DNA of 64,000 nt from Stackebrandtia nassauensis DSM 44728. GTDB lineage: Bacteria; Actinomycetota; Actinomycetes; Mycobacteriales; Micromonosporaceae. This document shows positions 1-64,000 of this stretch, one piece after another. The stretch lies in contig NC_013947.1 of NCBI RefSeq assembly GCF_000024545.1, positions 3,100,001 to 3,164,000 on the forward strand, given 5' to 3'. Position 1 is the first letter of the stretch, and every line of letters begins with the position of its first letter. The notes under the pieces were generated by a model, which was not told where the DNA came from, did not search any database, and saw only the letters and a list, made by a program, of their open reading frames with translations. Made by a program: the position numbers and the translations under genes.

Positions 1-2626
1 GGGCGCCCCAGGTGGCGGGTGTGGTTTCGGGGAGGGCGGGGGCGCCTTTCTGGTCCAGTGTGGTGGTCGCGGAGCTGTGGTTGATGTGGACGGCGTGGAC
101 GGTGACGCCGTGGCGGCGGGCGTCGGCGATGAGGGTGTTGACGGAGTAGAAGCCCATGGGTTGGGCGCGGATCAGGCCGACCAGGAAGGCGGCGGGGTAG
201 TAGCGCTTGAGGTAGGCCGAGGCGTAGGCGATGTAGGCGAAGCTGATGGCGTGGGATTCGGGGAATCCGTAGCCGGAGAACGCTTCGAGTCGGGACCACA
301 GGTCGTCGGCCAGGGGGCCGGTGATGTCGTTGGCGGCGGCGCCGGTGAGGAAGCGGGATTTGAGGCGCTGCATGCGTTCGACGGATCGTTTGGCGCCCAT
401 GGCTTGTCGTAGTTCGTCGGCTTCGGCGGCGGAGAAACCGGCGCAGTCGCTGGCCAGGGCCATCATCTGCTCCTGGAACAGGGGGACGCCCAGGGTGCGC
501 TTCAGGGCGGCTTCCATGGTGGGGTGGGGGTACTCGATGGGCTCCTCGCCGCGGCGGCGGCGGACGTAGGGGTGGACCGCACCGCCCTGGATCGGGCCGG
601 GGCGAACCAGGGCTATTTGGACGGCCAGGTCGTGCAGGTTCTCGGCGCGCAGTCGAGGAGCGAGCTGGATTTGGGCGCGGGACTCGATCTGGAAGGTGCC
701 GACGCTGTCGCCCGCGTGGATCATCGCGTACACGTCGGGGTCGGTGGGCGCCAGCTTCTTCAGGTCGATGCCGGTGGCGTAGTGGGTGTTGGCGAGGTCG
801 GCGGCCTCGTGCAGTGCCGTGAGCATGCCCAGACCGAGGAGGTCGAACTTCACCAGACCGGCGTCGGCGCAGTCGTCCTTGTCCCACTGCAGGACGGTGC
901 GGTTCTCCATGCGGGCGTGCTCGACGGGGACCACCTCGATGACGGGACGGTCGCAGATCACCATGCCGCCACTGTGGATGCCGAGGTGGCGGGGCGCGCC
1001 GAGCAGTTGGCCCGCGTAGGTGCCCACGTCGGTGGGGAGTTCGTCGAGGGCGGGGCCGCCGCGGCGGGGGGAGTTGGCCGACCAGGCGTCGATCTGGCCG
1101 GGGGAGTGGCCCAGCGCGGTGGCGACGTCGCGGGTGGCCGAGCGGCGGCGGTAGCTGATCACGTTGGCCACCTGGGCCGCGTAGGTGCGTCCGTACTTCG
1201 TGAACACGTATTGGATGACCTCCTCGCGGCGGCGGGCCTCGATGTCGAGGTCGATGTCGGGCGGGCCCTCACGGATCGGGGACATGAACCGCTCGAACAG
1301 CAGGTTGTAGCGGACCGGGTCGACGGCGGTGATGCCGAGGCAGTAGCAGACCACGGAGGTGACGGCGGAACCCCTGCCCTGCACCAGGATCCGGTTCTCC
1401 TCGCAGAAGCCGACGATGTCGCGGACGATGAGGAAGTAGCCGGGGAACCCGAGATTGGTGATGATGTCGAGTTCGTGTTCCAGTCGCCGGTACGCCTCCG
1501 GGCGTTCGGCGGCCGTCCCATATAGACGCAGCGCCCCTTCGCGGGCCAGCTCGCGGAGCCAGGAAGCCTCATCGTGGCCGTCGGGGACCGGGAACGGCGG
1601 CAGCGCGGGGGCGATCAGGTCGAGGTCGAAGGCCAGTTCCCCGGTCAGCCGGACGGTGTTGGCCACCGCCCCGGGGAAGGGCGCGAAGCGTTCGGCCATT
1701 TCGGACGGCGAGCACAGCCGGGCCACCGGTGCCGCGGGCAGCCAGCCGTCCAGCTCCTCCAGGGGCAGGTTGGCCCGGATCGCCGACATCACCTGGGACA
1801 ACCGGTGCCGGGCGGCGCGGGCATAGTGGACGTTGTTGGTGGCCACCACGGGCAGGTCCAGGTCGGTGGCCAGGTCGAACAGCAGCTGGTTGTGATCGGT
1901 GTCGACGAAGGCCCGGTGGTCGGTCAGTTCCACGGCGACGCCCTCGGGGCCGAACAAGTGCTTGAGCCGCTCCAGTTCCCGTCGGACGGCGTCGGGGCCG
2001 TCGGCGAGCGCCCGGCGCACGGGGCCTTTGCGGCAGCCGGTCAGCACCAGCACCTCGTCGCGCAGCGCGGCCGCCACGTCCTCCAGGGACCCGTAGTCGG
2101 GCAGTCCCTTTTGCCCGCCGGCCAGTTGGGCGTTGCCGATCGTGGCCGACAGTTTCGCGTAACCGTTGGGGCCGCGGGCCAGCGTCAGCAGGTGGGTGCC
2201 CGACGGGTCGGGCACGCCGGTGCGCTCGCCGCTCAGCCCCAGCGACAGCTCGGCTCCGTACACCGTGGACAGGCTGGTGTCCTTGGCCGCCTGGGAGAAG
2301 CGGACCGCGCCGTACAGGCCGTCGTGGTCGGTGATGGCCAGTCCGGACAGGCCGAGCCGCAGCGCCTCGGTCACCAGGTCCTCGGGGGAGGAGGCGCCGT
2401 CCAGGAACGAGAAGTACGAGTGCGCGTGCAGCTCGGCGTAACCGTCGTGGCCGGTCGGGTTCACGGCGGCTGGGGTCGACGGTGTGGGTGGCGGCGGTTC
2501 GGTGGTGTCGGTGACCAGTCGCAGATGCCGGGGCTTCCCCACCTCGGTTCTGCCTGAGCCGACCATGATGTCGCGCAGTTGCCGCCAGGTCAGGTTCTTG
2601 CTGCGGCCTCCCCAGCGGTCAGTCAT
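1..2626 (-). CDS. dnaE2: Error-prone DNA polymerase III alpha subunit DnaE2 (3' end beyond window)
   Basis: This is the catalytic polymerase of the SOS mutasome, a C-family polymerase that makes errors while copying past DNA damage. About 875 codons are visible and the C-terminus lies left of the window. The N-terminus carries a PHP domain beginning with HAHSYFSF (residues 67-74). The polymerase core includes the acidic motif PDIDIDIEARRREE and later GGAVHPYVRRRRGEEP, as in DnaE-type enzymes. The ATG at 2624-2626 overlaps the last 8 nt of imuB, so the two are translationally coupled. DnaE2 is distinguished from the replicative DnaE1 by this partnership with imuA'/imuB. It is expected to be SOS-induced through the LexA box upstream of imuA'. 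Confidence 0.95.
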   Translation of the reverse strand, partial: MTDRWGGRSKNLTWRQLRDIMVGSGRTEVGKPRHLRLVTDTTEPPPPTPSTPAAVNPTGHDGYAELHAHSYFSFLDGASSPEDLVTEALRLGLSGLAITDHDGLYGAVRFSQAAKDTSLSTVYGAELSLGLSGERTGVPDPSGTHLLTLARGPNGYAKLSATIGNAQLAGGQKGLPDYGSLEDVAAALRDEVLVLTGCRKGPVRRALADGPDAVRRELERLKHLFGPEGVAVELTDHRAFVDTDHNQLLFDLATDLDLPVVATNNVHYARAARHRLSQVMSAIRANLPLEELDGWLPAAPVARLCSPSEMAERFAPFPGAVANTVRLTGELAFDLDLIAPALPPFPVPDGHDEASWLRELAREGALRLYGTAAERPEAYRRLEHELDIITNLGFPGYFLIVRDIVGFCEENRILVQGRGSAVTSVVCYCLGITAVDPVRYNLLFERFMSPIREGPPDIDLDIEARRREEVIQYVFTKYGRTYAAQVANVISYRRRSATRDVATALGHSPGQIDAWSANSPRRGGPALDELPTDVGTYAGQLLGAPRHLGIHSGGMVICDRPVIEVVPVEHARMENRTVLQWDKDDCADAGLVKFDLLGLGMLTALHEAADLANTHYATGIDLKKLAPTDPDVYAMIHAGDSVGTFQIESRAQIQLAPRLRAENLHDLAVQIALVRPGPIQGGAVHPYVRRRRGEEPIEYPHPTMEAALKRTLGVPLFQEQMMALASDCAGFSAAEADELRQAMGAKRSVERMQRLKSRFLTGAAANDITGPLADDLWSRLEAFSGYGFPESHAISFAYIAYASAYLKRYYPAAFLVGLIRAQPMGFYSVNTLIADARRHGVTVHAVHINHSSATTTLDQKGAPALPETTPATWGA

Positions 2627-4136
2627 AACCGGCCTCCATCCGCCAGACTTCCTCGCTGCGGACGAGCACGACGGCGCGCCCGTCCTCCAGCAGCAGTTGC
2701 AGCCGGGCGGCGCGATGGGCGCGGGCGGGGTCCCACCAGCGTTCGTCGAGGGGGTGGGGACCCGCCCAGGCTTGGATTGGCAGGCGCCGTCCGTTGGGCA
2801 GGACGACGTGGGCGGGGGATCCACTGAGGACGCCGCGTCCGGACACCGTGATCGCTTCGCCGGTCGAGGTTTCCAGGCGTACCCGGGGTGGGGCGGGGTA
2901 GACCGTGTGGGGGTAGGGAGCCGGGTAGCTGTCCGGCCAGGGGCGGTTCACCGGGTCGGTGGGGAGCGGCTCCTGGTTCCACACGGTCGGGGCGATCCGG
3001 TCGTCGAGGTTGCGGCCGCCCTGCGGAACCGGGTGGAGTACCGCTTCGGGGCCGAACAGGTCCTGCACCTTGGTGGCCGAACCGTCGGCCAGTTCCAGGC
3101 CGTCGCCCATCTGGCCCCACAGCCCGTCCTGCAGGGCGCTGGCGTCCACTATGCCCTCGGGACTCAGTCGTAGGTGGACGATCGCGCCGGTGCCGCCGTG
3201 GGTGAGCCAGCCGTCCAGTTGCCAGCGCACCCGGTCGGCGACGTCGCTGGCTCGCAGGACGGTGCGGTGGCGCCAGACTCGGCGCAGGCCCGTGCCCTGG
3301 GCTGTGATCGCTTCGATGACCAGTCGGGTGCAGGCCAGTTCGCGGGCCGCCAGGGTGGCGCGCAGTTGTTCGGCCAGGGTGCGGGCGGCGAAAGCGGCGG
3401 TGTCGACACGGTCGAGTGGCTCGTCGTAGTCGGCGAAGACGTCCAGGTCGACGGGTGGGGTGCGGGGTGCGGGGAGGCGTTCGTCGTGGCCGCGGGTGCG
3501 GGCGTGGGCTCGCAGACCGACGGTGCCGAGTCGTTCGGCGATAGCGTCGCGGGGCAGGGCGGCGAAGGCGCCGAGGGTGTTGATGCCCAAGCGGCGCAAC
3601 AGTTCCACCAGTGGGGGCAGGCCGAGGAGGCCGATGTTGCGGTCGGCGAGGAACTGGGCGTTGTGGCCGGTGGGGACGATCGCGCCGGACACCGCGGCCA
3701 CCGAGGCGGGCCAGAAGCCGTCGGCGATGCCGACGCGTGCCTCCAGGTCGCAGAGTTGGGCGATGTACTCCACTATGGTCTCGGCGGCGGCTTCCTCGTC
3801 GCCGTACCAGCCGGACGGGCCCTTGGCGGGTAGGCCACACCAGCCGGGGCGTAGCACCTGTACCGCGGGGACCAGTTCCTCCAGGGCGGCGATCACCGGC
3901 TCGAACCCGGCGGCCTCGGCGTCCGGGTCGGCGGCCAGCAGTCGCAGGTCCGGGCACACGGCGGCGGCGTCGCGGCGGCGCATGCCCACCTCGACCCCGG
4001 TGCGGCGGGCGGTGGCGGAGCAGGCGCTGACGCGGTGGGCGATCACCACGGCGACCGGGTCGGTCTCGTCCAGGCCCTGGGACCGGCAGGCGGCGATCAC
4101 CGGCCAGTCGGGGCACCACACCACGAGCGCGCGCAT
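2619..4136 (-). CDS. imuB: ImuB, Y-family polymerase-like mutasome adaptor
   Basis: A 505-residue Y-family polymerase homologue. In mycobacteria ImuB is catalytically dead and links DnaE2 to the beta clamp. Here the usual Y-family DxDxFF and SxDE catalytic motifs are absent: the N-terminus reads VVWCPDWPVIAACRS and the second motif position reads LRPGWCGLPAKG. A clamp-binding-like motif QDGLWG lies at residues 336-341. The gene starts with ATG at 4136, immediately after the TGA of imuA', and overlaps dnaE2 by 8 nt, so all three are one transcript. Assignment rests on the gene order imuA'-imuB-dnaE2 and the lost active site. Confidence 0.92.
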   Translation of the reverse strand: MRALVVWCPDWPVIAACRSQGLDETDPVAVVIAHRVSACSATARRTGVEVGMRRRDAAAVCPDLRLLAADPDAEAAGFEPVIAALEELVPAVQVLRPGWCGLPAKGPSGWYGDEEAAAETIVEYIAQLCDLEARVGIADGFWPASVAAVSGAIVPTGHNAQFLADRNIGLLGLPPLVELLRRLGINTLGAFAALPRDAIAERLGTVGLRAHARTRGHDERLPAPRTPPVDLDVFADYDEPLDRVDTAAFAARTLAEQLRATLAARELACTRLVIEAITAQGTGLRRVWRHRTVLRASDVADRVRWQLDGWLTHGGTGAIVHLRLSPEGIVDASALQDGLWGQMGDGLELADGSATKVQDLFGPEAVLHPVPQGGRNLDDRIAPTVWNQEPLPTDPVNRPWPDSYPAPYPHTVYPAPPRVRLETSTGEAITVSGRGVLSGSPAHVVLPNGRRLPIQAWAGPHPLDERWWDPARAHRAARLQLLLEDGRAVVLVRSEEVWRMEAGYD

Positions 4137-4826
4137 TCAGGACACCGTCCGCAGGCGGGGTGGGGTGACGGACGGGGTCTCGGGCAGTCCGAGGTGGAGG
4201 GTGGTGTGGCGGGGGCGGCCCGCCGTGCGGCGGCCGGTGGCGGTGACGCCCAGTTCGCGGTGGCGCAGCCGTCCGTGGCCTCGGCCGATGCCGTGCCACA
4301 CCGAGGTGGTGGGGGACAGGACGACGTCGGCGCCGGGCCAGTCGGTGCCGTATCCGATGAGGACGGATTTGTGGGCCCGGGCCCGGGCGGCGAGTTTGCG
4401 GGATGTGGCTTCGGTCACTTTCGACGGTGGAGCCACGACCGTAATGTCACACCCTTCCAGCAAAGTGGCGGTAGCTCGCGACCAGTCGGAGGTGATGTCG
4501 GGTACCAGCAACAGCCGCTCCAGTGCGACACCGGCCTCGGCGCAGGCCAACAACCCGAGGGTGGGCAGGCCCGCGACCGCGCACCAGGCGCCGTTCGCCG
4601 AGGCGGTGGCGACGAGCGTGATGAGCAGCGCCGTGGAGGCGGTGACCGAGACGGTCGCGCCTCGGCGCAGCCCCCGCTCGGGCAGCACTTCGGCCAGGGG
4701 CGGGGTCACCGGTAGGACCGGTTCTATCTCGGAGGCTCGGCGGCCCAGGGTGGCGGCCAGCTGTTGACGGATGTCGCCGTTCGGCGGGTCGTCCGATGGG
4801 GACGGCAGGGCCAGTGGGTTCGCCAC
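4137..4826 (-). CDS. imuA': ImuA', RecA-like accessory protein of the mutasome
   Basis: About 229 residues. A weakly RecA-like protein in first position of the SOS mutagenesis operon; in mycobacteria ImuA' is required with ImuB for DnaE2 function. The segment around ERGLRRGATVSVTASTALL aligns with the Walker A region of RecA relatives but lacks a canonical GxxGxGKT. I place the start at GTG 4824-4826, which has GGAGG (4835-4839) 8 nt upstream. The reading frame is open further upstream to a GTG at 4887-4889, but that codon sits against the LexA box and has no room for a ribosome site. The TGA is followed directly by the imuB ATG. Confidence 0.85.
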   Translation of the reverse strand: MANPLALPSPSDDPPNGDIRQQLAATLGRRASEIEPVLPVTPPLAEVLPERGLRRGATVSVTASTALLITLVATASANGAWCAVAGLPTLGLLACAEAGVALERLLLVPDITSDWSRATATLLEGCDITVVAPPSKVTEATSRKLAARARAHKSVLIGYGTDWPGADVVLSPTTSVWHGIGRGHGRLRHRELGVTATGRRTAGRPRHTTLHLGLPETPSVTPPRLRTVS

Positions 4827-4894
4827 ACCATAAACCTCCAGGCTCGCGCGTCCGCCCACCGTCGGCGCGAAAATGATCTTGCGAAACACGAGGA

Positions 4895-4910
4895 TCGTAC
4901 AAGAGTTCGA
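4895..4910. promoter_or_regulatory. LexA-binding SOS box upstream of imuA'-imuB-dnaE2
   Basis: TCGTACAAGAGTTCGA matches the Gram-positive SOS consensus TCGAAC-N4-GTTCGA with a single mismatch in the left half. It lies 69 nt upstream of the proposed imuA' start, the usual place for LexA control of this cassette. Confidence 0.88.
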
Positions 4911-5080
4911 TAGCCAAGATCAATCGATCTCCGTTTTGGTGTGCGCGAGCCGTGGGAAGCCTCACAAGGCGAGGGCGGCTCCTCGCGCGATACCTGTTGG
5001 GCACAGTGTGCGGGGGGCGGCCTCTCTTGCGATGCCCGTTGGGCATTGCGTGTGGGGATTGCCTGGTATGCGAGGTTTGG
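4911..5080. other. Noncoding stretch upstream of the tandem arrays
   Basis: No supported gene. Two imperfect copies of a motif containing GTTGGGCA followed by a GTGTG-G-rich tract occur at about 4998-5019 and 5038-5060. Further degenerate TGGGC/GTGGTG-like versions occur to about 5770, past the arrays. They look like decayed repeats. Confidence 0.5.
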
Positions 5081-5334
5081 CTTGGGGGCTTGGGGGCTTG
5101 GGGGCTTGGGGGCTTGGGGGCTTGGGGGCTTGGGGGCTTGGGGGCTTGGGGGCTTGGGGGCTTGGGGGCTTGGGGGCTTGAGGGCTTGAGGGCTTGAGGG
5201 CTTGAGGGCTTGAGGGCTTGAGGGCTTGAGGGCTTGAGGGCTTGAGGGCTTGAGGGCTTGAGGGCTTGAGGGCTTGAGGGCTTGAGGGCTTGAGGGCTTG
5301 AGGGCTTGAGGGCTTGAGGGCTTGAGGGCTTGAG
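5081..5334 (+). repeat. Pure 8-bp tandem array, (CTTGGGGG)12 then (CTTGAGGG)19
   Basis: Twelve exact copies of CTTGGGGG (5081-5176) switch abruptly to nineteen exact copies of CTTGAGGG (5177-5328), followed by a partial CTTGAG. No unit carries a substitution, which points to recent slippage expansion or ongoing homogenisation. The first block has twelve G5 tracts 3 nt apart on the plus strand, an ideal G-quadruplex former. Because 8 is not a multiple of 3, all frames stay open across it and give spurious repeat peptides. Confidence 0.97.
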
Positions 5335-5388
5335 CCTGCCTATGGGCGTGGGGTGCTGAGGGGGTGGCGCTTGGCATGTGAGGCTCGG

Positions 5389-5458
5389 CCTGGAGCCTGG
5401 AGCCTGGAGCCTGGAGCCTGGAGCCTGGAGCCTGGAGCCTGGAGCCTGGAGCCTGGAG
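5389..5458 (+). repeat. Pure 7-bp tandem array, (CCTGGAG)10
   Basis: Ten exact copies of CCTGGAG followed by a partial CCT. It begins 54 bp after the 8-bp array ends and is unrelated in unit length, though both are G-rich on the same strand. Confidence 0.97.
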
Positions 5459-5819
5459 CCTGCCCATGGGGCGTGGTGTGCGAGGGCAGTGCCTGGTGGG
5501 TGCGAGCGTCTGGGTGGGGCCGACGGGGTTGGGGTGGCAATTGGGTGCGGCGGTGTCTGGCGAGCGTGGGCGCCAGGGTGGGGCCGATGGGCTGGTGCGC
5601 GGGATTGGGCGTGGTGCGTAAGGCTAATGCTGCCTGCTGCCTGCTGGGTGTGGGCGTGCGTGCGGGTGGGTGGAGGTGTTGCGGGGCGAGCGGCTGAGTG
5701 GCTTGCTGTGGGGTGCGCGGGGCGGGGCCTCCTGTGAGGACCGTTGGGCGTGGTGCATGGGGGCGGGGTTTGGTTGGGGTGCATGGGTTGTGGGGTGGGT
5801 TGCTGGGGGTTACGGGGTG
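5459..5819. other. G-rich noncoding region between arrays and the GH6 promoter
   Basis: No coding region is supported. The plus strand is strongly G/T skewed and holds loosely repeated TGGGCGTGGTG-like words. Open frames here read low-complexity Gly/Trp/Ala sequence with no ribosome site. Confidence 0.5.
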
Positions 5820-5854
5820 TTGACTTTTTGGGTGGGGGTTGGGAGCATGGAGTG

Positions 5855-5868
5855 TGGGAGCGCTCCCA
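5855..5868. promoter_or_regulatory. CelR/CebR-type operator upstream of the GH6 cellulase
   Basis: The perfect palindrome TGGGAGCGCTCCCA is identical to the cellulose-utilisation operator bound by Thermobifida CelR and Streptomyces CebR (LacI family, released by cellobiose). It lies 55 nt before the GH6 start. A possible -35 TTGACT is at 5820-5825; no good -10 is evident. Confidence 0.92.
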
Positions 5869-5923
5869 TGTTGTGGAGGTGTCGGATTTGACGACACTTC
5901 TTCCGCCCGACAAGGAGACCTTC

Positions 5924-7282
5924 ATGTCCCAACTCAGACGTTATTGGACGCGGTTCGCCGTGATGTTGTTGTCGATCGGGGCGGTGCTGGTGTCTGGTTC
6001 TACGGCCAGCGCTATCCCTGCCGACGGCCCGGCAGTTCAGGCTCGCGTCGACAACCCGTATGCGGGGGCTCGGCCTTACGTAAATCCGGAATGGTCGGCC
6101 AAAGCGGCCGCCGAGCCCGGTGGCAGCGCCATCGCGGACCAGCCGACCGGCGTGTGGCTGGACCGCATCGCCGCCATCGAGGGCGCGGGCAGTGCCATGG
6201 GCCTGCGCGATCACCTGGACGCGGCCCTCGCCCAGGACGCGAACCTGGTGCAGCTGGTCGTGTACGACCTTCCTGGACGCGACTGTTCCGCACTGGCTTC
6301 GAACGGAGAACTCGCTCCCGACGAGATCGGCAGGTACCGCGACGAGTTCATCGATCCGATCGCGGCGATTCTCGCCGACCCGGCCTACGCGGGGTTGCGC
6401 ATCGTGACCGTTGTGGAGATCGATTCGCTGCCCAACCTCGTGACGAATGTCAGCCCGCGTCCCACGGCGACGCCGGAATGCGATGTGATGGCCGCGAACG
6501 GCAATTACGTCAACGGCATCGGTTACGCGCTGCGGCAGTTCGGCGCGATCGACAACGTCTACAACTACCTGGATGTCGGCCATCACGGTTGGCTGGGTTG
6601 GGATGACAACTTCGCGCCCGGTGCACGGAAGTTGCTGGAGGGCGCTCAGGCTTCCGGCAGCGTGGACAATGTCCACGGGTTCATCACCAACACCGCCAAC
6701 TACGGTGCCCTCAAGGAGCCGTACTTCACGATCAATGACACCGTGAACGGCCAGACCGTGCGCCAGGCGAAGTGGATCGACTGGAACCGTTACGTGGACG
6801 AGCTGTCCTACGCGCAGGCGTTCCGCGCCGAACTGGTCCGGATCGGCTTCAACTCGGATATCGGCATGTTGATCGACACCGGCCGTAACGGCTGGGGTGG
6901 TTCCGCGCGTCCGGCCGGGCCTGGCCCGACTACTTCGGTGGACGCTTATGTCGATGGTGGACGCCTCGATCGCAGGATCCACCTCGGTAACTGGTGCAAC
7001 CAGTCCGGGGCCGGGCTGGGGGAGCGTCCTACCGCCGCTCCCGAGTCGGGGATCGACGCTTATGTGTGGATGAAACCGCCGGGCGAGTCCGACGGTTCCA
7101 GCAAGGAGATCCCCAACGACGAGGGCAAGGGCTTTGACCGGATGTGCGATCCGACTTATGAGGGGAACATCCGCAATGGGTTCAACCCGCCCGGATCGCT
7201 TCCCGACGCCCCGCTGTCGGGGCACTGGTTCGGCGCGCAGTTCCGTGAGCTGCTGGCCAACGCCCATCCGCCGCTGACCTGA
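5924..7282 (+). CDS. Secreted GH6 cellulase (cellobiohydrolase-like)
   Basis: 452 residues. It hydrolyses beta-1,4-glucan from outside the cell. A Sec signal peptide (residues 1-30, ending ASA) precedes a single GH6 catalytic domain. Family signatures are VVYDLPGRDCSALASNGEL (with the R-D-C catalytic aspartate) and VVEIDSLPNLVTN, the E-I-D form typical of actinobacterial exo-acting GH6. No carbohydrate-binding module or linker is present, so the enzyme is unusually compact. The ATG at 5924 has AAGGAG 6 nt upstream. The CelR-type operator upstream and the convergent LPMO with the same operator place it in a cellulose regulon. Confidence 0.93.
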   Translation: MSQLRRYWTRFAVMLLSIGAVLVSGSTASAIPADGPAVQARVDNPYAGARPYVNPEWSAKAAAEPGGSAIADQPTGVWLDRIAAIEGAGSAMGLRDHLDAALAQDANLVQLVVYDLPGRDCSALASNGELAPDEIGRYRDEFIDPIAAILADPAYAGLRIVTVVEIDSLPNLVTNVSPRPTATPECDVMAANGNYVNGIGYALRQFGAIDNVYNYLDVGHHGWLGWDDNFAPGARKLLEGAQASGSVDNVHGFITNTANYGALKEPYFTINDTVNGQTVRQAKWIDWNRYVDELSYAQAFRAELVRIGFNSDIGMLIDTGRNGWGGSARPAGPGPTTSVDAYVDGGRLDRRIHLGNWCNQSGAGLGERPTAAPESGIDAYVWMKPPGESDGSSKEIPNDEGKGFDRMCDPTYEGNIRNGFNPPGSLPDAPLSGHWFGAQFRELLANAHPPLT

Positions 7283-7296
7283 CTCTCACTCACCGC

Positions 7297-7333
7297 GGTG
7301 GCCCCGGTCGGTTAAGACCGGGGCCACCGTTTT
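7297..7333. terminator. Bidirectional terminator between GH6 and LPMO genes
   Basis: A perfect 13-bp stem (7297-7309 with 7316-7328) and a 6-nt loop are followed by GTTTT. It lies between two convergent stop codons and can serve both genes. Confidence 0.9.
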
Positions 7334-7347
7334 CGTGCGTGCGGGTG

Positions 7348-8268
7348 TCAGGCTTGGCGGTGCCGTCGAGCGCGGATGTTGGCTACCAGCGCGGCAATCA
7401 GCGCGAACGCGATGATCGCGCCGACCGGCCACAGTGAGGTCCACAGGGAACCTTGCGCCGGTGTGGGCGTCGCGGCGGCCGCGTCACCGGTCCCGGCGTG
7501 GTCGTGACCGGACGCCGTCCACGACATGGCGGTGACCGAGTCGACCTCGGCGTCGATGCCTGTGACCTCCCCGTTGCCGCCGTCGAAGACCACGTCGGCG
7601 CAGCTGAAGAAGTTCTCGGCACTGTCGGAACGCACCCACTGGGTGAAGATCAGGTGCTGTCCGCTGCGTTGCGGCAGATCGACGTTCCAGTGGTAGTAGT
7701 TGAAACCACCGGGCCCGCCCGACTGGGGCGGGTCGGTGGCACTCCAGAACGGCTCCAGATCGCTCCAGGCCAGCGGGCGGGTGGGGTCCCAGCCGGGTTT
7801 GGTGATGTACATGTGGAAGGCGCCGGGGTGGGCGGCCCAGTTGCTGTGCCGCACCTGGATGCTCGCGCCCGAGGTCAGGTGGGTGATTGGCCAGTCGGCG
7901 CGGGCCTGGTTGTAGGCGGCGAAGTCGTACGGGGACTTGTCACCGGCACTGCAGATCGTGCCGTCGGGGACGTAGCCCACGTTGCGACCGGCCGCGTTGG
8001 AGTCCAGCACGGCGAACCAGTTGTACAGGGGTGTGGCCCCGCCGTCGGCGACCGCGTCGGCGCAGGCGGGGTTGTCGGGTTTGATCTCGCCGGTGTCGGT
8101 GAGTCCGTCCAGATAGCACAGGTAGGTGCGGCTGCCGGGCATCATCGTGACGCCGTGGGCGCTGGCCGGGGTGACGGTCGCGAACAGGGTGACGCCGGTG
8201 GCGACGAGGATCGCGGCGGCTGCGGCCAGCAGGGAGCGGAGTACGGGCGGGTTGGGGGAGCGCGGCAT
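7348..8268 (-). CDS. Membrane-anchored AA10 lytic polysaccharide monooxygenase
   Basis: 306 residues. Copper-dependent oxidative cleavage of crystalline cellulose or chitin. The signal peptide ends TPASA at residue 37, so mature residue 1 is His38 (HGVTMMPGS), the first ligand of the histidine brace; the second lies in WAAHPGAFHMYITK. After the catalytic domain comes an Ala/Thr/Pro linker, a hydrophobic segment (PVGAIIAFALIAALVANI) and a basic tail RARRHRQA. This is a C-terminal membrane anchor with no LPXTG and no binding module. The ATG at 8268 has AGGAGA upstream. Upstream in-frame codons to 8361 would cross the operator and are not used. Confidence 0.9.
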   Translation of the reverse strand: MPRSPNPPVLRSLLAAAAAILVATGVTLFATVTPASAHGVTMMPGSRTYLCYLDGLTDTGEIKPDNPACADAVADGGATPLYNWFAVLDSNAAGRNVGYVPDGTICSAGDKSPYDFAAYNQARADWPITHLTSGASIQVRHSNWAAHPGAFHMYITKPGWDPTRPLAWSDLEPFWSATDPPQSGGPGGFNYYHWNVDLPQRSGQHLIFTQWVRSDSAENFFSCADVVFDGGNGEVTGIDAEVDSVTAMSWTASGHDHAGTGDAAAATPTPAQGSLWTSLWPVGAIIAFALIAALVANIRARRHRQA

Positions 8269-8327
8269 GGCGGTTCTCCTGGGGCAGGGACAGCGGCCAC
8301 GACGGGCCGAGGTCCGGACAATGGGTT

Positions 8328-8341
8328 TGGGAGCGCTCCCA
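8328..8341. promoter_or_regulatory. CelR/CebR-type operator of the LPMO gene
   Basis: TGGGAGCGCTCCCA, identical to the site before the GH6 gene. It begins 15 nt downstream of the LPMO -10 box, a position suited to repression. Confidence 0.92.
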
Positions 8342-8356
8342 CGTTGTCTAGATCGC

Positions 8357-8386
8357 AACATATCAAAATCGCTCGATGCCTGTCAA
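8357..8386 (-). promoter_or_regulatory. Promoter of the LPMO gene
   Basis: Reading the minus strand, TTGACA (8386-8381) and TATGTT (8362-8357) are separated by 18 bp. This is a good sigma-70-type promoter pointing into the operator. Confidence 0.75.
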
Positions 8387-8410
8387 CGCGTGGCCGGGCT
8401 ATGAGTCGTC

Positions 8411-8436
8411 CCACGCTTTGTTGACGTCAAGCGTGG
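8411..8436. promoter_or_regulatory. Inverted repeat overlapping a TTGACG box upstream of the quinone reductase gene
   Basis: CCACGCTT (8411-8418) and AAGCGTGG (8429-8436) are perfect inverted arms around a 10-nt centre that contains TTGACG (8421-8426), a possible -35. It is operator-like; the regulator is unknown. Confidence 0.5.
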
Positions 8437-8483
8437 TTGAGGTTGCAGACTCAAGGACCCGACCGACAAAAGGGAGCATCGTC

Positions 8484-9422
8484 ATGCGCGCCATCGTCCT
8501 CACGGCATTCGGGCCCGCCGAGAACCTGTCGTATGTCCACATGGACGACCCGGAACCGGCGGCCGGACAGGTCCGCATCGATGTGAAGGCCGTGCCGGTG
8601 CAGTTGCTGGAGACCCGGCTGCGCGCCGGGATTCCGCTGGGCCTGCACCCACTGCCGCGACTGCCGCAGGTGCCGGGCGGCAGCGTGGCCGGGGTGGTCG
8701 AGGCGGTGGGGCCGCAGGTGGACGAGACCTGGATCGGCACCCGGGTGGCGGCCAGTATCGACGAGGGCGGCAACGCCGAGCTGGCGCTGGCGGACACCTC
8801 GCAGCTGTACGTGCTGCCCGAGGGCGTCGACTTCGCCGATGCCACGGTGATGCTGTCCACCGGTCCGACGACGCTGGCGATCCTGGAGCTGGCCGCGCTG
8901 GGACCTGAGGACGTGGTGCTGGTGACCGCCGCGTCGGGGGCCATCGGCGGGCTGTTGACCCAGCGGGCGCGGCGGATCGGGGCGACCGTCATCGGGCTGG
9001 CCTCGCGGGGCAAGCCGGTGAACGCGGACCTCGTCGTCGACTACACCGACCCGGATTGGGCGGAGCAGGTGCGCGACCGGGGTGTCACCGTGGTGTTGGA
9101 GGGCGTGGGCGGCGCGACCGCCGAGGCGGCCCTGGGCCTGCTGGTGCCGGGTGGCCGGGCGGTGTCCTTCGGTGCGGCCTCGGGCGAGTTCGCCAGGTCG
9201 GTGCGGGACGACATCACGCATCAGTCGCTGTTCGAGACGTCCTGGATGGAGGTGTTCGCCGACCCCGAGGGCTCGCGGGAGCTGGTGTCCCGCAGCCTGG
9301 CCGCGCTGGCCGACGGCAGTTTCACCCCGGCGATACAGCCGTTTCCGCTCGCCGACGCGGCCGAGGCGCACGAGGCGTTGGAGGCGCGCCGTACCAGCGG
9401 TCAGGTCGTGCTGATTCCCTGA
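8484..9422 (+). CDS. Zinc-independent MDR-family NADPH:quinone reductase-like oxidoreductase
   Basis: 312 residues. A medium-chain dehydrogenase/reductase of the quinone oxidoreductase type, predicted to reduce quinones or enones with NADPH in the cytoplasm. The N-terminal GroES-like part is followed by a Rossmann fold with VLVTAASGAIGGLLTQRA (an A-x-x-G-x-x-G-type nucleotide loop). The cysteines that bind structural and catalytic zinc in alcohol dehydrogenases are missing. The start ATG 8484 follows AGGGAGC. It is a single gene; the inverted repeat upstream suggests a dedicated repressor, but no regulator gene adjoins it. Confidence 0.85.
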   Translation: MRAIVLTAFGPAENLSYVHMDDPEPAAGQVRIDVKAVPVQLLETRLRAGIPLGLHPLPRLPQVPGGSVAGVVEAVGPQVDETWIGTRVAASIDEGGNAELALADTSQLYVLPEGVDFADATVMLSTGPTTLAILELAALGPEDVVLVTAASGAIGGLLTQRARRIGATVIGLASRGKPVNADLVVDYTDPDWAEQVRDRGVTVVLEGVGGATAEAALGLLVPGGRAVSFGAASGEFARSVRDDITHQSLFETSWMEVFADPEGSRELVSRSLAALADGSFTPAIQPFPLADAAEAHEALEARRTSGQVVLIP

Positions 9423-9457
9423 GCGATGGGCCGGGAATGTCGTAGGGGCGCCATAGG

Positions 9458-9479
9458 CTATGTCAAAGTCTTGACATAG
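9458..9479. promoter_or_regulatory. Perfect palindrome overlapping the ribosome site of the AlkA-like gene
   Basis: Arms CTATGTCAA (9458-9466) and TTGACATAG (9471-9479) are exact inverted repeats around AGTC. The right arm runs into the Shine-Dalgarno AGGAG (9478-9482) of the gene starting at 9489. A protein bound here would block both promoter and ribosome access. Confidence 0.7.
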
Positions 9480-9488
9480 GAGTGGGCG

Positions 9489-10391
9489 ATGACGACGATC
9501 AACCCGGCCGGGCCGTTCAACCTGGCCACCAGCACCCGGTTCCTGGAGGGGTTCGCACCCGCCGCCTATGAGGGCGCGGGCGACGAGGTGCTGCGACTGG
9601 CCTTCCCCGCCGACGACGGCAAGGCCGTCGCCGGGGCCGCGCTGCGGCAGGAGACCGACGGGACGGTGCGGGTCGAGATCACTGGCGCGGCCGACGCGGA
9701 GGCGGTTGGCGCGCAGGTGCGGCGGATCATGTCGCTGGACATCGACGGCACCGGCTACCCGGCGGTCGTGGCGAGCGATCCGATCGTGAAAGGACTGTCC
9801 GAACAGTATCCGGGACTGCGACCGGTGTGCTTCCACTCGCCGTACGAGGCCGCCGCCTGGGCCGTGATCGGGCACCGCATTCGCATCACGCAGGCGGCGG
9901 GCATCAAGGCGGCCATGGCGGCCAGACTCGGGGAGACCGTGACGGTCGCCGGACGGCCGGTCGCGGCGTTTCCGACGCCGGAGGTGCTGGCCGAGGTGGG
10001 GGAGTTTCCGGGACTGACTGACGTCAAGATCGCGCGGCTGCGCGGGATCGCCGAGGCCGCGCTGGCCGGGGAGCTGGACGCGAAACGGTTGCGGGACATG
10101 GCCAGTGCCGACGCGTTGGAGCAGTTGCAGGGCATCGCGGGGATTGGACCGTTCTCGGCGGAGCTGATCCTGATTCGCGGGGCGGGACATCCGGATGTGT
10201 TTCCCCGCACCGAGACCCGGCTGCATCGCACCATGACGCAGCTGTACCGGCGCGAGGAGCCGAGTGCGGCGGAGCTGGCGGACATCGCGGCGGACTGGGC
10301 ACCGTTTCGCAGCTGGGTGGGAGTGCTGCTGCGCGTCCACCGGGAAGCGGTCACCGGTGAGATCGCGCGAGGACGCGCCGCCCGAGCGTGA
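9489..10391 (+). CDS. AlkA/HhH-GPD family DNA-3-methyladenine glycosylase-like protein
   Basis: 300 residues. A base-excision repair glycosylase of the helix-hairpin-helix family, predicted to remove alkylated bases. The HhH motif LQGIAGIGPFSAELILIR lies at about residues 211-228 and is followed by GAGHPDVFPRTETRL. In Escherichia coli AlkA the catalytic aspartate lies just after the equivalent DVFLP. Here the aligned position appears to be Glu (or Thr), so activity is uncertain. The N-terminal beta domain and the central HhH bundle are both present. Translation starts at ATG 9489, with AGGAG 6 nt upstream inside the palindrome. Confidence 0.82.
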   Translation: MTTINPAGPFNLATSTRFLEGFAPAAYEGAGDEVLRLAFPADDGKAVAGAALRQETDGTVRVEITGAADAEAVGAQVRRIMSLDIDGTGYPAVVASDPIVKGLSEQYPGLRPVCFHSPYEAAAWAVIGHRIRITQAAGIKAAMAARLGETVTVAGRPVAAFPTPEVLAEVGEFPGLTDVKIARLRGIAEAALAGELDAKRLRDMASADALEQLQGIAGIGPFSAELILIRGAGHPDVFPRTETRLHRTMTQLYRREEPSAAELADIAADWAPFRSWVGVLLRVHREAVTGEIARGRAARA

Positions 10392-10436
10392 CCGGGACCG
10401 GGTGGGCCGCGCCGAGGCACGACCCACACCGGTTGT

Positions 10437-12362
10437 CTACTTGAGGCCGTAGGAGCGGATGGTGGAGTGCTTGACGGTTTGTCCCTTGTCGTCGGTGGCG
10501 CTGAACTTGACGGAGACGAACTTCGCGTCGCCGGGGTGTTCGAGCACCGCGGTGGCCTTGTCGCCCTCACGGTCGACGGTGACGTTCTTCCAGGTCTTGC
10601 CGTCGTCATAGGACACCGCGAAGCTCAGCTTCGCGCAGTCGCGGTCCTCGGCACCCGGCTGGGTGACGTATTCCAGGTTCACCTTCTGTGGCTTGGACGC
10701 CTTGGCGTAGCCGTTTTTGACACCGGAGGCGTTGAACCGCACCGCCGAGACCGACAGCGAGGCCCCCTCGGTGATGGGACCGGAATCGAACGTCCAGGTC
10801 GCCGTGGAGCGGGTACCCAGGGGGGTCCAGTCCGCGCCGTGGGTGACATCGAAGCTCGCCGTGTACCGTCCCTTGTCGTCGGTCGGGATGAAGGCACCCA
10901 CCCCCGCGTCCTGGCTGGAGTCCAGTTCGGTGCCGTCCTTGCTCAACGTGGCCTTGGTGCCCTTGCCGCCGTAGGAGACGATGATCTCGTCGGCCGAACC
11001 GGAGGTGAACACCGGTGGTGTCGCCCCCAGGAAGTCGGTGCTCTCGTCCTCACGGAACCGTCGGAACCCGGAGCCGTAGTAGGGGAACGCGGGATCGGAC
11101 ACCCCCACCGACAGCGGCGCGGACAACCACGTGGCCTTCTCGCTGCCGGGGGAGACCTTGCCGCTGTGGTGCAGCACGTCGTCGATGGGGTCGTCGCCGG
11201 TGGCGGGGAAGGTGCCCTGGTGTGACCAGGCGACGTCGTGCGCCGTGCTGTAGTACTCGGTGCGCGTGGTGCCGAGCTTGACGGGTGTGCCCGGCGCGTA
11301 CGTCATGGGCGGGTAGGCGGCGTTGTCGGCGAGATTGGCGCGCGCCATGTCGGCCGCCGAACCCAGCTTGTTGTAGGTGGTTTCCCGGACGGCGAGCTCC
11401 TCGTCGTGGACAGTGAGCGTGGGTTTGGCCGGGATACCCTTCTCCCTCACGCCGAAGAGACTGTACGTGTAAGGCTTCGCGGCACCGGACGGACTGGACA
11501 GTTCTGACTGGAGCGTGAGCCCGGCCTTGTGACCCGTGAACTTCTTCGACGGGATCGCGTACGCCTTGGCCGAACCGCTCATCAGGAAGCCCGTGGCGGT
11601 TCCCCGCCCGTCGGCGGGATTGTTGAACACGCTGAAGTCGCTGACGCCCGCGACGGCGTCGTCGGCGTCCACATCAAAACCCACGCGTTTGGCCTTGCCG
11701 CCGTCGACCTTGACGGTCTGGTCCTTGTCGGTGACGGTGAGGTCGAAGACGGTCGTGATGACGTTGTCCCCCTTGGCGACGGCGGCCTGGAACGCGTAGT
11801 CACCGGCGGGCAGCGCGACGGTGGCGGTGCCGCCGTTCTCCATGAACAGGTCGCGTTTGCCTTCGGTGAGGTGGGCCCAGCCGCCGCTGATGGCCTCGGG
11901 AGCCGAGCCGTCCTTCCAGGAGAACTTCACGGTGACCTTGGTGGTGTCGGCCGTGGCGGTGGTGTCGTCGTCCAGCGACGACTTTCCGAGCCTGTCCGGC
12001 GAGGGTACGTCCCGGGCGTCGGTGTATCCGTTGCGCAGCAACGCGTCGACGTTGAACAGCCGGTCGTCGATCTTGCCCGCGGCCACGTCGGTGAGGCTGC
12101 CGGTGGGGATGAGGATCCGGTCTCCGCCGGGCAGGCGGGGGCTGTGGAACTGCGGCGGTCTTCCGTTGGTGTTTATCGGTATCAGGGCACCGTCGCGACT
12201 GACGCGTACCTTGTCACCGGTCGGCAGGGTGACGATCGGGGCGCCGACGGCGGACGATGCGGTGGGTTCATCGCTGGTGTGGCTGAACGGATCGGCGTAG
12301 GCGAGTCCGCCAGTGGCCGTGAGCAGCACGGCCAGCCCGGCGACGGCGATACGTTTTCGCAT
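10437..12362 (-). CDS. Secreted protein like an S8 peptidase without the catalytic domain
   Basis: 641 residues with a Sec signal peptide (MRKRIAVAGLAVLLTATGG, cut near AYA). Residues from about 40 (IVTLPTGDKVRV ... DDRLFNVDALLRNGYTDA) resemble the propeptide region of large Streptomyces subtilisin-like secreted proteases. The rest resembles their C-terminal beta-rich region (ALPAGDYAFQAAVAKGDN, DLTVTDKDQTVKVD). The Asp, His and Ser motifs of the S8 catalytic domain are not present anywhere. It may be a non-enzymatic envelope protein or a protease inhibitor or partner. I chose ATG 12362, preceded by AAAGG. This assignment rests on remembered family sequences and should be confirmed by search. 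Confidence 0.62.
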   Translation of the reverse strand: MRKRIAVAGLAVLLTATGGLAYADPFSHTSDEPTASSAVGAPIVTLPTGDKVRVSRDGALIPINTNGRPPQFHSPRLPGGDRILIPTGSLTDVAAGKIDDRLFNVDALLRNGYTDARDVPSPDRLGKSSLDDDTTATADTTKVTVKFSWKDGSAPEAISGGWAHLTEGKRDLFMENGGTATVALPAGDYAFQAAVAKGDNVITTVFDLTVTDKDQTVKVDGGKAKRVGFDVDADDAVAGVSDFSVFNNPADGRGTATGFLMSGSAKAYAIPSKKFTGHKAGLTLQSELSSPSGAAKPYTYSLFGVREKGIPAKPTLTVHDEELAVRETTYNKLGSAADMARANLADNAAYPPMTYAPGTPVKLGTTRTEYYSTAHDVAWSHQGTFPATGDDPIDDVLHHSGKVSPGSEKATWLSAPLSVGVSDPAFPYYGSGFRRFREDESTDFLGATPPVFTSGSADEIIVSYGGKGTKATLSKDGTELDSSQDAGVGAFIPTDDKGRYTASFDVTHGADWTPLGTRSTATWTFDSGPITEGASLSVSAVRFNASGVKNGYAKASKPQKVNLEYVTQPGAEDRDCAKLSFAVSYDDGKTWKNVTVDREGDKATAVLEHPGDAKFVSVKFSATDDKGQTVKHSTIRSYGLK

Positions 12363-12372
12363 ATTGACCTTT

Positions 12373-12410
12373 CTGTTGGTACCCGCCGCGAAAACGGTGG
12401 GTACCAACAG
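12373..12410. promoter_or_regulatory. Long hairpin in the 5' UTR of the S8-like secreted protein
   Basis: Sixteen-base arms (12373-12388 and 12395-12410) pair with one mismatch around a 6-nt loop. On the minus-strand transcript it ends directly against the Shine-Dalgarno AAAGG. It may be an mRNA stability or translation control element; no U-tract follows in the transcript direction. Confidence 0.7.
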
Positions 12411-12617
12411 AAACGAGGTCAGGAGTGCGGTTCGGGTGACACCCAGGTGAAGTTGAGGGACCGTTCGAAGTTGACGTACCCGGCGGCGTGGCCGCAGGGG
12501 CAGATCGGGGGAGGGCATGTCGGGTTACTTTTCGTTGCCGCGAGGTCATGGAACGCTCTCGGGTTCGCGCTTGGTGCGCCCATGAGCTGCGTCAAGACTG
12601 AGATACGCGACATAGGA
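12411..12617. other. Intergenic region between the S8-like and GH16 genes
   Basis: No supported gene. Short frames here lack ribosome sites and family resemblance. It should contain the promoter of the S8-like gene; I could not pick a convincing -35/-10. Confidence 0.4.
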
Positions 12618-12641
12618 GGGCGGTCGCGTACGCGACCGCCC
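12618..12641. terminator. Terminator-like palindrome downstream of GH16
   Basis: A perfect 24-bp palindrome (12-bp arms, GGGCGGTCGCGT and its complement) lies 25 nt past the GH16 stop codon. There is no U-tract, as is common in high-GC actinobacterial terminators. Confidence 0.65.
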
Positions 12642-12666
12642 CCTTCTCGGTGGAAACCGGAGGACG

Positions 12667-13443
12667 CTACTGGCGGTGCACCCGGACGTAGTCGATCGCC
12701 ATCGATTCCTCGTCCACGGTCGGCGGGATGTCGGCGAAGACGAACATGTCCAACACGAGCGCGCCCTCGCCCTCGTGCGGGCCGCCCCGGCAGATCTCCT
12801 CGCCGTCGAGGTACCAGACGGTCTCGTCGGGGCCGAGCTGCTGGCCGATGGTGTGCCAGCCCTTGTTGAGGTCTTCCTTGGCGTTGTAGGTGCAGCCGGA
12901 GTCGGAGAAGTGGTTGGTCAGGTACAGCGCCCGCGGGTTGTCGCTGTAGTACTCGTAGGTGTCCTGTTCGTTGGAGCCGTTGCCGTTCCAGGTCCAGGTC
13001 GACGGCCAGAAACCGGCCTCGTCGGGCAGCTGGAGCCGGGTCTCGACGTAGTCACCGGCCTTGACGCTGAAGGGCTTGGCGGGTTCGTGGCCGCAGGCCT
13101 GGCCGGTGGAGATGAGGCCGCTGGACCATTCGTAGCCGGACTGCGGGTTGTCGCGGCGGGCGGTGATGGACAGCTGGCCGTCGGCGACCGACAGCGCGTC
13201 CCAGGTGTGCCACTCCAGCTGCTTGTTTCCCTTGTTGCCCAGGCACTGGTCGGCTTCGGCGTCGGAGTGGATCGACCACTTGGACTTGTCGATGGCGTCG
13301 CCGTCGAACTCGTCGGCGAAGGCTGTGGGCCACTGGCTGCCCGGGGCGCCCTTGGTGTCGGCCAGGGCCGGGTAACCGATCGCGGCGGTGGCGCCGAGGA
13401 TGACGGTTACCGACAGGGAAATGGCCAAGGTTCGTTTCTTCAC
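12667..13443 (-). CDS. Secreted GH16 family glycoside hydrolase
   Basis: 258 residues with a signal peptide ending near PALA. The concanavalin-fold GH16 domain has the catalytic motif E-x-D-x-x-E seen as NEQDTYEYYSD. Preceding landmarks are FADEFDGDAIDKSKW and GFWPSTWTWNG. GH16 enzymes cleave beta-1,3-, beta-1,3/1,4-glucans, agar or xyloglucan; the sequence alone does not fix the substrate. The GTG start at 13443 lacks a strong ribosome site (GAAAGCGGA upstream). Position near the cellulase/LPMO pair suggests a role in plant or fungal polysaccharide use, but no CelR box is present. Confidence 0.87.
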   Translation of the reverse strand: MKKRTLAISLSVTVILGATAAIGYPALADTKGAPGSQWPTAFADEFDGDAIDKSKWSIHSDAEADQCLGNKGNKQLEWHTWDALSVADGQLSITARRDNPQSGYEWSSGLISTGQACGHEPAKPFSVKAGDYVETRLQLPDEAGFWPSTWTWNGNGSNEQDTYEYYSDNPRALYLTNHFSDSGCTYNAKEDLNKGWHTIGQQLGPDETVWYLDGEEICRGGPHEGEGALVLDMFVFADIPPTVDEESMAIDYVRVHRQ

Positions 13444-13478
13444 CGAATGTCCGCTTTCTGTAGTTGTGGTCGATGTAG

Positions 13479-13507
13479 ATCCTGACGGTGGATTCCCGGT
13501 AGGTCAA
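13479..13507 (-). promoter_or_regulatory. Promoter of the GH16 gene
   Basis: On the minus strand, TTGACC (13507-13502) and CAGGAT (13484-13479) are 17 bp apart, about 36 nt before the start codon. Confidence 0.65.
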
Positions 13508-13608
13508 CGCGCAACACTCCTGGTAGTGGGGCGTTTATGGGATCAAAGAGCGTCGATGCCTCAGCTGAGCTGGCCGTAGCCGACCGTCACACCCCCAACC
13601 GCCGCTGT

Positions 13609-13681
13609 GAAGCTTCCTTAGAGCTGCGTGGCAACTGCAGCCGCATGTCCTTTGCGAGGGTGAGGACGGCCGCCAGGATTG
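13609..13681 (+). promoter_or_regulatory. Conserved leader element, copy 1 (upstream of MFS exporter 1)
   Basis: This 73-nt stretch aligns without gaps to 18547-18619, upstream of the paralogous exporter. I count 49 identical positions of 73, concentrated in the first 33 (CCTTA, AGCTGC, CAACTGC). It contains a small stem-loop GCTGC/GCAGC around a 9-nt loop. It could act as RNA or as a protein site on either strand. Confidence 0.6.
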
Positions 13682-13711
13682 GCCTCGCGTTACCGATGGA
13701 GGAGGTGCCAG

Positions 13712-13732
13712 ATGCGCAGCAGGGACTTCTAA
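13712..13732 (+). CDS. Six-codon leader ORF 1 (MRSRDF)
   Basis: ATG CGC AGC AGG GAC TTC TAA, with GGAGG 6 nt before the ATG. It sits inside a 34-nt unit (13701-13734) repeated at 13769-13802. No homologous leader is known to me. The strong ribosome site and the retained frame in both copies suggest translation. Confidence 0.45.
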   Translation: MRSRDF

Positions 13733-13779
13733 AGCCGGCACAAGTTATCAGCAGCAGCTTCGATCGAAGGAGGTGTCGG

Positions 13780-13800
13780 ATGCGCGGTAGGGACCAGTAA
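13780..13800 (+). CDS. Six-codon leader ORF 2 (MRGRDQ)
   Basis: ATG CGC GGT AGG GAC CAG TAA, with GGAGG 6 nt upstream. It is the second copy of the 34-nt unit; 27 of 34 bases match copy 1. Both peptides have the form M-R-(S/G)-R-D-X. Confidence 0.45.
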   Translation: MRGRDQ

Positions 13801-13838
13801 AGCGTTCATCGGCCGTCGGTCCATATCCGACGCCGATC

Positions 13839-13882
13839 GCGCGGTCCCGGGCCGGTCACAGGTCGCCGGCCCGGGACCGCGC
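13839..13882 (+). terminator. Strong hairpin between leader ORFs and MFS exporter 1
   Basis: A perfect 17-bp G/C-rich stem (13839-13855 with 13866-13882) with a 10-nt loop, 34 nt before the exporter start. There is no U-tract. Its core CCCGGGCCGG recurs in the hairpin before exporter 2, so it is a candidate attenuator. Confidence 0.7.
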
Positions 13883-13916
13883 ATGCCATGACCTTTGAGG
13901 AATCAGGAGACAGCCG

Positions 13917-15158
13917 ATGGTCGACACGCCCACCCGAGTCCGGTATCGCGACGTGTTCGCGGTGCGCGAGTTCCGCGCGCTGTGGCTCGCGGAACTGCTG
14001 TCCATCTGCGGCGACCAGCTGGCCAGGGTGGCGCTGTCGGTCATGGTGTTCAACAGCACCTCCTCGGCCACCCTCACCGGTCTGACCTACGGCCTGACAT
14101 ACGCACCGTCCCTCGTGGGCGGAATCCTCCTGACCGGTATCGCCGACCGGTTTCCGCGCCGCACCGTCATGGCCGTCGTCGACCTGTTGCGCGCCGCGCT
14201 GATCCTGCTGGTCGTGATACCGGGGATGCCGTTTTGGGGACTGTGTGTCCTGGTCGGATCGGTGTCGCTGCTGAACCCGGTGTTCAAGGCGGCGCAGCTG
14301 GCGGTGCTGCCCGACATGCTGCCCGGGGACCGGTTCGCGGTCGGCATGGCCATCCGGCAGATGACGATCCAGTTCGCGCAGCTGCTGGGATTCGCCGGTG
14401 GCGGACTGCTGATCGCCGTCGTCAGCGCGCACACCGCGCTGGTCGCGGACTCGGCGACGTTCCTGGCGTCGGCGCTGTTCGTGTGGACCGGGCTGCGGGC
14501 CCGCCCCGCGGCGGTCGACACCGCGACGAGCCGTCCCGGCTGGCTGTCGGCCATGAGCCGGGGCGCTCGACTGGCCTTCACCGACCGCGGCCTGCGCACC
14601 CTCATGCTGCTGGGCTGGCTGATGGCGGTGATCACCGTCTACGAGGGACTCGCGGCCCCGTACGCCGCGGACCTCGGCGGCGGTTCGGCGTACACCGGGC
14701 TGCTGCTGGCCGCCGATCCGCTCGGCGGTGTCATCGGCGCGTACCTGTTCGGCCGCTGGGTGCCCGCGTGGCTGCGTCCCCGGCTGGTGGGGACGCTGGC
14801 CATCGTGGCCGCGGGCCTGCTGGGCGGTTGCCTGCTGCGGCCGGGTCTGCCCGGCTCGCTGCTGCTGTTCGTGGTGTGCGGCGGCCTGGGGACGATCGTG
14901 GTCATGCAGGCGTCCACCACGTTCACCACGGCGGTGCCGGACGAGCACCGCGGCCAGGTCGTCGGACTGTCGAACACCGGGCTGTCCACGGCCTCGGGGG
15001 CCAGTCCGCTGCTGGCGGGCATGATCGCCGACGAGATCGGGGCGGTGGAGACGGTGGGCTGGTTCGGTCTGGCCAGCGCGGCCCTGGCGGTGCCGCTGAG
15101 CATCGCGTGGTGGCGCACCTACCGTGGCGACCGGCGACGGTGGACGCCCGAGGAGTAA
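13917..15158 (+). CDS. MFS exporter 1 (MefA/EntS-like, 12-TM)
   Basis: 413 residues, a major facilitator of the MFS_3 group that includes macrolide and siderophore exporters; the substrate here is unknown. It has about 12 hydrophobic segments, the conserved loop ADRFPRRTVM after TM2 and a short cytoplasmic C-terminus. The start ATG 13917 has AGGAG 7 nt upstream. It is a close paralogue of the gene at 18701 (shared start VRYRDVF, and FRALW, LLSICGDQLARVALSVMVF). The HTH-NB-ARC-TPR regulator follows within 40 nt on the same strand, so the pair may be an operon. The leader region upstream suggests attenuation control. Confidence 0.88.
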   Translation: MVDTPTRVRYRDVFAVREFRALWLAELLSICGDQLARVALSVMVFNSTSSATLTGLTYGLTYAPSLVGGILLTGIADRFPRRTVMAVVDLLRAALILLVVIPGMPFWGLCVLVGSVSLLNPVFKAAQLAVLPDMLPGDRFAVGMAIRQMTIQFAQLLGFAGGGLLIAVVSAHTALVADSATFLASALFVWTGLRARPAAVDTATSRPGWLSAMSRGARLAFTDRGLRTLMLLGWLMAVITVYEGLAAPYAADLGGGSAYTGLLLAADPLGGVIGAYLFGRWVPAWLRPRLVGTLAIVAAGLLGGCLLRPGLPGSLLLFVVCGGLGTIVVMQASTTFTTAVPDEHRGQVVGLSNTGLSTASGASPLLAGMIADEIGAVETVGWFGLASAALAVPLSIAWWRTYRGDRRRWTPEE

Positions 15159-15193
15159 AACGCGATACCGCTTGGACCTACGGCGAATATGGT

Positions 15194-17956
15194 GTGATTG
15201 TAGAGCGCGTGGAATCCGAGGAGTCGAAGCGAGACGGCGAGGACTTCGGTGTCCTGCTGCGGACGTACCGAGTGCGGCGAACCTGGACGCAGTCCGAACT
15301 CGCCGGTCACGCCAAGGTCAGCGTCCGCACCATCAGCGGTTTGGAACTCGGCCGCGCCCGGCCCCGGCTGGCCACGGCGCGGATGCTCGCCGACGCCCTG
15401 GGTCTCGACGGCCCGGACCGCGACGGGTTTCTGGCGGCGGCGCACGGGAACCAGCCCGCCGAGCCGACACCGGACTCCACACAGGAACCGGTCCCGGCGC
15501 AGCTGCCCACCGACATCGTGGACTTCACCGGCCGCGCCGAGGAACTGGCCACACTGGACGACGCGTTGCCGGGTCTCGGTGGCGGAGCCACGGTCGTGGT
15601 ACTGACCGGAACCGCGGGAGTGGGCAAGACGGCGCTGGCGGTGCGCTGGGCGCATCGGGTGGCCGGGCGTTTCGACGACGGACAGCTGTACGTGAACCTG
15701 CGCGGCTTCGGCCCCGGCCCGCCGGTGCGGACCATCGAGGTGGTCGCCGGATTCCTCGCCGCGCTCGGCGTCCCCGCGGCCCGGATCCCGTTCAAGGAGG
15801 AACAGGCCACCGCGCTGTACCGGTCACTGATGTCGGGCCGCCGGATGCTGGTGGTGCTCGACAACGCCGCCGACGCCGACCAGGTCCGTCCCCTGATGCC
15901 CAGCGGCCGCGACAGCCTCGTGCTCGTCACCAGCCGCCACCTGCTCACCGGCCTGATCGTCAGCCACGGCGCCCAGCAGCTGACCGTGGCGCCGCTGTCG
16001 GCCACCGACGCCAGCGACCTGGTCACCGCCATCGTCGGCGCCAGCCGCACTGCGGCGAAGCCGGAGGCGGTCACCGCGCTGGCCGACAGCTGCGCGCGAC
16101 TGCCGCTGGCGCTGCGGATCGCCGCCGCCAACGTGCGCGCCGACCGCTACCGCGACATCGGCGACTACGTCGACGAACTGCGGCACGGCGACCGGCTCGC
16201 CTCGTTGAGTGTGGACGGCGACCCCACCGCCTCGGTGCGGGGCACCTTCGACTGGTCCTACGCGCGGCTGTCCGCACCGGTGCAGCGGTTGTTCCGGCAG
16301 CTCGGAATGGTGCCCGGCCCCGGCATCAGCGCCGAGGCGGCCGCGGCCCTGGGCGGCACCGGCTCGGCCGAGGCGAGCCGGGGGCTGCGCGCGCTGGCCG
16401 ACGCGCACCTGCTCGAGGCGCTTCCCGGCCAGCGCTACACCTTCCACGACCTGTTGCGCGCCTACGCCACCGAACGCGGCCTGGCCGTCGACAGTCCCGC
16501 CGAACGCGAGGCGGCACTGCGCCGACTGCTCGACTGGTACCTGCGCAGCGCGACCGCCGCCGTGGAACTGTTGTTCCCCACGGGATTGCGGCTACCGCTG
16601 CCGGAGTCTCCCGCCGAGGTCGAAGCCGTCGCACCCACCGACCGGGCCGAGGCGCTGTCGTGGCTGACGACCGAGCGCCGCAACCTCGTGGCCGCCGTGA
16701 CCCACGCCGCCGACATCGGGATGTACGAGCCCGCCTGGCGGCTCGGCGACGCTCTCAACGGCTACTTCGACCATGCCGGATACCCGGTGGACTGGCTCGC
16801 CGTCGGGCTCGCCGCCCGCACCGCGGCCGAGTCCGACGGCGACCTCGCCGCCCGGTCGGCGGCGGCGATCAACCTGGCGCACGCGTACCACAACGGCGGT
16901 GACGTCGACGCCGCCATCCCACACGGCCTGGACGCGCGATCACTGGCCGCGCGGGCCGGATGGACGGCCGGGGAGGCCAGGGCACTCAACCGGCTCGCCG
17001 TCCTGTACGCCGACGGCGGTTCACTGGATCGCGCCGCCGTACTGTTCGCCGAGGCGCTGGAACTGGACCGCCGGACCGGCGACCGGGCGGGCGAGGCGAA
17101 GCGCCTGATGAACCTCGGTCTGTGCGCCATGCTCAGCGGCCATTTGCCCGACGCGGCCGGGTATCTGCGCGAGGCCCTCGACATGCCCGGCGCCGCGACC
17201 TGGCGATACGCCACGGCCCTGCCCAACCTCGGTGTGGTGCAGCGCTTGATGGGCGACTTCGACGCGGCCGCCGACACCTTCGGTCAGGCCCTGGCCGCCA
17301 GCAACCAGGACGGAACCGACCTGCCGTTCAACCACACCGAGTACGCGGAGCTGTGCCTCGACCGGGGCCGGTTCGACGAAGCCCGCGAGCACGCCGACGC
17401 CGCCGAGACCATCGCCCGTGACTCCGGTGAACGGCGCAGCCAGGTGTGGGCGCTCAAGACCCAGGCGGTGATCGAACTGCGGCAGGGCTGCCCGGCCGAA
17501 GCCGCGGAACGCTTCGAGCGTCTGCTGGACATCATCGGTGATCAGGGGTTCTTCACGCAACGGGTCATCGCGCTGGTCGGTCTGGCCGACGCACGACGTC
17601 GCCTCGGCCGCCTCGAGGCCGCCGTCGCCCACGCCGAGGAGGCGCTGGCCCTGTCCCGGGCCAAGGGCCACCGGATCCATGAGGGTGAGGCGCTCACCGC
17701 GCTGGCCGACATCCACCTCGACCGGCACCGCGCCGCCGACCCCGCCGCGCTCGACCAGGCCCTGGCCCACGCCGAACGCGCGCTGGAACTGCAACGCCGA
17801 ACCGGGCACCGGCTCGGCGAGGCCCGGACCCTGATCGTCCTGGCGCACATCACCGGCCATGCCGGACGCGACGAGGACGCGGCCCGGATCCGCGACGAGG
17901 CCGTCGCCCTGTGTGACCACATCGGACTGCCGGAGGCCGAAGCACGGCTCAGCTGA
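15194..17956 (+). CDS. HTH-NB-ARC-TPR (STAND-class) transcriptional regulator
   Basis: About 920 residues. An N-terminal XRE-type helix-turn-helix (residues about 18-75, LLRTYRVRRTWTQSELAGHA) is followed by an NB-ARC NTPase with P-loop GTAGVGKT (about 139-146) and Walker B-like MLVVLDNAAD. Many TPR repeats run to the C-terminus. STAND regulators hold ATP as a switch and respond to a ligand or protein through the repeats. GTG 15194 and GTG 15209 are both possible starts; neither has a clear ribosome site. The 3' end overlaps the convergent HAD gene by 8 bp. It is probably the regulator of the flanking exporters. Confidence 0.85.
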   Translation: MIVERVESEESKRDGEDFGVLLRTYRVRRTWTQSELAGHAKVSVRTISGLELGRARPRLATARMLADALGLDGPDRDGFLAAAHGNQPAEPTPDSTQEPVPAQLPTDIVDFTGRAEELATLDDALPGLGGGATVVVLTGTAGVGKTALAVRWAHRVAGRFDDGQLYVNLRGFGPGPPVRTIEVVAGFLAALGVPAARIPFKEEQATALYRSLMSGRRMLVVLDNAADADQVRPLMPSGRDSLVLVTSRHLLTGLIVSHGAQQLTVAPLSATDASDLVTAIVGASRTAAKPEAVTALADSCARLPLALRIAAANVRADRYRDIGDYVDELRHGDRLASLSVDGDPTASVRGTFDWSYARLSAPVQRLFRQLGMVPGPGISAEAAAALGGTGSAEASRGLRALADAHLLEALPGQRYTFHDLLRAYATERGLAVDSPAEREAALRRLLDWYLRSATAAVELLFPTGLRLPLPESPAEVEAVAPTDRAEALSWLTTERRNLVAAVTHAADIGMYEPAWRLGDALNGYFDHAGYPVDWLAVGLAARTAAESDGDLAARSAAAINLAHAYHNGGDVDAAIPHGLDARSLAARAGWTAGEARALNRLAVLYADGGSLDRAAVLFAEALELDRRTGDRAGEAKRLMNLGLCAMLSGHLPDAAGYLREALDMPGAATWRYATALPNLGVVQRLMGDFDAAADTFGQALAASNQDGTDLPFNHTEYAELCLDRGRFDEAREHADAAETIARDSGERRSQVWALKTQAVIELRQGCPAEAAERFERLLDIIGDQGFFTQRVIALVGLADARRRLGRLEAAVAHAEEALALSRAKGHRIHEGEALTALADIHLDRHRAADPAALDQALAHAERALELQRRTGHRLGEARTLIVLAHITGHAGRDEDAARIRDEAVALCDHIGLPEAEARLS

Positions 17957-18494
17957 GCTGACCGTCGTAGTCGGGCAGCTGGAAGGCCCGGTCGTAGTAG
18001 CCGCCCTTGAAGTCGGTGTCCCGGTTGCCGATGTTGGCCGTGATCTCGTGACCGGCCTCGGTGAACTCCTTGCGGCAGCGGGCCTTGCCCTTGGACTTCG
18101 ACTCCTCGAACTCGCGCAGGCAGATGTCGTCGGGGGAGTACCCGGCGGCGCGCAGTTCCGCCAGCGACTTCTCCTTGGCGTGTTCCTTGCGGGCGGTGAC
18201 GATGAGGACGGTCATGCCCAGCTTGCGGGCGTACTTCTCCGCCTTGAGGACCGGCGGGTTGGCCTTGCCGGGGTGGTATTCGGTCTCCAGGGCGGTGTTG
18301 TCGATGTCCAGCACGATCGCGGCGTTCTCGCTGTCGTGCTCGTCGAGATAGGAGTCGATGCCCTTCAACGCGGCCTTGACGTCGTCCTGCCAGGCGTCGT
18401 AGCTGGAGCGTTCCTCATCAGGAGGGCTGACCGGCGTACAGGCGGCCGTGACCAGCAGCGCCAGCGACAGTGTCCATAGGGTGCGCTTGAGCAT
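17949..18494 (-). CDS. HAD-superfamily (class B-like) acid phosphatase lipoprotein
   Basis: 181 residues. A signal peptide with lipobox VTAAC (Cys about residue 19) predicts a lipid-anchored extracellular phosphatase. HAD motif I is VLDIDNTALET (D-x-D-x-T), and the later GNRDTDFKGG supplies the acidic motif IV. Members of this group hydrolyse phosphomonoesters outside the membrane. The start is ATG 18494, with GGAGGAAAC upstream at a long spacing (13 nt). The gene is divergent from exporter 2, and its last codons overlap the regulator gene. Confidence 0.82.
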   Translation of the reverse strand: MLKRTLWTLSLALLVTAACTPVSPPDEERSSYDAWQDDVKAALKGIDSYLDEHDSENAAIVLDIDNTALETEYHPGKANPPVLKAEKYARKLGMTVLIVTARKEHAKEKSLAELRAAGYSPDDICLREFEESKSKGKARCRKEFTEAGHEITANIGNRDTDFKGGYYDRAFQLPDYDGQLS

Positions 18495-18546
18495 GGTCGT
18501 CGCTGTTTCCTCCGGCCGGACGGTCAGGTGGCCACCATGATGACAC

Positions 18547-18619
18547 GAGGTCTCCTTAAAGCTGCCTGACAACTGCCGCTGTGTTGCCTTGTCGCGCACC
18601 CGTACCCCCGCCACGATTG
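18547..18619 (+). promoter_or_regulatory. Conserved leader element, copy 2 (upstream of MFS exporter 2)
   Basis: Gapless counterpart of 13609-13681. It keeps the AGCTGC ... GCCGCT stem-loop with one mismatch and the same loop end ACAACT. A ten-codon upstream frame (ATG at 18541, MTRGLLKAA after a preceding ATG) crosses it, but that frame is not preserved in copy 1. Confidence 0.6.
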
Positions 18620-18623
18620 AGGA

Positions 18624-18657
18624 CCCCGGGCCGGGAACCCCCCTGACCGGCCCGGGG
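18624..18657 (+). terminator. Hairpin upstream of MFS exporter 2
   Basis: An 11-bp perfect stem CCCCGGGCCGG (18624-18634) with its complement at 18647-18657 and a 12-nt loop. It shares the CCCGGGCCGG core with the exporter 1 hairpin and has no U-tract. Confidence 0.65.
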
Positions 18658-18700
18658 CAACGCGTGCCCGCGCGGAATGTGACGACAGAGGATACAGTGG

Positions 18701-19939
18701 ATGGTTGATGCCCGTGCCCGGGTGAGATACCGCGACGTCTTCGGGGTGCCGGAGTTTCGCGCGCTGTGGTTCGCCGAACTGCTGTCCATCTGCGGCGACC
18801 AACTGGCCCGGGTGGCGCTGTCGGTCATGGTGTTCACCGCCACCGACTCGGCCGCTCTCACCGGTTTGACCTACGGCCTGACCTACGCGCCCTCCCTTGT
18901 CGGCGGAATCCTCCTCTCCGGACTGGCCGACCGCTTCCCTCGCCGCGAGGTCATGGCCGTCACCGACGTGGTGCGCGCGGGCCTGATCCTGCTGGTGGCG
19001 ATACCGGGCCTGCCGTTTTGGGTGCTGTGCGTCCTGGTGGGATCGGTGTCGCTGCTGACCCCGGTGTTCAAGGCGGCGCAGATCGCGGTGCTGCCCGAGA
19101 TCCTGTCCGAGGAACGATTCGCCGCCGCCATGGCGATCCGTCAGATGACGATCCAGGTGGCGCAGCTGCTGGGCTTCGCCGGGGGCGGCCTGCTGATCGC
19201 CGCCGTCAGCGGACAGACCGCGCTGGTCCTGGACGCCGCGACCTTCCTGTTCTCGGCGCTGCTGGTACGGATGGGGCTTCGCGCCCGTCCGGCCGCCGCC
19301 TCGGCGTCCACCCGGCCCAGCTGGCTGCACTCCATGCGTCAGGGCGCCCGGCTGGCCTTCACCGACCGGGGCCTGCGCACCCTGATGCTGCTGACCTGGC
19401 TGATGGCCGTGCTCACCGTCTATGAGGGACTCGCGGCCCCGTACGCCGTGGCGCTGGGCGGCGGCTCGGCCGTCACCGGGCTGCTGTTGACCGCCGATCC
19501 GCTCGGCGGGGTGATCGGCGCGTACATCTTCGGCCGCTGGGTGCCAGCGCAGCTGCGGCCCCGGCTGATCGGTCCACTGGGGATCCTTGCCGCGGCGTGT
19601 CTGCTGGGCTGTCTGCTGCAACCGGGGCTGATCGCCTCGCTGCTGCTGTTCGTCGTGTCCGGCGGGCTGGGCACCATCGTGGTCATGCAGGCGACCACCA
19701 CGTTCACCGTGGCGGTACCTGATGCCAACCGTGGCCAGGTGATGGGCTTGTCCAACACCGGGTTGAGCACGGCCTCGGGACTGAGCCCGCTGCTGGCCGG
19801 GGTGCTGGCCGACGACCTCGGGGCGGTGGAGACCGTGGGCTGGTTCGGTCTCGCCAGCGTCGCCGTCGCCGTTCCGCTCGCCGTTCTGTGGCGACGCGTC
19901 ATGCGCAGTGACCAGCACCGATGGGTTCCGTCGGAGTAG
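18701..19939 (+). CDS. MFS exporter 2 (paralogue of exporter 1)
   Basis: 412 residues, very similar to the protein at 13917 along its whole length, with the same loop ADRFPRREVM and the same ending RxDxHRWxPxE. It probably has a related but not necessarily identical substrate. The ATG 18701 follows AGAGGA. The upstream leader element and hairpin are conserved with exporter 1, but the two six-codon ORFs are absent. It arose by tandem duplication of the exporter with its leader, with the STAND regulator and the phosphatase gene between the copies. Confidence 0.88.
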   Translation: MVDARARVRYRDVFGVPEFRALWFAELLSICGDQLARVALSVMVFTATDSAALTGLTYGLTYAPSLVGGILLSGLADRFPRREVMAVTDVVRAGLILLVAIPGLPFWVLCVLVGSVSLLTPVFKAAQIAVLPEILSEERFAAAMAIRQMTIQVAQLLGFAGGGLLIAAVSGQTALVLDAATFLFSALLVRMGLRARPAAASASTRPSWLHSMRQGARLAFTDRGLRTLMLLTWLMAVLTVYEGLAAPYAVALGGGSAVTGLLLTADPLGGVIGAYIFGRWVPAQLRPRLIGPLGILAAACLLGCLLQPGLIASLLLFVVSGGLGTIVVMQATTTFTVAVPDANRGQVMGLSNTGLSTASGLSPLLAGVLADDLGAVETVGWFGLASVAVAVPLAVLWRRVMRSDQHRWVPSE

Positions 19940-20025
19940 ACCCACCTCAAGTATCGAACCCGGGCAGCGTGGCTGTCCGGGCATCCGGACTTGCGCGTTC
20001 GCCACTCTAGTGTCATACTGACGTC

Positions 20026-20193
20026 ATGAAGAACATCTTTAAGACGCTCACCAATGTCAGGTTCCAGACCGACCGCCGCTCGCACGATGTCATCCTCGCC
20101 GCACGTCGCACCGCCTGGGAGGCGCGAGTCGACGCACAGTCAGGGAAGTGGGGTGTTCACATCGGTGAGACGCCCTACCGGACGCTCATATAA
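20026..20193 (+). CDS. Small hypothetical protein, probably leaderless
   Basis: 55 codons beginning MKNIFKTLTNVRFQTDRR and ending GETPYRTLI, basic and soluble. A promoter TTGCGC (19991-19996) and CATACT (20014-20019), 17 bp apart, ends 6 nt before the ATG, so the start codon would be at or near +1 and no ribosome site is needed. Lower GC and lysine/asparagine-rich start are unlike its neighbours. I do not recognise the family. Its stop is 30 bp from the convergent SARP gene stop. Confidence 0.6.
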   Translation: MKNIFKTLTNVRFQTDRRSHDVILAARRTAWEARVDAQSGKWGVHIGETPYRTLI

Positions 20194-20223
20194 GCGGTGA
20201 CGTCACAGCGCCGCCAAAGGGTG

Positions 20224-23118
20224 TCAGGCAGTCGGTCTGGCGCGGAGGGCGTCGGCGATACCGTGCCGCGCCAGGGCCAGTTCGTAGCGCTGCCCGGCCT
20301 GGCTGGCCAGCTCCGCCGCCTGCCGAAACTGCGCCAGCGCCGCCTCGGGGTCACCGCAGGCCAGCAGGGTCCGGCCGTACTCGCAGCGGATGCCGGTCTC
20401 CAGGACGGGCCGCGCGTCCGGCGACAGCAGTGCCAGCGCCTGCCGGTGCCGCTCAAGCGCGTCCGGCAGTTCGTTCTGCTCCCGCAGGATGGCACCCAGT
20501 CGGTTCAGGGCCTGGACCAGTACCTCGACGGCGTCGTGGCGTCGTCCGTAGTCGACGGCCTCCTCCTCGACGCGGCGGGCGTCGGCCAGTCGTCCCTCGG
20601 AGAGATACGCCATCGCCAGATTGTCGAGGGTCTGGGCCAGCAGTAGCGGCCGGTCGAGCTCCCGGAACCGTTCCATCGCCGATTCCGCCAGTTCCCTTCC
20701 CCGGGACGGGTTTCCCAACCGCACATGGACTTCGCAGGCGTTGGACTCGGCGATGGCCAGCGACACGGTGTCGCCGGCCGTCGCCGCCAGCTCCGCCGCC
20801 CGTTCCAGGTGCGACAGTGACCGCTGGTAGTTGCCGAGTTCCTTGTGGACGACACCGAGATTGCCGTGAACCGAGGCCGCGCCGGACACGTTGCCGATAC
20901 TGTCGTGAATCTCCAGGGCCTCGGTATAGCAGTCCACCGCCGGTGCGAACCGGGCCGCCGTCAGATGCGCGTTGCCCAGCAGATTGAGCCATACCGCCTG
21001 CCGCTGGGTGTCGCCTTTGGAGCGGGAGGCCCGCACCGCCAGCGACGCGACCGCGGGCTGTTCGGTCGAGGGGGAATGGTCGCGCAGGTAGGGCAGCACA
21101 CAGGCCGCCAGATCGAGGACGAGACCGGGCGCGTCGGCCACCGATGTGGACAGAAGACTCAGCAGCGCCGTTTCCTCGGCGGCGAACCAGGACAGCGCCG
21201 CCGCGTGCCCGTCCAGGAGCGGTGGCGTGATGCCCGGCGGCGGTGGCGGCAGGTCCGGCAACCGCGCGATGTCGGGATCCAACACCTTGATGGCGGCGTG
21301 AGCGTGATGCAGGTAGTGGTCGCGCAACCGGCCGACCGGAGCGAGGACGTCGCGTTCGTCGCGGGCCAGCGCCTCGGCGGCGAACCGGCGGATGAGGTCG
21401 TGCATCCGGTAGCGGCCACCGGGTTCGGCGTCGACCAGGCTGACGTCCACCAGGGCGTCCAGGTCGGTGAGCAATGCGTCGACCGGCGCACCCGCCAGCG
21501 CGGCGGCGGTGGCCGCGTCGAAATCGCTGCCGGGACACAGTGCCAGCAGCCGGAACAGGCGACGCTGCCCGTCAGTCAACTCGCGATAGGACAGTCCGAG
21601 GGTGGAGGCGACACTGCGGGAACCGGCCGCCAGTTCGTCCAGCAGGCGGTAGTCCTTGGACAACCGCTCCAGCAGATCGGCCGCCGACCACGTGGGACGG
21701 CTGCGCAGCCGGGCCGCCGCGATCCTGATCGCCAGCGGCAGACCGCCGCACAGTTCCACGACGCGGTCGATCGCGGCCCGGTCGTCGTCGTTGAGATCGT
21801 CAATCCCCGCGGCGGCGGCGAACAGCCGCGCCGAGGGTTCCAAGTCCAGCGGCTCCAACGAGATCGGCCGGATGTCGTCCAGACCGGACAGCCGTCTGCG
21901 GCTGGTGATGATGGTCAGGCACCCCGAATCACCCGGCAGCAACGGCGACAGCTGGGCCTCGTCGCGGGCGTTGTCGAGCAACAGGAGTACTCGCCGTCCG
22001 GCCAGCATGGACCGGAACTTGGCGGCCCGCGCGTCGACACTCTCCGGGATGGCGTTTCGTGGCACTCCCAGCGAATCCAGCAGTGCCGACAACGCCTCGG
22101 CGGGAGCCATCGGCGGCACCGAGTCGGTGAAACTGTGCAGATTCAGGTAGAGCTGACCGTCGGGGTAGCGCTCGGCCAGCCGCCGCGCCGCGTGCACCGC
22201 CAGCGTGGTCTTGCCGATCCCGGCCATCCCGTCGACGACGATGACCCGCGAATCGTCGGCCGCGTCCACAAGCGTCCGCAGTGGCGATTCCCGGCCGGTG
22301 AAGGCGGTGGTGTCGGCGGGCAGCTGCGCCGGTGTCTCCCGACCGGACACCACGGCGGGACTGTCGGTGACGTGCCGCAGTTCGGGGTCGTGACTCAGGA
22401 TGCGTTTGTGCAACCGCCGCAGGCGCTCCACGGGTTCGGCGCCTTGCCGCTCCCGCAACAGTTTCCGGGTCTCGGCGTAGCGCGCCAGGGCGTCGGAGGG
22501 ACGGTCGGCGCGGTACAACGCCAACATCAGCTGCGCGACCAGTGACTCCACCAGCGGGTGTCTGCCGACCAGTTCCTCAAGCTCGGGGATGACGGACTCG
22601 TGGTAACCCAGCGCCAACTCCGAGTCGAACAACGCCGACAGCACCGCCAGCTGCTCGCGCCGCAACGCCTCTCGCGTCTGCGACGCCCAGTGTCCGTCCA
22701 CCGTGGCCAGCGCCTCACCGGTCCACAGCGAACAGGCTTCGCGGTAATCCCGGACGGCGGTCTCGTGGTCACCGGCGCGCGCCGCCTCGCGCGCCCGGGT
22801 CACCAGGCGCCGCATCGCGATCAGGTCGATGTCCTCGGGTTCGATGACCAGCTGATAGCCGTCGTTTCCGGCCCGCGTCAGCGCGACGCCGTCATGCTGG
22901 AGCAGCCGCCGCAGCCGGGCCAGATACGAGTACAGGGTGCTGAACACCTTGTCCGGCGGGTCGTCACCCCACACCCGTTGCAGCAGCGCGGCCGTGGCGA
23001 CCGGTTGACCCGGTGTCATCGCCAGGGCCGCCAGCACGCAGGACTGTTTCGACGGACCCGCCCGCACCCAACCGTGCTCGCCCGCGACCTCCACGGAGCC
23101 CAACAGCCGGATCAACAC
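20224..23118 (-). CDS. SARP-family regulator with NB-ARC and TPR domains (AfsR-like)
   Basis: 964 residues. In order: OmpR-type winged helix (about 1-90, MLIRLLGSVEV ... YSYLARLRRLLQ), bacterial transcriptional activator domain (about 95-245), NB-ARC with P-loop DGMAGIGKTTLAVH (about 290-300) and LLLLDNARDE, then TPR repeats. AfsR-like proteins activate secondary-metabolite or transport genes on direct repeats. The start codon is GTG 23118. It shares its NB-ARC-TPR architecture with the regulator at 15194, although the DNA-binding domains differ. It could control the exporters or the dioxygenase genes 10 nt upstream; no cluster-specific biosynthetic genes adjoin it. Confidence 0.9.
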   Translation of the reverse strand: MLIRLLGSVEVAGEHGWVRAGPSKQSCVLAALAMTPGQPVATAALLQRVWGDDPPDKVFSTLYSYLARLRRLLQHDGVALTRAGNDGYQLVIEPEDIDLIAMRRLVTRAREAARAGDHETAVRDYREACSLWTGEALATVDGHWASQTREALRREQLAVLSALFDSELALGYHESVIPELEELVGRHPLVESLVAQLMLALYRADRPSDALARYAETRKLLRERQGAEPVERLRRLHKRILSHDPELRHVTDSPAVVSGRETPAQLPADTTAFTGRESPLRTLVDAADDSRVIVVDGMAGIGKTTLAVHAARRLAERYPDGQLYLNLHSFTDSVPPMAPAEALSALLDSLGVPRNAIPESVDARAAKFRSMLAGRRVLLLLDNARDEAQLSPLLPGDSGCLTIITSRRRLSGLDDIRPISLEPLDLEPSARLFAAAAGIDDLNDDDRAAIDRVVELCGGLPLAIRIAAARLRSRPTWSAADLLERLSKDYRLLDELAAGSRSVASTLGLSYRELTDGQRRLFRLLALCPGSDFDAATAAALAGAPVDALLTDLDALVDVSLVDAEPGGRYRMHDLIRRFAAEALARDERDVLAPVGRLRDHYLHHAHAAIKVLDPDIARLPDLPPPPPGITPPLLDGHAAALSWFAAEETALLSLLSTSVADAPGLVLDLAACVLPYLRDHSPSTEQPAVASLAVRASRSKGDTQRQAVWLNLLGNAHLTAARFAPAVDCYTEALEIHDSIGNVSGAASVHGNLGVVHKELGNYQRSLSHLERAAELAATAGDTVSLAIAESNACEVHVRLGNPSRGRELAESAMERFRELDRPLLLAQTLDNLAMAYLSEGRLADARRVEEEAVDYGRRHDAVEVLVQALNRLGAILREQNELPDALERHRQALALLSPDARPVLETGIRCEYGRTLLACGDPEAALAQFRQAAELASQAGQRYELALARHGIADALRARPTA

Positions 23119-23127
23119 GGACCCACC

Positions 23128-23406
23128 CTAGCTTGGCTCCTCAGTGACCAGCTGCTCGAAGAGGAACTCGTGCTTCAGGTAGGACACGTCGTGCTCATGC
23201 CCCGGATACGGGGGGATGAGCGGGGCGGCCTGGATGAGCCGCCAGCCGTCCTTGAGCGCGTCGACGCCGGTGGCGTACGGCGGTTCGTCACTGTCTCCTG
23301 TGGTGGGGGAGGTGGCGCCGATGCCGTCGTACACCGCCCAGCCGATGACGCGCGAGTCCAGGGCCGAGGTGCCCAGGTAGAGGACGAGTACTTTCTGCCG
23401 AGTCAT
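23128..23406 (-). CDS. Small conserved-looking hypothetical protein downstream of dioxygenase
   Basis: 92 residues, MTRQKVLVLYLGTSALDSRV ... HDVSYLKHEFLFEQLVTEEPS. I do not recognise the family. The start ATG 23406 has GGGAGAA upstream and lies 11 nt after the dioxygenase stop, so the two are co-transcribed. There is no signal peptide or membrane segment. The Trp/Tyr-rich acidic sequence suggests a small cytoplasmic partner protein. The gene ends 9 nt before the start of the SARP regulator, so read-through transcription is likely. Confidence 0.72.
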   Translation of the reverse strand: MTRQKVLVLYLGTSALDSRVIGWAVYDGIGATSPTTGDSDEPPYATGVDALKDGWRLIQAAPLIPPYPGHEHDVSYLKHEFLFEQLVTEEPS

Positions 23407-23417
23407 GGTTCTCCCTG

Positions 23418-24245
23418 TCAGAGTGCGGGCGCCAGGCGCTGTGGACGGTTTCCGGTGTTGGTGTGCCAGCGGTGCAGGTCGAAGGTGTCGTCGCCGGTGA
23501 GCGCCCGCCACAGCCTGACCCGCTGGTACACGTCCAGGCGGCCCGAGGCGTTCTCCTGCCAGTCGAAGCGGGTTTCCAGTTCCCGCATCACATCGGGGTG
23601 GTCGAGGTCGTCGGTGTTCCACAGCAGCCGCTGTTTGACGGTGGGGTTGAAGCGGATCTTGAACATGTACCGGGTGGTGTCGGTGTCGTTGCGGCGGCCG
23701 CCGTGCCAGATGCCGTGGTGCAGGAACACGACGGTTCCGGCCGGACAGGTCAGTCTCGTCTGGCCGCGCAGGTTCTGGTAGCGGCCGATGTCGGATTCGT
23801 TGATCTGGCGCAGATGGGTGCCCGGGACGCTGAGGGTGCCGCCCATGTCGAGGGTGACCTCGTGCGGGTAGTACATGAGCTGGACGTCGAAGGCGTCGGT
23901 GCGGGTGTCGATGATGGCGTCGGCGTGCAACGGTTGCGCCTCACCGTTGTGGGGCGGGCGGATGTGGACGGCGTGATGGTCGACGGTCGCGTATGGACCG
24001 ACGAGGCTGTGGATCGCGCCCGCCACCGCGGGCAGGTCGACCAGTCGCCGGGCGAAGGTACCGGGTGCGAACGCCTCCTCGACCGGGGTGCCCGGCGGTG
24101 AGACCGGGATACCGGCGTCCAGGGCCGCGATGGCCTGGGCGTTGAGCTCGTCGGGTACCACGGCGTCCATGCGCAGACTGCCGTGCGAGACGAAGTGGGC
24201 CAGTTGCACCGAGGTGAGCAGCCGTTCGCGTGCGGGGTGAGTCAT
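23418..24245 (-). CDS. Phytanoyl-CoA dioxygenase (PhyH) family oxygenase
   Basis: 275 residues. A predicted Fe(II)/2-oxoglutarate-dependent hydroxylase. The iron-binding H-x-D is in PLHADAIIDTR, and the distal histidine is in FLHHGIWHGG; an arginine for oxoglutarate follows in TRYMFKIRF. PhyH-type enzymes in bacteria hydroxylate small molecules, including ectoine and natural products. The specific substrate is not evident. The start is ATG 24245 with AGAGGA upstream. The divergent AraC-family gene 111 bp away is the likely regulator. Confidence 0.85.
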   Translation of the reverse strand: MTHPARERLLTSVQLAHFVSHGSLRMDAVVPDELNAQAIAALDAGIPVSPPGTPVEEAFAPGTFARRLVDLPAVAGAIHSLVGPYATVDHHAVHIRPPHNGEAQPLHADAIIDTRTDAFDVQLMYYPHEVTLDMGGTLSVPGTHLRQINESDIGRYQNLRGQTRLTCPAGTVVFLHHGIWHGGRRNDTDTTRYMFKIRFNPTVKQRLLWNTDDLDHPDVMRELETRFDWQENASGRLDVYQRVRLWRALTGDDTFDLHRWHTNTGNRPQRLAPAL

Positions 24246-24356
24246 CGATGTCCTCTACGGTGGGGGAGCGTCATTGTGGTCGCTGGTGGGTAAGCGTACG
24301 GACGGAAATGCGTTGGCACATGGGATGAGATCACCAATCACTGGTAAATTCTCACC

Positions 24357-25124
24357 ATGCTGATCGACGGTGGCGCCGCGGTCTCCATCGGACTGGACGA
24401 TCCGCCGCACGTCGTGCAGGCCGGGGTCGGGGTGCACGGAGTACAGAGTCGAACCGATGTCTTCCGGTTGCCGGACCTGTGGCAGCTGCACCTGTACCAG
24501 TACGAGGGCGTGCTGAGCCTCGGCGGCCGCTCGCACGACATCCGGCCCGGCCGCGTCAGTCTGATCCCACCGGCCACCACCGTCGAGTTCAGCTACAGGG
24601 GACGCTCCGAGCACCTGTACGCGCATTTTCGCGCAGCATCCGGCGTGGCCGTACCGGTCATGCAGGACGCCGCGACCGCCGCACCGCTGTTGTGCGGGCT
24701 GCTCAGCGAGGCGGTGCGCGAGCGGGGCAGCGTGGCCGCGCACGCCGCCGTGTGGGCGGCACTGTGGAAGGTCGCGAACCTGCCCTCGGACACTGGCCAC
24801 CTGGGGCACGCGGCGGTGCGGGTGGCCATGGACCACATCGAATGGCGCCTGGCCGAACCCATGACCGTGCCCCAGATCGCCGACGCGGCCGGGATCTCCC
24901 ACAACCACCTGACCCGGCTGTTCCGAGCCGAGACCGGCACGTCCGTCGTCGGTTATATCCGGGCGCGGCGCATGGGGCGCGCTGAGCACCTGCTGACCGA
25001 GACCACCGTGCCCATCGCCACGGTGGCCGCCACTGTGGGTATTCCGGATCTCCAGGCGTTCAACAAGATCTGCCGCCGCGAGCTGGGCGCCTCACCCAGT
25101 CGCGTCCGCGCACGCGGCCGGTGA
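24357..25124 (+). CDS. AraC-family transcriptional regulator
   Basis: 255 residues. An N-terminal cupin-like sensor (QLHLYQYEGVLSLGG, DIRPGRVSLIPP) and a C-terminal double helix-turn-helix (MTVPQIADAAGISHNHLTRLFRAETG, then IATVAATVGIPDLQAFNKICRRELG). It is divergent from the PhyH gene and probably activates it in response to a small ligand. The 111-bp gap contains ACCA-5-TGGT (about 24334-24346) in front of its own start, a weak candidate site. The start at ATG 24357 has no clear ribosome site. Confidence 0.88.
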   Translation: MLIDGGAAVSIGLDDPPHVVQAGVGVHGVQSRTDVFRLPDLWQLHLYQYEGVLSLGGRSHDIRPGRVSLIPPATTVEFSYRGRSEHLYAHFRAASGVAVPVMQDAATAAPLLCGLLSEAVRERGSVAAHAAVWAALWKVANLPSDTGHLGHAAVRVAMDHIEWRLAEPMTVPQIADAAGISHNHLTRLFRAETGTSVVGYIRARRMGRAEHLLTETTVPIATVAATVGIPDLQAFNKICRRELGASPSRVRARGR

Positions 25125-25371
25125 TCGCGACCTGCGTCCTTCGTCCCTGGGTCGTCGTTAATTTCTCAGGGGCGCACCATGCGTTTCGCATGTCGCCACT
25201 CCCTCAAATGGACTGAACCGGCTCGCTTGATCGGATTGAGTAACAGCCCGATTATCGTCCGTGATTTGGCGTGCGTGAGCACCCTACCGCGCATGGAAAA
25301 GCGTGTCTCCCATGGAAATCACTCTTCGGGCGCGGTCTACTGTGGCCTCTCGTGTCCTTGTGGAAGAAATG
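25125..25371. other. AT-richer intergenic region before the glycosylation operon
   Basis: No supported gene. Short frames (for example from 25179) lack ribosome sites and codon bias. The base composition is less GC-rich than on either side, as expected for a regulatory region. Confidence 0.45.
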
Positions 25372-25399
25372 TTGACTGTTCCATGTCGAATGTTAGGCT
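25372..25399 (+). promoter_or_regulatory. Candidate promoter of the gtrA-GT operon
   Basis: TTGACT (25372-25377) and TAGGCT (25394-25399) are 16 bp apart. It would give a 5' leader of about 110 nt before the first gene. Confidence 0.55.
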
Positions 25400-25516
25400 T
25401 CCACGCACCGATCGCTGAGAGCGACCGGATCGACACCCCACAGTCACGGCAACTGTGCCCCATCACCGCATCACTCGGTACGCCTTCGTGGCGATGCCCC
25501 CTGCCCGGAGGTGACC

Positions 25517-25966
25517 GTGCCCATGCCCACCCCCCGACCATCGCCCATCGGCCTCAGACTGTCACGGTTCGCCCTGGTCGGCCTGAGCTGCTTCGCGACC
25601 CAGGTCGTGGTCATGACCTGGCTTGCGGCCCTGGGCATGACACTGCCGCTGGCCAACGCGATCGGCTTCGTCGTGTCAGCCCAGGCCAACTTCGGACTCA
25701 GCGCCTGGTTCACCTGGGGCGACCGGCCCGCGCGTTCCCGCCCCCGGGTCCTGGCCCGCCGCTGGCTGTCCTATCAGGCCACCGCCGGACTGGCCCTGGT
25801 CGTCAACACCGTCACGTTCACCGTGGCGCTGCCCTCGGTGCCCCCGGTCATCGCTGCCGCCGCGGGAGTGGTGGTCGGTTCGGGCGTCACCTTCGTCGTC
25901 TGTCACTTCCTGATCTTCACCGCCGCTCCGCTGCGACGGCGCCTGCCAGCCGAGGAGACCCGCTGA
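25517..25966 (+). CDS. GtrA-like membrane protein (putative polyprenyl-phosphate sugar flippase)
   Basis: 149 residues with four hydrophobic segments (LVGLSCFATQVVVMTWLAA, LANAIGFVVSAQANFGLSAW, ATAGLALVVNTVTFTVAL, VVVGSGVTFVVCHFLIF) typical of the GtrA family. These proteins are thought to move lipid-linked monosaccharides across the membrane. I prefer GTG 25517, 5 nt after GGAGG (25507-25511); ATG 25523 is an alternative. The TGA overlaps the ATG of the next gene by 1 nt. Position beside a GT2/GT-C fusion supports a role in supplying sugar donors to the outer face. Confidence 0.85.
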   Translation: MPMPTPRPSPIGLRLSRFALVGLSCFATQVVVMTWLAALGMTLPLANAIGFVVSAQANFGLSAWFTWGDRPARSRPRVLARRWLSYQATAGLALVVNTVTFTVALPSVPPVIAAAAGVVVGSGVTFVVCHFLIFTAAPLRRRLPAEETR

Positions 25967-28329
25967 TGACCACGGAACTGCACCACCCGACGCGACAGCG
26001 CACCGCGGTCGCCGCCGCCATCGACGGCGTCGCCGTCGTCATGCCCGCCTACGGCGAGGAGGCCAACCTCGCCGCGACCGTCACCGACTTCCTGGACACA
26101 CTGGACGACGCCAGGATCCCGCACGCCGTGGTCGTGGTCAACGACGGCAGCACCGACCGCACCGGCGACGTCCTCGACTCACTGGCCAGACGCTATCCCG
26201 GCCGGGTCGTGGCCGTGCACCACGACCGCAACCGCGGCTACGGCGCGGCGGTGCGTTCCGGCCTGGACGCCGCGTTGCGGCACACCGAACTGGGCCAGAT
26301 CCTGCTCACCGACTCCGACCGGCAGTTCCACGCCGCCGATCTGCTGGAGTTGCGACGCCGCAAGGCCACCGAACGCGCCGACGCCATCCTGGGTTACCGG
26401 GAGCGCCGCGCCGACCCGTGGCATCGCCGCCTCAACGCCCGAGTGTGGACACTGCTGTGCAAGACGCTGCTGCGGCTGCCCGGCCGCGACGTCGACTGCG
26501 CCTACAAACTCATCGACCGCCGCCTGCTGGAGGAACTGAGCCTCACCGGTGAGGCCGCGGCGATCTCACCCGAACTGGTCAGCCGGATCACCGTGGACGG
26601 CAACCGGGTTGTGGAACACCCGGTGCGGCACTATCCGCGCACCCACGGCGAACAGACCGGCGCGCGGCTGTCGGTGGTGGCGCGGTCGCTGCTGAGCCTG
26701 GCCGGGGTCTACGCCAGACTCGTCCGCGACGCCCACCGGCTGGTGTGGCTGCGACGGCTGGCACGTCCGGCCAACCCGACCGCCGCCGTCGTCACCATCC
26801 TGGCGGCACTGCTGGCGGCCGCCGCCTATGTGTTCTATCTGGACCAGGGCGTTTTACTGGCCTACAAGGACGCCAACTCGCACCTGCTGATCGCGCGGCG
26901 CGTCGTGGCCAGTCCCACCGCCGGACTGGCCCAACTGGGCGGGGTGTGGCTGCCGCTGCCGCACCTGCTGTCGGCGCCGCTGGCGGCCTGGGAATCCTGG
27001 TACCTCAACGGTTTCGCCGGGGCCCTGATCTCGATGATCTCGTTCGTGCTGTGCGTGCGCTACCTGTACCTGCTGGGGGAGACGCTGACCCGCACCCGGC
27101 TGGGCGGCCTGGTCACGGCGGCGCTGTTCGCGGGCAACGCCAACATCCTGTACCTCCAGGCCACCGCGATGACCGAACTGCCGCTGTTCGCGTGCCTGGC
27201 CGCCGCGACTTACCACCTCGACCAATGGTGCCGGGCCGCCCGCAGCCGAGACCTGGCGGCCGCCTCGGTGGCGGTGCTGGCCGCGACCCTGACCCGCTAC
27301 GAGGGCTGGGTGTTCTGCGCCGCGGCACTGGTGATCGTGATCTATGTGGAGCTGCGGCGGCACCGCAGCTACTCCAGGACCGAGTCCTCACTGGTCATCT
27401 TCGGATTCCTGGCCTGCGCGGGAATCGCGGCCTGGCTGGTGTGGAACCTGGTGATCTTCGCCGACCCGCTGTACTGGCAGCGCGGCGAGTACGCCGAGTC
27501 CTCCCTGTGGGTGGACGGCAACGACGTCAACGTCGGCGAACTGGACATCGCCTCGGGCACCTACGGACTGGCGACGTACCACAACATCGGGCTCGTCACG
27601 CTCGCGATCGCGGCGGCGGGGATGCTGCTGTACCTGATCAGACACCGGATCCGACGCGAATGGGTGGCGATCTACCCGCTGCTGGGCTTCGGACCGTTCT
27701 TCGTGGTCGCGCTGTACACCGGGCAGCGACCGCTCAACGTCGTGGAGTACACCGGCCACTTCTACAACGTCCGCTTCGGACTCATCATGCTGCTGCCCGC
27801 CGCCGTCTTCGCCGGTTACCTGATCTCCGTGGGCGTCAGCGCGGTACGGCGGTTCCGGTTCCGGTCACTGCGGTGGACGGCGGTGGCCGTCGCCGTCCTG
27901 GTAACCGCGTTCGGCATCGCCACCGTGCCGGGGGTGGTCACCCTTCGCGACGCGGTGGAGTTCCGCGAGACCGACTGGGAGAACGCCGCGACCGCGCGCT
28001 GGCTGCGCGACAACCACGACGGCGACCTGACCCTCATGATGTCGTTCGCGAACGAGTCGGTCACCTACGACTCCCGCATCCCCACCGAATCGCTGGTCTA
28101 CGAGGGAACCTACCGGCTGTGGGAACGCGCACTGGCCGACCCGCACGCGCAGGGCATCGAATGGATCTACATGAGAGCCCTTCCCGACGCCGAGGACCTG
28201 GTGTGGCACGCGCTGTACGACACGCCGCAACTGGAGGACCACTACACGCTGGTCTACGAGTTCCACGACCGGCTGGTGTTCCGGTCCACAAAGGCACTGA
28301 CCGAGGAGTCGGAGGGCGAGGATGACTGA
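25966..28329 (+). CDS. Fusion of GT2 (dolichyl-phosphate-mannose-synthase-like) and GT-C membrane glycosyltransferase
   Basis: 787 residues. Residues about 20-255 are a GT2 domain with VVMPAYGEEANL, VVVNDGSTDRTGD and the metal-binding LTDSDRQF, which would make a polyprenyl-phosphate sugar. From about 270 there are roughly ten membrane segments. The first long loop begins DQGVLLAYKDANSHLLIARR, where GT-C enzymes keep an acidic motif (here YKDANSH), so this half should transfer a sugar from the lipid donor outside the cell. Donor synthesis and donor use are fused in one chain. The gene overlaps gtrA by 1 nt and the next gene by 8 nt. Confidence 0.82.
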   Translation: MTTELHHPTRQRTAVAAAIDGVAVVMPAYGEEANLAATVTDFLDTLDDARIPHAVVVVNDGSTDRTGDVLDSLARRYPGRVVAVHHDRNRGYGAAVRSGLDAALRHTELGQILLTDSDRQFHAADLLELRRRKATERADAILGYRERRADPWHRRLNARVWTLLCKTLLRLPGRDVDCAYKLIDRRLLEELSLTGEAAAISPELVSRITVDGNRVVEHPVRHYPRTHGEQTGARLSVVARSLLSLAGVYARLVRDAHRLVWLRRLARPANPTAAVVTILAALLAAAAYVFYLDQGVLLAYKDANSHLLIARRVVASPTAGLAQLGGVWLPLPHLLSAPLAAWESWYLNGFAGALISMISFVLCVRYLYLLGETLTRTRLGGLVTAALFAGNANILYLQATAMTELPLFACLAAATYHLDQWCRAARSRDLAAASVAVLAATLTRYEGWVFCAAALVIVIYVELRRHRSYSRTESSLVIFGFLACAGIAAWLVWNLVIFADPLYWQRGEYAESSLWVDGNDVNVGELDIASGTYGLATYHNIGLVTLAIAAAGMLLYLIRHRIRREWVAIYPLLGFGPFFVVALYTGQRPLNVVEYTGHFYNVRFGLIMLLPAAVFAGYLISVGVSAVRRFRFRSLRWTAVAVAVLVTAFGIATVPGVVTLRDAVEFRETDWENAATARWLRDNHDGDLTLMMSFANESVTYDSRIPTESLVYEGTYRLWERALADPHAQGIEWIYMRALPDAEDLVWHALYDTPQLEDHYTLVYEFHDRLVFRSTKALTEESEGEDD

Positions 28330-29752
28330 CGTCGACACCCGCGAGTTCAGCGCCCGGACCCTGTTCAGCCGGGGCCAGCGGATCACGCTGACGGTGATCG
28401 CGGCGGCGATCGCGATCCCGTTGGGGCTCAACCTGACCCTCGGCATCGGGCCCGAGCCACTGTGGTGGGGCCGGATGGCGATCGCGGCGACCGTGGTGCT
28501 GTACCTGGCGGTCATCGGTTTCAAACTCGCCATGATCGCCGGTTCGGGCCGCAGCAGCGCGCTGCACTTCGACCCCGGCAGCCTGACCGTGATCGCCGAC
28601 GCCGCCCTGCCGCCCTACACCGTGCTGGTGCCGCTGTACCGGGAGGCGACGGTACTGCCGACACTCGTGTCACGACTGTCGGCACTGGACTATCCGCGCG
28701 ACCGGCTACAGATCCTGCTGCTCATCGAGGCCGACGACGCCGAGACCCTGGACGCCGCCGTCACCTGCGCCACCGACCCGCGCTTCGAGATCGTCGTGAT
28801 CCCCGACTCGGTGCCCAAGACCAAACCCAAGGCCTGCAACATCGGCCTGGCCCGCGCCGTCGGCGAGTTCTGCGTCATCTACGACGCCGAGGACCGGCCC
28901 GACCCCGACCAGCTGCGCAAGGCGGCGCTGGCGTTTCGGCTGTCGCCGCAGCGGGTGGTGTGCGTGCAGGCCGAACTCCAGTACTGGAACCCCTGGACCA
29001 ACTGGCTGACCCGCTGCTTCGCCGCCGAGTACGCCACCAACTTCAGCATGACCCTGCACGGCATGGACCGCTACCGGCTGGCGATCCCGTTGGGCGGCAC
29101 CTCGAACCACTTCCGCACCGACGCGCTGCGCGCCCTGGGCGGCTGGGATCCCTACAACGTCACCGAGGACGCCGACCTGGGCATCAGGATCGCGCGCCGC
29201 GGCTGGGACGTGCGCATGATGGTGTCGGTGACCGAGGAGGAGGCCAACGCCCGGCTCGGCAACTGGCTGCGGCAGCGGTCCCGCTGGATCAAGGGCTACC
29301 TGCAGACCTGGCTGGTCCACTCCCGACGGCCCTACCGGCTGTGGCGCGAGGTGGGCACCCGACGCAGTCTGGCGGTGCACCTGACCCTCGGCTTCGCGAC
29401 GGTGACCACACTGGTCAACCCGGTGATGTGGGCGATGACGATCCTGTACCTGATCGTGGGTCCGCAACCGCTGGAACCCCTGTTTCCCAAGTACAACCTG
29501 TACGGCGGCGTGATCGCGATGCTGCTGGGCAACGCCTTGATGTGCTACACCCTGATGCTGGGCTGCGTCCGACGTGGACTGTTCGCGGCGGTGCGGGTGA
29601 TGCTGACCATCCCGCTGTACTGGGGACTGATGAGCCTGGCCGCCTACAAGGCGCTGATCCAGTTGCTGCGCCCCAGCAAACGGCACTACTGGGAACTGAC
29701 CGAGCACGGTCTGGTCCGTTCCGAAGACACAGTGGAGACCCACAATGTTTAA
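28322..29752 (+). CDS. Processive-type GT2 membrane glycosyltransferase
   Basis: 476 residues. Two N-terminal membrane segments, a cytoplasmic GT2 domain and about three C-terminal membrane segments. It has the D,D,D,QxxRW set: IEADDAETL, DAEDRPDP, TEDADLG and QRSRW (in LRQRSRWIKGYLQTW). This arrangement is shared with cellulose synthase-like and hyaluronan synthase-like enzymes, which make and extrude polysaccharides. The product is unknown. Start and stop overlaps of 8 nt on both sides tie it to the operon. Confidence 0.86.
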   Translation: MTDVDTREFSARTLFSRGQRITLTVIAAAIAIPLGLNLTLGIGPEPLWWGRMAIAATVVLYLAVIGFKLAMIAGSGRSSALHFDPGSLTVIADAALPPYTVLVPLYREATVLPTLVSRLSALDYPRDRLQILLLIEADDAETLDAAVTCATDPRFEIVVIPDSVPKTKPKACNIGLARAVGEFCVIYDAEDRPDPDQLRKAALAFRLSPQRVVCVQAELQYWNPWTNWLTRCFAAEYATNFSMTLHGMDRYRLAIPLGGTSNHFRTDALRALGGWDPYNVTEDADLGIRIARRGWDVRMMVSVTEEEANARLGNWLRQRSRWIKGYLQTWLVHSRRPYRLWREVGTRRSLAVHLTLGFATVTTLVNPVMWAMTILYLIVGPQPLEPLFPKYNLYGGVIAMLLGNALMCYTLMLGCVRRGLFAAVRVMLTIPLYWGLMSLAAYKALIQLLRPSKRHYWELTEHGLVRSEDTVETHNV

Positions 29753-32700
29753 ACGGATAGCCTTCGCCATTGTCATACTGCTGACCTCGGCGACACTGAC
29801 GGCCTCGACGGCCACCGCGGCCCCGCCCGCGGACTTCGACAAGACCCTCATCAGCGACGGCCTCAACGTCCCCACGGCGTTCCGCTTCGCCTCGGGCGGA
29901 AGGATCCTGGTCGCGGAGAAGGACGGCGCCATCCGGCTGATCGTCAACGGCGTCCTGCGTGCCGACCCGATGATCACTCTGTCCACGGCCGGGGCCGACG
30001 AGCGGGGACTGCTCGGCCTGGAACTGGATCCGGCCTTCGACACCAACGGCTATGTCTACGTCGGCTACACCCACACCGACAACCGCAACCGGCTCAGCCG
30101 CTTCACCGCCACGGGGTCCACCATCGACCCCGGCTCGGAACTGGTGCTGCTCCAGTCCGACCAGGAATCCAATGTGTTCCACCACGGCGGCGAGATCCGG
30201 TTCGCACCCGACGGCACCCTGTACTGGTCGCTGGGGATGAACACGATCAACGTCAACTCCGAGCAGCTGGGCAACCTGCACGGCAAGATCCACCGCATCA
30301 ACCCCGACGGCACGATTCCCGGCGACAACCCCTTCGCCGGGGTGCCCGGCGCCGAACCGTCCATCTGGGCCTACGGGCTGCGCAACCCGTTCCGCTTCGA
30401 CCTGATCGGCTCCGGCCCCAACGCCGGGCGGCTGTTGTCCGGCGACGTCGGTGGCTCGGCCTGGGAGGAGATCAACCTGATCGAACGCGGCGCCAACTAC
30501 GGCTGGCCGAAGGCCGAGGGCTTGTGCGACGGCTGCCCCTACGCCCAACCGGTCCACACCTACCCGCACACCGCCCCTCCGGCCAGCGCGGGATCGATCA
30601 CGTCGGTGGAGATCTACACCGGCGGCCAGTTCGGAAGCCAGTACGACAACGCGGTCTTCTTCGCCGACTACACCCTCGGCTTCATCAAATACCTCAAGAT
30701 GGACGACGAGTTCCGCAGCGTCATCTCCGTCAACGACTTCGACACCGCCGCGGGAACCCCGGTCCAGCTGACCACCGGACCCGACGGCGCGCTCTATCAG
30801 CTCAACATCTATCCCGGTGAGCTGTACCGGATCGCGCCCTCGGGCGGCAACCGCGCCCCCGAGGCCAAAGCCGCGGCGTCCCCCGACAACGGCCTGGCGC
30901 CGTTGCGGGTGCGGTTCTCCTCGGCGGGAAGCGACGACCCCGACAACGATCCGATCAGCTACCGGTGGGACTTCGGCGACGGCACCACCTCGACGCGCGC
31001 CAACCCGTCGCACACCTTCTTCAGGAACGGGAAGTACCAGGTCAAGCTGACCGTCAGCGACGGCACCAAGACCGACACCGCGACCGTGCCGGTCCAGGTC
31101 GGCAACCGCAGACCCAGCGCCACCATCACCGCCCCGGCCGACGGCTTCAAGTACGACGCGGGCGACACGATCTCCTTCGCCGGGACCGGAACCGACCCCG
31201 AGGACGGCAGGCTCGGGCCCGCGTCGATGTCATGGACGGTGATGTTCCACCACGCCGATCACGTGCACCCGTTCCTGGGGCCTGTGGACGGTGTCGCCTC
31301 GGGCGAGTTCACGATCCCCAGGGCGCCCGACAACCTGGCCAACACCTGGTACCGGATTCACCTGAAGGTCACCGACTCCGGCGGACTGACACGTTCCACC
31401 TATGTGGATGTCAAACCGAACCTGGTGACGCTGACGGTCAAGACCGGCACCCCGGGTCTGTCGTTCACCGTGGACGGCATCCCGCACAACGGAACCCTGA
31501 CCGAGACCGCGGTGGTGGGGGTGGAGCGCACCCTGGACGTCCCGCCGTTGCAGTACGCCAACGACACCCGCTACCAGTTCGCCAGCTGGTCGGACGGCGG
31601 CGACGCCGCGCACACCATCGTCACCCCCGAGCGCGACACCGTCTACACCGTGGACTTCACCGAACTGCCACGTCCGCCGGATCCGTGGGTCGAGACCAAC
31701 GTGGGTGCCCGGACCCAGGACGGATGGGCGTCCTACAAGGATGGAGAGTTCACCGTCAACGGCTCCGGGTGGGACATCTGGGACACCACCGACGAGTTCC
31801 ACTACGCCAACCGTCCACTGTCGGGCGACGGCCGGATCACCGCGCGGCTGACATCCCAGACCGACACCGACGACTGGGCCAAGGCCGGGGTCATGATCAA
31901 GGAGTCCACCCAGGCCGGTGCCCGTTATGCCGCCGTCGCGGTCACTCCCGACAACGGCGTCCGCATGCAGGCCAACTTCAACGAGGACGACGGCGGCTTC
32001 GCCTACCAACCCGGAAACGCCTGGCTGCGGCTGACCCGCAGCGGGGACACCTTCACCGCCGAGACCTCCGACGACGGAACCAACTGGACGAGGATCGGGA
32101 CCACGACCCTGACCATGGCCAAGGACGTGACGATCGGGCTGTTCTCCACCGCCCACGACAACACCGAGTTCTCCAAGGCGGTCTTCGACTCGGTGGACGT
32201 GTCGGGTGTGCCCGGTCCGGTCCCCGAACCGTGGACCTGCGGTGACGTCGGCGATCCGAGACTGCCCGGCTCGGCGGCCCACGAGAACGGGACCTTCACC
32301 ATCACCGGAGCCGGCGACGACATCTGGGCGACCTCCGACCAGTTCCACTACTGCCACCGGCAACTGGACGGCGACGGCCGGATCACCGCGCGCGTCACCG
32401 GACAGGCCGACACCGACGACTGGGCCAAGACCGGCGTGATGATGAAACAGTCCACACAGGCTGGTTCGCCGTACGTGGCGGCGTTCGTGACCCCGGAGCA
32501 CGGGGTGCGGACGCAGACCGGCTTCGACACCGACACGGCCGGAACCCAGACGGGCACACCCGCCTGGGTCCGGCTGGAACGCGTCGGTGACACCGTCACC
32601 GCCTACGAATCACCCGACGGTCAGCAGTGGACCGCGATCGCCACCGCGACACTGTCGGGCCCGGTGACCGTGGGGCTGTTCGTCACCTCCCACAACGGAA

Positions 32701-32834
32701 GCGTCCCCAACACGAGCACCCTCGACTCGGTCGACGTCGACGGCCCGGCGGAGGTGGAAGCGAGCTTACACAATGGAATGACGTCCGGATCCCGTGAAGA
32801 TCAAGGCTGTGGGCCCTTGATATTCGGGCCCTGA
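29745..32834 (+). CDS. Secreted glucose/sorbosone dehydrogenase-like protein with PKD and DUF1349-like domains
   Basis: 1029 residues. A signal peptide (about 1-26) is followed by a six-bladed sorbosone dehydrogenase-type propeller (about 35-360; GLLGLELDPAF, HHGGEIRFAPDGTLY, YGLRNPFRFD), which in relatives binds PQQ. A PKD domain (about 365-455, SYRWDFGDG) comes next, then a second beta domain, and two concanavalin-like DUF1349 repeats (about 645-820 and 825-1000; DDWAKAGVMIKEST and DDWAKTGVMMKQST). It is probably a cell-surface sugar-binding or oxidising protein acting on the polysaccharide made by the upstream genes. It overlaps the GT2 gene by 8 nt. Confidence 0.83.
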   Translation: MFKRIAFAIVILLTSATLTASTATAAPPADFDKTLISDGLNVPTAFRFASGGRILVAEKDGAIRLIVNGVLRADPMITLSTAGADERGLLGLELDPAFDTNGYVYVGYTHTDNRNRLSRFTATGSTIDPGSELVLLQSDQESNVFHHGGEIRFAPDGTLYWSLGMNTINVNSEQLGNLHGKIHRINPDGTIPGDNPFAGVPGAEPSIWAYGLRNPFRFDLIGSGPNAGRLLSGDVGGSAWEEINLIERGANYGWPKAEGLCDGCPYAQPVHTYPHTAPPASAGSITSVEIYTGGQFGSQYDNAVFFADYTLGFIKYLKMDDEFRSVISVNDFDTAAGTPVQLTTGPDGALYQLNIYPGELYRIAPSGGNRAPEAKAAASPDNGLAPLRVRFSSAGSDDPDNDPISYRWDFGDGTTSTRANPSHTFFRNGKYQVKLTVSDGTKTDTATVPVQVGNRRPSATITAPADGFKYDAGDTISFAGTGTDPEDGRLGPASMSWTVMFHHADHVHPFLGPVDGVASGEFTIPRAPDNLANTWYRIHLKVTDSGGLTRSTYVDVKPNLVTLTVKTGTPGLSFTVDGIPHNGTLTETAVVGVERTLDVPPLQYANDTRYQFASWSDGGDAAHTIVTPERDTVYTVDFTELPRPPDPWVETNVGARTQDGWASYKDGEFTVNGSGWDIWDTTDEFHYANRPLSGDGRITARLTSQTDTDDWAKAGVMIKESTQAGARYAAVAVTPDNGVRMQANFNEDDGGFAYQPGNAWLRLTRSGDTFTAETSDDGTNWTRIGTTTLTMAKDVTIGLFSTAHDNTEFSKAVFDSVDVSGVPGPVPEPWTCGDVGDPRLPGSAAHENGTFTITGAGDDIWATSDQFHYCHRQLDGDGRITARVTGQADTDDWAKTGVMMKQSTQAGSPYVAAFVTPEHGVRTQTGFDTDTAGTQTGTPAWVRLERVGDTVTAYESPDGQQWTAIATATLSGPVTVGLFVTSHNGSVPNTSTLDSVDVDGPAEVEASLHNGMTSGSREDQGCGPLIFGP

Positions 32835-32843
32835 TCCACTTGG

Positions 32844-34562
32844 ATGGACAGTACGCGCGTCCTGACGCTGCGACGTCGGGCGTGCGGTACCCCGCCCCCG
32901 AACGACAGGAGCCGGATCATTACTACGCAAGATCGTCAAGATTTCGGAGAAGACCCGCTCACGGTTCGCGATACGGATCACTACAAGGACGAGTACGTCA
33001 CCGGGTTCGTCGAGAAGTGGGACGACCTGATCGACTGGAAGGCCCGCTACGCCAGCGAAGGCCGCTTCTTCATCGATCAGCTCAAGGAACGGGGCGTCAA
33101 GACCGTCCTGGATGTGGCCACCGGCACCGGATTCCACTCGGTGCGGCTGGTGGAGGAGGGCTTCGAGACCGTCAGCGCCGACGGCAGCCCCGAGATGCTC
33201 GCCAAGGCCTTCGCCAACGGCCTCAAACACGGCGGGCACATCCTGCGCGTCGTGCACGCCGACTGGCGCTGGCTCAACCGCGACGTCCACGGCACCTACG
33301 ACGCCATCATCTGCCTGGGCAACTCCTTCACCCACCTGTTCTCGGCCCGGGACCGCCGCAAGGCGCTGGCGGAGTTCTACGCGATGCTCAAGCACGACGG
33401 CGTGCTGATCATCGACCAGCGCAACTATGACGCGCTCCTGGACGGTGACTACGGCAACAAGCACGTGTACTACTACTGCGGCGACGACGTCACCGCCGAA
33501 CCGGAGTATGTGGACGAAGGGCTGGCGCGGTTCCGCTACACCTTCCCCGACAAGTCCCGGTACCACCTCAACATGTTCCCGCTGCGCAAGGAATACGTGC
33601 GCAGACTGATGCGCGAGGTGGGTTTCCAGCGGATCGACACCTACGGCGACTTCCAGGAGACGTACCACGGCGACCAGCCGGACTTCTACATCCACATCGC
33701 CGAGAAGGCCTACCACTTGGAGGAACGACGCGTGGACAGATACTCCCCGGCGGTCCAGACGGCCCGCGACTACTACAACTCCTCGGACGCCGACAACTTC
33801 TACCACACCATCTGGGGCGGCAACGATATCCACATCGGGATATACGAGCCGGGTGACGGCGACATCGCCGCCGCCAGCCGCCGCACCGTGGAGAAGATGG
33901 CCTCACGGCTGGAACTGGACGAGAACTCCCGGGTCATCGACCTCGGTTCCGGCTATGGCGGCTCCGCCCGGTACCTGGCCGCCACCTACGGATGCCAGGT
34001 CACCTGTCTCAACCTCAGCGAGGTCGAGAACACCCGCAACCGCGAGGCCAACCAGCAGGCGGGCCTCGACCATCTCATCGACGTCCTGGACGGCTCGTTC
34101 GAGGAGATCCCGGTACCCGACAAGGACTTCGACGTCGTGTGGTCCCAGGACGCCATACTCCACAGTGGCGACAGGGTGCGGGTGCTCGAGGAGGTCGCGC
34201 GGGTGCTGCGCACCGGCGGCGCCTTCGTGTTCACCGACCCGATGGCCGCCGACAACGCCGATCGCGAGGTGCTGCGCCCGATCCTCAAGCGCCTGGACCT
34301 CGACAGCATGGGCACTCCCGGTTTCTACGAACGCGAGTGCGCCGGGCAGGGTATGGCCAAGGTGGACTACGAGGACCTGCTGCCGCACCTGTCCACCCAC
34401 TACGCCGCGGTGCTCGCCGAGACCGAGCGCCGGGAGGCCGAACTGCTCAAGGACGTCAGTCCCGAGTACCTGGAGCGGATGAAGACCGGCCTACAGCGGT
34501 GGGTCGACGGTGGACACTCCGGCGACCTGGCCTGGGGCGTCTTCCACTTCACCAAACGCTGA
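32844..34562 (+). CDS. Fused glycine/sarcosine N-methyltransferase and sarcosine/dimethylglycine N-methyltransferase
   Basis: Up to 572 residues. It converts glycine to glycine betaine by three SAM-dependent methylations, for osmoprotection. The N-terminal GSMT half has VLDVATGTGFHS, FEYGVSADG-like SADGSPEML and EYVRRLMREVGFQRI. The C-terminal SDMT half (from about 310) has VIDLGSGYGGSARYLA and WSQDAILHSGDR. Both SAM motifs are intact. Coordinates start at ATG 32844, which has no ribosome site. The sequence better supports an ATT start at 32919, with AGGAG (32907-32911) 7 nt upstream, just before the conserved QDFGEDP. It stands alone, followed by a terminator. Confidence 0.92.
   Translation: MDSTRVLTLRRRACGTPPPNDRSRIITTQDRQDFGEDPLTVRDTDHYKDEYVTGFVEKWDDLIDWKARYASEGRFFIDQLKERGVKTVLDVATGTGFHSVRLVEEGFETVSADGSPEMLAKAFANGLKHGGHILRVVHADWRWLNRDVHGTYDAIICLGNSFTHLFSARDRRKALAEFYAMLKHDGVLIIDQRNYDALLDGDYGNKHVYYYCGDDVTAEPEYVDEGLARFRYTFPDKSRYHLNMFPLRKEYVRRLMREVGFQRIDTYGDFQETYHGDQPDFYIHIAEKAYHLEERRVDRYSPAVQTARDYYNSSDADNFYHTIWGGNDIHIGIYEPGDGDIAAASRRTVEKMASRLELDENSRVIDLGSGYGGSARYLAATYGCQVTCLNLSEVENTRNREANQQAGLDHLIDVLDGSFEEIPVPDKDFDVVWSQDAILHSGDRVRVLEEVARVLRTGGAFVFTDPMAADNADREVLRPILKRLDLDSMGTPGFYERECAGQGMAKVDYEDLLPHLSTHYAAVLAETERREAELLKDVSPEYLERMKTGLQRWVDGGHSGDLAWGVFHFTKR
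32907..32921 (+). promoter_or_regulatory. Shine-Dalgarno site pointing to an ATT start codon in the betaine methyltransferase gene
   Basis: AGGAG at 32907-32911, spacer of 7 nt, then ATT ACT ACG CAA at 32919. No ATG, GTG or TTG lies at a workable distance in frame. Confidence 0.5.
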
Positions 34563-34575
34563 CACCGACACGAAC

Positions 34576-34607
34576 GCGGCCCCGGCTTTCGCTCCCGCCG
34601 GGGCCGC
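34576..34607. terminator. Terminator between the methyltransferase and peptidoglycan-binding genes
   Basis: A perfect 11-bp stem GCGGCCCCGGC (34576-34586) with 34597-34607 and a 10-nt loop, followed by TGCTCTTT. It lies between convergent genes. Confidence 0.85.
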
Positions 34608-34629
34608 TGCTCTTTCCGTGCCGAACCCT

Positions 34630-35226
34630 CTACTCCAAGGCCAACCGCAGGGTCATCTTGGAGAAGTAGATGTGGTCCCCACCCCGGTTGCGCCAGCCGT
34701 AGCCGTCGGCCGCGTCGGCGGTGGACACCAGCGTGTAGTGGCCGTCAGGACCCGGCGCCCGCTTGAAGACCACGACACCCAGGCCGGGGGTGCGGTAGTC
34801 GACGGTGCCGTCGTCGGCGATGAGGTTGTTGTCCGCGTACGCCCAGGTCGTGTGGCCGACGGTGCCCGGCTTGTCGGCGTCGATGCCCCGGTCGGCCTGC
34901 CACTTGGCGGTGGCCGCGGCGGTCTTGGCACCGAAGTAACCGTCGACCCCCTCATAGGTGAGGTAGCCGTCGGCGGCCAGGATGGCCTGCCACACGATGA
35001 CGATGTCGGTACCCCAGGAGTTCTTGCCGTGGTCGCTGAGCGGCGCGCCCAGTTCCCTGGCGTGGTCGTTGAAGTCGTCTGTGACCTTGTCAAGGCCGTC
35101 CACAAACGACGTCGAGGTCAGAATGGTCGGTTCGGCGGCGGCCACACCGGAGAAACCCACCGCCCCACCGACACCCAACGCGACCACACTGGCGGTCGCG
35201 GCGATTTTCCATTTGAGATTGCGCAT
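34630..35226 (-). CDS. Secreted peptidoglycan-binding-domain protein
   Basis: 198 residues with a signal peptide (MRNLKWKIAATASVVALGVG, cut near VAA or AAA). The centre (about 65-115) reads WQAILAADGYLTYEGVDGYFGAKTAAATAKWQADRGI, matching the three-helix PG_binding_1 repeat. No hydrolase catalytic domain is attached; the C-terminal half is a small beta-rich region of unknown function. I chose ATG 35226 because the hydrophobic signal starts there. The transcript would have a structured leader of up to 200 nt. Confidence 0.78.
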   Translation of the reverse strand: MRNLKWKIAATASVVALGVGGAVGFSGVAAAEPTILTSTSFVDGLDKVTDDFNDHARELGAPLSDHGKNSWGTDIVIVWQAILAADGYLTYEGVDGYFGAKTAAATAKWQADRGIDADKPGTVGHTTWAYADNNLIADDGTVDYRTPGLGVVVFKRAPGPDGHYTLVSTADAADGYGWRNRGGDHIYFSKMTLRLALE

Positions 35227-35439
35227 TGGTCTGTAGTCCCCTTCGCGGAGAGAACGAAAATGACCCGGCGGCACCGGGTTCGGTTACCACCGTGCCAACG
35301 ACCACCAAAGATTCCCTTAATAGACTCTTAAACGCGGTGGCACCTTGTTGCCACCGTCGTTTATCGCCGAAAGCTGAATCGGCTTTGCTGTCGGCGTAAA
35401 ACCTTGGCAAAGCGACGCGGCGTCGTCCATTGTCAAGTC
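35227..35439. promoter_or_regulatory. Divergent intergenic region with two stem-loops
   Basis: A hairpin ACCCGG/CCGGGT occurs at about 35261-35277, and a hairpin CGGTGGCA (35335-35342) with TGCCACCG (35349-35356). Both would be in the 5' UTR of the minus-strand secreted protein. No known riboswitch consensus is evident by eye. Confidence 0.45.
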
Positions 35440-36441
35440 ATGAGGATTCTCGTACTCGGCGGCACCGTCTTCCTGTCCAAGGCCGTGGCCGTCCAGGCAA
35501 TGGAACGCGGCCACGACGTGACCGTCGCCGCCCGCGGCGAGAGCGGCCAGCCACCGCAAGGCGCCCGCTTCGTCAAACTCGACCGCGACAACCCGGGCGA
35601 GGGCCTGGCGGCGCTGTCGCGGGAGACCTTCGACGCCGTCGTCGACGTCGCCCGCATCCCCGCCCAGGTCAAAGCCGTGCTCGCGGCACTGGCCGACCGG
35701 GTCGGGCACTGGAGCTTCGTGTCGACCGTCAACGTCTACGCCGACAACTCCATCCCCGGACAGCACCCCGGCAACGGGAAACTCAACGACCCGATCGACG
35801 AGGACAGCACCGACCCCGACATCGAGGTGTACGGCGCCAGCAAGGTCGCCTGCGAGAACCTGGTGCGATCCGCGGTGGGGGACAAGGCGTTCATCGCGCG
35901 TCCGGGCCTGATCATCGGCCCCGGCGACCCCGGCTACCGCTTCGGCTACTGGCCCGACCGGCTCGCCGAGGCCGGTGAGGTGCTGGCACCGGGCGACCCG
36001 CAGCGGCTGGTGCAGTGGATCGACGTGCGCGACCACGCCGAGTGGATCATCGACGCGGCCGAGAACCAGGTCGTGGGCACCTTCGACGCGGTGTGCCCGC
36101 CGGTGCCGTTCCAGCGGTTCCTGGACGGCGTCGCCGAGGGCATGGGCACCACCCCCGAGTTCACCTGGGTGGACCAGGACTTCGTCCAGGCCCACGAGAT
36201 CAACCCGTGGTCGGGGGAGCAGTCACTGCCGATGTGGCTGCCGCTGCCCGAATACGCCGGGATGCTGACCCACGACGTGACCGCCTCGGTCGCCGCCGGG
36301 ATGCGCAACCGCCCCGTCGCGGAATCCGCCGCCGACTGGTACGCGTCCATGAAGGACAAACCCCGCGACCCCCAGAAAGGACTCACCCGCGCCAGGGAGG
36401 CCGAGGTGCTGGCCGCCTGGCACGGGCGAGACAAGTCCTAG
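35440..36441 (+). CDS. NAD-dependent epimerase/dehydratase family reductase
   Basis: 333 residues, an extended SDR fold. The nucleotide loop LGGTVFLSKAVAVQAMERGH at the N-terminus follows the GGTxFLG pattern of atypical SDRs. YGASKVACE supplies the Y-x-x-x-K catalytic pair. Substrate unknown; relatives include sugar-nucleotide and isoflavone-type reductases. The start is ATG 35440, with no strong ribosome site (TTGTCAAGTC). Its TAG shares the palindrome CTAG with the stop codon of the convergent DUF4190 gene. Confidence 0.8.
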   Translation: MRILVLGGTVFLSKAVAVQAMERGHDVTVAARGESGQPPQGARFVKLDRDNPGEGLAALSRETFDAVVDVARIPAQVKAVLAALADRVGHWSFVSTVNVYADNSIPGQHPGNGKLNDPIDEDSTDPDIEVYGASKVACENLVRSAVGDKAFIARPGLIIGPGDPGYRFGYWPDRLAEAGEVLAPGDPQRLVQWIDVRDHAEWIIDAAENQVVGTFDAVCPPVPFQRFLDGVAEGMGTTPEFTWVDQDFVQAHEINPWSGEQSLPMWLPLPEYAGMLTHDVTASVAAGMRNRPVAESAADWYASMKDKPRDPQKGLTRAREAEVLAAWHGRDKS

Positions 36442-36944
36442 TACGAGTTGTAGTCGTTGAAGTCGTAACCGACGGAAGCGCCCACGGCGATGTAGAGCAC
36501 GATGAACACGATCAGGACGACGAACGCGGAGATACCCAGGATCAACCCGGCCATCGCCATACCCTTACCGCGGGCCTCACCCTTGTTGACCTGGGACAGC
36601 CCGATGGCACCGAAGATGATCGCCAGGATGCCGGTGATCGTTCCGATGTAGCAGCAGAACACCAGCGGAATCGACACGATGCCCAGGATCATCGAGGTCA
36701 GCGGCATGCCCTGCGGCAGCTCCTGCTCGGGCATGTAACCGGGCGTCTGCTGGTACGCCGGTTGCTGGTATCCGGACTGCTGGTAGCCAGGCTGCTGATA
36801 CCCCGGTTGCTGGTATCCGGGCTGTTGATAGCCGGGCTGCTGCTGCGGGTAATACCCGCCCGAGGTGGGCTGCTGAGGCGGCGGCGAGTCCGGGTACTGC
36901 GTGTACGGATCGTCGGGCTGCTGCGCCGAAGGGTCGTAGGTCAC
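36438..36944 (-). CDS. DUF4190 membrane protein with Gly-Tyr-Gln-Gln-Pro repeats
   Basis: 168 residues. A cytoplasmic Gln/Pro/Tyr-rich head contains several near-perfect GYQQP repeats (about residues 38-66). Two membrane helices follow (SMILGIVSIPLVFCCYIGTI and AGLILGISAFVVLIVFIVLY), with the GxIGLSQVNKGEARGKGMAMAG loop typical of DUF4190. The function is not established. In actinobacteria such proteins are common small membrane proteins with disordered heads. It is a single gene facing the epimerase gene. Confidence 0.85.
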   Translation of the reverse strand: MTYDPSAQQPDDPYTQYPDSPPPQQPTSGGYYPQQQPGYQQPGYQQPGYQQPGYQQSGYQQPAYQQTPGYMPEQELPQGMPLTSMILGIVSIPLVFCCYIGTITGILAIIFGAIGLSQVNKGEARGKGMAMAGLILGISAFVVLIVFIVLYIAVGASVGYDFNDYNSY

Positions 36945-37051
36945 CGGTCGACATTATCCCGGCATCGCAACGAGGCAAAATACCGGTGGTGACGTCGCAT
37001 GGGTCACAGGTTGTGGAGCAAATGTTGAGCCTGCTCATAGCCTGTGCCGCC

Positions 37052-38134
37052 ATGAGAAGGTCGACATTCCTCAAGGTCGCGGCGGCCGGAGCGCTGGGCG
37101 CGGGTCTGGCGGCCACGGGGTCCCTGGCCCACGCGGCCGGACGGCGCGAGCCGACCCGGGCGCTGGAGGTCAAGAAGATCGCCGACCTGACCGGCCCGGG
37201 CATCACCACCCGGTTCCGGATGGAAGCCACCGACCTGGGCATCCCCGCCACGACCCCCGACGGCCGGACGCTGTTCGTCTTCGGCGACACCTTCGAGAAC
37301 GCCCAGGTGGGCGGCGGCTGGTGGCGCTCCCCGGTCGCGCTGTGGTCCGAGACCGGCGACCTCAACGGCGGCGTCACCTGGTCGGGCGCCGTCGGCGGCG
37401 ACGCCGCCCAGCAGCTGTGGGCCTACGACCACGACAACCCGCAGTTCTCCACCGTCCTGCCCTCCGACGTGATCACCATCGGCGACACCATGTACCTGCA
37501 CGCCATGGTGAACAAGGGCCTGGGCAATGTGGTGTGGACCGAGATCTGGCGCTCCGACGACTCCGGCGCCACCTGGGCCCACACCGGCGCCAAGTTCGCC
37601 CCCGACCTGCACGGCGGCATGTTCCAGCTGCTGACCTGGGGACTGGGCGACGACGGCTACGTCTACCTGTTCTCCACCGGGTTCCAGCGCGACAAGCCGA
37701 TGATCCTGCAGCGGGTGCCCGCCGACAAGATCGCCGACCCGGCCGCCTACGAACCCTGGGGCTGGAAGGCCGAGGGCGGTTGGGCCTGGGGCAACCCGCC
37801 CAGCCCGGTCCTGGAGGGCCGCTTCGGCGAACTGTGCCTGCGCCCCCTGGACGGCAAGTGGGTGCTGACCTGGTTCAACGAGGGCGACTACCGCATCGAC
37901 GGCATCATCATGGACACCCCGACGTCCAATCTGTACGAAGCCAGACGGGAGACGCTGCTGTGGGGGACCTCGTGGGGCAACGAGGACGACTCACACGTGG
38001 CCCAGTTGTACGGCGGCTACATCATCCCCGGCTCCACCATCGGTGAACTGCACCTGGCCGTCAGCCAGTGGAACACCAACGACGGCTGGCCCTACCGGGT
38101 GATGCAGCACCGGGTACGCGGCTTCACCCCGTAA
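37052..38134 (+). CDS. Tat-secreted DUF4185 protein
   Basis: 360 residues. The N-terminus MRRSTFLKVAAAGALGAGLA is a twin-arginine signal. The mature part is a DUF4185 beta-propeller-like domain (TLFVFGDTFENAQVGGGWWRSP, GYVYLFSTGFQRDKPMILQR). Some DUF4185 proteins are now known as endo-D-arabinanases (GH183), so a role in cleaving a cell-envelope polysaccharide is possible here. ATG 37052 is chosen because the Tat motif follows directly; no ribosome site is visible. The last 144 nt overlap the 3' end of the convergent thymidine kinase gene. Confidence 0.8.
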   Translation: MRRSTFLKVAAAGALGAGLAATGSLAHAAGRREPTRALEVKKIADLTGPGITTRFRMEATDLGIPATTPDGRTLFVFGDTFENAQVGGGWWRSPVALWSETGDLNGGVTWSGAVGGDAAQQLWAYDHDNPQFSTVLPSDVITIGDTMYLHAMVNKGLGNVVWTEIWRSDDSGATWAHTGAKFAPDLHGGMFQLLTWGLGDDGYVYLFSTGFQRDKPMILQRVPADKIADPAAYEPWGWKAEGGWAWGNPPSPVLEGRFGELCLRPLDGKWVLTWFNEGDYRIDGIIMDTPTSNLYEARRETLLWGTSWGNEDDSHVAQLYGGYIIPGSTIGELHLAVSQWNTNDGWPYRVMQHRVRGFTP

Positions 38135-38740
38135 CGACAGTTCGCCGCTGCGGTAGTGCTTGCGGCACAACACTTGGTAGTGGATGGAGGCGGCGTCGGT
38201 GTCGCCGACGAGGAACCGCTCGCCCTCGCGCACCAGCTGGCCGCCCGCGACGCGGGCGTTGAGGACGCCGTCGGCACCGCACCAGCACAGCACCTCGACC
38301 TGAAGCCGGGCCACCTCGTCGGCCAGTTCGAACAGCCGCGCCGCCGCCGGGAACAGGGTGGAGGTGAAGTCGGTGGCCAGCCCGAAGGCGTAGACGTCCA
38401 CGCCGTGCTGGTCGACCAGGTCGGCCATCTGCTCGACGTGCTCGCAGGTGAAGAAGTTCGCCTCGTCGCAGATGACGTAGTCGACGCCCAGCCCCGAGGC
38501 CAGTTCGAGCAGGTTGTCGCCGTCGGCCAGTTCGATGGCGTCGCGGGTCAGGCCGATGCGGGTGGTGACGCGGGGCCGCCCCGAGCGGTCGTGCCGGGTC
38601 AGCAGCAGTCCGTTTCGTCCCTGCCGGGTGTGATTGTGGTGAATCTGCAACGCCAAAGTGGACTTTCCGCAGTCCATGGGGCCGTAGTAGAACTTCAGCC
38701 GGGCGCCGTGGCGGGGGTGTCGAGGGGGAGAAACGGTCAC
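37991..38740 (-). CDS. tdk: Thymidine kinase with a C-terminal extension antisense to DUF4185
   Basis: 249 residues. It phosphorylates thymidine in the salvage pathway. The P-loop GPMDCGKS (20-27), the Walker B-like ICDEANFF and the structural zinc ligands CWCG and CRKHY are all present. The family normally ends soon after HYRSGEL (about residue 201). Here the frame continues for about 48 residues entirely antisense to the end of the DUF4185 gene, as if the original stop had been lost. The start is GTG 38740 with no strong ribosome site. Confidence 0.88.
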   Translation of the reverse strand: MTVSPPRHPRHGARLKFYYGPMDCGKSTLALQIHHNHTRQGRNGLLLTRHDRSGRPRVTTRIGLTRDAIELADGDNLLELASGLGVDYVICDEANFFTCEHVEQMADLVDQHGVDVYAFGLATDFTSTLFPAAARLFELADEVARLQVEVLCWCGADGVLNARVAGGQLVREGERFLVGDTDAASIHYQVLCRKHYRSGELSLRGEAAYPVLHHPVGPAVVGVPLADGQVQFTDGGAGDDVAAVQLGHV

Positions 38741-38777
38741 GACCAGCGAGCCTAAACGATCGACAATCGAGGGTCCG

Positions 38778-38798
38778 CCACCGGAGGGGGACCGGTGG
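38778..38798. terminator. Short hairpin between MFS transporter and thymidine kinase
   Basis: CCACCGG (38778-38784) and CCGGTGG (38792-38798) form a 7-bp stem 16 nt past the transporter stop. It may only partly terminate. Confidence 0.4.
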
Positions 38799-38813
38799 CT
38801 GTGCTAACGCCGC

Positions 38814-40142
38814 CTAGACCTTCGCCGGTGGCGTGTTGCCCGCCGCGATGATGGCCTTGCGCACCGGCACCAGCAACAGCAGGACGAAGCCCAGGGCGAA
38901 GAACACGATCAGCGACAGGATCGCGATCCGGTAGCTGTCGGTCATGGCGATCGCCAATCCGAACAGCAACGGCCCCATCCAGCTGGTGCCCCGGTCGGAG
39001 ATCTCGTACAGACCGAAGTACTCGCCCTCCTTGCCCTTGGGGATCAGCTGGCTGAACATGGACCGGCTCAGCGCCTGCGAACCGCCCAGGACCAGTCCGA
39101 TGCCCACGCCCATGATCAACAGCATCGCGAAGTTCTCCGCCGGGACGAAGTAGGCGAACACGACGATCGCCACCCACACCAGCAGGCTGCCCAGCACGGT
39201 CGCCTTGGCGCCGTACAGTTTCGCCAGCCAACCCATGACCATCGCACCGCCGAAGGCCACGAACTGCACCAGCAGGATGACCGGCATGAGCGCGTCGAGT
39301 TCGAAACCCAGTTCCTCGGCGCCGTAGGTCCCGGCCATGTTGAACACGGTCTGGATGCCGTCGTTGTAGACCAGGAACGCGATCAGGAAGAAGATGCTCA
39401 GCGGATAGTTCCGCATGTCCTTCAGGGTGCGCCAGAACTGTTTGAACCCGGCGGTGAGGACGAACCCGCGGTACTCACCCTCCAGTGCCGGACGGTCGCG
39501 CAACCACGCCACCGTCAGCGTCGTGAACCCCGCCCACCACACGCCCGCCGACACCAGCGACCAGCGGGCCATGTCGGCCTGGTTCTCGCTGCCGCCCAAC
39601 ACGACCGCGATGACGTTGAACAGCAGCAGCGTGCCGCCGCCCAGGTAGCCGATGGCCCAGCCCCGGCTGGACACCTTGTCGCGGTCCGGTTCGGCGGCGA
39701 TCTGCGGCAGGAAGGAGTTGTACACGACGACACTGGCGCCGAAGGAGACGTTGGCGATGAGGAACAGCCACGCCCCCAACATGTACCGGTCGCCGGTGAG
39801 GAACACCAGTCCGCAGGTGGAGGCCGCCCCGGTGTAGGCCATGATGGACAGCAGCCGCTTCTTGCGGGAGGTGCGGTCGGCGATCGCGCCGACCACCGGC
39901 ATCACCACGACCTGCAGGATCACCGACAGGCTGGTGACATAGGGCCACAGTTCCTTGGCGCTGATGGACAGTCCATAGACGTCGATGTCACCGTTGCCGT
40001 CGGCGCCGACCTTGGCGATGGCCGTCAGGTACGGACCCAGAAAAGCCGTGACCACAGTGGTGGGAAACGCCGAGTTCGCCCAGTCGTAGGCGTACCAGCC
40101 CGCGCGTTCGCGCGGCGTGCTGACGATGTCGGTGGTTGTCAC
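38814..40142 (-). CDS. MFS transporter, UMF1/Atg22-like
   Basis: 442 residues with about twelve membrane segments. The N-terminus RAGWYAYDWANSAFPTTVVTAFLGPYL is the hallmark of the UMF1 group, named after the vacuolar Atg22 amino-acid effluxer. The loop GAIADRTSRKKRLL follows TM2. The substrate is unknown. GTG 40142 follows AAAGGGC. It lies 15 nt downstream of the glycerophosphodiester phosphodiesterase gene and is co-transcribed with it. Confidence 0.85.
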   Translation of the reverse strand: MTTTDIVSTPRERAGWYAYDWANSAFPTTVVTAFLGPYLTAIAKVGADGNGDIDVYGLSISAKELWPYVTSLSVILQVVVMPVVGAIADRTSRKKRLLSIMAYTGAASTCGLVFLTGDRYMLGAWLFLIANVSFGASVVVYNSFLPQIAAEPDRDKVSSRGWAIGYLGGGTLLLFNVIAVVLGGSENQADMARWSLVSAGVWWAGFTTLTVAWLRDRPALEGEYRGFVLTAGFKQFWRTLKDMRNYPLSIFFLIAFLVYNDGIQTVFNMAGTYGAEELGFELDALMPVILLVQFVAFGGAMVMGWLAKLYGAKATVLGSLLVWVAIVVFAYFVPAENFAMLLIMGVGIGLVLGGSQALSRSMFSQLIPKGKEGEYFGLYEISDRGTSWMGPLLFGLAIAMTDSYRIAILSLIVFFALGFVLLLLVPVRKAIIAAGNTPPAKV

Positions 40143-40157
40143 GAACAGCCCTTTGAC

Positions 40158-40964
40158 TCAGGCGGGCCACAGGCCGCGCGCACGGTAGACATCGGCAAGT
40201 ATGTCGAGTCGATCGGTCATGATGCCGTCCACCCCCAGATCGAGCAACGCCGATATCGTCTGCGCATCGTCGACAGTCCATACATGGACGTCGATGCCCA
40301 GGCGGTGGGCGTGCCGCACGAACCGCTCGTCCACCACCTTGATCCGGCCCCGGTACAGCGGCACCTGCACCGCCGGGGCCCGGGGCACGAAACCCAGCAG
40401 CCCGGCGGCGAACCCCAGCCGGGAGGCGGCCCACAGCCGGGCCACCTCACGCGTGCCCATGGCGGTGGCCAGCCGGGGACTGGTGGCGGCGCGCACCCGC
40501 GCCAGCCGCGCGTCCGAGAACGATCCGATCAGGACCCGGTCGCGGGCCGCGGCGCCCGCGACGGCGTCCAGGACCGGCTGCACCGCCGCGTCGGACTTGG
40601 TGTCGATGTTGAAGCGGATCCCCGGCCACGACGCCAGCGTGTCGTCCAGCCGGGGGATCAGCGGCTCGCCGTTCAACCGGATCGTGCGCAGATCGCTCCA
40701 CTTCAGAGATGCGATCGTGACACTGTCTCCGGTCAATCGCGACAGATCGTGGTCGTGGAACAACACCGCGACACCGTCCCGGCTGGCGTGCGCGTCGGTC
40801 TCCAGGTACCGGTACCCGCACGCCACGGCGCGCGCGAACGCCGCCGGGGTGTTCTCGTCGCCGTCGGCCGCCCCGCCCCGGTGGGCGAAGGCCAGCGGAC
40901 GGCCCCCGTTCAGGAACGGGTACGGCCCCAGGACCCGGCGTCGGGGGAAGTGAATAGCCCGCAT
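40158..40964 (-). CDS. Glycerophosphodiester phosphodiesterase
   Basis: 268 residues. It hydrolyses glycerophosphodiesters to glycerol 3-phosphate and an alcohol. A TIM-barrel GDPD domain with catalytic AFAHRGG (His, Arg), metal-binding ETDAHASRDG and FHDHDLSRLTG, and near the end VHVWTVDD. No signal peptide is seen, so it is cytoplasmic. ATG 40964 is preferred; ATG 40982 in frame is an alternative, and neither has a clear ribosome site. It is divergent from the Hsp70-like gene. Confidence 0.9.
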   Translation of the reverse strand: MRAIHFPRRRVLGPYPFLNGGRPLAFAHRGGAADGDENTPAAFARAVACGYRYLETDAHASRDGVAVLFHDHDLSRLTGDSVTIASLKWSDLRTIRLNGEPLIPRLDDTLASWPGIRFNIDTKSDAAVQPVLDAVAGAAARDRVLIGSFSDARLARVRAATSPRLATAMGTREVARLWAASRLGFAAGLLGFVPRAPAVQVPLYRGRIKVVDERFVRHAHRLGIDVHVWTVDDAQTISALLDLGVDGIMTDRLDILADVYRARGLWPA

Positions 40965-41103
40965 CGGCCGAGTATCCACCATCGCGGGATTGACGGGGTT
41001 TCGTACGTTTATGAGATGTTTGCGGCTTTCGGGGCCGCCACCGGCATATCCCAGCGGGAACCCGCCCATTAGGGTGTGCATTCGAACTAGGAGACTTTGC
41101 TTC

Positions 41104-42525
41104 ATGCGTGTGCTCGGAATTGACTTTGGAACGTCCAACACGGTGGCGATCCTGCGGATGAACGACGGCCGCGTCAAGCCGTTGTTGTTCGACGGTTCCC
41201 CGATGCTGCCCTCGGCGATCTTCCTGGCCTCCGACGGCCGGATGCTGGTGGGCCGTGACGCCGAACGCAACGCGCGGATGGACCCCGCGCGGTTCGAGCC
41301 GAACCCCAAACGCCGCATCGACGACACCACGATCTTCCTTGGCGACCAGGAGATCCCGGTCTCCCGGGCGATGGCCTACGTCCTCGAGCACGTCACGGCC
41401 GAGGCCCGCCGCCAGCTGGGCGGACCCCCCGAGGTCGTGCGCATGACCCACCCGGCGCGCTGGGGCGAGCGCCGCCGCAACCTGCTGCTGGAGGCCGCCA
41501 AGTTCGCCGGACTCCCCAAACCGCAGCTCATCCCCGAGCCGGTGGGCGCGGCCTCCTACTTCACCTCCGTGCTGGGCACCGCCGTCCCGGTGGGCCGGGC
41601 ACTGGCCATCTACGACTTCGGCGGCGGCACCTTCGACGCGACCGTGGTGCGCCGCACCCAGACCGGCTTCGAGGTGCTCAGCGAGGAAGGTCTGCCCGAT
41701 GTGGGCGGTCTGGACTTCGACCACGGCATCGTCGAACACCTCGGCAAGACCTACGGCGTCAGCCACGCCCAGGCCTGGGCCCGGCTGATGAACCCCACCG
41801 ACGACAAGGACCGCCGCTACCGGCGCACCCTCTACGAGGACGCCCGCGACGCCAAACAGACCCTGTCGCGCGCCTCCTCGGCCGACATCCACCTGCCGAC
41901 CATGGAGGTCGACGCCCACCTCACCCGCGAGGAGTTCGACGGCATCGCCCGTCCGCTCATCGAGCGCACCATCGAGTGCATGCAACGGGCCATCGCGGGC
42001 GCCAAGCAGCAGCCCAAGGACCTGGTGGGCATCTTCCTGGTCGGCGGTTCCAGCCGGATCCCGATGGCCGCCAGCCTGATCCACACCGGACTGGGCGTGG
42101 CGCCGCGGACCTTCGAGCAGCCCGAGACCGTCGTGGTCGAGGGCGCGCTGGCCATCGGCGGCGCCGCCGCGGGCAACCGCCCGGTCAGCGGCCCGGCCGC
42201 TCCCGGCCGTCCGATCTCGGGGCCGCCGCAGCGCCCTCCGATGCAACAGCAACAACGGCCGCCGATGCAGCAACAGCAGCGTCCCCCGATGCAGCAGCCG
42301 ATGGCGCCGCGACCGCAGATGCCGCCCGCACCGCGTCCCATCCAGCAGCCGATGGCGCCCCGTCCGCAGATGCCGCCCGCACCCCGGCCGATGCCGATGC
42401 AGCAGCAACAACCGCGGGCACCGCGCAAGAAGGCCAGCCAGGAACCCGCGGTCGTGGTGACCATTGTGATCGCCGCGATCCTGGTGGTGGGCTTCATCAT
42501 CCTGCTGATAGCGGCGCTCGTCTGA
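41104..42525 (+). CDS. Hsp70-like ATPase domain fused to a disordered linker and membrane anchor
   Basis: 473 residues. Residues 1-355 form a DnaK-type actin fold with LGIDFGTSNTVAIL (phosphate 1), AIYDFGGGTFDATVV (phosphate 2) and VGIFLVGGSSRIPMA (adenosine). The DnaK substrate-binding domain is missing. It is replaced by a Pro/Gln/Met-rich low-complexity region (PPMQQQQ and RPQMPPAPRP repeats, about 365-435) and one C-terminal helix (VVVTIVIAAILVVGFIILLIAALV). The protein is probably anchored to the inner face of the membrane by its tail. AGGAG precedes ATG 41104 by about 10 nt. It lies 48 nt upstream of uvrC. Confidence 0.83.
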   Translation: MRVLGIDFGTSNTVAILRMNDGRVKPLLFDGSPMLPSAIFLASDGRMLVGRDAERNARMDPARFEPNPKRRIDDTTIFLGDQEIPVSRAMAYVLEHVTAEARRQLGGPPEVVRMTHPARWGERRRNLLLEAAKFAGLPKPQLIPEPVGAASYFTSVLGTAVPVGRALAIYDFGGGTFDATVVRRTQTGFEVLSEEGLPDVGGLDFDHGIVEHLGKTYGVSHAQAWARLMNPTDDKDRRYRRTLYEDARDAKQTLSRASSADIHLPTMEVDAHLTREEFDGIARPLIERTIECMQRAIAGAKQQPKDLVGIFLVGGSSRIPMAASLIHTGLGVAPRTFEQPETVVVEGALAIGGAAAGNRPVSGPAAPGRPISGPPQRPPMQQQQRPPMQQQQRPPMQQPMAPRPQMPPAPRPIQQPMAPRPQMPPAPRPMPMQQQQPRAPRKKASQEPAVVVTIVIAAILVVGFIILLIAALV

Positions 42526-42573
42526 CGGGCCTTCGCGCGTGCGGTGACACACCCGGCGGTTAACCTGTCCGAC

Positions 42574-44670
42574 GTGGTCACCGAAACCGGCGCCAGCCTG
42601 CCATACCGTCCCGCCCCCGGTACGATTCCCGAATCGCCGGGGGTGTACCGCTTCCGCGACACCGACGGACGCGTCATCTACGTCGGCAAGGCCAAGAGCC
42701 TGCGGCAGCGGCTGAACTCGTACTTCGCCGACCCGACCAAGCTGCACCCGCGCACCTACCAGATGGTGCACACCGCGACCTCCGTCGACTGGGTGGTGCT
42801 GGCCACCGAGGTCGAGGCGCTGCAACTGGAGTACACCTGGATCAAGAAGTACGACCCGCGGTTCAACGTCATGTACCGCGACGACAAGTCGTACCCGTAC
42901 CTGGCAGTCACCCTCGACGAGGAGTACCCCAGGCTCCAGGTCATGCGGGGCGACCGCCGCAAGGGCGTGCGCTACTTCGGGCCCTACTCGCACGCCTGGG
43001 CCATCCGCGAGACCCTCGACCTGCTGCTGCGGGTTTTCCCGGCCCGCACCTGCGGGGCCTCGGTGTTCAACCGGGCCCGCAAGATCAACCGGCCCTGCCT
43101 GCTGGGCGACATCGGCAAGTGCGCCGCCCCCTGCGTGGGGCGGGTCAGCGCCGCCGAGCACCGCGAGATCGTGGACGAGTTCTGCGCGTTCATGGCCGGA
43201 AAGACCGACACCTTCGTCAAACGCGTCGAGGCCGAGATGCACGAGGCCTCCGAGGCGCTGGACTTCGAGCGCGCCGCCCGCCGCCGCGACGACCTGGCCG
43301 CGCTGCATCGGGCGCTGGAGAAGCAGCTGGTGGTGCTCGCCGAGGACAAGGGCACCGACATCGACGTGGTGGAGATGTTCGACGACGAGTTGCAGGCGGC
43401 GGTGCAGGTCTTCCACGTCCGCGGCGGCCGGGTCACCGGGCAGCGCGGCTGGATCGTCGACAAACCCGAGGGCGTCACCGACGGCGACCTCGTCCACTCG
43501 CTGTGCACCCAGTTCTATGGTGGACGGTCGGGTAAGGACATTCCGAAGGAGGTGCTGGTCCCGGCGCTGCCGGAGGACGCGACCGCGCTCACCGACTGGC
43601 TGTCGGAACTGCGCGGTTCGAAGGTGGGGGTGCGCATCCCGCAGCGCGGCGACAAGAAGGCGCTGGCCGAGACCGTCAAACGCAACGCCGAGCAGGCCCT
43701 GGTGCAGCACAAACTCAAACGCGCCTCCGACCTGACCACCCGGGGCAAGGCCCTGGAGGAACTGGCCGAGGCGCTGGACCTGCCCGGCGCCCCGCTGCGG
43801 ATCGAGTGTTTCGACGTGTCCCAGATGCAGGGCACCGACGTGGTGGCCAGCATGGTGGTCTTCGAGGACGGCCTGCCGCGCAAGGCCGAGTACCGGCGGT
43901 TCGTGGTGCGCGGCGAACGCACCGACGACCTGGCCTCGATGCACGAGGTGCTGACGCGGCGGCTGAGCAAGGTCGACGAGAGCGCGCCGCTCATCGACGA
44001 GGACGGCAAGAAACGCCGCTTCGCCTACCCGCCACAGCTTCTGGTCGTCGACGGGGGTGCCCCGCAGGTGGCGGTGGCCGACAACGTCCTGGCCGAGCAG
44101 GGCATCGACACGGTCAACGTGTGCGGCCTGGCCAAGCGGCTGGAGGAGGTGTGGCTGCCGGGGGAGGAGTACCCGGTGATCCTGCCGCGCCGCTCCGAGG
44201 CGCTGTACCTGTTGCAGCGGGTCCGCGACGAGGCGCACCGCTTCGCGATCTCGCTGCACCGCAAGCGGCGGGGCAAGAAGGTGACCGCCTCGGCCCTCGA
44301 CAGCGTCCCGGGCCTGGGCCCGACGCGCCGCAAGGCGCTGTTGCGGCACTTCGGCTCGGTCAAGAAGATCCGAGAAGCCACAGTGGACGAGATAGCGGAG
44401 GTGACCGGCATCGGCCCCGCCCTGGCGGCCACCATCACCGCCTCGCTGACCGAGGGCGCGACGCCAACGGCCGCAGCCGATCAGCCGGAAACCGTGGCCG
44501 AGGGCGACAAGCCCGAAGCCGACGCGCGGGACACGGAGCCGAGGCCGTCCGACGCCGCCGAATCCGAGAGCTCGGGCACCGAGCCGTCCGACGCTGTGAG
44601 CAGTGCCGAGGCGCCGGTCACACAGGACGGGTCCGGCTTGGGAAACCCGGGCCACGACGCCGGGTCGTGA
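42574..44670 (+). CDS. uvrC: UvrABC excision nuclease subunit C
   Basis: About 698 residues. It makes both incisions in nucleotide excision repair. A GIY-YIG domain ([30 protein letters not shown]), a UvrB-binding UVR motif (about residues 215-250), the RNase H-like nuclease core ([21 protein letters not shown] and [11 protein letters not shown]) and C-terminal HhH repeats ([19 protein letters not shown]) are all present. A C-terminal tail of about 75 acidic, low-complexity residues is an addition. GTG 42574 fits family length; GTG 42544 in frame is possible. No ribosome site is obvious, so a leaderless start is possible. Confidence 0.95.
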
Positions 44671-44705
44671 GCCGGGTCCCGCTCGCGGGCGGGCATACTC
44701 GACGA

Positions 44706-45608
44706 ATGCCGGATCTCGTCTCGCCGCCGGGCGCCGAACGCAGCCGCGCCGACCTCGACCTGGTCATCGTGACCGGTACCTCGGGGGGTGGCCGCAGCAC
44801 CGTCGCCAAGGCCCTGGAAAACGTCGGCTACTACGTCGTCGACAACCTGCCCGAAGCCCTCATGGTGACCATGGCCGAACTGGTCTTCGAGTCCGGCGAC
44901 GCCACCCGCCGCACCGCCATGGTGCTGGACGTGCGCTCGCACGCCTTCACCGCCGACCTGGTCGGCGCCGTCGCCGAACTGAAGAACCGCGGCTTCAAGC
45001 CCAAGGTCGTGTTCGTCGACGCCGAGGACGACGTCCTGGTGCGCCGTTACGAGAAGGTGCGCCGCGCCCACCCGTTGCAGGGCTCGGGACGGATCCTGGA
45101 CGGCATCGCCGCCGAACGCGAAGTGCTGGCCTCGGCCCGCGAGACCGCCGACGCCCTCATCGACACCTCCAACCTCAACGAGAACCAGCTGCGGGCCCGG
45201 GTGGAGGAACTGTTCGCCCCCGCCGACACCCGCCGGGTGCGCATCACGACGCTGTCGTTCGGCTTCAAGCACGGCATCCCGCTGGACGCCGACTTCGTCG
45301 TGGACGTGCGGTTCCTGCCCAACCCGTACTGGATCCCCGAACTGCGCGAGCACACCGGCACCGAGTCCGACGTGTCCAAGTACGTGCTCAGTCAGGCCGG
45401 AGCCGACGACTTCCTGGCCACCTTCACCGACCTGATCAGCACCACCGTGCCCGGTTTCGAGCGCGAGGGCAAACGCTACGTGACCATCGCGGTGGGCTGC
45501 ACCGGCGGCAAACACCGCAGCGTCGCCATCGCCGAGGCTCTGGCCGACCGGCTGCGCGCCGTCGGGTTGTCGGCCTACCCGCACCACCGTGACATGGGAC
45601 TCGAATGA
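44706..45608 (+). CDS. rapZ: RapZ/YvcJ nucleotide-binding protein
   Basis: 300 residues. A P-loop protein (GTSGGGRSTVAKALE) with the C-terminal RapZ domain (FGFKHGIPLDADFVVDVRFLPNP and GCTGGKHRSVAIAE). In Escherichia coli RapZ controls GlmS through a small RNA. In actinobacteria the gene is constantly next to yvcK and whiA, with an unclear role. CATACT (44694-44699) ends 6 nt before the ATG, so a leaderless start is plausible. It is followed by yvcK with a 4-nt overlap. Confidence 0.95.
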   Translation: MPDLVSPPGAERSRADLDLVIVTGTSGGGRSTVAKALENVGYYVVDNLPEALMVTMAELVFESGDATRRTAMVLDVRSHAFTADLVGAVAELKNRGFKPKVVFVDAEDDVLVRRYEKVRRAHPLQGSGRILDGIAAEREVLASARETADALIDTSNLNENQLRARVEELFAPADTRRVRITTLSFGFKHGIPLDADFVVDVRFLPNPYWIPELREHTGTESDVSKYVLSQAGADDFLATFTDLISTTVPGFEREGKRYVTIAVGCTGGKHRSVAIAEALADRLRAVGLSAYPHHRDMGLE

Positions 45609-46531
45609 GGAGGCGGGTCGTCGCGCTGGGAGGCGGCAAGGGCCTCTCGGCGGCATTGAAGGCGCTGCGCGGCTTCGATGTGGACCTCACCGCGATCGTC
45701 ACCGTCGCCGACGACGGCGGCTCCTCGGGACGACTGCGCGAAACCCGGGACCTGGTGCCACCGGGGGATCTGCGCAAGGCCCTCATCGCGCTGTCAAGGC
45801 GCGACGACGAACTGTCCGAAGTGTTCGCCCACCGCTTCGGCGGCGACGACTCGCTGGCCGGACACGCCGTCGGCAACCTGCTGCTGGCCGGACTCATGGA
45901 CACCCTCGGCGACCCGGTGGCCGCCGTCGAGGCCGCCGCCCGGATGCTCAACGTGGACGGACGAGTGTTGCCGATGGCCACCGTCCCGCTCGACATCGAG
46001 GCCGAGATCGAGTTCGAACGCGAATCCCGGGTGGTGCGCGGCCAACACGCCGTGGCCGTCAGCGACGGCATCGTGCGCCACCTGCGGCTCCACCCCGCCG
46101 CCCCCAAGGCCTGCCCCCAGGCGCTGGACGCCATCGCCGCCGCCGACTGGCTGATCCTGGGCCCCGGATCCTGGTACACCAGCGTCATCCCGCACCTGCT
46201 GGTCCCCGACCTGCGCGACGCCATCGAGGCCAGCCCCGCCCGGCGTGTCGTCGTCCTGAATCTCACCCGGGAGAATGAAACCGACGGCCTGTCACTGGCC
46301 GAACACCTGGTGGCGCTGCGTGCCTACTCGCCCGGCTTCACCGCCGACGTCGTCGTGGCCGACACCCAGGCCACCGGTGAGCCCGAACCGGTGGCGCGTG
46401 CGGCACAATCTTTGGGGGCACGCCTGCTGCTGGCCCCGGTCGCCGCGTCCGGCCGCTGCGACCGCCACGACTGGCGGGCACTGGCCGACGCCTTGCGACC
46501 AGTCATAGATCACGCCGAGGTGGGGAAGTAA
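45605..46531 (+). CDS. yvcK: YvcK/CuvA, UDP-sugar-binding cell-envelope regulator
   Basis: 308 residues, of the CofD-like fold. In other Gram-positives YvcK/CuvA binds UDP-GlcNAc and is needed for gluconeogenic growth and cell shape. Landmarks are [29 protein letters not shown], and [22 protein letters not shown]. The ATGA overlap with rapZ shows translational coupling. The stop is 4 nt before the whiA start, forming the conserved trio. Confidence 0.95.
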
Positions 46532-46535
46532 CGAT

Positions 46536-47516
46536 ATGGCGATGACGGCTTCCGTCAAGGATGAACTGAGCCGCATAGACAACAGCAAACCGTGCTGCCG
46601 ACGCTCCGAGATGAGCGCGCTGTTCCGGTTCGCCGGGGGACTGCACCTGGTGGGCGGTTCACTGGTGGTGGAAGCCGAACTGGACGCGGGCAGCGTGGCG
46701 CGGCGGCTGCGGGCCGCCATCCAGGACGCCTACGGCTACGACAGCGAGATGCAGGTGCTCACCGCCGGTGGCCTGCGCCGCCACACCCACTACGTGCTGC
46801 GGGTCATCAACGACGGCGAGGCCCTGGCCCGCCAGACCGGCCTGCTGGACGCCCGGGGCCGCCCGGTGCGGGGCCTGCCCGCCCACGTGGTGGCCGGGAA
46901 CCTGTGCTGCGCCGAGGCCGCCTGGCGGGGCGCGTTCATGGCCCACGGCTCCCTGACCGAACCGGGCCGCTCCAGTTCGCTGGAGATCACCTGCCCGGGC
47001 CCGGAATCGGCGCTGGCGCTGGTGGGCGCGGCCCGGCGACTGGGCATCACCGCCAAGGCCCGCGACGCCCGCGGCGTCGACCGGGTGGTCATCCGCGACG
47101 GCGACGCCATCGGCCAGCTGCTGGTGCGGCTGGGCGCCCACGCCGGGGTGCTGGCCTGGGAGGAACGCCGGGTGCGGCGCGAGGTGCGTGCCACCGCCAA
47201 CCGGCTGGCCAACTTCGACGACGCCAACCTGCGCCGCTCGGCCCGCGCGGCGGTCGCCGCCGCCGCGAAGGTCTCCAGAGCCCTGGAACTGCTGGGCGAC
47301 GAGGTTCCCGGCCACCTCGCCGAGGCCGGACGGCTGCGGCTGGCCAACCGGCAGGCGTCCCTTGAGGAGCTCGGCGCCATGGCCGACCCGCCGCTGACCA
47401 AGGACGCCATCGCCGGGCGGATCCGCCGCCTCATCAACCTCGCCAACAAGCACGCCGCCGCGGCCGGGGAACCGCCGGTGGAGGCCGTCGTCACCGACGA
47501 GATGCTGGTGGCCTGA
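46536..47516 (+). CDS. whiA: WhiA sporulation/cell-division transcription factor
   Basis: 326 residues. A degenerate LAGLIDADG homing-endonuclease fold (about 1-215) is joined to a C-terminal helix-turn-helix ([25 protein letters not shown]). In Streptomyces WhiA with WhiB activates sporulation septation genes. The sequence is complete and family length. It is third in the rapZ-yvcK-whiA operon. Its presence fits a sporulating or filamentous actinomycete but is not diagnostic, since whiA is found in most Gram-positives. Confidence 0.96.
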
Positions 47517-47576
47517 CGGCCGGTGCCGTGGCGCCTTAGGTAAGGTCTGGGGTGCTCGGCGACGAGGCCGACATAG

Positions 47577-48691
<1,115 letters not shown>

Positions 48692-48692
<1 letters not shown>

Positions 48693-49891
48693 TGCGGACA
48701 CTGGAAACCCTGCTGGAGCAGGGTGTCACGGGTCGGCGCGTCCTGGTGCGCGCCGACCTCAACGTGCCACTCGACGGCGACCGCATCACCGACGACGGCC
48801 GGATCCGCGGCGTGCTGCCGACCCTGACGGCGCTGCGCGACGCCGGGGCCAAACTGGTGGTGTGCGCGCACCTGGGCCGCCCCAAGGGCGCACCGGACGC
48901 GAAGTACAGCCTGGCGCCGGTGGCGGTGCGGCTGTCGGAACTGCTGGGCACCACGGTCGGCTTCGCCACCGACACCGTCGGCACCGACGCCGAACGGGCC
49001 CTGTCGGCCCTGGGCGACGGCGGCGTGGTGCTGCTGGAGAACCTGCGGTTCAACCCGGGTGAGACCAGCAAGGACGACGCCGAACGGCTCGACTTCGCCA
49101 CCAAACTGGCCGAGGGCAACGACTTCTACGTCGACGACGCCTTCGGCGCGGTGCACCGCAAGCACGCCAGCGTCTACGACGTCGCCACGCTGCTGCCGCA
49201 CTACGCCGGGAAGCTCATCACCACCGAGGTGTCGGTGCTCAAGCGGCTGACCGAGTCGCCGCAGCGCCCCTACACCGTGGTGCTGGGCGGCGCCAAGGTC
49301 TCCGACAAGCTCGCCGTCATCGCCAACCTGCTGGACAAGGTGGACCGGCTGCTCATCGGCGGCGGCATGATGTTCACCTTCCTGGCCGCGCAGGGCCACG
49401 ACGTCGGCACCTCACTGCTGGAGTCCGACCAGATCGACACCTGCAAGGGCTTCCTGGACGAGGCCGCCAAACGCGGCGTCGAACTGGTGCTGCCGAGCGA
49501 CACCATCACGGCCGCCCAGTTCAGCGCCGAGGCCGAGCCGGAGACGGTCGCGGTCGACGCGATCCCGTCTGACCGGATGGGCCTGGACATCGGCCCCGAG
49601 ACCGCCGCCCGGTTCGCCGTCGAGATCGGCAAGTCCAAGACGGTGTTCTGGAACGGCCCGATGGGCGTGTTCGAGTTCTCCGCCTTCGCCGACGGCACCA
49701 GGACGGTGGCACGGGCGCTTGTGGACTCGGACGCCTTCACCGTCGTGGGCGGCGGCGACTCCGCGGCGGCGGTGCGCACCCTCGGCCTGCCCGAGGACGG
49801 CTTCGGCCACATCTCCACCGGCGGCGGTGCCAGCCTGGAGTACCTGGAGGGCAAGACCCTCCCCGGACTGTCGATACTGGAGTCACAATGA
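48692..49891 (+). CDS. pgk: Phosphoglycerate kinase
   Basis: 399 residues. It transfers phosphate from 1,3-bisphosphoglycerate to [29 protein letters not shown] marks the N-terminal domain, the hinge follows, and [10 protein letters not shown] with [14 protein letters not shown] marks the C-terminal nucleotide site. It is slightly shorter than typical but complete. It overlaps gap by 1 nt (TGATG) and tpiA by 4 nt. Confidence 0.97.
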
Positions 49892-50670
49892 GCGACCGCA
49901 AGCCTCTCATCGCCGGCAACTGGAAGATGAACCTCAACCACTTCGAGGCCATCGCACTGGTGCAGAAGCTGGCCTTCAGCCTGGACGAGAAGCAGCTGTC
50001 GGACGTCGAAGTGGTGGTACTGCCGCCCTTCGTGGACATCCGCAGCGTCCAGACCGTCATCGACGGCGACAACCTGCTGCTGGGCTTCGGCGCCCAGGAC
50101 GTGTCGGCGCACGCCTCGGGTGCCTACACCGGCGAGATCTCGGCGGCGATGCTGGCCAAACTCGGCTGCACCTACGTGACCGTCGGCCACTCCGAGCGGC
50201 GCCAGTACCACGGCGAGGACGACAAACTCGTCGGCGCCAAGGCGAAAGCGGCGCTGGCCAACGAGATCACCCCGATCCTGTGCGTCGGCGAACCGCTGCC
50301 GGTGCGCGAATCCGGGGAGCACGTCGAGCACTCGGTGGGCCAGCTGCTGGCCGCGATCGAGGGACTGTCGTCCGAACAGGTCGACAAGCTCGTGGTCGCC
50401 TACGAACCGGTGTGGGCCATCGGCACCGGCAAGACCTGCGCGCCCGACGACGCGCAGGAGGTCATCGGCGCGCTGCGCGCGGCGCTGGCCAAGGACCACC
50501 CCGAGGCCGCCGAGAAGGTACGCATCCTCTACGGCGGTTCGGTCAAAGCGGGCAACGTCGCACAGATCATGAAGAAGCCGGACATCGACGGCGCCCTAGT
50601 GGGCGGCGCGAGCATCGACGCCGACGAATTCGTGAAGATCTGTCGCTTCCCTGAGCACAACAACGTGTAA
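49888..50670 (+). CDS. tpiA: Triosephosphate isomerase
   Basis: 260 residues. It interconverts dihydroxyacetone phosphate and glyceraldehyde 3-phosphate. [14 protein letters not shown] holds the catalytic lysine, [10 protein letters not shown] the histidine, and [15 protein letters not shown] the glutamate and flexible loop. It ends the gap-pgk-tpiA operon, followed by a terminator. Confidence 0.97.
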
Positions 50671-50712
50671 GCGGAAGCAGCGCTCTACTCGACTGAACAT
50701 ACTGGACGTAGG

Positions 50713-50760
50713 CGGTACGGGCACCTTCGGTGATCACAGGGTGTCCGTACCGTTATTTTT
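50713..50760 (+). terminator. Terminator of the gap-pgk-tpiA operon
   Basis: A 13-nt stem (50713-50725 with 50740-50752) containing one mismatch and a 14-nt loop is followed by TTATTTTT. It is a classical intrinsic terminator. Confidence 0.9.
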
Positions 50761-50865
50761 AGCGGGGCGGTGTGGCATTTCCGCGCCTGGCGTCTTAGGG
50801 TGTTGAATCACCGGCCCCGGGCTGGTCGGTGCAGATCCTGTATGCCCCCTTCAGGAGTGTGGTGG

Positions 50866-52587
50866 ATGCGTGGAATAGCGGGATACGCGCGCAGGCATAT
50901 AGCGCTTGCCATGGTGGCGGCGCTGACGGTCACGATGGCCGGAGCCTGCACCGCCGACACCCCCAAACCCGAGACGGTCGCCTCGAAACCCGGCGAGGGC
51001 GGCACGGTGCGCGTCTTCACCCAGACCCTGGAGACCCTCGACCCGCAGCGCGTGTACGTCATCACCGGCCTGAACGTGTCCACACTCATCACCCGGACAC
51101 TGACGACGTTCACCGCCAAACCGGGGGAGAAGCCCAAGCTCGTCGGCGACCTGGCCACCGACACCGGCAAACCCAACAAGGACAACACCTCCTGGACCTA
51201 CACGCTGCGCGACGGCGTCAAATGGCAGGACGGCACCGAGCTCAGCTGCGAGGACGTGCGCTACGGCGTGCTGCGCAACTTCGACGTGCGACGCAAGGAC
51301 GCCAAGATCACCGGCGGCCCGAGCTATCCCACCGAATGGCTTGACGTCCCCGAGGACTACGAAGGACCCAAGGGCGACAAGTCCGACAAGGACCTCTCCG
51401 GGGTCACCTGCGAGAACAAGCGCACCATCCGCTTCGACCTGAAGGAGCCGCAGGCCAACTTCCCGTCCGCGGTGAACCTGCCCGCGTTCTCCCCGGTCCC
51501 GGAGCAGCACGACACCTGGGCCGACTACGGCGAGGAACCGGTGTCGACCGGACCGTACAAACTGTCCTCGTACAAGCCCTCCAAGGGCGACACGCCGGGA
51601 CGCGCGGTCTTCGAACGCAACCGGTTCTGGGACTCCGAGACCGACAAGATCCGCGATGCCAAGCCGGACAAGATCATCCTCGAACTCGGCAAGGACCCCG
51701 AGGAGGTCGCGCAGCAGATCGTGTCCGACAACCCCGGCTACGACAACGCCGTCCTGTACGACTCGGTGCCGAACAAGTTCGTCTCGCAGGTCGTCAACGA
51801 CAAGCAGCTGAAGAAGCAGACGGTGTCGGGCTCCACCAGCGGCGTCACCTACATGGCGATCAACACCGAGACCGTGGAGGGCCGCGACTGTCGGCGGGCG
51901 TTGATGTACGCGTTCAACAAGAGCAAGTACATGGACGCCATCGGCGGCGACGTGTTCGGCGACTACGCCACCACGATGCTGCCGCCGTCGGATCCGGCGC
52001 ACCGCGACCACGACGTCTACGGCCTGGACGGCGACCCTGACGGCGATCTCGACAAGGCCCGGGAACTGCTCGAGGAGGCCAAGGGCTGTCCCGAAAGCCT
52101 CACCCTCGACGTGCAGGACACCGAACGCGGTGAACGCACCGGCGACACGATTGCGGAGACCTTCGGGCGCCTGGGCATCACCGTCAAGGTCAACAAGATC
52201 GCCCCGAACAAGTACTTCGACACGCTGTCCCAACCGGACAAGCTGCACGACCTGACGATCGCCTCCTGGATCCCGGACTGGCCGGGCGGCTCGGGCGTGA
52301 TCCCGGCGCTGTTCGACGGCGACCTCATCAAGCCCGGCCTCAACAGCAACTACTCCAAACTGGATGATCCCAAGATCAACGAGCGGATCGACGAGGCCAG
52401 TATGGAGACCGACCGCAAGCGGTCGTACGAACTGTGGGCCGACCTGGACGAGCAGATCCAGAAGGAGGCCGCGGTCGTCCCGATCGTGTACCCCAAGGCG
52501 CTGAACCTGTGTGGCGTCGACGTACGCGGCGGCGTGCTGAACCCGCAGTGGGGCGGCATCGACTTCGCCTCGCTGGGTGTCAAATGA
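50866..52587 (+). CDS. ABC transporter substrate-binding lipoprotein, family 5 (peptide/nickel type)
   Basis: 573 residues. An extracellular solute receptor anchored through Cys at the lipobox MAGAC (about residue 27). The SBP_bac_5 fold has EGGTVRVFTQTLETLDPQ, TLRDGVKWQDGTELSCEDVRYG and SGVTYMAINTETVEGRDCR. Members bind oligopeptides, nickel chelates or sugars; the ligand is unknown. No permease or ATPase gene is adjacent, so it is an orphan receptor. The ATG 50866 has AGGAG 8 nt upstream. It interrupts the usual tpiA-secG adjacency. Confidence 0.88.
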   Translation: MRGIAGYARRHIALAMVAALTVTMAGACTADTPKPETVASKPGEGGTVRVFTQTLETLDPQRVYVITGLNVSTLITRTLTTFTAKPGEKPKLVGDLATDTGKPNKDNTSWTYTLRDGVKWQDGTELSCEDVRYGVLRNFDVRRKDAKITGGPSYPTEWLDVPEDYEGPKGDKSDKDLSGVTCENKRTIRFDLKEPQANFPSAVNLPAFSPVPEQHDTWADYGEEPVSTGPYKLSSYKPSKGDTPGRAVFERNRFWDSETDKIRDAKPDKIILELGKDPEEVAQQIVSDNPGYDNAVLYDSVPNKFVSQVVNDKQLKKQTVSGSTSGVTYMAINTETVEGRDCRRALMYAFNKSKYMDAIGGDVFGDYATTMLPPSDPAHRDHDVYGLDGDPDGDLDKARELLEEAKGCPESLTLDVQDTERGERTGDTIAETFGRLGITVKVNKIAPNKYFDTLSQPDKLHDLTIASWIPDWPGGSGVIPALFDGDLIKPGLNSNYSKLDDPKINERIDEASMETDRKRSYELWADLDEQIQKEAAVVPIVYPKALNLCGVDVRGGVLNPQWGGIDFASLGVK

Positions 52588-52679
52588 GAACGTGCGATAT
52601 GCTTCCGCGAACCGACAGCCGTGACCACGGCGCGGCAGCAGTCTTGCCGCATCACCTGGAAGGACCCGTTTAAACCGCT

Positions 52680-52934
52680 ATGCAGGCTTTGATGTACGTG
52701 CTCGTTGGCGTGTTGGTGGTGACCAGCGCCGCGTTGATCCTTCTGGTGCTGCTGCACAAGGGCAAGGGCGGCGGTCTGTCGAGCATGTTCGGCGGCGGCG
52801 TCAGCTCGAACGTGTCCGGCTCCGCGGTGGCGGAGAAGAACCTCGACCGCATCACCGTCATCGTCGGTGTGCTGTGGCTGATCGGGATCGTCGGTTTCGG
52901 CATCCTGCTGCGCCAGATCGTCAGCTCGGGCTGA
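52680..52934 (+). CDS. secG: SecG preprotein translocase subunit
   Basis: 84 residues. The auxiliary SecYEG membrane subunit, with two membrane helices (YVLVGVLVVTSAALILLVLL and ITVIVGVLWLIGIVGFGILL) and the conserved HKGKGGGLSSMFGGG between them. Its position after tpiA is common in actinobacteria. The start ATG 52680 follows AAGGACC at a 10-nt spacing; ATG 52692 is possible. Confidence 0.93.
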   Translation: MQALMYVLVGVLVVTSAALILLVLLHKGKGGGLSSMFGGGVSSNVSGSAVAEKNLDRITVIVGVLWLIGIVGFGILLRQIVSSG

Positions 52935-53143
52935 AATCCTTCACGTTCCCTCGCGCATCAGGCGTTACTGTAGCGTCAGGGTGACGTTAGGTAAGATCAA
53001 TTTCTCGGGTTCTCACCCTTTCATACAGGGTGGTATGGGTCATAGACTCGATCTCGGTCGGACTTCCGGCCAGGCACCCTCATCGGTTCGTCCGATGGTG
53101 CCCTCCGTACCACAGCGCCCCCCTGTGAAGGAGCCCGTCAAAT

Positions 53144-53488
53144 ATGGTCAGTGGAAACGCGATTCGCGGCACCAGGGTCGGTGGACGGCCTGCCGGCTGC
53201 CCCGAGCACGGTGAGCCCGTGCCCCGTCAGTTCGTCGACTACTGGTGCGTCAACGGCCACCACACCCGGCCGTCGTTCTCGTTGCGCGCCGACATCCCCG
53301 AAACCTGGGAGTGCCGCCGCTGCGGCCTTCCGGCCGGTACCGACCGGGAATCCCCACCCGAGCCGCCCACCTCGCGGCCCTTCAAGACCCATCTGGCGTA
53401 CGTCATGGAACGCCGCAGCCCCGAAGACGGCGAGGCACTGCTCGCCGAGGCTTTGGCGAGCCTGCGCGCCTCCCGCGGCGAGACCTGA
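53144..53488 (+). CDS. rbpA: RNA polymerase-binding protein RbpA
   Basis: 114 residues. An actinobacteria-specific activator that binds principal sigma factor and the RNA polymerase core and stabilises the open complex. The zinc core has paired cysteines CPEH...WCVNGHHT and WECRRCG, and the sigma-interaction tail is KTHLAYVMERRSPEDGEALLAEAL. AAGGAG lies about 11 nt before ATG 53144. The 209-nt region upstream contains no gene; TTACTG and TAGGTA (52965-52970, 52988-52993) are a possible promoter. Confidence 0.96.
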   Translation: MVSGNAIRGTRVGGRPAGCPEHGEPVPRQFVDYWCVNGHHTRPSFSLRADIPETWECRRCGLPAGTDRESPPEPPTSRPFKTHLAYVMERRSPEDGEALLAEALASLRASRGET

Positions 53489-53535
53489 ACCAGGTCCGCG
53501 ACCGACGCCGTCGGGCGGCGGCTCGCCCGGACCGG

Positions 53536-53961
53536 TCAATCGCGGCCCCGCCGCCCCCGCCACCATCCGGCCAGTGTCACCACGCCGGTGGCGCCCAGCA
53601 CCGTCACCAGCAGCCAGCCGAGGTTGCTCCCGTAGGACTGCGGCAGCGCCGTCGGGTTCGACACCACCGGATACCGGATCAGCAGCGGCAGGGCCAGCAA
53701 CGCGAGCGTGCCCGCCACCAGCAACCCGCCGGTCGTGAACTGACGGACGGGTCGCGGCAGCGGCCGCAGCGCCCGCCAGGCCAGCGCGCCCGCGAGCAGC
53801 GACAGTGGCGCCAGCAGTCCGTCGTGGACCGCCACCGCCATGCCCAGCCACACCGCCAGCCCGGTGAGATCGGCGGGGGACTGCTCCGCGAGCAGGCCCG
53901 CCGCGCCCCACGCGGCGAAGCCGACCCCGGTCACGATCAACACGACCCGTACGAACCTCAT
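53536..53961 (-). CDS. Small four-helix membrane protein linked to the molybdo-oxidoreductase
   Basis: 141 residues with about four hydrophobic segments starting MRFVRVVLIVTGVGFAAWGA. I do not recognise a named family. The ATG at 53961 overlaps the stop of the upstream oxidoreductase (ATGA), so the two are translationally coupled and the proteins may interact in the membrane. No heme-ligand histidine pair is obvious (one His in the VAVHDGLLAP segment). Confidence 0.75.
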   Translation of the reverse strand: MRFVRVVLIVTGVGFAAWGAAGLLAEQSPADLTGLAVWLGMAVAVHDGLLAPLSLLAGALAWRALRPLPRPVRQFTTGGLLVAGTLALLALPLLIRYPVVSNPTALPQSYGSNLGWLLVTVLGATGVVTLAGWWRGRRGRD

Positions 53962-55145
53962 GACAGCACCTCTATCGTCGCGACCCACTTGGTCTGCAGG
54001 ACACCGGGCCGGGCGGGCGCGATGAGACGGGCCGGGTATCCGTGATCGATGTGGAGGGTCTCGCCGTCCAACCGCAGCGCCAGCAGCGTCGCCGCGTCCT
54101 GGGCGAACTCCGGGCCCATCCGTGAGGTCCGGTAGTGGCCGTCGGTCTCCAGGGACGCCACCTCGACGTCCGCGTCGGGCGGCGCCCCGGCCCGCTTCAA
54201 CAGGTCGCGCAGCCGGACACCGCCCCAGCGCGCGTTCTGGCTCCAGCCCTCGACGCAGGCGATCGGCAGTTCCACCTCGTGCTGCGGCAGGGCGTTGAGT
54301 TCGTCGAGGCTCAGCGAGTACGTCCTCGGGCCGCGCACCGTCAACCGGTAACCGGCGTCGGTCGCGGTCTCGGTGACGTTCGCCTGGGCGGCGGTCCGGT
54401 TGACCGGCAGCCCCTGCGGACCGACACCCGGTTTGCGGGGCGCCAGCAGCGCCAGCCCGCCCAGCGGCGTGAAACTCTGGCCGACGGTGGTGACGGTGAC
54501 CGCGACGGTCGCGGCGGCCACGGTGGCGAAGAAGCCGCGCCGCGACCAACCGGAGGCCGGGGTCGGTTCGGGATCCTTGGGTTTGCGCCAGTTGCCGCGC
54601 AGCAGCGGCAGCTTCACCGCGATGTGGATCAGCAGCGACCCCAGGATCACCAGCGACAGCCAGAAGTGGACGGTGCGGAACGAGAACGACCACGGGTACC
54701 ACTTGACGGTGTTGGCGAAGCCCAGGAACAGTTGCAGCAGCGACGTCGCCACCAGCACCGCGATCGACAGCCGTTCCAGGGCGTGCAACGGACTGCGCAC
54801 CACCGGCCAGGTGAACAGTCGCGGGTAGACGGTCCACAGTTTCGCCAGCAGCAGCGGGATCAGGGCGGTTCCGGTGGCGACGTGCAGCCCCTGCGACAGC
54901 CGGTACAGCCACACCGGCCGAACCGGGAACGTCATCCAGCCCAGCGGTTCCTGCAGGAAATGGCTGTACAGCCCGGTCAACAGGCACAGCGCGAAACACG
55001 CCGCGATGAGCCGCCCCAGCACCGTGGCTGTGCGGGGATTGTGCAGGAAGGTGCTGAACGCGCCGTCCCGAAACGGCGACAGCCGATGTCGCCGGACGAC
55101 GGTGGCCGCCCGGGCGACCCGCTTGCTCGAAACCATGTCGGCCAT
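53958..55145 (-). CDS. Cytochrome b-like membrane domain fused to a sulfite-oxidase-type molybdopterin domain
   Basis: 395 residues. The N-terminal part (about 35-185) has four or five helices with histidines (YSHFL, LHVATGT, FRTVHFWLSLVILGSLLIHIAVK) like di-heme cytochrome b. A twin-arginine-like WSRRGFFATVAAA starts the last helix (about 200). The external domain resembles the Mo-cofactor domain of sulfite oxidase/MsrP, with cysteine ligand LPIACVEGWS and RWGGVRLRDLL. It probably passes electrons between quinones and an oxidised substrate such as methionine sulfoxide. Start ATG 55145 or 55136. Confidence 0.82.
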   Translation of the reverse strand: MADMVSSKRVARAATVVRRHRLSPFRDGAFSTFLHNPRTATVLGRLIAACFALCLLTGLYSHFLQEPLGWMTFPVRPVWLYRLSQGLHVATGTALIPLLLAKLWTVYPRLFTWPVVRSPLHALERLSIAVLVATSLLQLFLGFANTVKWYPWSFSFRTVHFWLSLVILGSLLIHIAVKLPLLRGNWRKPKDPEPTPASGWSRRGFFATVAAATVAVTVTTVGQSFTPLGGLALLAPRKPGVGPQGLPVNRTAAQANVTETATDAGYRLTVRGPRTYSLSLDELNALPQHEVELPIACVEGWSQNARWGGVRLRDLLKRAGAPPDADVEVASLETDGHYRTSRMGPEFAQDAATLLALRLDGETLHIDHGYPARLIAPARPGVLQTKWVATIEVLS

Positions 55146-55213
55146 GACACCACGCTCGTGCTGGCCGAGTCCGGTTTTCGTTCCGGCCGTAAGGCCGCCG
55201 TAATGATCTTGGC

Positions 55214-56818
55214 TCAGTCGCCCAGCAGCCGGGGCACCACCTTGCCGGTGGCGTTTCGCGGCAGCTGCTCCAGGAACCGCACGTCCCGGGGGACGCTGAA
55301 GCGGGCCAGGTGGGTGCGGACGTGGTCGCGCACGGTCTCGGCGTCGAGTTCGTGCCCCTCGGCGACCACGACGTGGGCGACCAGCCGCTGCCCGAACTCC
55401 TCGTCGGCCACGCCCACGACCGCCACCTCGCGCACCTGCGGCAGCCGCGCCAGCAGGTTCTCCACTTCGGAGGGGAACACGTTCTCGCCGCCGGAGATGA
55501 TCATGTCGTCGGCCCGGCCGTCCACATACAGCAGTCCGGATTCGTCGCGGTGCCCCAGATCGCCGGAGTCCATGGTTCCGTCGAAGGTGGAGCGTCTACT
55601 GCCGTCGGTGTAGCCCTCGAACAGCATCTCGTTGCCGACGAAGATGCGCCCGGGCACGCCACGGTCGACCTCGCGACCGTCCTCGTCCAGCAGCAGCACC
55701 GTGGTGCCGTGCGGCGGTCTGCCGGAGGTGTCGGGGTGGGCGCGCAACTCCTCGGGGGTGGCGATGCTGATCCACGACACCTCGGTGGTGCCGTACAGGT
55801 TGTACAGGACGTCGCCGAAGGCGTCCATGAACCGGGTGGCCAGGTCGCCGGGGTAGCTGGAACCGCTGGTGGCCACCACCCGCAGGCTCGCGGTGTCGCA
55901 GCCGTCGCGCACCTCCGGCGGCAGTTCCAGCAGCCGTTGCAGCATGACCGGGACGGCGAACATCGCGGTGCAGTCGTGTTCGGACAGCGTGCGCAGGCTC
56001 GGCTCCGGATCGAAGCGGCGGCGCAGCACGATCGTGGCCCGCATCGCGATGGCCAGTTGCAGGGCCGCGTAACCCCAGGTGTGGAAGATCGGCGCGGCGA
56101 TGTGGATGCGATCGCCGACCTTGAGCGGGATCCTGGACAGCAGCGCCGTCAGCGAGTGCAGCGCCGGTTTGGGGCGCCGGGCTCCCTTGGGGGTGCCGGT
56201 GGTGCCGGAGGTCAGCACGATGGTGCGGCCCGTGGCGGCGGGAGGGGAGTGGCCGCCGGGCTCGGCGGCCTCGGCCAGCGCCCGCAGCCCGTCGGCGCCG
56301 TCACCCTCGGCGGCGATGACGCGCACGCCGTCGGGCAGGTCTGGCAGCGGCAGGAACTCGGTGTCGGCCACCAGAACCGCGATGTCGTGGTCGTCGACGG
56401 CCTGACGCACCTGCTGCGCCGACAATCCGGTGTTGAACAGGACGGCGTCGGCGCCCAGCTTGCCGCAGGCGATCAGGGTCGCGATCATCCCGGTGTGGTT
56501 GCGGCACAACACGGCCACCCGGGGCGGCCCCTCGGGACGACCCTCGGCCAGCACCCGGGCCAGCCGGTCGGTGCGCTCGTCGAGTTCGGCGAAACTGACC
56601 GGTCCGTCCTCGTCGACGACGGCCGTCCACTCCGGGTCGCGGCGCGCCGCCGAGGCGAACTCACCCGCCAGCCCCAGCCCCCAGCGCGCCAAAGTGGACA
56701 CCTGCCGCACCACCCGGTCGGGTCGACCGGGCGTCAGCAGGCCGCGCCGGGCCATGGTGGAACCGATGTGCCAGCCGGTGCCCAGCGCCCGGACGGCACG
56801 TTTCATCGCTGCGGTCAT
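55214..56818 (-). CDS. Fatty-acyl-CoA synthetase (AMP-forming)
   Basis: 534 residues. It activates a carboxylic acid to its CoA ester via acyl-AMP. The ANL motifs are present: ATP loop TSGTTGTPKGARR, YGTTEVSW, SGDLGHRDESG, GRADDMIISGGENVFPSEVE and the terminal catalytic lysine NATGKVVPR. A GAGGAG site is 7 nt before ATG 56818. A TetR-like palindrome lies just upstream, so it is probably derepressed by an acyl-CoA; no regulator gene is adjacent. Confidence 0.92.
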   Translation of the reverse strand: MTAAMKRAVRALGTGWHIGSTMARRGLLTPGRPDRVVRQVSTLARWGLGLAGEFASAARRDPEWTAVVDEDGPVSFAELDERTDRLARVLAEGRPEGPPRVAVLCRNHTGMIATLIACGKLGADAVLFNTGLSAQQVRQAVDDHDIAVLVADTEFLPLPDLPDGVRVIAAEGDGADGLRALAEAAEPGGHSPPAATGRTIVLTSGTTGTPKGARRPKPALHSLTALLSRIPLKVGDRIHIAAPIFHTWGYAALQLAIAMRATIVLRRRFDPEPSLRTLSEHDCTAMFAVPVMLQRLLELPPEVRDGCDTASLRVVATSGSSYPGDLATRFMDAFGDVLYNLYGTTEVSWISIATPEELRAHPDTSGRPPHGTTVLLLDEDGREVDRGVPGRIFVGNEMLFEGYTDGSRRSTFDGTMDSGDLGHRDESGLLYVDGRADDMIISGGENVFPSEVENLLARLPQVREVAVVGVADEEFGQRLVAHVVVAEGHELDAETVRDHVRTHLARFSVPRDVRFLEQLPRNATGKVVPRLLGD

Positions 56819-56852
56819 AGTGGACTCCTCGGGGCGGCGACGAGCTCGTCCA

Positions 56853-56874
56853 TACCTTACCAGCGAGTAAGGTA
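56853..56874. promoter_or_regulatory. TetR-like operator upstream of the acyl-CoA synthetase gene
   Basis: TACCTTAC (56853-56860) and GTAAGGTA (56867-56874) are perfect 8-bp inverted arms with a 6-nt centre, 35 nt before the start codon. This symmetry is typical of TetR-family repressors of fatty-acid genes. Confidence 0.7.
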
Positions 56875-56975
56875 GCGCGCCAGCGCCGCAACTCCCGTCA
56901 CTTCGCGACCCGACCCTCGGCCACGGCGAGGACAGGTCGGGTAAATTCCGGATCCCGACCCGACCCGGAGGCTTG

Positions 56976-57836
56976 ATGCTCGACGACCTGTTCGACCCGC
57001 TGGACGCCGAGGTGTACGCGCACATCCGCGACATCGACGACGGTCGCGCCCTCGGTGTCCGCGAGACGACCCCGGTCATCCTCGTGTCGGTCATCAAGCT
57101 GTTCATCGCCTGGGAGTTTCGCTGCCGGGTCGCCGAGGGCACGATCGACCCGGCCACCCCCATCAGGGTCACCGCCGCCGACCGGCTGGGCGGTACCGGC
57201 ACCGCCGGTTTCCGCCACGACGCCCATATCGCCGTCGGTGACCTGGCCGGGCTCATGATGGAGGTCTCCGACAACACCGCCGCCGACGTCGTCGTCAGGC
57301 ACATGGGGGCGGGCGGCCTTCGCAGTCTGCCCGCCCGGCTGGGACTGACCGGCACCAGACTGATCGGCTCACCCCGCGCCATCCTGGAGGAGTTGGCCCG
57401 CGACCTCGACGTCAACGACCTGGAGGCACTGGCCCCGGTGCTGGCCAGCGGCTCGGTCTCGACCGCGGAACTGCGCGGAACCAGCGTGTGGGATCCGCAG
57501 CGCACGAACGCCTCCACGCCCGTCGACCTGACCCGGTTCCTGGAACACGTCTGGAACGGTCCGCCCGAGGTGGCCCGCGACGTGCGGGGTTGGATGCGGC
57601 GCCAGCTCACCGGACGGCTGGCCCGGCTGGCACCCAGCGAGGTCGTCGCGCACGGCCGCTCCGGCTCGCTGCCCGGCTGGCTCAACGAGGTGGCCGTATG
57701 GGAATGGCCGGACGGCCGCCGCCACGCCATCGCCGTGTTCGTGCGCACCAGCCGCCCCAACTTCCGCGAGGTGGAACGGGCCATGAGCCTGGCCGCGCTG
57801 CGACTCACCGAGAAGCTCAGCGCCGGAAACGCCTGA
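56976..57836 (+). CDS. Cytoplasmic class A beta-lactamase-fold protein
   Basis: 286 residues. The serine hydrolase motifs S-x-x-K (SVIK in VSVIKLFIAWEF) and SDN (EVSDNTAAD) are present. The third motif K-T-G is replaced by R-S-G (GRSGSLPG). There is no signal peptide, so it is unlikely to be a secreted resistance enzyme. It may be an esterase or a degenerate beta-lactamase. The ATG 56976 is 4 nt after GGAGG, a short spacing. It is divergent from the acyl-CoA synthetase gene. Confidence 0.8.
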   Translation: MLDDLFDPLDAEVYAHIRDIDDGRALGVRETTPVILVSVIKLFIAWEFRCRVAEGTIDPATPIRVTAADRLGGTGTAGFRHDAHIAVGDLAGLMMEVSDNTAADVVVRHMGAGGLRSLPARLGLTGTRLIGSPRAILEELARDLDVNDLEALAPVLASGSVSTAELRGTSVWDPQRTNASTPVDLTRFLEHVWNGPPEVARDVRGWMRRQLTGRLARLAPSEVVAHGRSGSLPGWLNEVAVWEWPDGRRHAIAVFVRTSRPNFREVERAMSLAALRLTEKLSAGNA

Positions 57837-57949
57837 GCGCGCCCACAAGCGCGGCGTACCCGGCCGCGATCACGATGCCGCGACCATGGCTGCGACGCCT
57901 CGGTCACAAGCAAGAGCGCGCGAGCGTCGGTACGGCGGCCCGGCTACGT

Positions 57950-58258
57950 TCAGTACAGCGCCGACCACGGGCGCGGCGGCTCGGCCTCGTCGGTGTCGGC
58001 CGCGCGCCGCACCAGCGTCCGCATCCGCTGATAGCGCCGCAGCAACTCCGGTGCCTCCCGCATCAGTACGTGACCCGCCGCCGTCAATGACACCTGCCCA
58101 CCACCGCGATCGAACAGCTGCGCACCCAGTTCCCGCTCCAGCCGCCGGATGCGCTGGCTCAACGGCGGTTGCTCCATGCCCAGCCGTTCGGCGGCACGAC
58201 TGAAGTGACGTTCTTCACCAACGACGACGAAACACTCCAGGTGCCGCAACATGTCCAC
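57950..58258 (-). CDS. Truncated LysR-family regulator (DNA-binding domain only)
   Basis: About 102 residues. The winged helix-turn-helix (LECFVVVGEERHFSRAAERLGMEQPPLSQRIRRLERELG) and the linker helix are intact. The effector-binding domain of about 200 residues is missing, and the frame ends ADTDEAEPPRPWSALY. Only 113 bp separate it from the previous gene, too little for a lost domain. GTG 58258 or ATG 58252 can start it. A large inverted repeat lies between it and the divergent hydrolase genes, as for an intact LysR pair, so the fragment may still bind DNA. Confidence 0.72.
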   Translation of the reverse strand: MDMLRHLECFVVVGEERHFSRAAERLGMEQPPLSQRIRRLERELGAQLFDRGGGQVSLTAAGHVLMREAPELLRRYQRMRTLVRRAADTDEAEPPRPWSALY

Positions 58259-58267
58259 GCGGCGACG

Positions 58268-58305
58268 ATATCAATCCGGTAATCGCCGGATATTACCGTT
58301 GATAT
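58268..58305. promoter_or_regulatory. Compound inverted repeat between LysR fragment and MBL genes
   Basis: ATATCAA-CGGTAAT (58268-58283, with a 2-nt insert) is mirrored by ATTACCG-TTGATAT (58292-58305). Two 7-bp half-sites per arm and an 8-nt centre suit a LysR-type tetramer. Confidence 0.65.
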
Positions 58306-58342
58306 TGGACACAGCGCCCGGTCGCGGGCTTTACTGTCGCCC

Positions 58343-59299
58343 ATGACCGACAGAAACCATCGATCCTTCGCGCTCAGCCGCCGCAGCCTGGTGAAATGGG
58401 GTGGCGCCGCGGCACTGGCCGCCTCGATCCCCGTCACCATCGCCGCCGCCACGGCCGGAGCCGAACCGACCGGGAAGAGCGTGCGACTGCGCTGGCTGGG
58501 CACCAACTCCTGGGAGTTCACCACCGAGGAGACCACCGTCCTCATCGACCCGTGGGTGAGCCGCTTTCCCACCGGCGCCTACACCGAGGCGGGCGCCAAC
58601 CCGGAGACGAAAATCGAGGTCCATGAGGACGTCATCGACGAGCACCTCCCCAAAGCCGACACCATCCTCGTCACCCACGGCCACTGGGACCACATCGCCG
58701 ACGTCCCGTACATCGCGAAGAAGACCGGCGCCACCGTCATCGGCACCGAGACCCACCTGAACCTGTTGCGCGCCATGGACGCCCCCGAGGAACAGCTCGG
58801 ACAGGTCGTCGGCGGCGAGTTCTACCAGTTCAAGGGCTGCACGGTGGAGGTGTTCAAGTCCACGCACTCGGCCAAGGGTGACCACAAGAAGATCGAGTTC
58901 GCGGGGACACGCACCTCGGTTCCCAAGCGGCCCATGAAGATCAAGCACCTCGTCGAGGGCGGCAGCCTCACCTACCTGCTCGACTTCGGCGGCGTCTCCT
59001 TCTTCAACGCCGGTTCGGCCAACTTCCACCAGCACCAGACTGAGGGACTCACACCCACCGTCCTGTTCATACAGCCCGGCGGCGGCCACACCCCCGACTA
59101 CGTCGAACGGCTGCTGAAGGCCACCGGCTACCCGCGCTACGTGGTGCCGACCCACTGGGACGACTTCGACAAACCCCTCACCGAACCGGCCGTGCCCGGC
59201 GGTGACATCGAGACGCTGCAGAAGCGGGTAGCCAAGGCCAGCCCCGATTCCGAGTTCGTCCGCATCGACCACCTGGAGCACCATGACTTCCAAAGCTGA
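58343..59299 (+). CDS. Tat-exported metallo-beta-lactamase-fold hydrolase
   Basis: 318 residues. A twin-arginine signal (LSRRSLVKWGGAAALAASI) precedes an MBL fold of the UlaG-like group: LRWLGTNSWEFTTEETTVLIDPW, metal motif VTHGHWDHIAD (H-x-H-x-D-H), and further ligands at STHSAKGDH and PTHWDDF. The substrate is unknown. ATG 58343 closely follows TACTGT, and no ribosome site is seen, so it may be leaderless. The last 17 nt overlap the next gene, which is its paralogue without a signal. Confidence 0.85.
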   Translation: MTDRNHRSFALSRRSLVKWGGAAALAASIPVTIAAATAGAEPTGKSVRLRWLGTNSWEFTTEETTVLIDPWVSRFPTGAYTEAGANPETKIEVHEDVIDEHLPKADTILVTHGHWDHIADVPYIAKKTGATVIGTETHLNLLRAMDAPEEQLGQVVGGEFYQFKGCTVEVFKSTHSAKGDHKKIEFAGTRTSVPKRPMKIKHLVEGGSLTYLLDFGGVSFFNAGSANFHQHQTEGLTPTVLFIQPGGGHTPDYVERLLKATGYPRYVVPTHWDDFDKPLTEPAVPGGDIETLQKRVAKASPDSEFVRIDHLEHHDFQS

Positions 59300-60110
59300 G
59301 ATCACCGTTAGCTGGCTGGGCACCAACGCCTGGGAGGTGATCTCGGGTGGCAAGACCATCCTGGTCGATCCCTGGGTGTCGCGCTTCCCGACCGAGGGCA
59401 AGGACGGCAAGTTCAACCCGAACACGCCGCTGTCCGTTGACGAGAAGGCGGTGGACGAGCACATCAACGGGGCCGACACCGTCCTGATCACGCACAGCCA
59501 CTACGACCACATGGGGGACGTGCCGTACATCGCGAAGCAGACCGAGGCCACCGTCCTGGGTACCGAGACGCACCTGAACCTGTTGCGCGCCATGGACACT
59601 CCCGAAGAGCAGCTCGCGCAGGTCGGTGGGGGAGAGCTGTACCAGTTCGACGGTTACACCATCGAGGTCTTCGCCTCCACCCACAGCGTCGCCGGGAAAC
59701 ACAAGACCCAGCTGTTCGGCGGCACCCTGACCGAGGTCCCCAAGCGCCCCACCAAGGTCAAGCACCTCCTGGAGGGAGGCAGTCTGTCCTATCTGGTCAC
59801 GTTCGGGAAGACCTCGCTGTTCTTCGTCGCCACCCCGGGTTTCCACGAACGCGAGATCGCGGGGATCCGGCCCACCGTCCTGTTCATGCAGGGCACCACC
59901 CCGAACTACCCGCGCTACGAGAAGCGGATGTTCGAGGCCACCGGGTACCCGCCCTATGTGATCCCCACCCACTGGGACGACTTCGCGGCGCCGCTGAAGG
60001 AACCGGCGATCGACGAGTACGGCGCGGCGAAACTGCGCGAGAAGGTCGCCGAGGTCAGTCCGTCGTCGAAGTTCATTCAGCTGGACCACCTGGAGTCCCA
60101 CACGTTCTGA
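59283..60110 (+). CDS. Cytoplasmic metallo-beta-lactamase-fold hydrolase (paralogue)
   Basis: 275 residues, closely similar to the upstream protein (ETHLNLLRAMD and PTHWDDF are shared) but starting straight at ITVSWLGTNAWEVISGGKTI with no signal. The metal motif is ITHSHYDHMGD. The tandem pair would place one enzyme outside and one inside the cell. It starts inside the upstream gene and overlaps it by 17 nt. The 3' end overlaps the convergent MerR gene by 38 bp. Confidence 0.86.
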   Translation: MTSKAEITVSWLGTNAWEVISGGKTILVDPWVSRFPTEGKDGKFNPNTPLSVDEKAVDEHINGADTVLITHSHYDHMGDVPYIAKQTEATVLGTETHLNLLRAMDTPEEQLAQVGGGELYQFDGYTIEVFASTHSVAGKHKTQLFGGTLTEVPKRPTKVKHLLEGGSLSYLVTFGKTSLFFVATPGFHEREIAGIRPTVLFMQGTTPNYPRYEKRMFEATGYPPYVIPTHWDDFAAPLKEPAIDEYGAAKLREKVAEVSPSSKFIQLDHLESHTF

Positions 60111-60921
60111 CGATGGGCGCCTGCAATTCGGCCACCTGTTCGGCGGTGTCGGTCGAGGAGCCGAAGCTGATCTGACGGGCCAGGCCGTCGAAGCGGTAGC
60201 CGTGCGTGTCCACCCACCGCACCAGCTGCTGGCTGATGGCCAGGAAACCGTTGCCCAGGCCGGGAAACAGGACGGTGGCCGCGGTCTCGACGGGCGGCAG
60301 GGTCGTGACGTCGAAGTCCTCGGCCGCCGTTCCGGTGGCCACCGGCAGACCCGCGTGCACGATGATCTGCTCGCCGAGCTGGTCCGGGGTCTCGAAGTAC
60401 ACGGTGTCGGGGCCGGTGGCCGACACCCCGGCGGCGGCCAGCCGGGCTCTCAGCTGATCGAACAGCCCGTCCACGACCGGTCCGATGTGGTGCGGGCTGA
60501 AGCTGTCGGCCGGGGCGGACAGTTCGGCGAGGTCGACGGCGGGCAGCTTTTTGACGATGATGTCCTCGTCCGGCATGGAGTCCTCTTTCTCGATGGAGTG
60601 GAGTCTCGCCTCGACCTGGAGCAGCCCCGAGCGCGCCGTGGCGATGGTCTCCTCCAGTTCGGTGCGCCGCAGCCGCAGCATCGCCCGCAGCTCCGCGACG
60701 GTGATGTCCTCGTCGAGGATCGAACCCACCTGCCGCAACGTGAACCCCAGATCCTTCAGGGCCACCAGCCGGTTGAGGCGCGACAACTGTTCGGCCCGGT
60801 AGTACCGGTAGCCGGTGGACCGGTCCACGTGAGCGGGGCTCAGCAGCCCGATGGCGTCGTAGTGCCTGAGCATCCGGACCGAAACCCGGCCGTGCCTGGC
60901 GAAATCTCCGATGGTGAACAT
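60073..60921 (-). CDS. MerR-family regulator with GyrI-like effector domain
   Basis: 282 residues. N-terminal MerR winged helix (MFTIGDFARHGRVSVRMLRHYDAIGLLSP) and dimerisation coil, then a GyrI/BmrR-like ligand-binding domain (about 120-275, ending in KLPAVDLAEL ... QAPIV). Such proteins sense small hydrophobic or cationic compounds and untwist promoters with 19-bp spacers. The start ATG 60921 is 10 nt downstream of a -10 box and has no ribosome site. It is divergent from the GNAT gene and shares its promoter. Confidence 0.9.
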   Translation of the reverse strand: MFTIGDFARHGRVSVRMLRHYDAIGLLSPAHVDRSTGYRYYRAEQLSRLNRLVALKDLGFTLRQVGSILDEDITVAELRAMLRLRRTELEETIATARSGLLQVEARLHSIEKEDSMPDEDIIVKKLPAVDLAELSAPADSFSPHHIGPVVDGLFDQLRARLAAAGVSATGPDTVYFETPDQLGEQIIVHAGLPVATGTAAEDFDVTTLPPVETAATVLFPGLGNGFLAISQQLVRWVDTHGYRFDGLARQISFGSSTDTAEQVAELQAPIVRTCGTPGGPAE

Positions 60922-60931
60922 GATGGACTCG

Positions 60932-60966
60932 AGTATTGACCCTGACATCGTGGGAGAGTCAATACT
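60932..60966. promoter_or_regulatory. Symmetric divergent MerR-type promoter/operator
   Basis: AGTATTGAC (60932-60940) and GTCAATACT (60958-60966) are perfect arms. They create TTGACC-19-AATACT on the plus strand (60936-60941, 60961-60966) and TTGACT-19-AATACT on the minus strand (60962-60957, 60937-60932). The 19-bp spacer is the mark of MerR activation, and here it is present in both directions. Confidence 0.85.
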
Positions 60967-60972
60967 TGGGGC

Positions 60973-61527
60973 ATGTGTGCGAACCCACCCGTCACCCTCA
61001 CCGCCGACGCCGTCGCGACCACCCCGGCGCTGCTGTTGCGGCCCTGGCATCCCGCGGATGCCGCCGCGCTGGCCACGGCCCACGACGACCCCGACATGCG
61101 CCGCACCCTGATGTTCCCGTTGGACGGGATTGCCGAAGCCCGCGACTGGATCGGTCGGCAGGTCGAATCCTGGAACGCTGGAACCCGCCACAGCTTCGCC
61201 GTCCTGGGCGCCGACGACGAGCGGATACTGGGCCACGTCGTGGTCAAGATGGTCAGCGACTTCGATCCGGCCGCCGTCGAGGTCGGCTACTGGACCGTCA
61301 CCGCCGCCCGGGGACTGGGCGTCGCTCCCCGTGCCGTCGCCACCGTCACCCCGTGGATATTCGCCGAGTGGGACCGGGTCAAACGCGTCGATCTGCTTCA
61401 CGCCGTGGACAATCCGGCCTCGTGCCGGGTGGCCGACAAGAGCGGCTTCCGGCTCGAGGCGGAGCTTCCGCCGCGTCCGCCGGAGTACCCGGGCCCCGGC
61501 CACCGGCACGTCCGCGACCGCGACTAG
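60973..61527 (+). CDS. GNAT-family N-acetyltransferase (RimJ/RimL type)
   Basis: 184 residues. It acetylates an amine with acetyl-CoA. The RimJ-like fold has LLLRPWHPADAAAL, EVGYWTVTAARGLGVAPRAV (acetyl-CoA loop) and VDNPASCRVADKSGFRLEAE. The ATG is 6 nt after the -10 box AATACT, so the mRNA should be leaderless. The divergent MerR gene is the likely regulator, suggesting that the substrate is a toxic amine sensed by that protein. Confidence 0.87.
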   Translation: MCANPPVTLTADAVATTPALLLRPWHPADAAALATAHDDPDMRRTLMFPLDGIAEARDWIGRQVESWNAGTRHSFAVLGADDERILGHVVVKMVSDFDPAAVEVGYWTVTAARGLGVAPRAVATVTPWIFAEWDRVKRVDLLHAVDNPASCRVADKSGFRLEAELPPRPPEYPGPGHRHVRDRD

Positions 61528-62042
61528 CCGTCCGTGCCCCGGGCCGCCTGCCAGTGCACGACCAGCTCGTCGAAGGTCCTGTGCACCGAACCGGGCGCGG
61601 CCAGTGGCGGCTCGGGATAGGCCTCGTCCAGGACGGTGGAATGGCCGAAACCGCTGGGCAGCAACAGTCGGAACACCACGATCGGCCGCTCGTCACACCA
61701 CGCGCGGATCAGCCACCGGCGCGGCCCCGACTCGACCTCCCAGCCGGTCACCTCGGACCACGGGATCGTGTGCCGTCCGACGGCCTTGACCATGGTGACG
61801 CCCTCGTCGTCGAACACCAGCCGCTCGCGCAGCTTCGCGATCGCGCTGACACCCAGTACCAGCAACAGCAGGCACAGCAGCCAGACCAGCACCAGCTTCT
61901 CCGGCTGCCCGTCGGCTCGCATCGTGGCGGCTCTGCGGGTCATCGGGACCAGCCCGGCGAAGCACAGCAGCGCGATGCCCGCGAAGGTCAGCAGGGTCGG
62001 CCAATGGCGCAGGACGAGGCGGTCGCCGGAAGCGTCGGTCAT
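61524..62042 (-). CDS. Membrane protein with PH-like domain
   Basis: 172 residues. Two helices (LLTFAGIALLCFAGLVPM and LVLVWLLCLLLLVLGVSAIA) are followed by a small cytoplasmic PH-like domain (LVFDDEGVTMVKAVGRHTIPWSEVTGWEVESG). Similar bacterial PH-domain proteins are common in actinobacteria with no fixed role. The start is ATG 62042. It converges on the GNAT gene and overlaps its stop by 4 bp. Confidence 0.78.
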   Translation of the reverse strand: MTDASGDRLVLRHWPTLLTFAGIALLCFAGLVPMTRRAATMRADGQPEKLVLVWLLCLLLLVLGVSAIAKLRERLVFDDEGVTMVKAVGRHTIPWSEVTGWEVESGPRRWLIRAWCDERPIVVFRLLLPSGFGHSTVLDEAYPEPPLAAPGSVHRTFDELVVHWQAARGTDG

Positions 62043-62090
62043 TCCGAGACCCTAACCGGCCTGTTAGATTCGCAACCGGGTCTCATCCCA

Positions 62091-62105
62091 GGGAGGTCTG
62101 TCATT
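62091..62105 (+). promoter_or_regulatory. Shine-Dalgarno site pointing to an ATT start codon for the small kinase
   Basis: GGGAGG at 62091-62096, spacer TCTGTC, then ATT CAC ACT at 62103. No ATG, GTG or TTG occurs in frame between 62040 and the P-loop methionine. Confidence 0.55.
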
Positions 62106-62618
62106 CACACTCCGGCGGCGGCACCGGTCACGCGAAGCATCGTCCTGGTCGGTCTGATGGGCACGGGCAAGACCACGACCGGACGGCTGGTCGCCGAGGC
62201 GCTCGGCCTGCCCATGACCGACAGCGACGCGTACCTCAACGAACGCTACGGCCACAGCGCCAACCAGATCGCCGAAACCCTCGGCCCGGACGTGTTGCAC
62301 GCCCGCGAGGCCGAACACGTGCTGGACGCGTTGGAGCGAACGCCGCGCGTCATCGCCGCCGCGGCCAGTGTCGTGGAGGACCCGCGGGTGCGCGAGGCGC
62401 TGCGGACGCCGTTCGTGGTGTGGCTCGACGCCCCCGACGCGGTGCTGGAGCAGCGGATGCAGTCCAGTTCGCACCGGCCCGACTTCGACCCCGAGACGCT
62501 GCGGGCCCGGCGCGAACCCCACTACCGGGAACTGGCGGACCTGACCGTCGACGTGGCCGCCAACCGTCCCGAACCGGCGGCGCGGCTCATCCTCGACGCC
62601 GTCGGCGCGTCGAAGTGA
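62103..62618 (+). CDS. Shikimate-kinase-like small P-loop kinase
   Basis: 171 residues from the ATT at 62103. P-loop VGLMGTGKTTTGRL, acidic DSDAYLNERYG, HAREAEHVLDAL and the lid/adenine region RREPHYRELADLTVDV follow the shikimate kinase plan. The glycine-rich substrate loop (GGG in AroK) is AAAASVV here, so shikimate is probably not the substrate. A gluconate kinase-like or unknown small-molecule kinase is possible. It lies 68 nt before zwf. Confidence 0.75.
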   Translation: MHTPAAAPVTRSIVLVGLMGTGKTTTGRLVAEALGLPMTDSDAYLNERYGHSANQIAETLGPDVLHAREAEHVLDALERTPRVIAAAASVVEDPRVREALRTPFVVWLDAPDAVLEQRMQSSSHRPDFDPETLRARREPHYRELADLTVDVAANRPEPAARLILDAVGASK

Positions 62619-62686
62619 CCGCGCATATAGGAATCAAGTGTCGTAACCGAATTTTTGGGTAAAGTCAGCCACGGGGTGCTTGATTC

Positions 62687-64000
62687 GTGACTGCCACTGT
62701 TCCGCGTGCTGACGCGCTGGTCCTGTTCGGAATCACCGGCGATCTCGCCAAGAAGATGCTGTTCCCGGCGCTCTACCACCTGGCCAAACGCGGGCGGCTC
62801 GACATTCCCGTCGTCGGGGTCGCCGCCGCCGACTGGGACGACGCGGCGCTGCGCGAACACGCCTACGCCGCGGTGGTCGCGTCGGTCAAACGCGTCAACA
62901 AGGCCGTGTTCGAGAAGCTGGCCTCGCAGCTCAGCCTCGTCACCGGCGACTTCAAGGACCCGGGGACCTTCGACCGGCTGCGCGACGAGGTGAAGGGACT
63001 GGGCTACCTGACCCACTACCTGGCCATCCCGCCGTCGCTGTTCACGACGGTGGCGCAGTCGCTGGCCACAGTGGGGCTGAACCAGAACTCGCGGCTGGTG
63101 GTGGAGAAGCCTTTCGGGCACGACCTGGACTCGGCCAAGCGTCTCGACGTCGAACTGGCCCGGTACTTCGACGAGGAACACCTGCTGCGCGTCGACCACT
63201 TCCTGGGGTCCGAACCGGTCGAGGGCCTGAAGGTCTCCCGTTTCGCCAACACCCTGTTCGCAACCACTTTGCACCGCACCTGTGTCGACAATGTTCAGAT
63301 CAGCCTGGCCGAGGACTTCGACGTCGCCGACCGAGGCTCCTTCTACGACGCCGTCGGCTGTGTGCGCGACGTGTTCCAGAACCACCTGTTGCAGGTGCTC
63401 AGCTTCCTGACCATGGAACCGCCGAGCACCCCCGACGCCAAGGTCGAGAAGCTCGAGAAGTGGCGGGTGCTGCACGCGGCCCGCACCATCGAACCGGCCG
63501 ACACCGTCCGGGGTCAGTACCACGGCTATCTCGACGTCGACGGCGTGAAACCGGACTCGAACACCGAGACCTTCGTGGCAGTGAAACTGTGGATCGACAA
63601 CTGGCGCTGGTCGGGGGTGCCGTTCTACATCCGCAGCGGCAAGTGCCTGGCGTTGAGCGCCACCGAGATCGTCGTCGAAATGCGCCGACCGCCCATCGAC
63701 CTGTACCCGGCGCTGAACGGCGCCACACCGCCCAACCTGATCCGGTTCCGGCTCGAACCCGAGGCCGGGCTCAGCATCGACGTGATGGTCAAGAAACCCG
63801 AGGACGGCGAGGACGCCCGCCCGGTTCCCGTCGACGTCGACTTCGCCAAGGCGCTGGGGCGGGAGGAACTGCCCTACGAGAACATCCTCGACGGCGCGAT
63901 CACGGGCGACCGGGAGTACTTCACCTCGTTCCCGGTGGTGGAGGAGTGCTGGCGGATCGTGTCGCGCATCATCGACACCACGGACACCCCGATCCGTTAC
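62687..64000 (+). CDS. zwf: Glucose-6-phosphate dehydrogenase (3' end beyond window)
   Basis: 438 codons visible. It oxidises glucose 6-phosphate to 6-phosphogluconolactone, the first step of the oxidative pentose phosphate pathway. FGITGDLAKKMLFPALYHL binds NADP. VVEKPFGHDL and LLRVDHFLGSEPV contain active-site motifs; the usual LGKE is LGSE here. VPFYIRSGKCL follows as expected. The GTG start at 62687 has a weak GGGGTG upstream. Confidence 0.94.
   Translation, partial: MTATVPRADALVLFGITGDLAKKMLFPALYHLAKRGRLDIPVVGVAAADWDDAALREHAYAAVVASVKRVNKAVFEKLASQLSLVTGDFKDPGTFDRLRDEVKGLGYLTHYLAIPPSLFTTVAQSLATVGLNQNSRLVVEKPFGHDLDSAKRLDVELARYFDEEHLLRVDHFLGSEPVEGLKVSRFANTLFATTLHRTCVDNVQISLAEDFDVADRGSFYDAVGCVRDVFQNHLLQVLSFLTMEPPSTPDAKVEKLEKWRVLHAARTIEPADTVRGQYHGYLDVDGVKPDSNTETFVAVKLWIDNWRWSGVPFYIRSGKCLALSATEIVVEMRRPPIDLYPALNGATPPNLIRFRLEPEAGLSIDVMVKKPEDGEDARPVPVDVDFAKALGREELPYENILDGAITGDREYFTSFPVVEECWRIVSRIIDTTDTPIRY

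Follow-up and report, generated by a model that had tools for sequence, protein, structure and literature searches.

Analysis of a 64,000-nucleotide stretch of the Stackebrandtia nassauensis DSM 44728 genome (the window; positions are numbered from its first nucleotide) revealed a four-gene operon in which a predicted lipid-linked sugar donor synthase and a GT-C transferase are fused in a single chain. A genome-neighborhood survey, which the original prediction had suggested as a check, found the four genes together in 14 of 16 inspected loci of the fusion, window included, and this grouping exceeds chance. With about even confidence, we propose that the operon serves to make an exopolysaccharide and to add side groups to it: the product of its synthase, probably β-mannan-like, would be glycosylated outside the cell by an in-operon three-component system. 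The features are listed below.

25511..25966, + strand: small GtrA-like membrane protein, a proposed lipid-linked sugar flippase (Pfam GtrA_DPMS_TM, E value 7.5e-16)
25966..28329, + strand: 787-aa fusion, a predicted GT2 polyprenyl-phosphate-sugar synthase followed by a GT-C transferase (Pfam Glycos_transf_2, residues 24-191; PMT_2, residues 348-493; fold matches)
26020..26727, + strand: GT2 head of the fusion, approximately residues 19-254, with NDGS and DSD motifs (fold match, motif table)
26758..28326, + strand: GT-C half of the fusion, residues 265-787, with the D302 codon at 26869-26871 (fold match, invariant D302)
28322..29752, + strand: P0003, predicted membrane-embedded processive GT2 synthase, cellulose-synthase-like (Pfam Glyco_trans_2_3, motifs, fold model)
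29745..32834, + strand: secreted-looking protein with a GSDH propeller (40-354), a PKD domain (369-449), and two DUF1349 stretches (Pfam)

The fusion protein and the processive synthase

The consecutive genes overlap by 1, 8, and 8 nt in the sequence, as had been stated in the original prediction, and its assignments of a GtrA-like gene, a GT2/GT-C single chain, a processive GT2 with D,D,D,QRSRW, and a secreted propeller/PKD/DUF1349 protein were upheld by Pfam domains, motifs, and fold comparisons. The GtrA-like gene, with candidate starts at GTG 25511, GTG 25517, and ATG 25523, matches the flippase gene of a Gtr-type system, flipping itself being putative.

GT2 donor synthases, GtrA flippases, and GT-C transferases are usually separate proteins in a lipid-linked sugar relay; here, the head and the GT-C half form one 787-aa chain rather than two proteins. 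Structure prediction of the fusion, also proposed earlier, gave a head of the DPM synthase/ArnC/GtrB type, closest in our comparison to DPM synthase 5mlz (Z 25.3, 225 residues, 2.5 Å), and this fold together with the DSD motif points to a putative donor synthase. The tail has the OST/PMT/ArnT fold (OST 8agb, Z 26.7 over 435 residues; ArnT 5ezm, Z 23.7 over 425 residues), with a resemblance to Pmt4 and OST at least as good as that to ArnT. Consistent with a GT-C enzyme, an acidic residue, D302, lies shortly past the first membrane helix and was invariant in all 24 aligned rows. Simple hydropathy gave approximately eight distinct membrane segments, to which the model adds several short helices; ten had been counted originally. 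A profile search of the GT-C half against PDB sequences returned no match at E 1. AftB was also among its fold matches, together with ArnT, but these were not taken as signs of an arabinan pathway because the GT-C fold is common to all, and Pfam assigned none of the four genes to an arabinan or teichoic-acid pathway. The NCBIfam names PpgS and ArnC scored far under their cut-offs for the GT2 head and were not used.

The fusion was near full length in all 11 loci confirmed among 32 pattern matches, and strong GT-C matches lay in open frames of at least 772 codons without internal stops in 17 of the 300 genomes of the family, counting that of the window, the head being examined in the loci whose sequence was retrieved. 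On these results, an assembly or frameshift artefact was rejected.

P0003 carries the signature DD, DAED, TED, and QxxRW (QRSRW in P0003), the key residues of which were invariant in all 29 aligned rows including P0003, and its model (pLDDT 90.2) has the BcsA-like fold of a processive membrane GT2. In VIA, the mannosyltransferase PcManGT ranked first (Z 30.2) ahead of BcsA (Z 26.9), a lead for which chain length may partly account, and Foldseek placed BcsA first and PcManGT tenth; of the two aligners, one thus puts PcManGT nearest. By sequence, cellulose synthase gave the best NCBIfam and PDB matches, although the names CelA, MftF, and PRK14716 scored far under their NCBIfam cut-offs and were set aside. 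A Pfam scan of P0003 found no PilZ (c-di-GMP receptor) domain, which is not present on every synthase of synthase-dependent exopolysaccharide systems. No BcsB-like gene was found among the four operon genes; the sole candidate in a related locus, a weak match under the Pfam cut-off in the mycobacterium-like L061, had no equivalent in its counterpart L066 and was not counted as support.

Taken together, the gene set would fit decoration outside the cell with sugar delivered on a lipid. Given its fold and motifs, P0003 would polymerize a nucleotide sugar and export the growing chain by way of its own transmembrane helices. On the inner face, the GT2 head, from its domains and motifs, would load polyprenyl phosphate with a sugar, GtrA would carry the lipid-linked sugar over the membrane, and the GT-C half, with D302 just past its first membrane helix, would attach this sugar as a side group to the chain as it emerges outside. 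Fusion of the donor synthase to the transferase would hold the decoration machinery together.

Related loci

Loci with the GT2/GT-C fusion were designated class A. Of the 15 class A loci besides the window, 13 have a GtrA relative directly upstream of the fusion, and the secreted gene and GtrA co-occurred in all 14 loci having either. The two loci without the secreted gene also had no adjacent GtrA; the synthase/GT-C pair persisted in both, and the GT2 head motifs were lost in one. The original description of the operon as self-contained is too strong, because GtrA is non-adjacent in two of the 16 while the pair is still there. Scanned class A neighbors included other glycan enzymes, GH43 and rhamnogalacturonan lyase. 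All 10 class B loci encode GT2 and GtrA as a single chain (seven by Pfam, three by BLAST) and the GT-C separately, and nine have a GSDH/PKD protein; by sequence, class B appears to hold the same functions with the fusion point moved. Class C (three loci) has a GH5 domain within the fusion, and in class D a GH113 gene adjoins the synthase/GT-C pair. No GtrA was detected next to the loci of classes C and D, and no donor-synthase head next to those of class D, suggesting that the GT-C can work from a lipid-sugar pool made elsewhere, a point against the proposed model. Genes in related loci were called by a GC-based script, and their starts are approximate.

A P0003 relative lay within 3 kb of the GT-C at 37 of 38 GT-C places (neighbors were inspected at 22, own window included). 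Conversely, 37 of 49 P0003 places had a GT-C match, with three more upon inspection. Of 12 non-own matched genomes, 11 were retrieved, and a GT-C gene was called in nine of them, not in L063 and L067. The 12 P0003 places without an adjacent match comprise three class B loci with a GT-C just below threshold, one locus without a called synthase gene (L120), and eight (L109-L116) with longer synthases carrying an N-terminal MshEN domain, above the Pfam cut-off in seven and below it in L113. No GT-C was found among the called genes of these eight, and they count against the decoration model.

The GtrA protein and the fusion could instead be an ordinary three-component system acting on another wall polymer, such as a teichoic-acid-like one, with the synthase as a neighbor having its own product. 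Gtr-type systems with such parts are described, in the available text, as decorating LTA, WTA, and O antigen (PMC13390465, PMC11127046). However, the synthase and the GT-C remain neighbors throughout classes A to E, as well as in two of the three class F loci, the third ending at a contig end, despite differing other genes around the pair, and we regard this alternative as unlikely. A role of the GT-C half in protein O-glycosylation, with the secreted propeller/PKD protein as its substrate and the synthase extending the glycan or working separately, is less likely still. The likeness of the GT-C half to Pmt4 and OST and the invariable pairing of the secreted gene with GtrA in class A would fit, but the inspected stretches of classes C and D keep the synthase and GT-C with mannanase-type hydrolases in place of a GSDH gene, none of which was found there. 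A further reading, which we consider improbable, gives the GT-C half a priming or anchoring role: it would place one sugar on a lipid or protein acceptor that carries the synthase product and would not decorate the chain. The single GT-C beside the synthase at 37 of 38 places agrees with priming, as does the lack of any other side-chain enzyme in the operon; against it, characterized synthases of this fold are not known to require a lipid primer. Building and side decoration of an exopolysaccharide is favored by the conserved class A set, the class B re-fusion, the synthase–GT-C adjacency, the mannanases, and the PcManGT fold.

The backbone and the secreted protein

No glycoside hydrolase was found by Pfam among the four operon genes, and a search for GH5 and GH113 at E 1e-3 gave no match for the window or for the stretches of classes A and B; the hydrolases of these families lie in other classes. 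The GH5 of one of the three class C loci had 16 PDB matches, 15 of them named mannanase or mannosidase and the remaining one (1uuq) named both glucosidase and Man5A. GH113 was above the Pfam cut-off in six of six class D copies, one of which matched β-mannanases in seven of seven PDB matches. GH5 was below the cut-off in L095, L096, and L066; in the last, a class E locus, a weak GH5-like gene beside the GT-C had two PDB matches, both β-mannanases. The catalytic Glu was retained in 3/3 GH5 and 6/6 GH113 sequences. A gene fragment in L062, suspected to be a hydrolase, had no Pfam or PDB match. This mannanase link comes from the related loci and was absent from the original account.

Inferring a polymer from an adjoining hydrolase has precedent in the available text of PMC7710045. 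Because β-mannanase-type hydrolases occur in three other locus classes, a β-linked mannose-type polymer (mannan, glucomannan, or a ManNAc polymer) is the most likely backbone, at roughly even probability, slightly raised by the GH5-like gene of L066. The cellulose synthase sequence matches, the BcsA-first Foldseek order, the lack of GH5/GH113 matches in classes A and B, the different glycan enzymes near class A loci, and the sub-cut-off GH5 scores count against it. The acceptor, sugar, and linkage are not readable from sequence, and the mannose-polymerizing activity of P0003 is putative.

The secreted-looking protein has an N-terminal signal-like stretch by eye and a predicted GSDH propeller (Pfam E value, 1.8e-48) that retains the (H)HxG and (L/F)RN stretches. 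These features would suit a PQQ-dependent sugar dehydrogenase that oxidizes the polymer, yielding an oxidized polysaccharide. However, toward the C terminus of the propeller, the Arg-x-Arg of two solved relatives, 2g8s and 7cdy, which we take to be PQQ ligands, is replaced by Pro/Val plus an acidic residue or Gln in all 22 aligned rows (20 distinct loci). Since this pair is missing, binding appears likelier than oxidation, and we consider a dehydrogenase very improbable; the protein would bind the product at the surface without oxidizing it. The original interpretation stands for the fusion, the synthase, the GtrA partner, and the conserved operon, and its proposed oxidation was not borne out.

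Known systems and significance

Comparisons with known systems follow the available text of the cited reports. Three-component Gtr/GtcA glycosylation shares with the operon a DPMS/GtrB-fold donor synthase, a GtrA-type protein, and a GT-C, whereas the operon joins donor synthase and GT-C in one chain and has two further members, the processive synthase and the secreted glycan-binding-like protein (PMC11127046, PMC13390465). The Bcs, Ccs, and Nfr exopolysaccharide operons have a similar membrane GT2 with DxD, TED, QxxRW, and a BcsA-like fold, and a hydrolase beside the synthase as in loci related to ours; the operon differs in having no PilZ domain and no BcsB-like gene detected among its four and in its added lipid-linked decoration (PMC7710045, PMC8669469). 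The BcsA-like/GH113/WecB locus of C. difficile 630 pairs a synthase with GH113 for a proposed ManNAc-rich polymer; no GT-C is mentioned for it, and the window operon lacks the hydrolase (PMC7710045). In L. johnsonii, the 241-242 GtrA-GtrB pair, a GtrA-like protein and a putative bactoprenol glycosyltransferase, is needed for the glucan exopolysaccharide EPS1, but a fused GT-C, synthase, or secreted partner is not named (PMC7117936). The gsf cluster of Actinoplanes missouriensis exemplifies GtrA-dependent glycosylation in an actinomycete, as proposed here, with another gene set and a membrane transferase that its authors call non-GT-C fold (PMC13390465). In agreement with the original prediction, no published description of this four-gene set was found in the literature covered, mostly at abstract level and with few subscription journals.

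If our proposal is true, it predicts a mannanase-sensitive, branched actinomycete surface polymer, of which we found no description, and the four-gene set is compact enough for transfer to a laboratory host. More tentatively, the product may be a substituted β-mannan made by actinomycetes, a bacterial counterpart of plant hemicellulose, spun by a cellulose-synthase-like enzyme. Its branches would be added outside the cell by the chimeric donor-synthase/GT-C protein, which would draw on polyprenyl-phosphate sugar and link the two membrane faces, with related loci swapping a mannanase for the propeller and its carbohydrate-binding-like modules. Under the main proposal already, the fusion would be a natural case in which a donor synthase at the cytoplasmic face and a transferase at the outer face are coupled in a single chain, and two pathways usually treated apart, chain export by a synthase and the addition of side chains from a lipid carrier, would be united in one small operon.

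Gene content of the operon and the fused protein

The window comes from a single-contig genome of 6,841,557 bases. The original prediction of four genes overlapping by 1, 8, and 8 nt was borne out by the sequence, and the Pfam domains in gene order were GtrA_DPMS_TM; Glycos_transf_2 and PMT_2; Glyco_trans_2_3; and GSDH, PKD, and DUF1349. The adjoining downstream gene (window 32844-34562) encodes two methyltransferase domains, and its product presumably resembles the glycine/sarcosine methyltransferases of betaine synthesis.

The structure model of the fusion, built from 23 sequences (mean pLDDT 80.5, pTM 0.74), displayed two domains, and Foldseek returned both head-type and GT-C-type matches for it. 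At the model level, residues 17-266 aligned with dolichyl-phosphate mannose synthase 5mlz (Z 25.3, 225 residues, 2.5 Å), ArnC 9bhe (Z 24.7, 221 residues, 2.3 Å), and GtrB 9nyd (Z 22.5, 210 residues, 2.2 Å). The part from residue ~268 onward of the same model aligned with OST 8agb (Z 26.7, 435 residues, 5.2 Å), Pmt4 9i5l (Z 25.4, 347 residues, 3.8 Å), ArnT 5ezm (Z 23.7, 425 residues, 4.5 Å), and AftB 9dlh (Z 20.3, 430 residues, 5.2 Å). D302, located just past the first membrane helix of the GT-C half, was invariant in 24/24 aligned rows and, by analogy, may be the GT-C catalytic acid. The head motifs (N/D)DGS and DxD were kept in 18 of the 19 head-bearing rows, with the Nonomuraea locus L045 as the exception. 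The GT2 head of that chain (L045:9935-12187) lacks DDGS and DxD, while its GT-C half retains D302.

Distribution and classes of related loci

A genome-contig scan, which reaches close relatives only, yielded 32 pattern hits. The 11 loci confirmed among them each matched near full length: eight Glycomyces, Catellatospora vulcania, one Streptosporangiaceae bacterium, and Bailinhaonella. In the plasmids collection, one further record, from Nonomuraea gerenzanensis, was the only one of 144 to have 80% or more of the query covered. Among the matches listed for 60 other genomes of the family, full-length ones came from two. With a GT-C profile at E 1e-10, 38 places were found in 35 of 300 genomes of the family, and 13 of 396 genomes of the phylum matched, including that of the window. 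The operon is patchy even within its own genus, because the four other genomes of that genus in the family set gave no match to the profile.

The related loci, whose L numbers denote stretches from other genomes, were divided by gene order into six classes defined in this analysis.

Classes of related loci by gene order
Class A: [GtrA]-[GT2+GT-C]-synthase-[GSDH/PKD/DUF1349]; 16 loci inspected, window included
Class B: GT2+GtrA chain, synthase, separate GT-C; ten loci
Class C: synthase-[GT2+GT-C+GH5]; three loci
Class D: synthase-GH113-GT-C; five loci, six copies
Class E: synthase + GT-C; mycobacterium-like loci
Class F: N-terminally extended synthase + GT-C

All four genes were present in 14 of the 16 class A loci; L043 and L045 were without GtrA and the secreted gene, and neither a GtrA match nor a GSDH gene was found in the L045 stretch. 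In L042 (2717-6414), the class A operon is preceded by a GtrA-containing protein that also has part of a GT2 domain, and by an additional PMT_2 gene. The GT2+GtrA chain of class B was identified by Pfam in L102-L108 and by BLAST in L117-L119. Class C carries GT2, GT-C, and a mannanase-type GH5 as a single three-domain chain (L046:8091-11369, L095:5893-9114, L096:6162-9371). In class D, one 892-aa chain combines GH113 and GT-C (L099:7904-10582), and L101:7458-16589 holds the set as two tandem copies. The synthase and GT-C of the mycobacterium-like L061 (6051-12543) are flanked by what we take to be ribosomal protein genes, with a weak BcsB-like gene present. In L064 (3411-5120), which is from a distant genome of the phylum, a synthase and a GT-C relative are separated by an exosortase-type gene.

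In a GT-C tree of 44 rows, made by a quick method with a midpoint root and a long-branch warning, each of the classes A to F was split off from the rest by a branch with SH-aLRT 98-100, and classes A, C, and D grouped together. The GT2 head is fused in classes A and C and absent from class D; it may have arisen a single time and then been lost, or arisen twice.

Hydrolases of related loci and the proposed polymer

The C-terminal domain of class C exceeded the Pfam GH5 cut-off in L046. L095 and L096 share 57-58% identity with L046 over this domain but stayed under the cut-off. For the one class C domain searched, 15 of 16 PDB matches were named mannanase or mannosidase, and the sixteenth, 1uuq, bears two names. 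All six class D copies exceeded the GH113 cut-off, and the one copy searched (L097) gave seven PDB matches, all named beta-mannanase. The glutamates that we presume to be catalytic were retained in 3/3 GH5 and 6/6 GH113 proteins. In one class E locus, a 372-aa gene adjoining GT-C (L066:5725-6843) had a weak GH5 match below the cut-off (E 3e-4), and the two PDB chains that it matched, at E 1.4e-6 and 5.9e-4, are beta-mannanases. A search covering 53 sequences in total gave no GH5 or GH113 match at E 1e-3 for the window or for the stretches of classes A and B.

The model of the synthase P0003 (pLDDT 90.2) aligned by VIA-align better with PcManGT (Z 30.2, 340 residues, 3.7 Å) than with BcsA (Z 26.9, 383 residues, 3.6 Å); Foldseek ranked BcsA first and PcManGT tenth, and the top NCBIfam match was CelA, below the cut-off. 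A ManNAc polymer has been inferred by hydrolase-based logic like that used here for a Clostridioides difficile BcsA-like locus with GH113 (PMC7710045), and UDP-ManNAc is the proposed substrate of NfrB (PMC8669469). We favour, at about even odds, a mannose-type beta polymer as the backbone, within which Man and ManNAc are not separable. The gene set is not described in the consulted parts of PMC13390465, PMC7710045, PMC8669469, PMC7112168, PMC7112194, PMC11127046, and PMC7117936, which is weak evidence because most subscription papers lie outside the scope of the search.

The secreted protein and the pairing of synthase and GT-C

A GSDH/PKD protein occurs in nine of ten class B loci, the exception within the stretch examined being L103. 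In L105, four PA14 stretches replace DUF1349, and the secreted proteins of L117-L119 match L105 over its PA14 part. For the propeller of relatives of the secreted protein P0004, identity was 67-70% (class A) and 43-45% (class B). The family propeller retains the HxG and RN stretches. Alignment with 2g8s and 7cdy located their Arg-x-Arg stretch, which is replaced in 22/22 rows from 20 distinct loci. Given this replacement, and the presence of PKD together with either DUF1349 or PA14, binding appears a likelier role for P0004 than oxidation. Its last ~30 residues (window 32740-32834) are unmatched in relatives, which run longer and have an additional DUF1349-like repeat.

A P0003 relative lay within 3 kb at 37 of 38 GT-C places, and a GT-C match at 37 of 49 P0003 places. 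The remaining 12 comprised three with sub-threshold GT-C, one not resolved, and eight MshEN-type synthases (L109-L116), beside which GT-C was not found. These eight are 613-651 aa long with an N-terminal MshEN match (7/8 above the Pfam cut-off) and are perhaps a c-di-GMP-linked branch.

The adjacency of synthase and GT-C is strong. Classes A and B hold the same functions with different pairs fused, which is a usual sign of parts working together. Genes, domains, model-level folds, conservation, adjacency, and the hydrolases of related loci are direct observations; the sugar of this pathway, the direction of its flow, and the role of P0004 are inferred. Side sugars would be carried across by GtrA and added outside by the fusion, and the GT-C would decorate the product of the neighbouring synthase.
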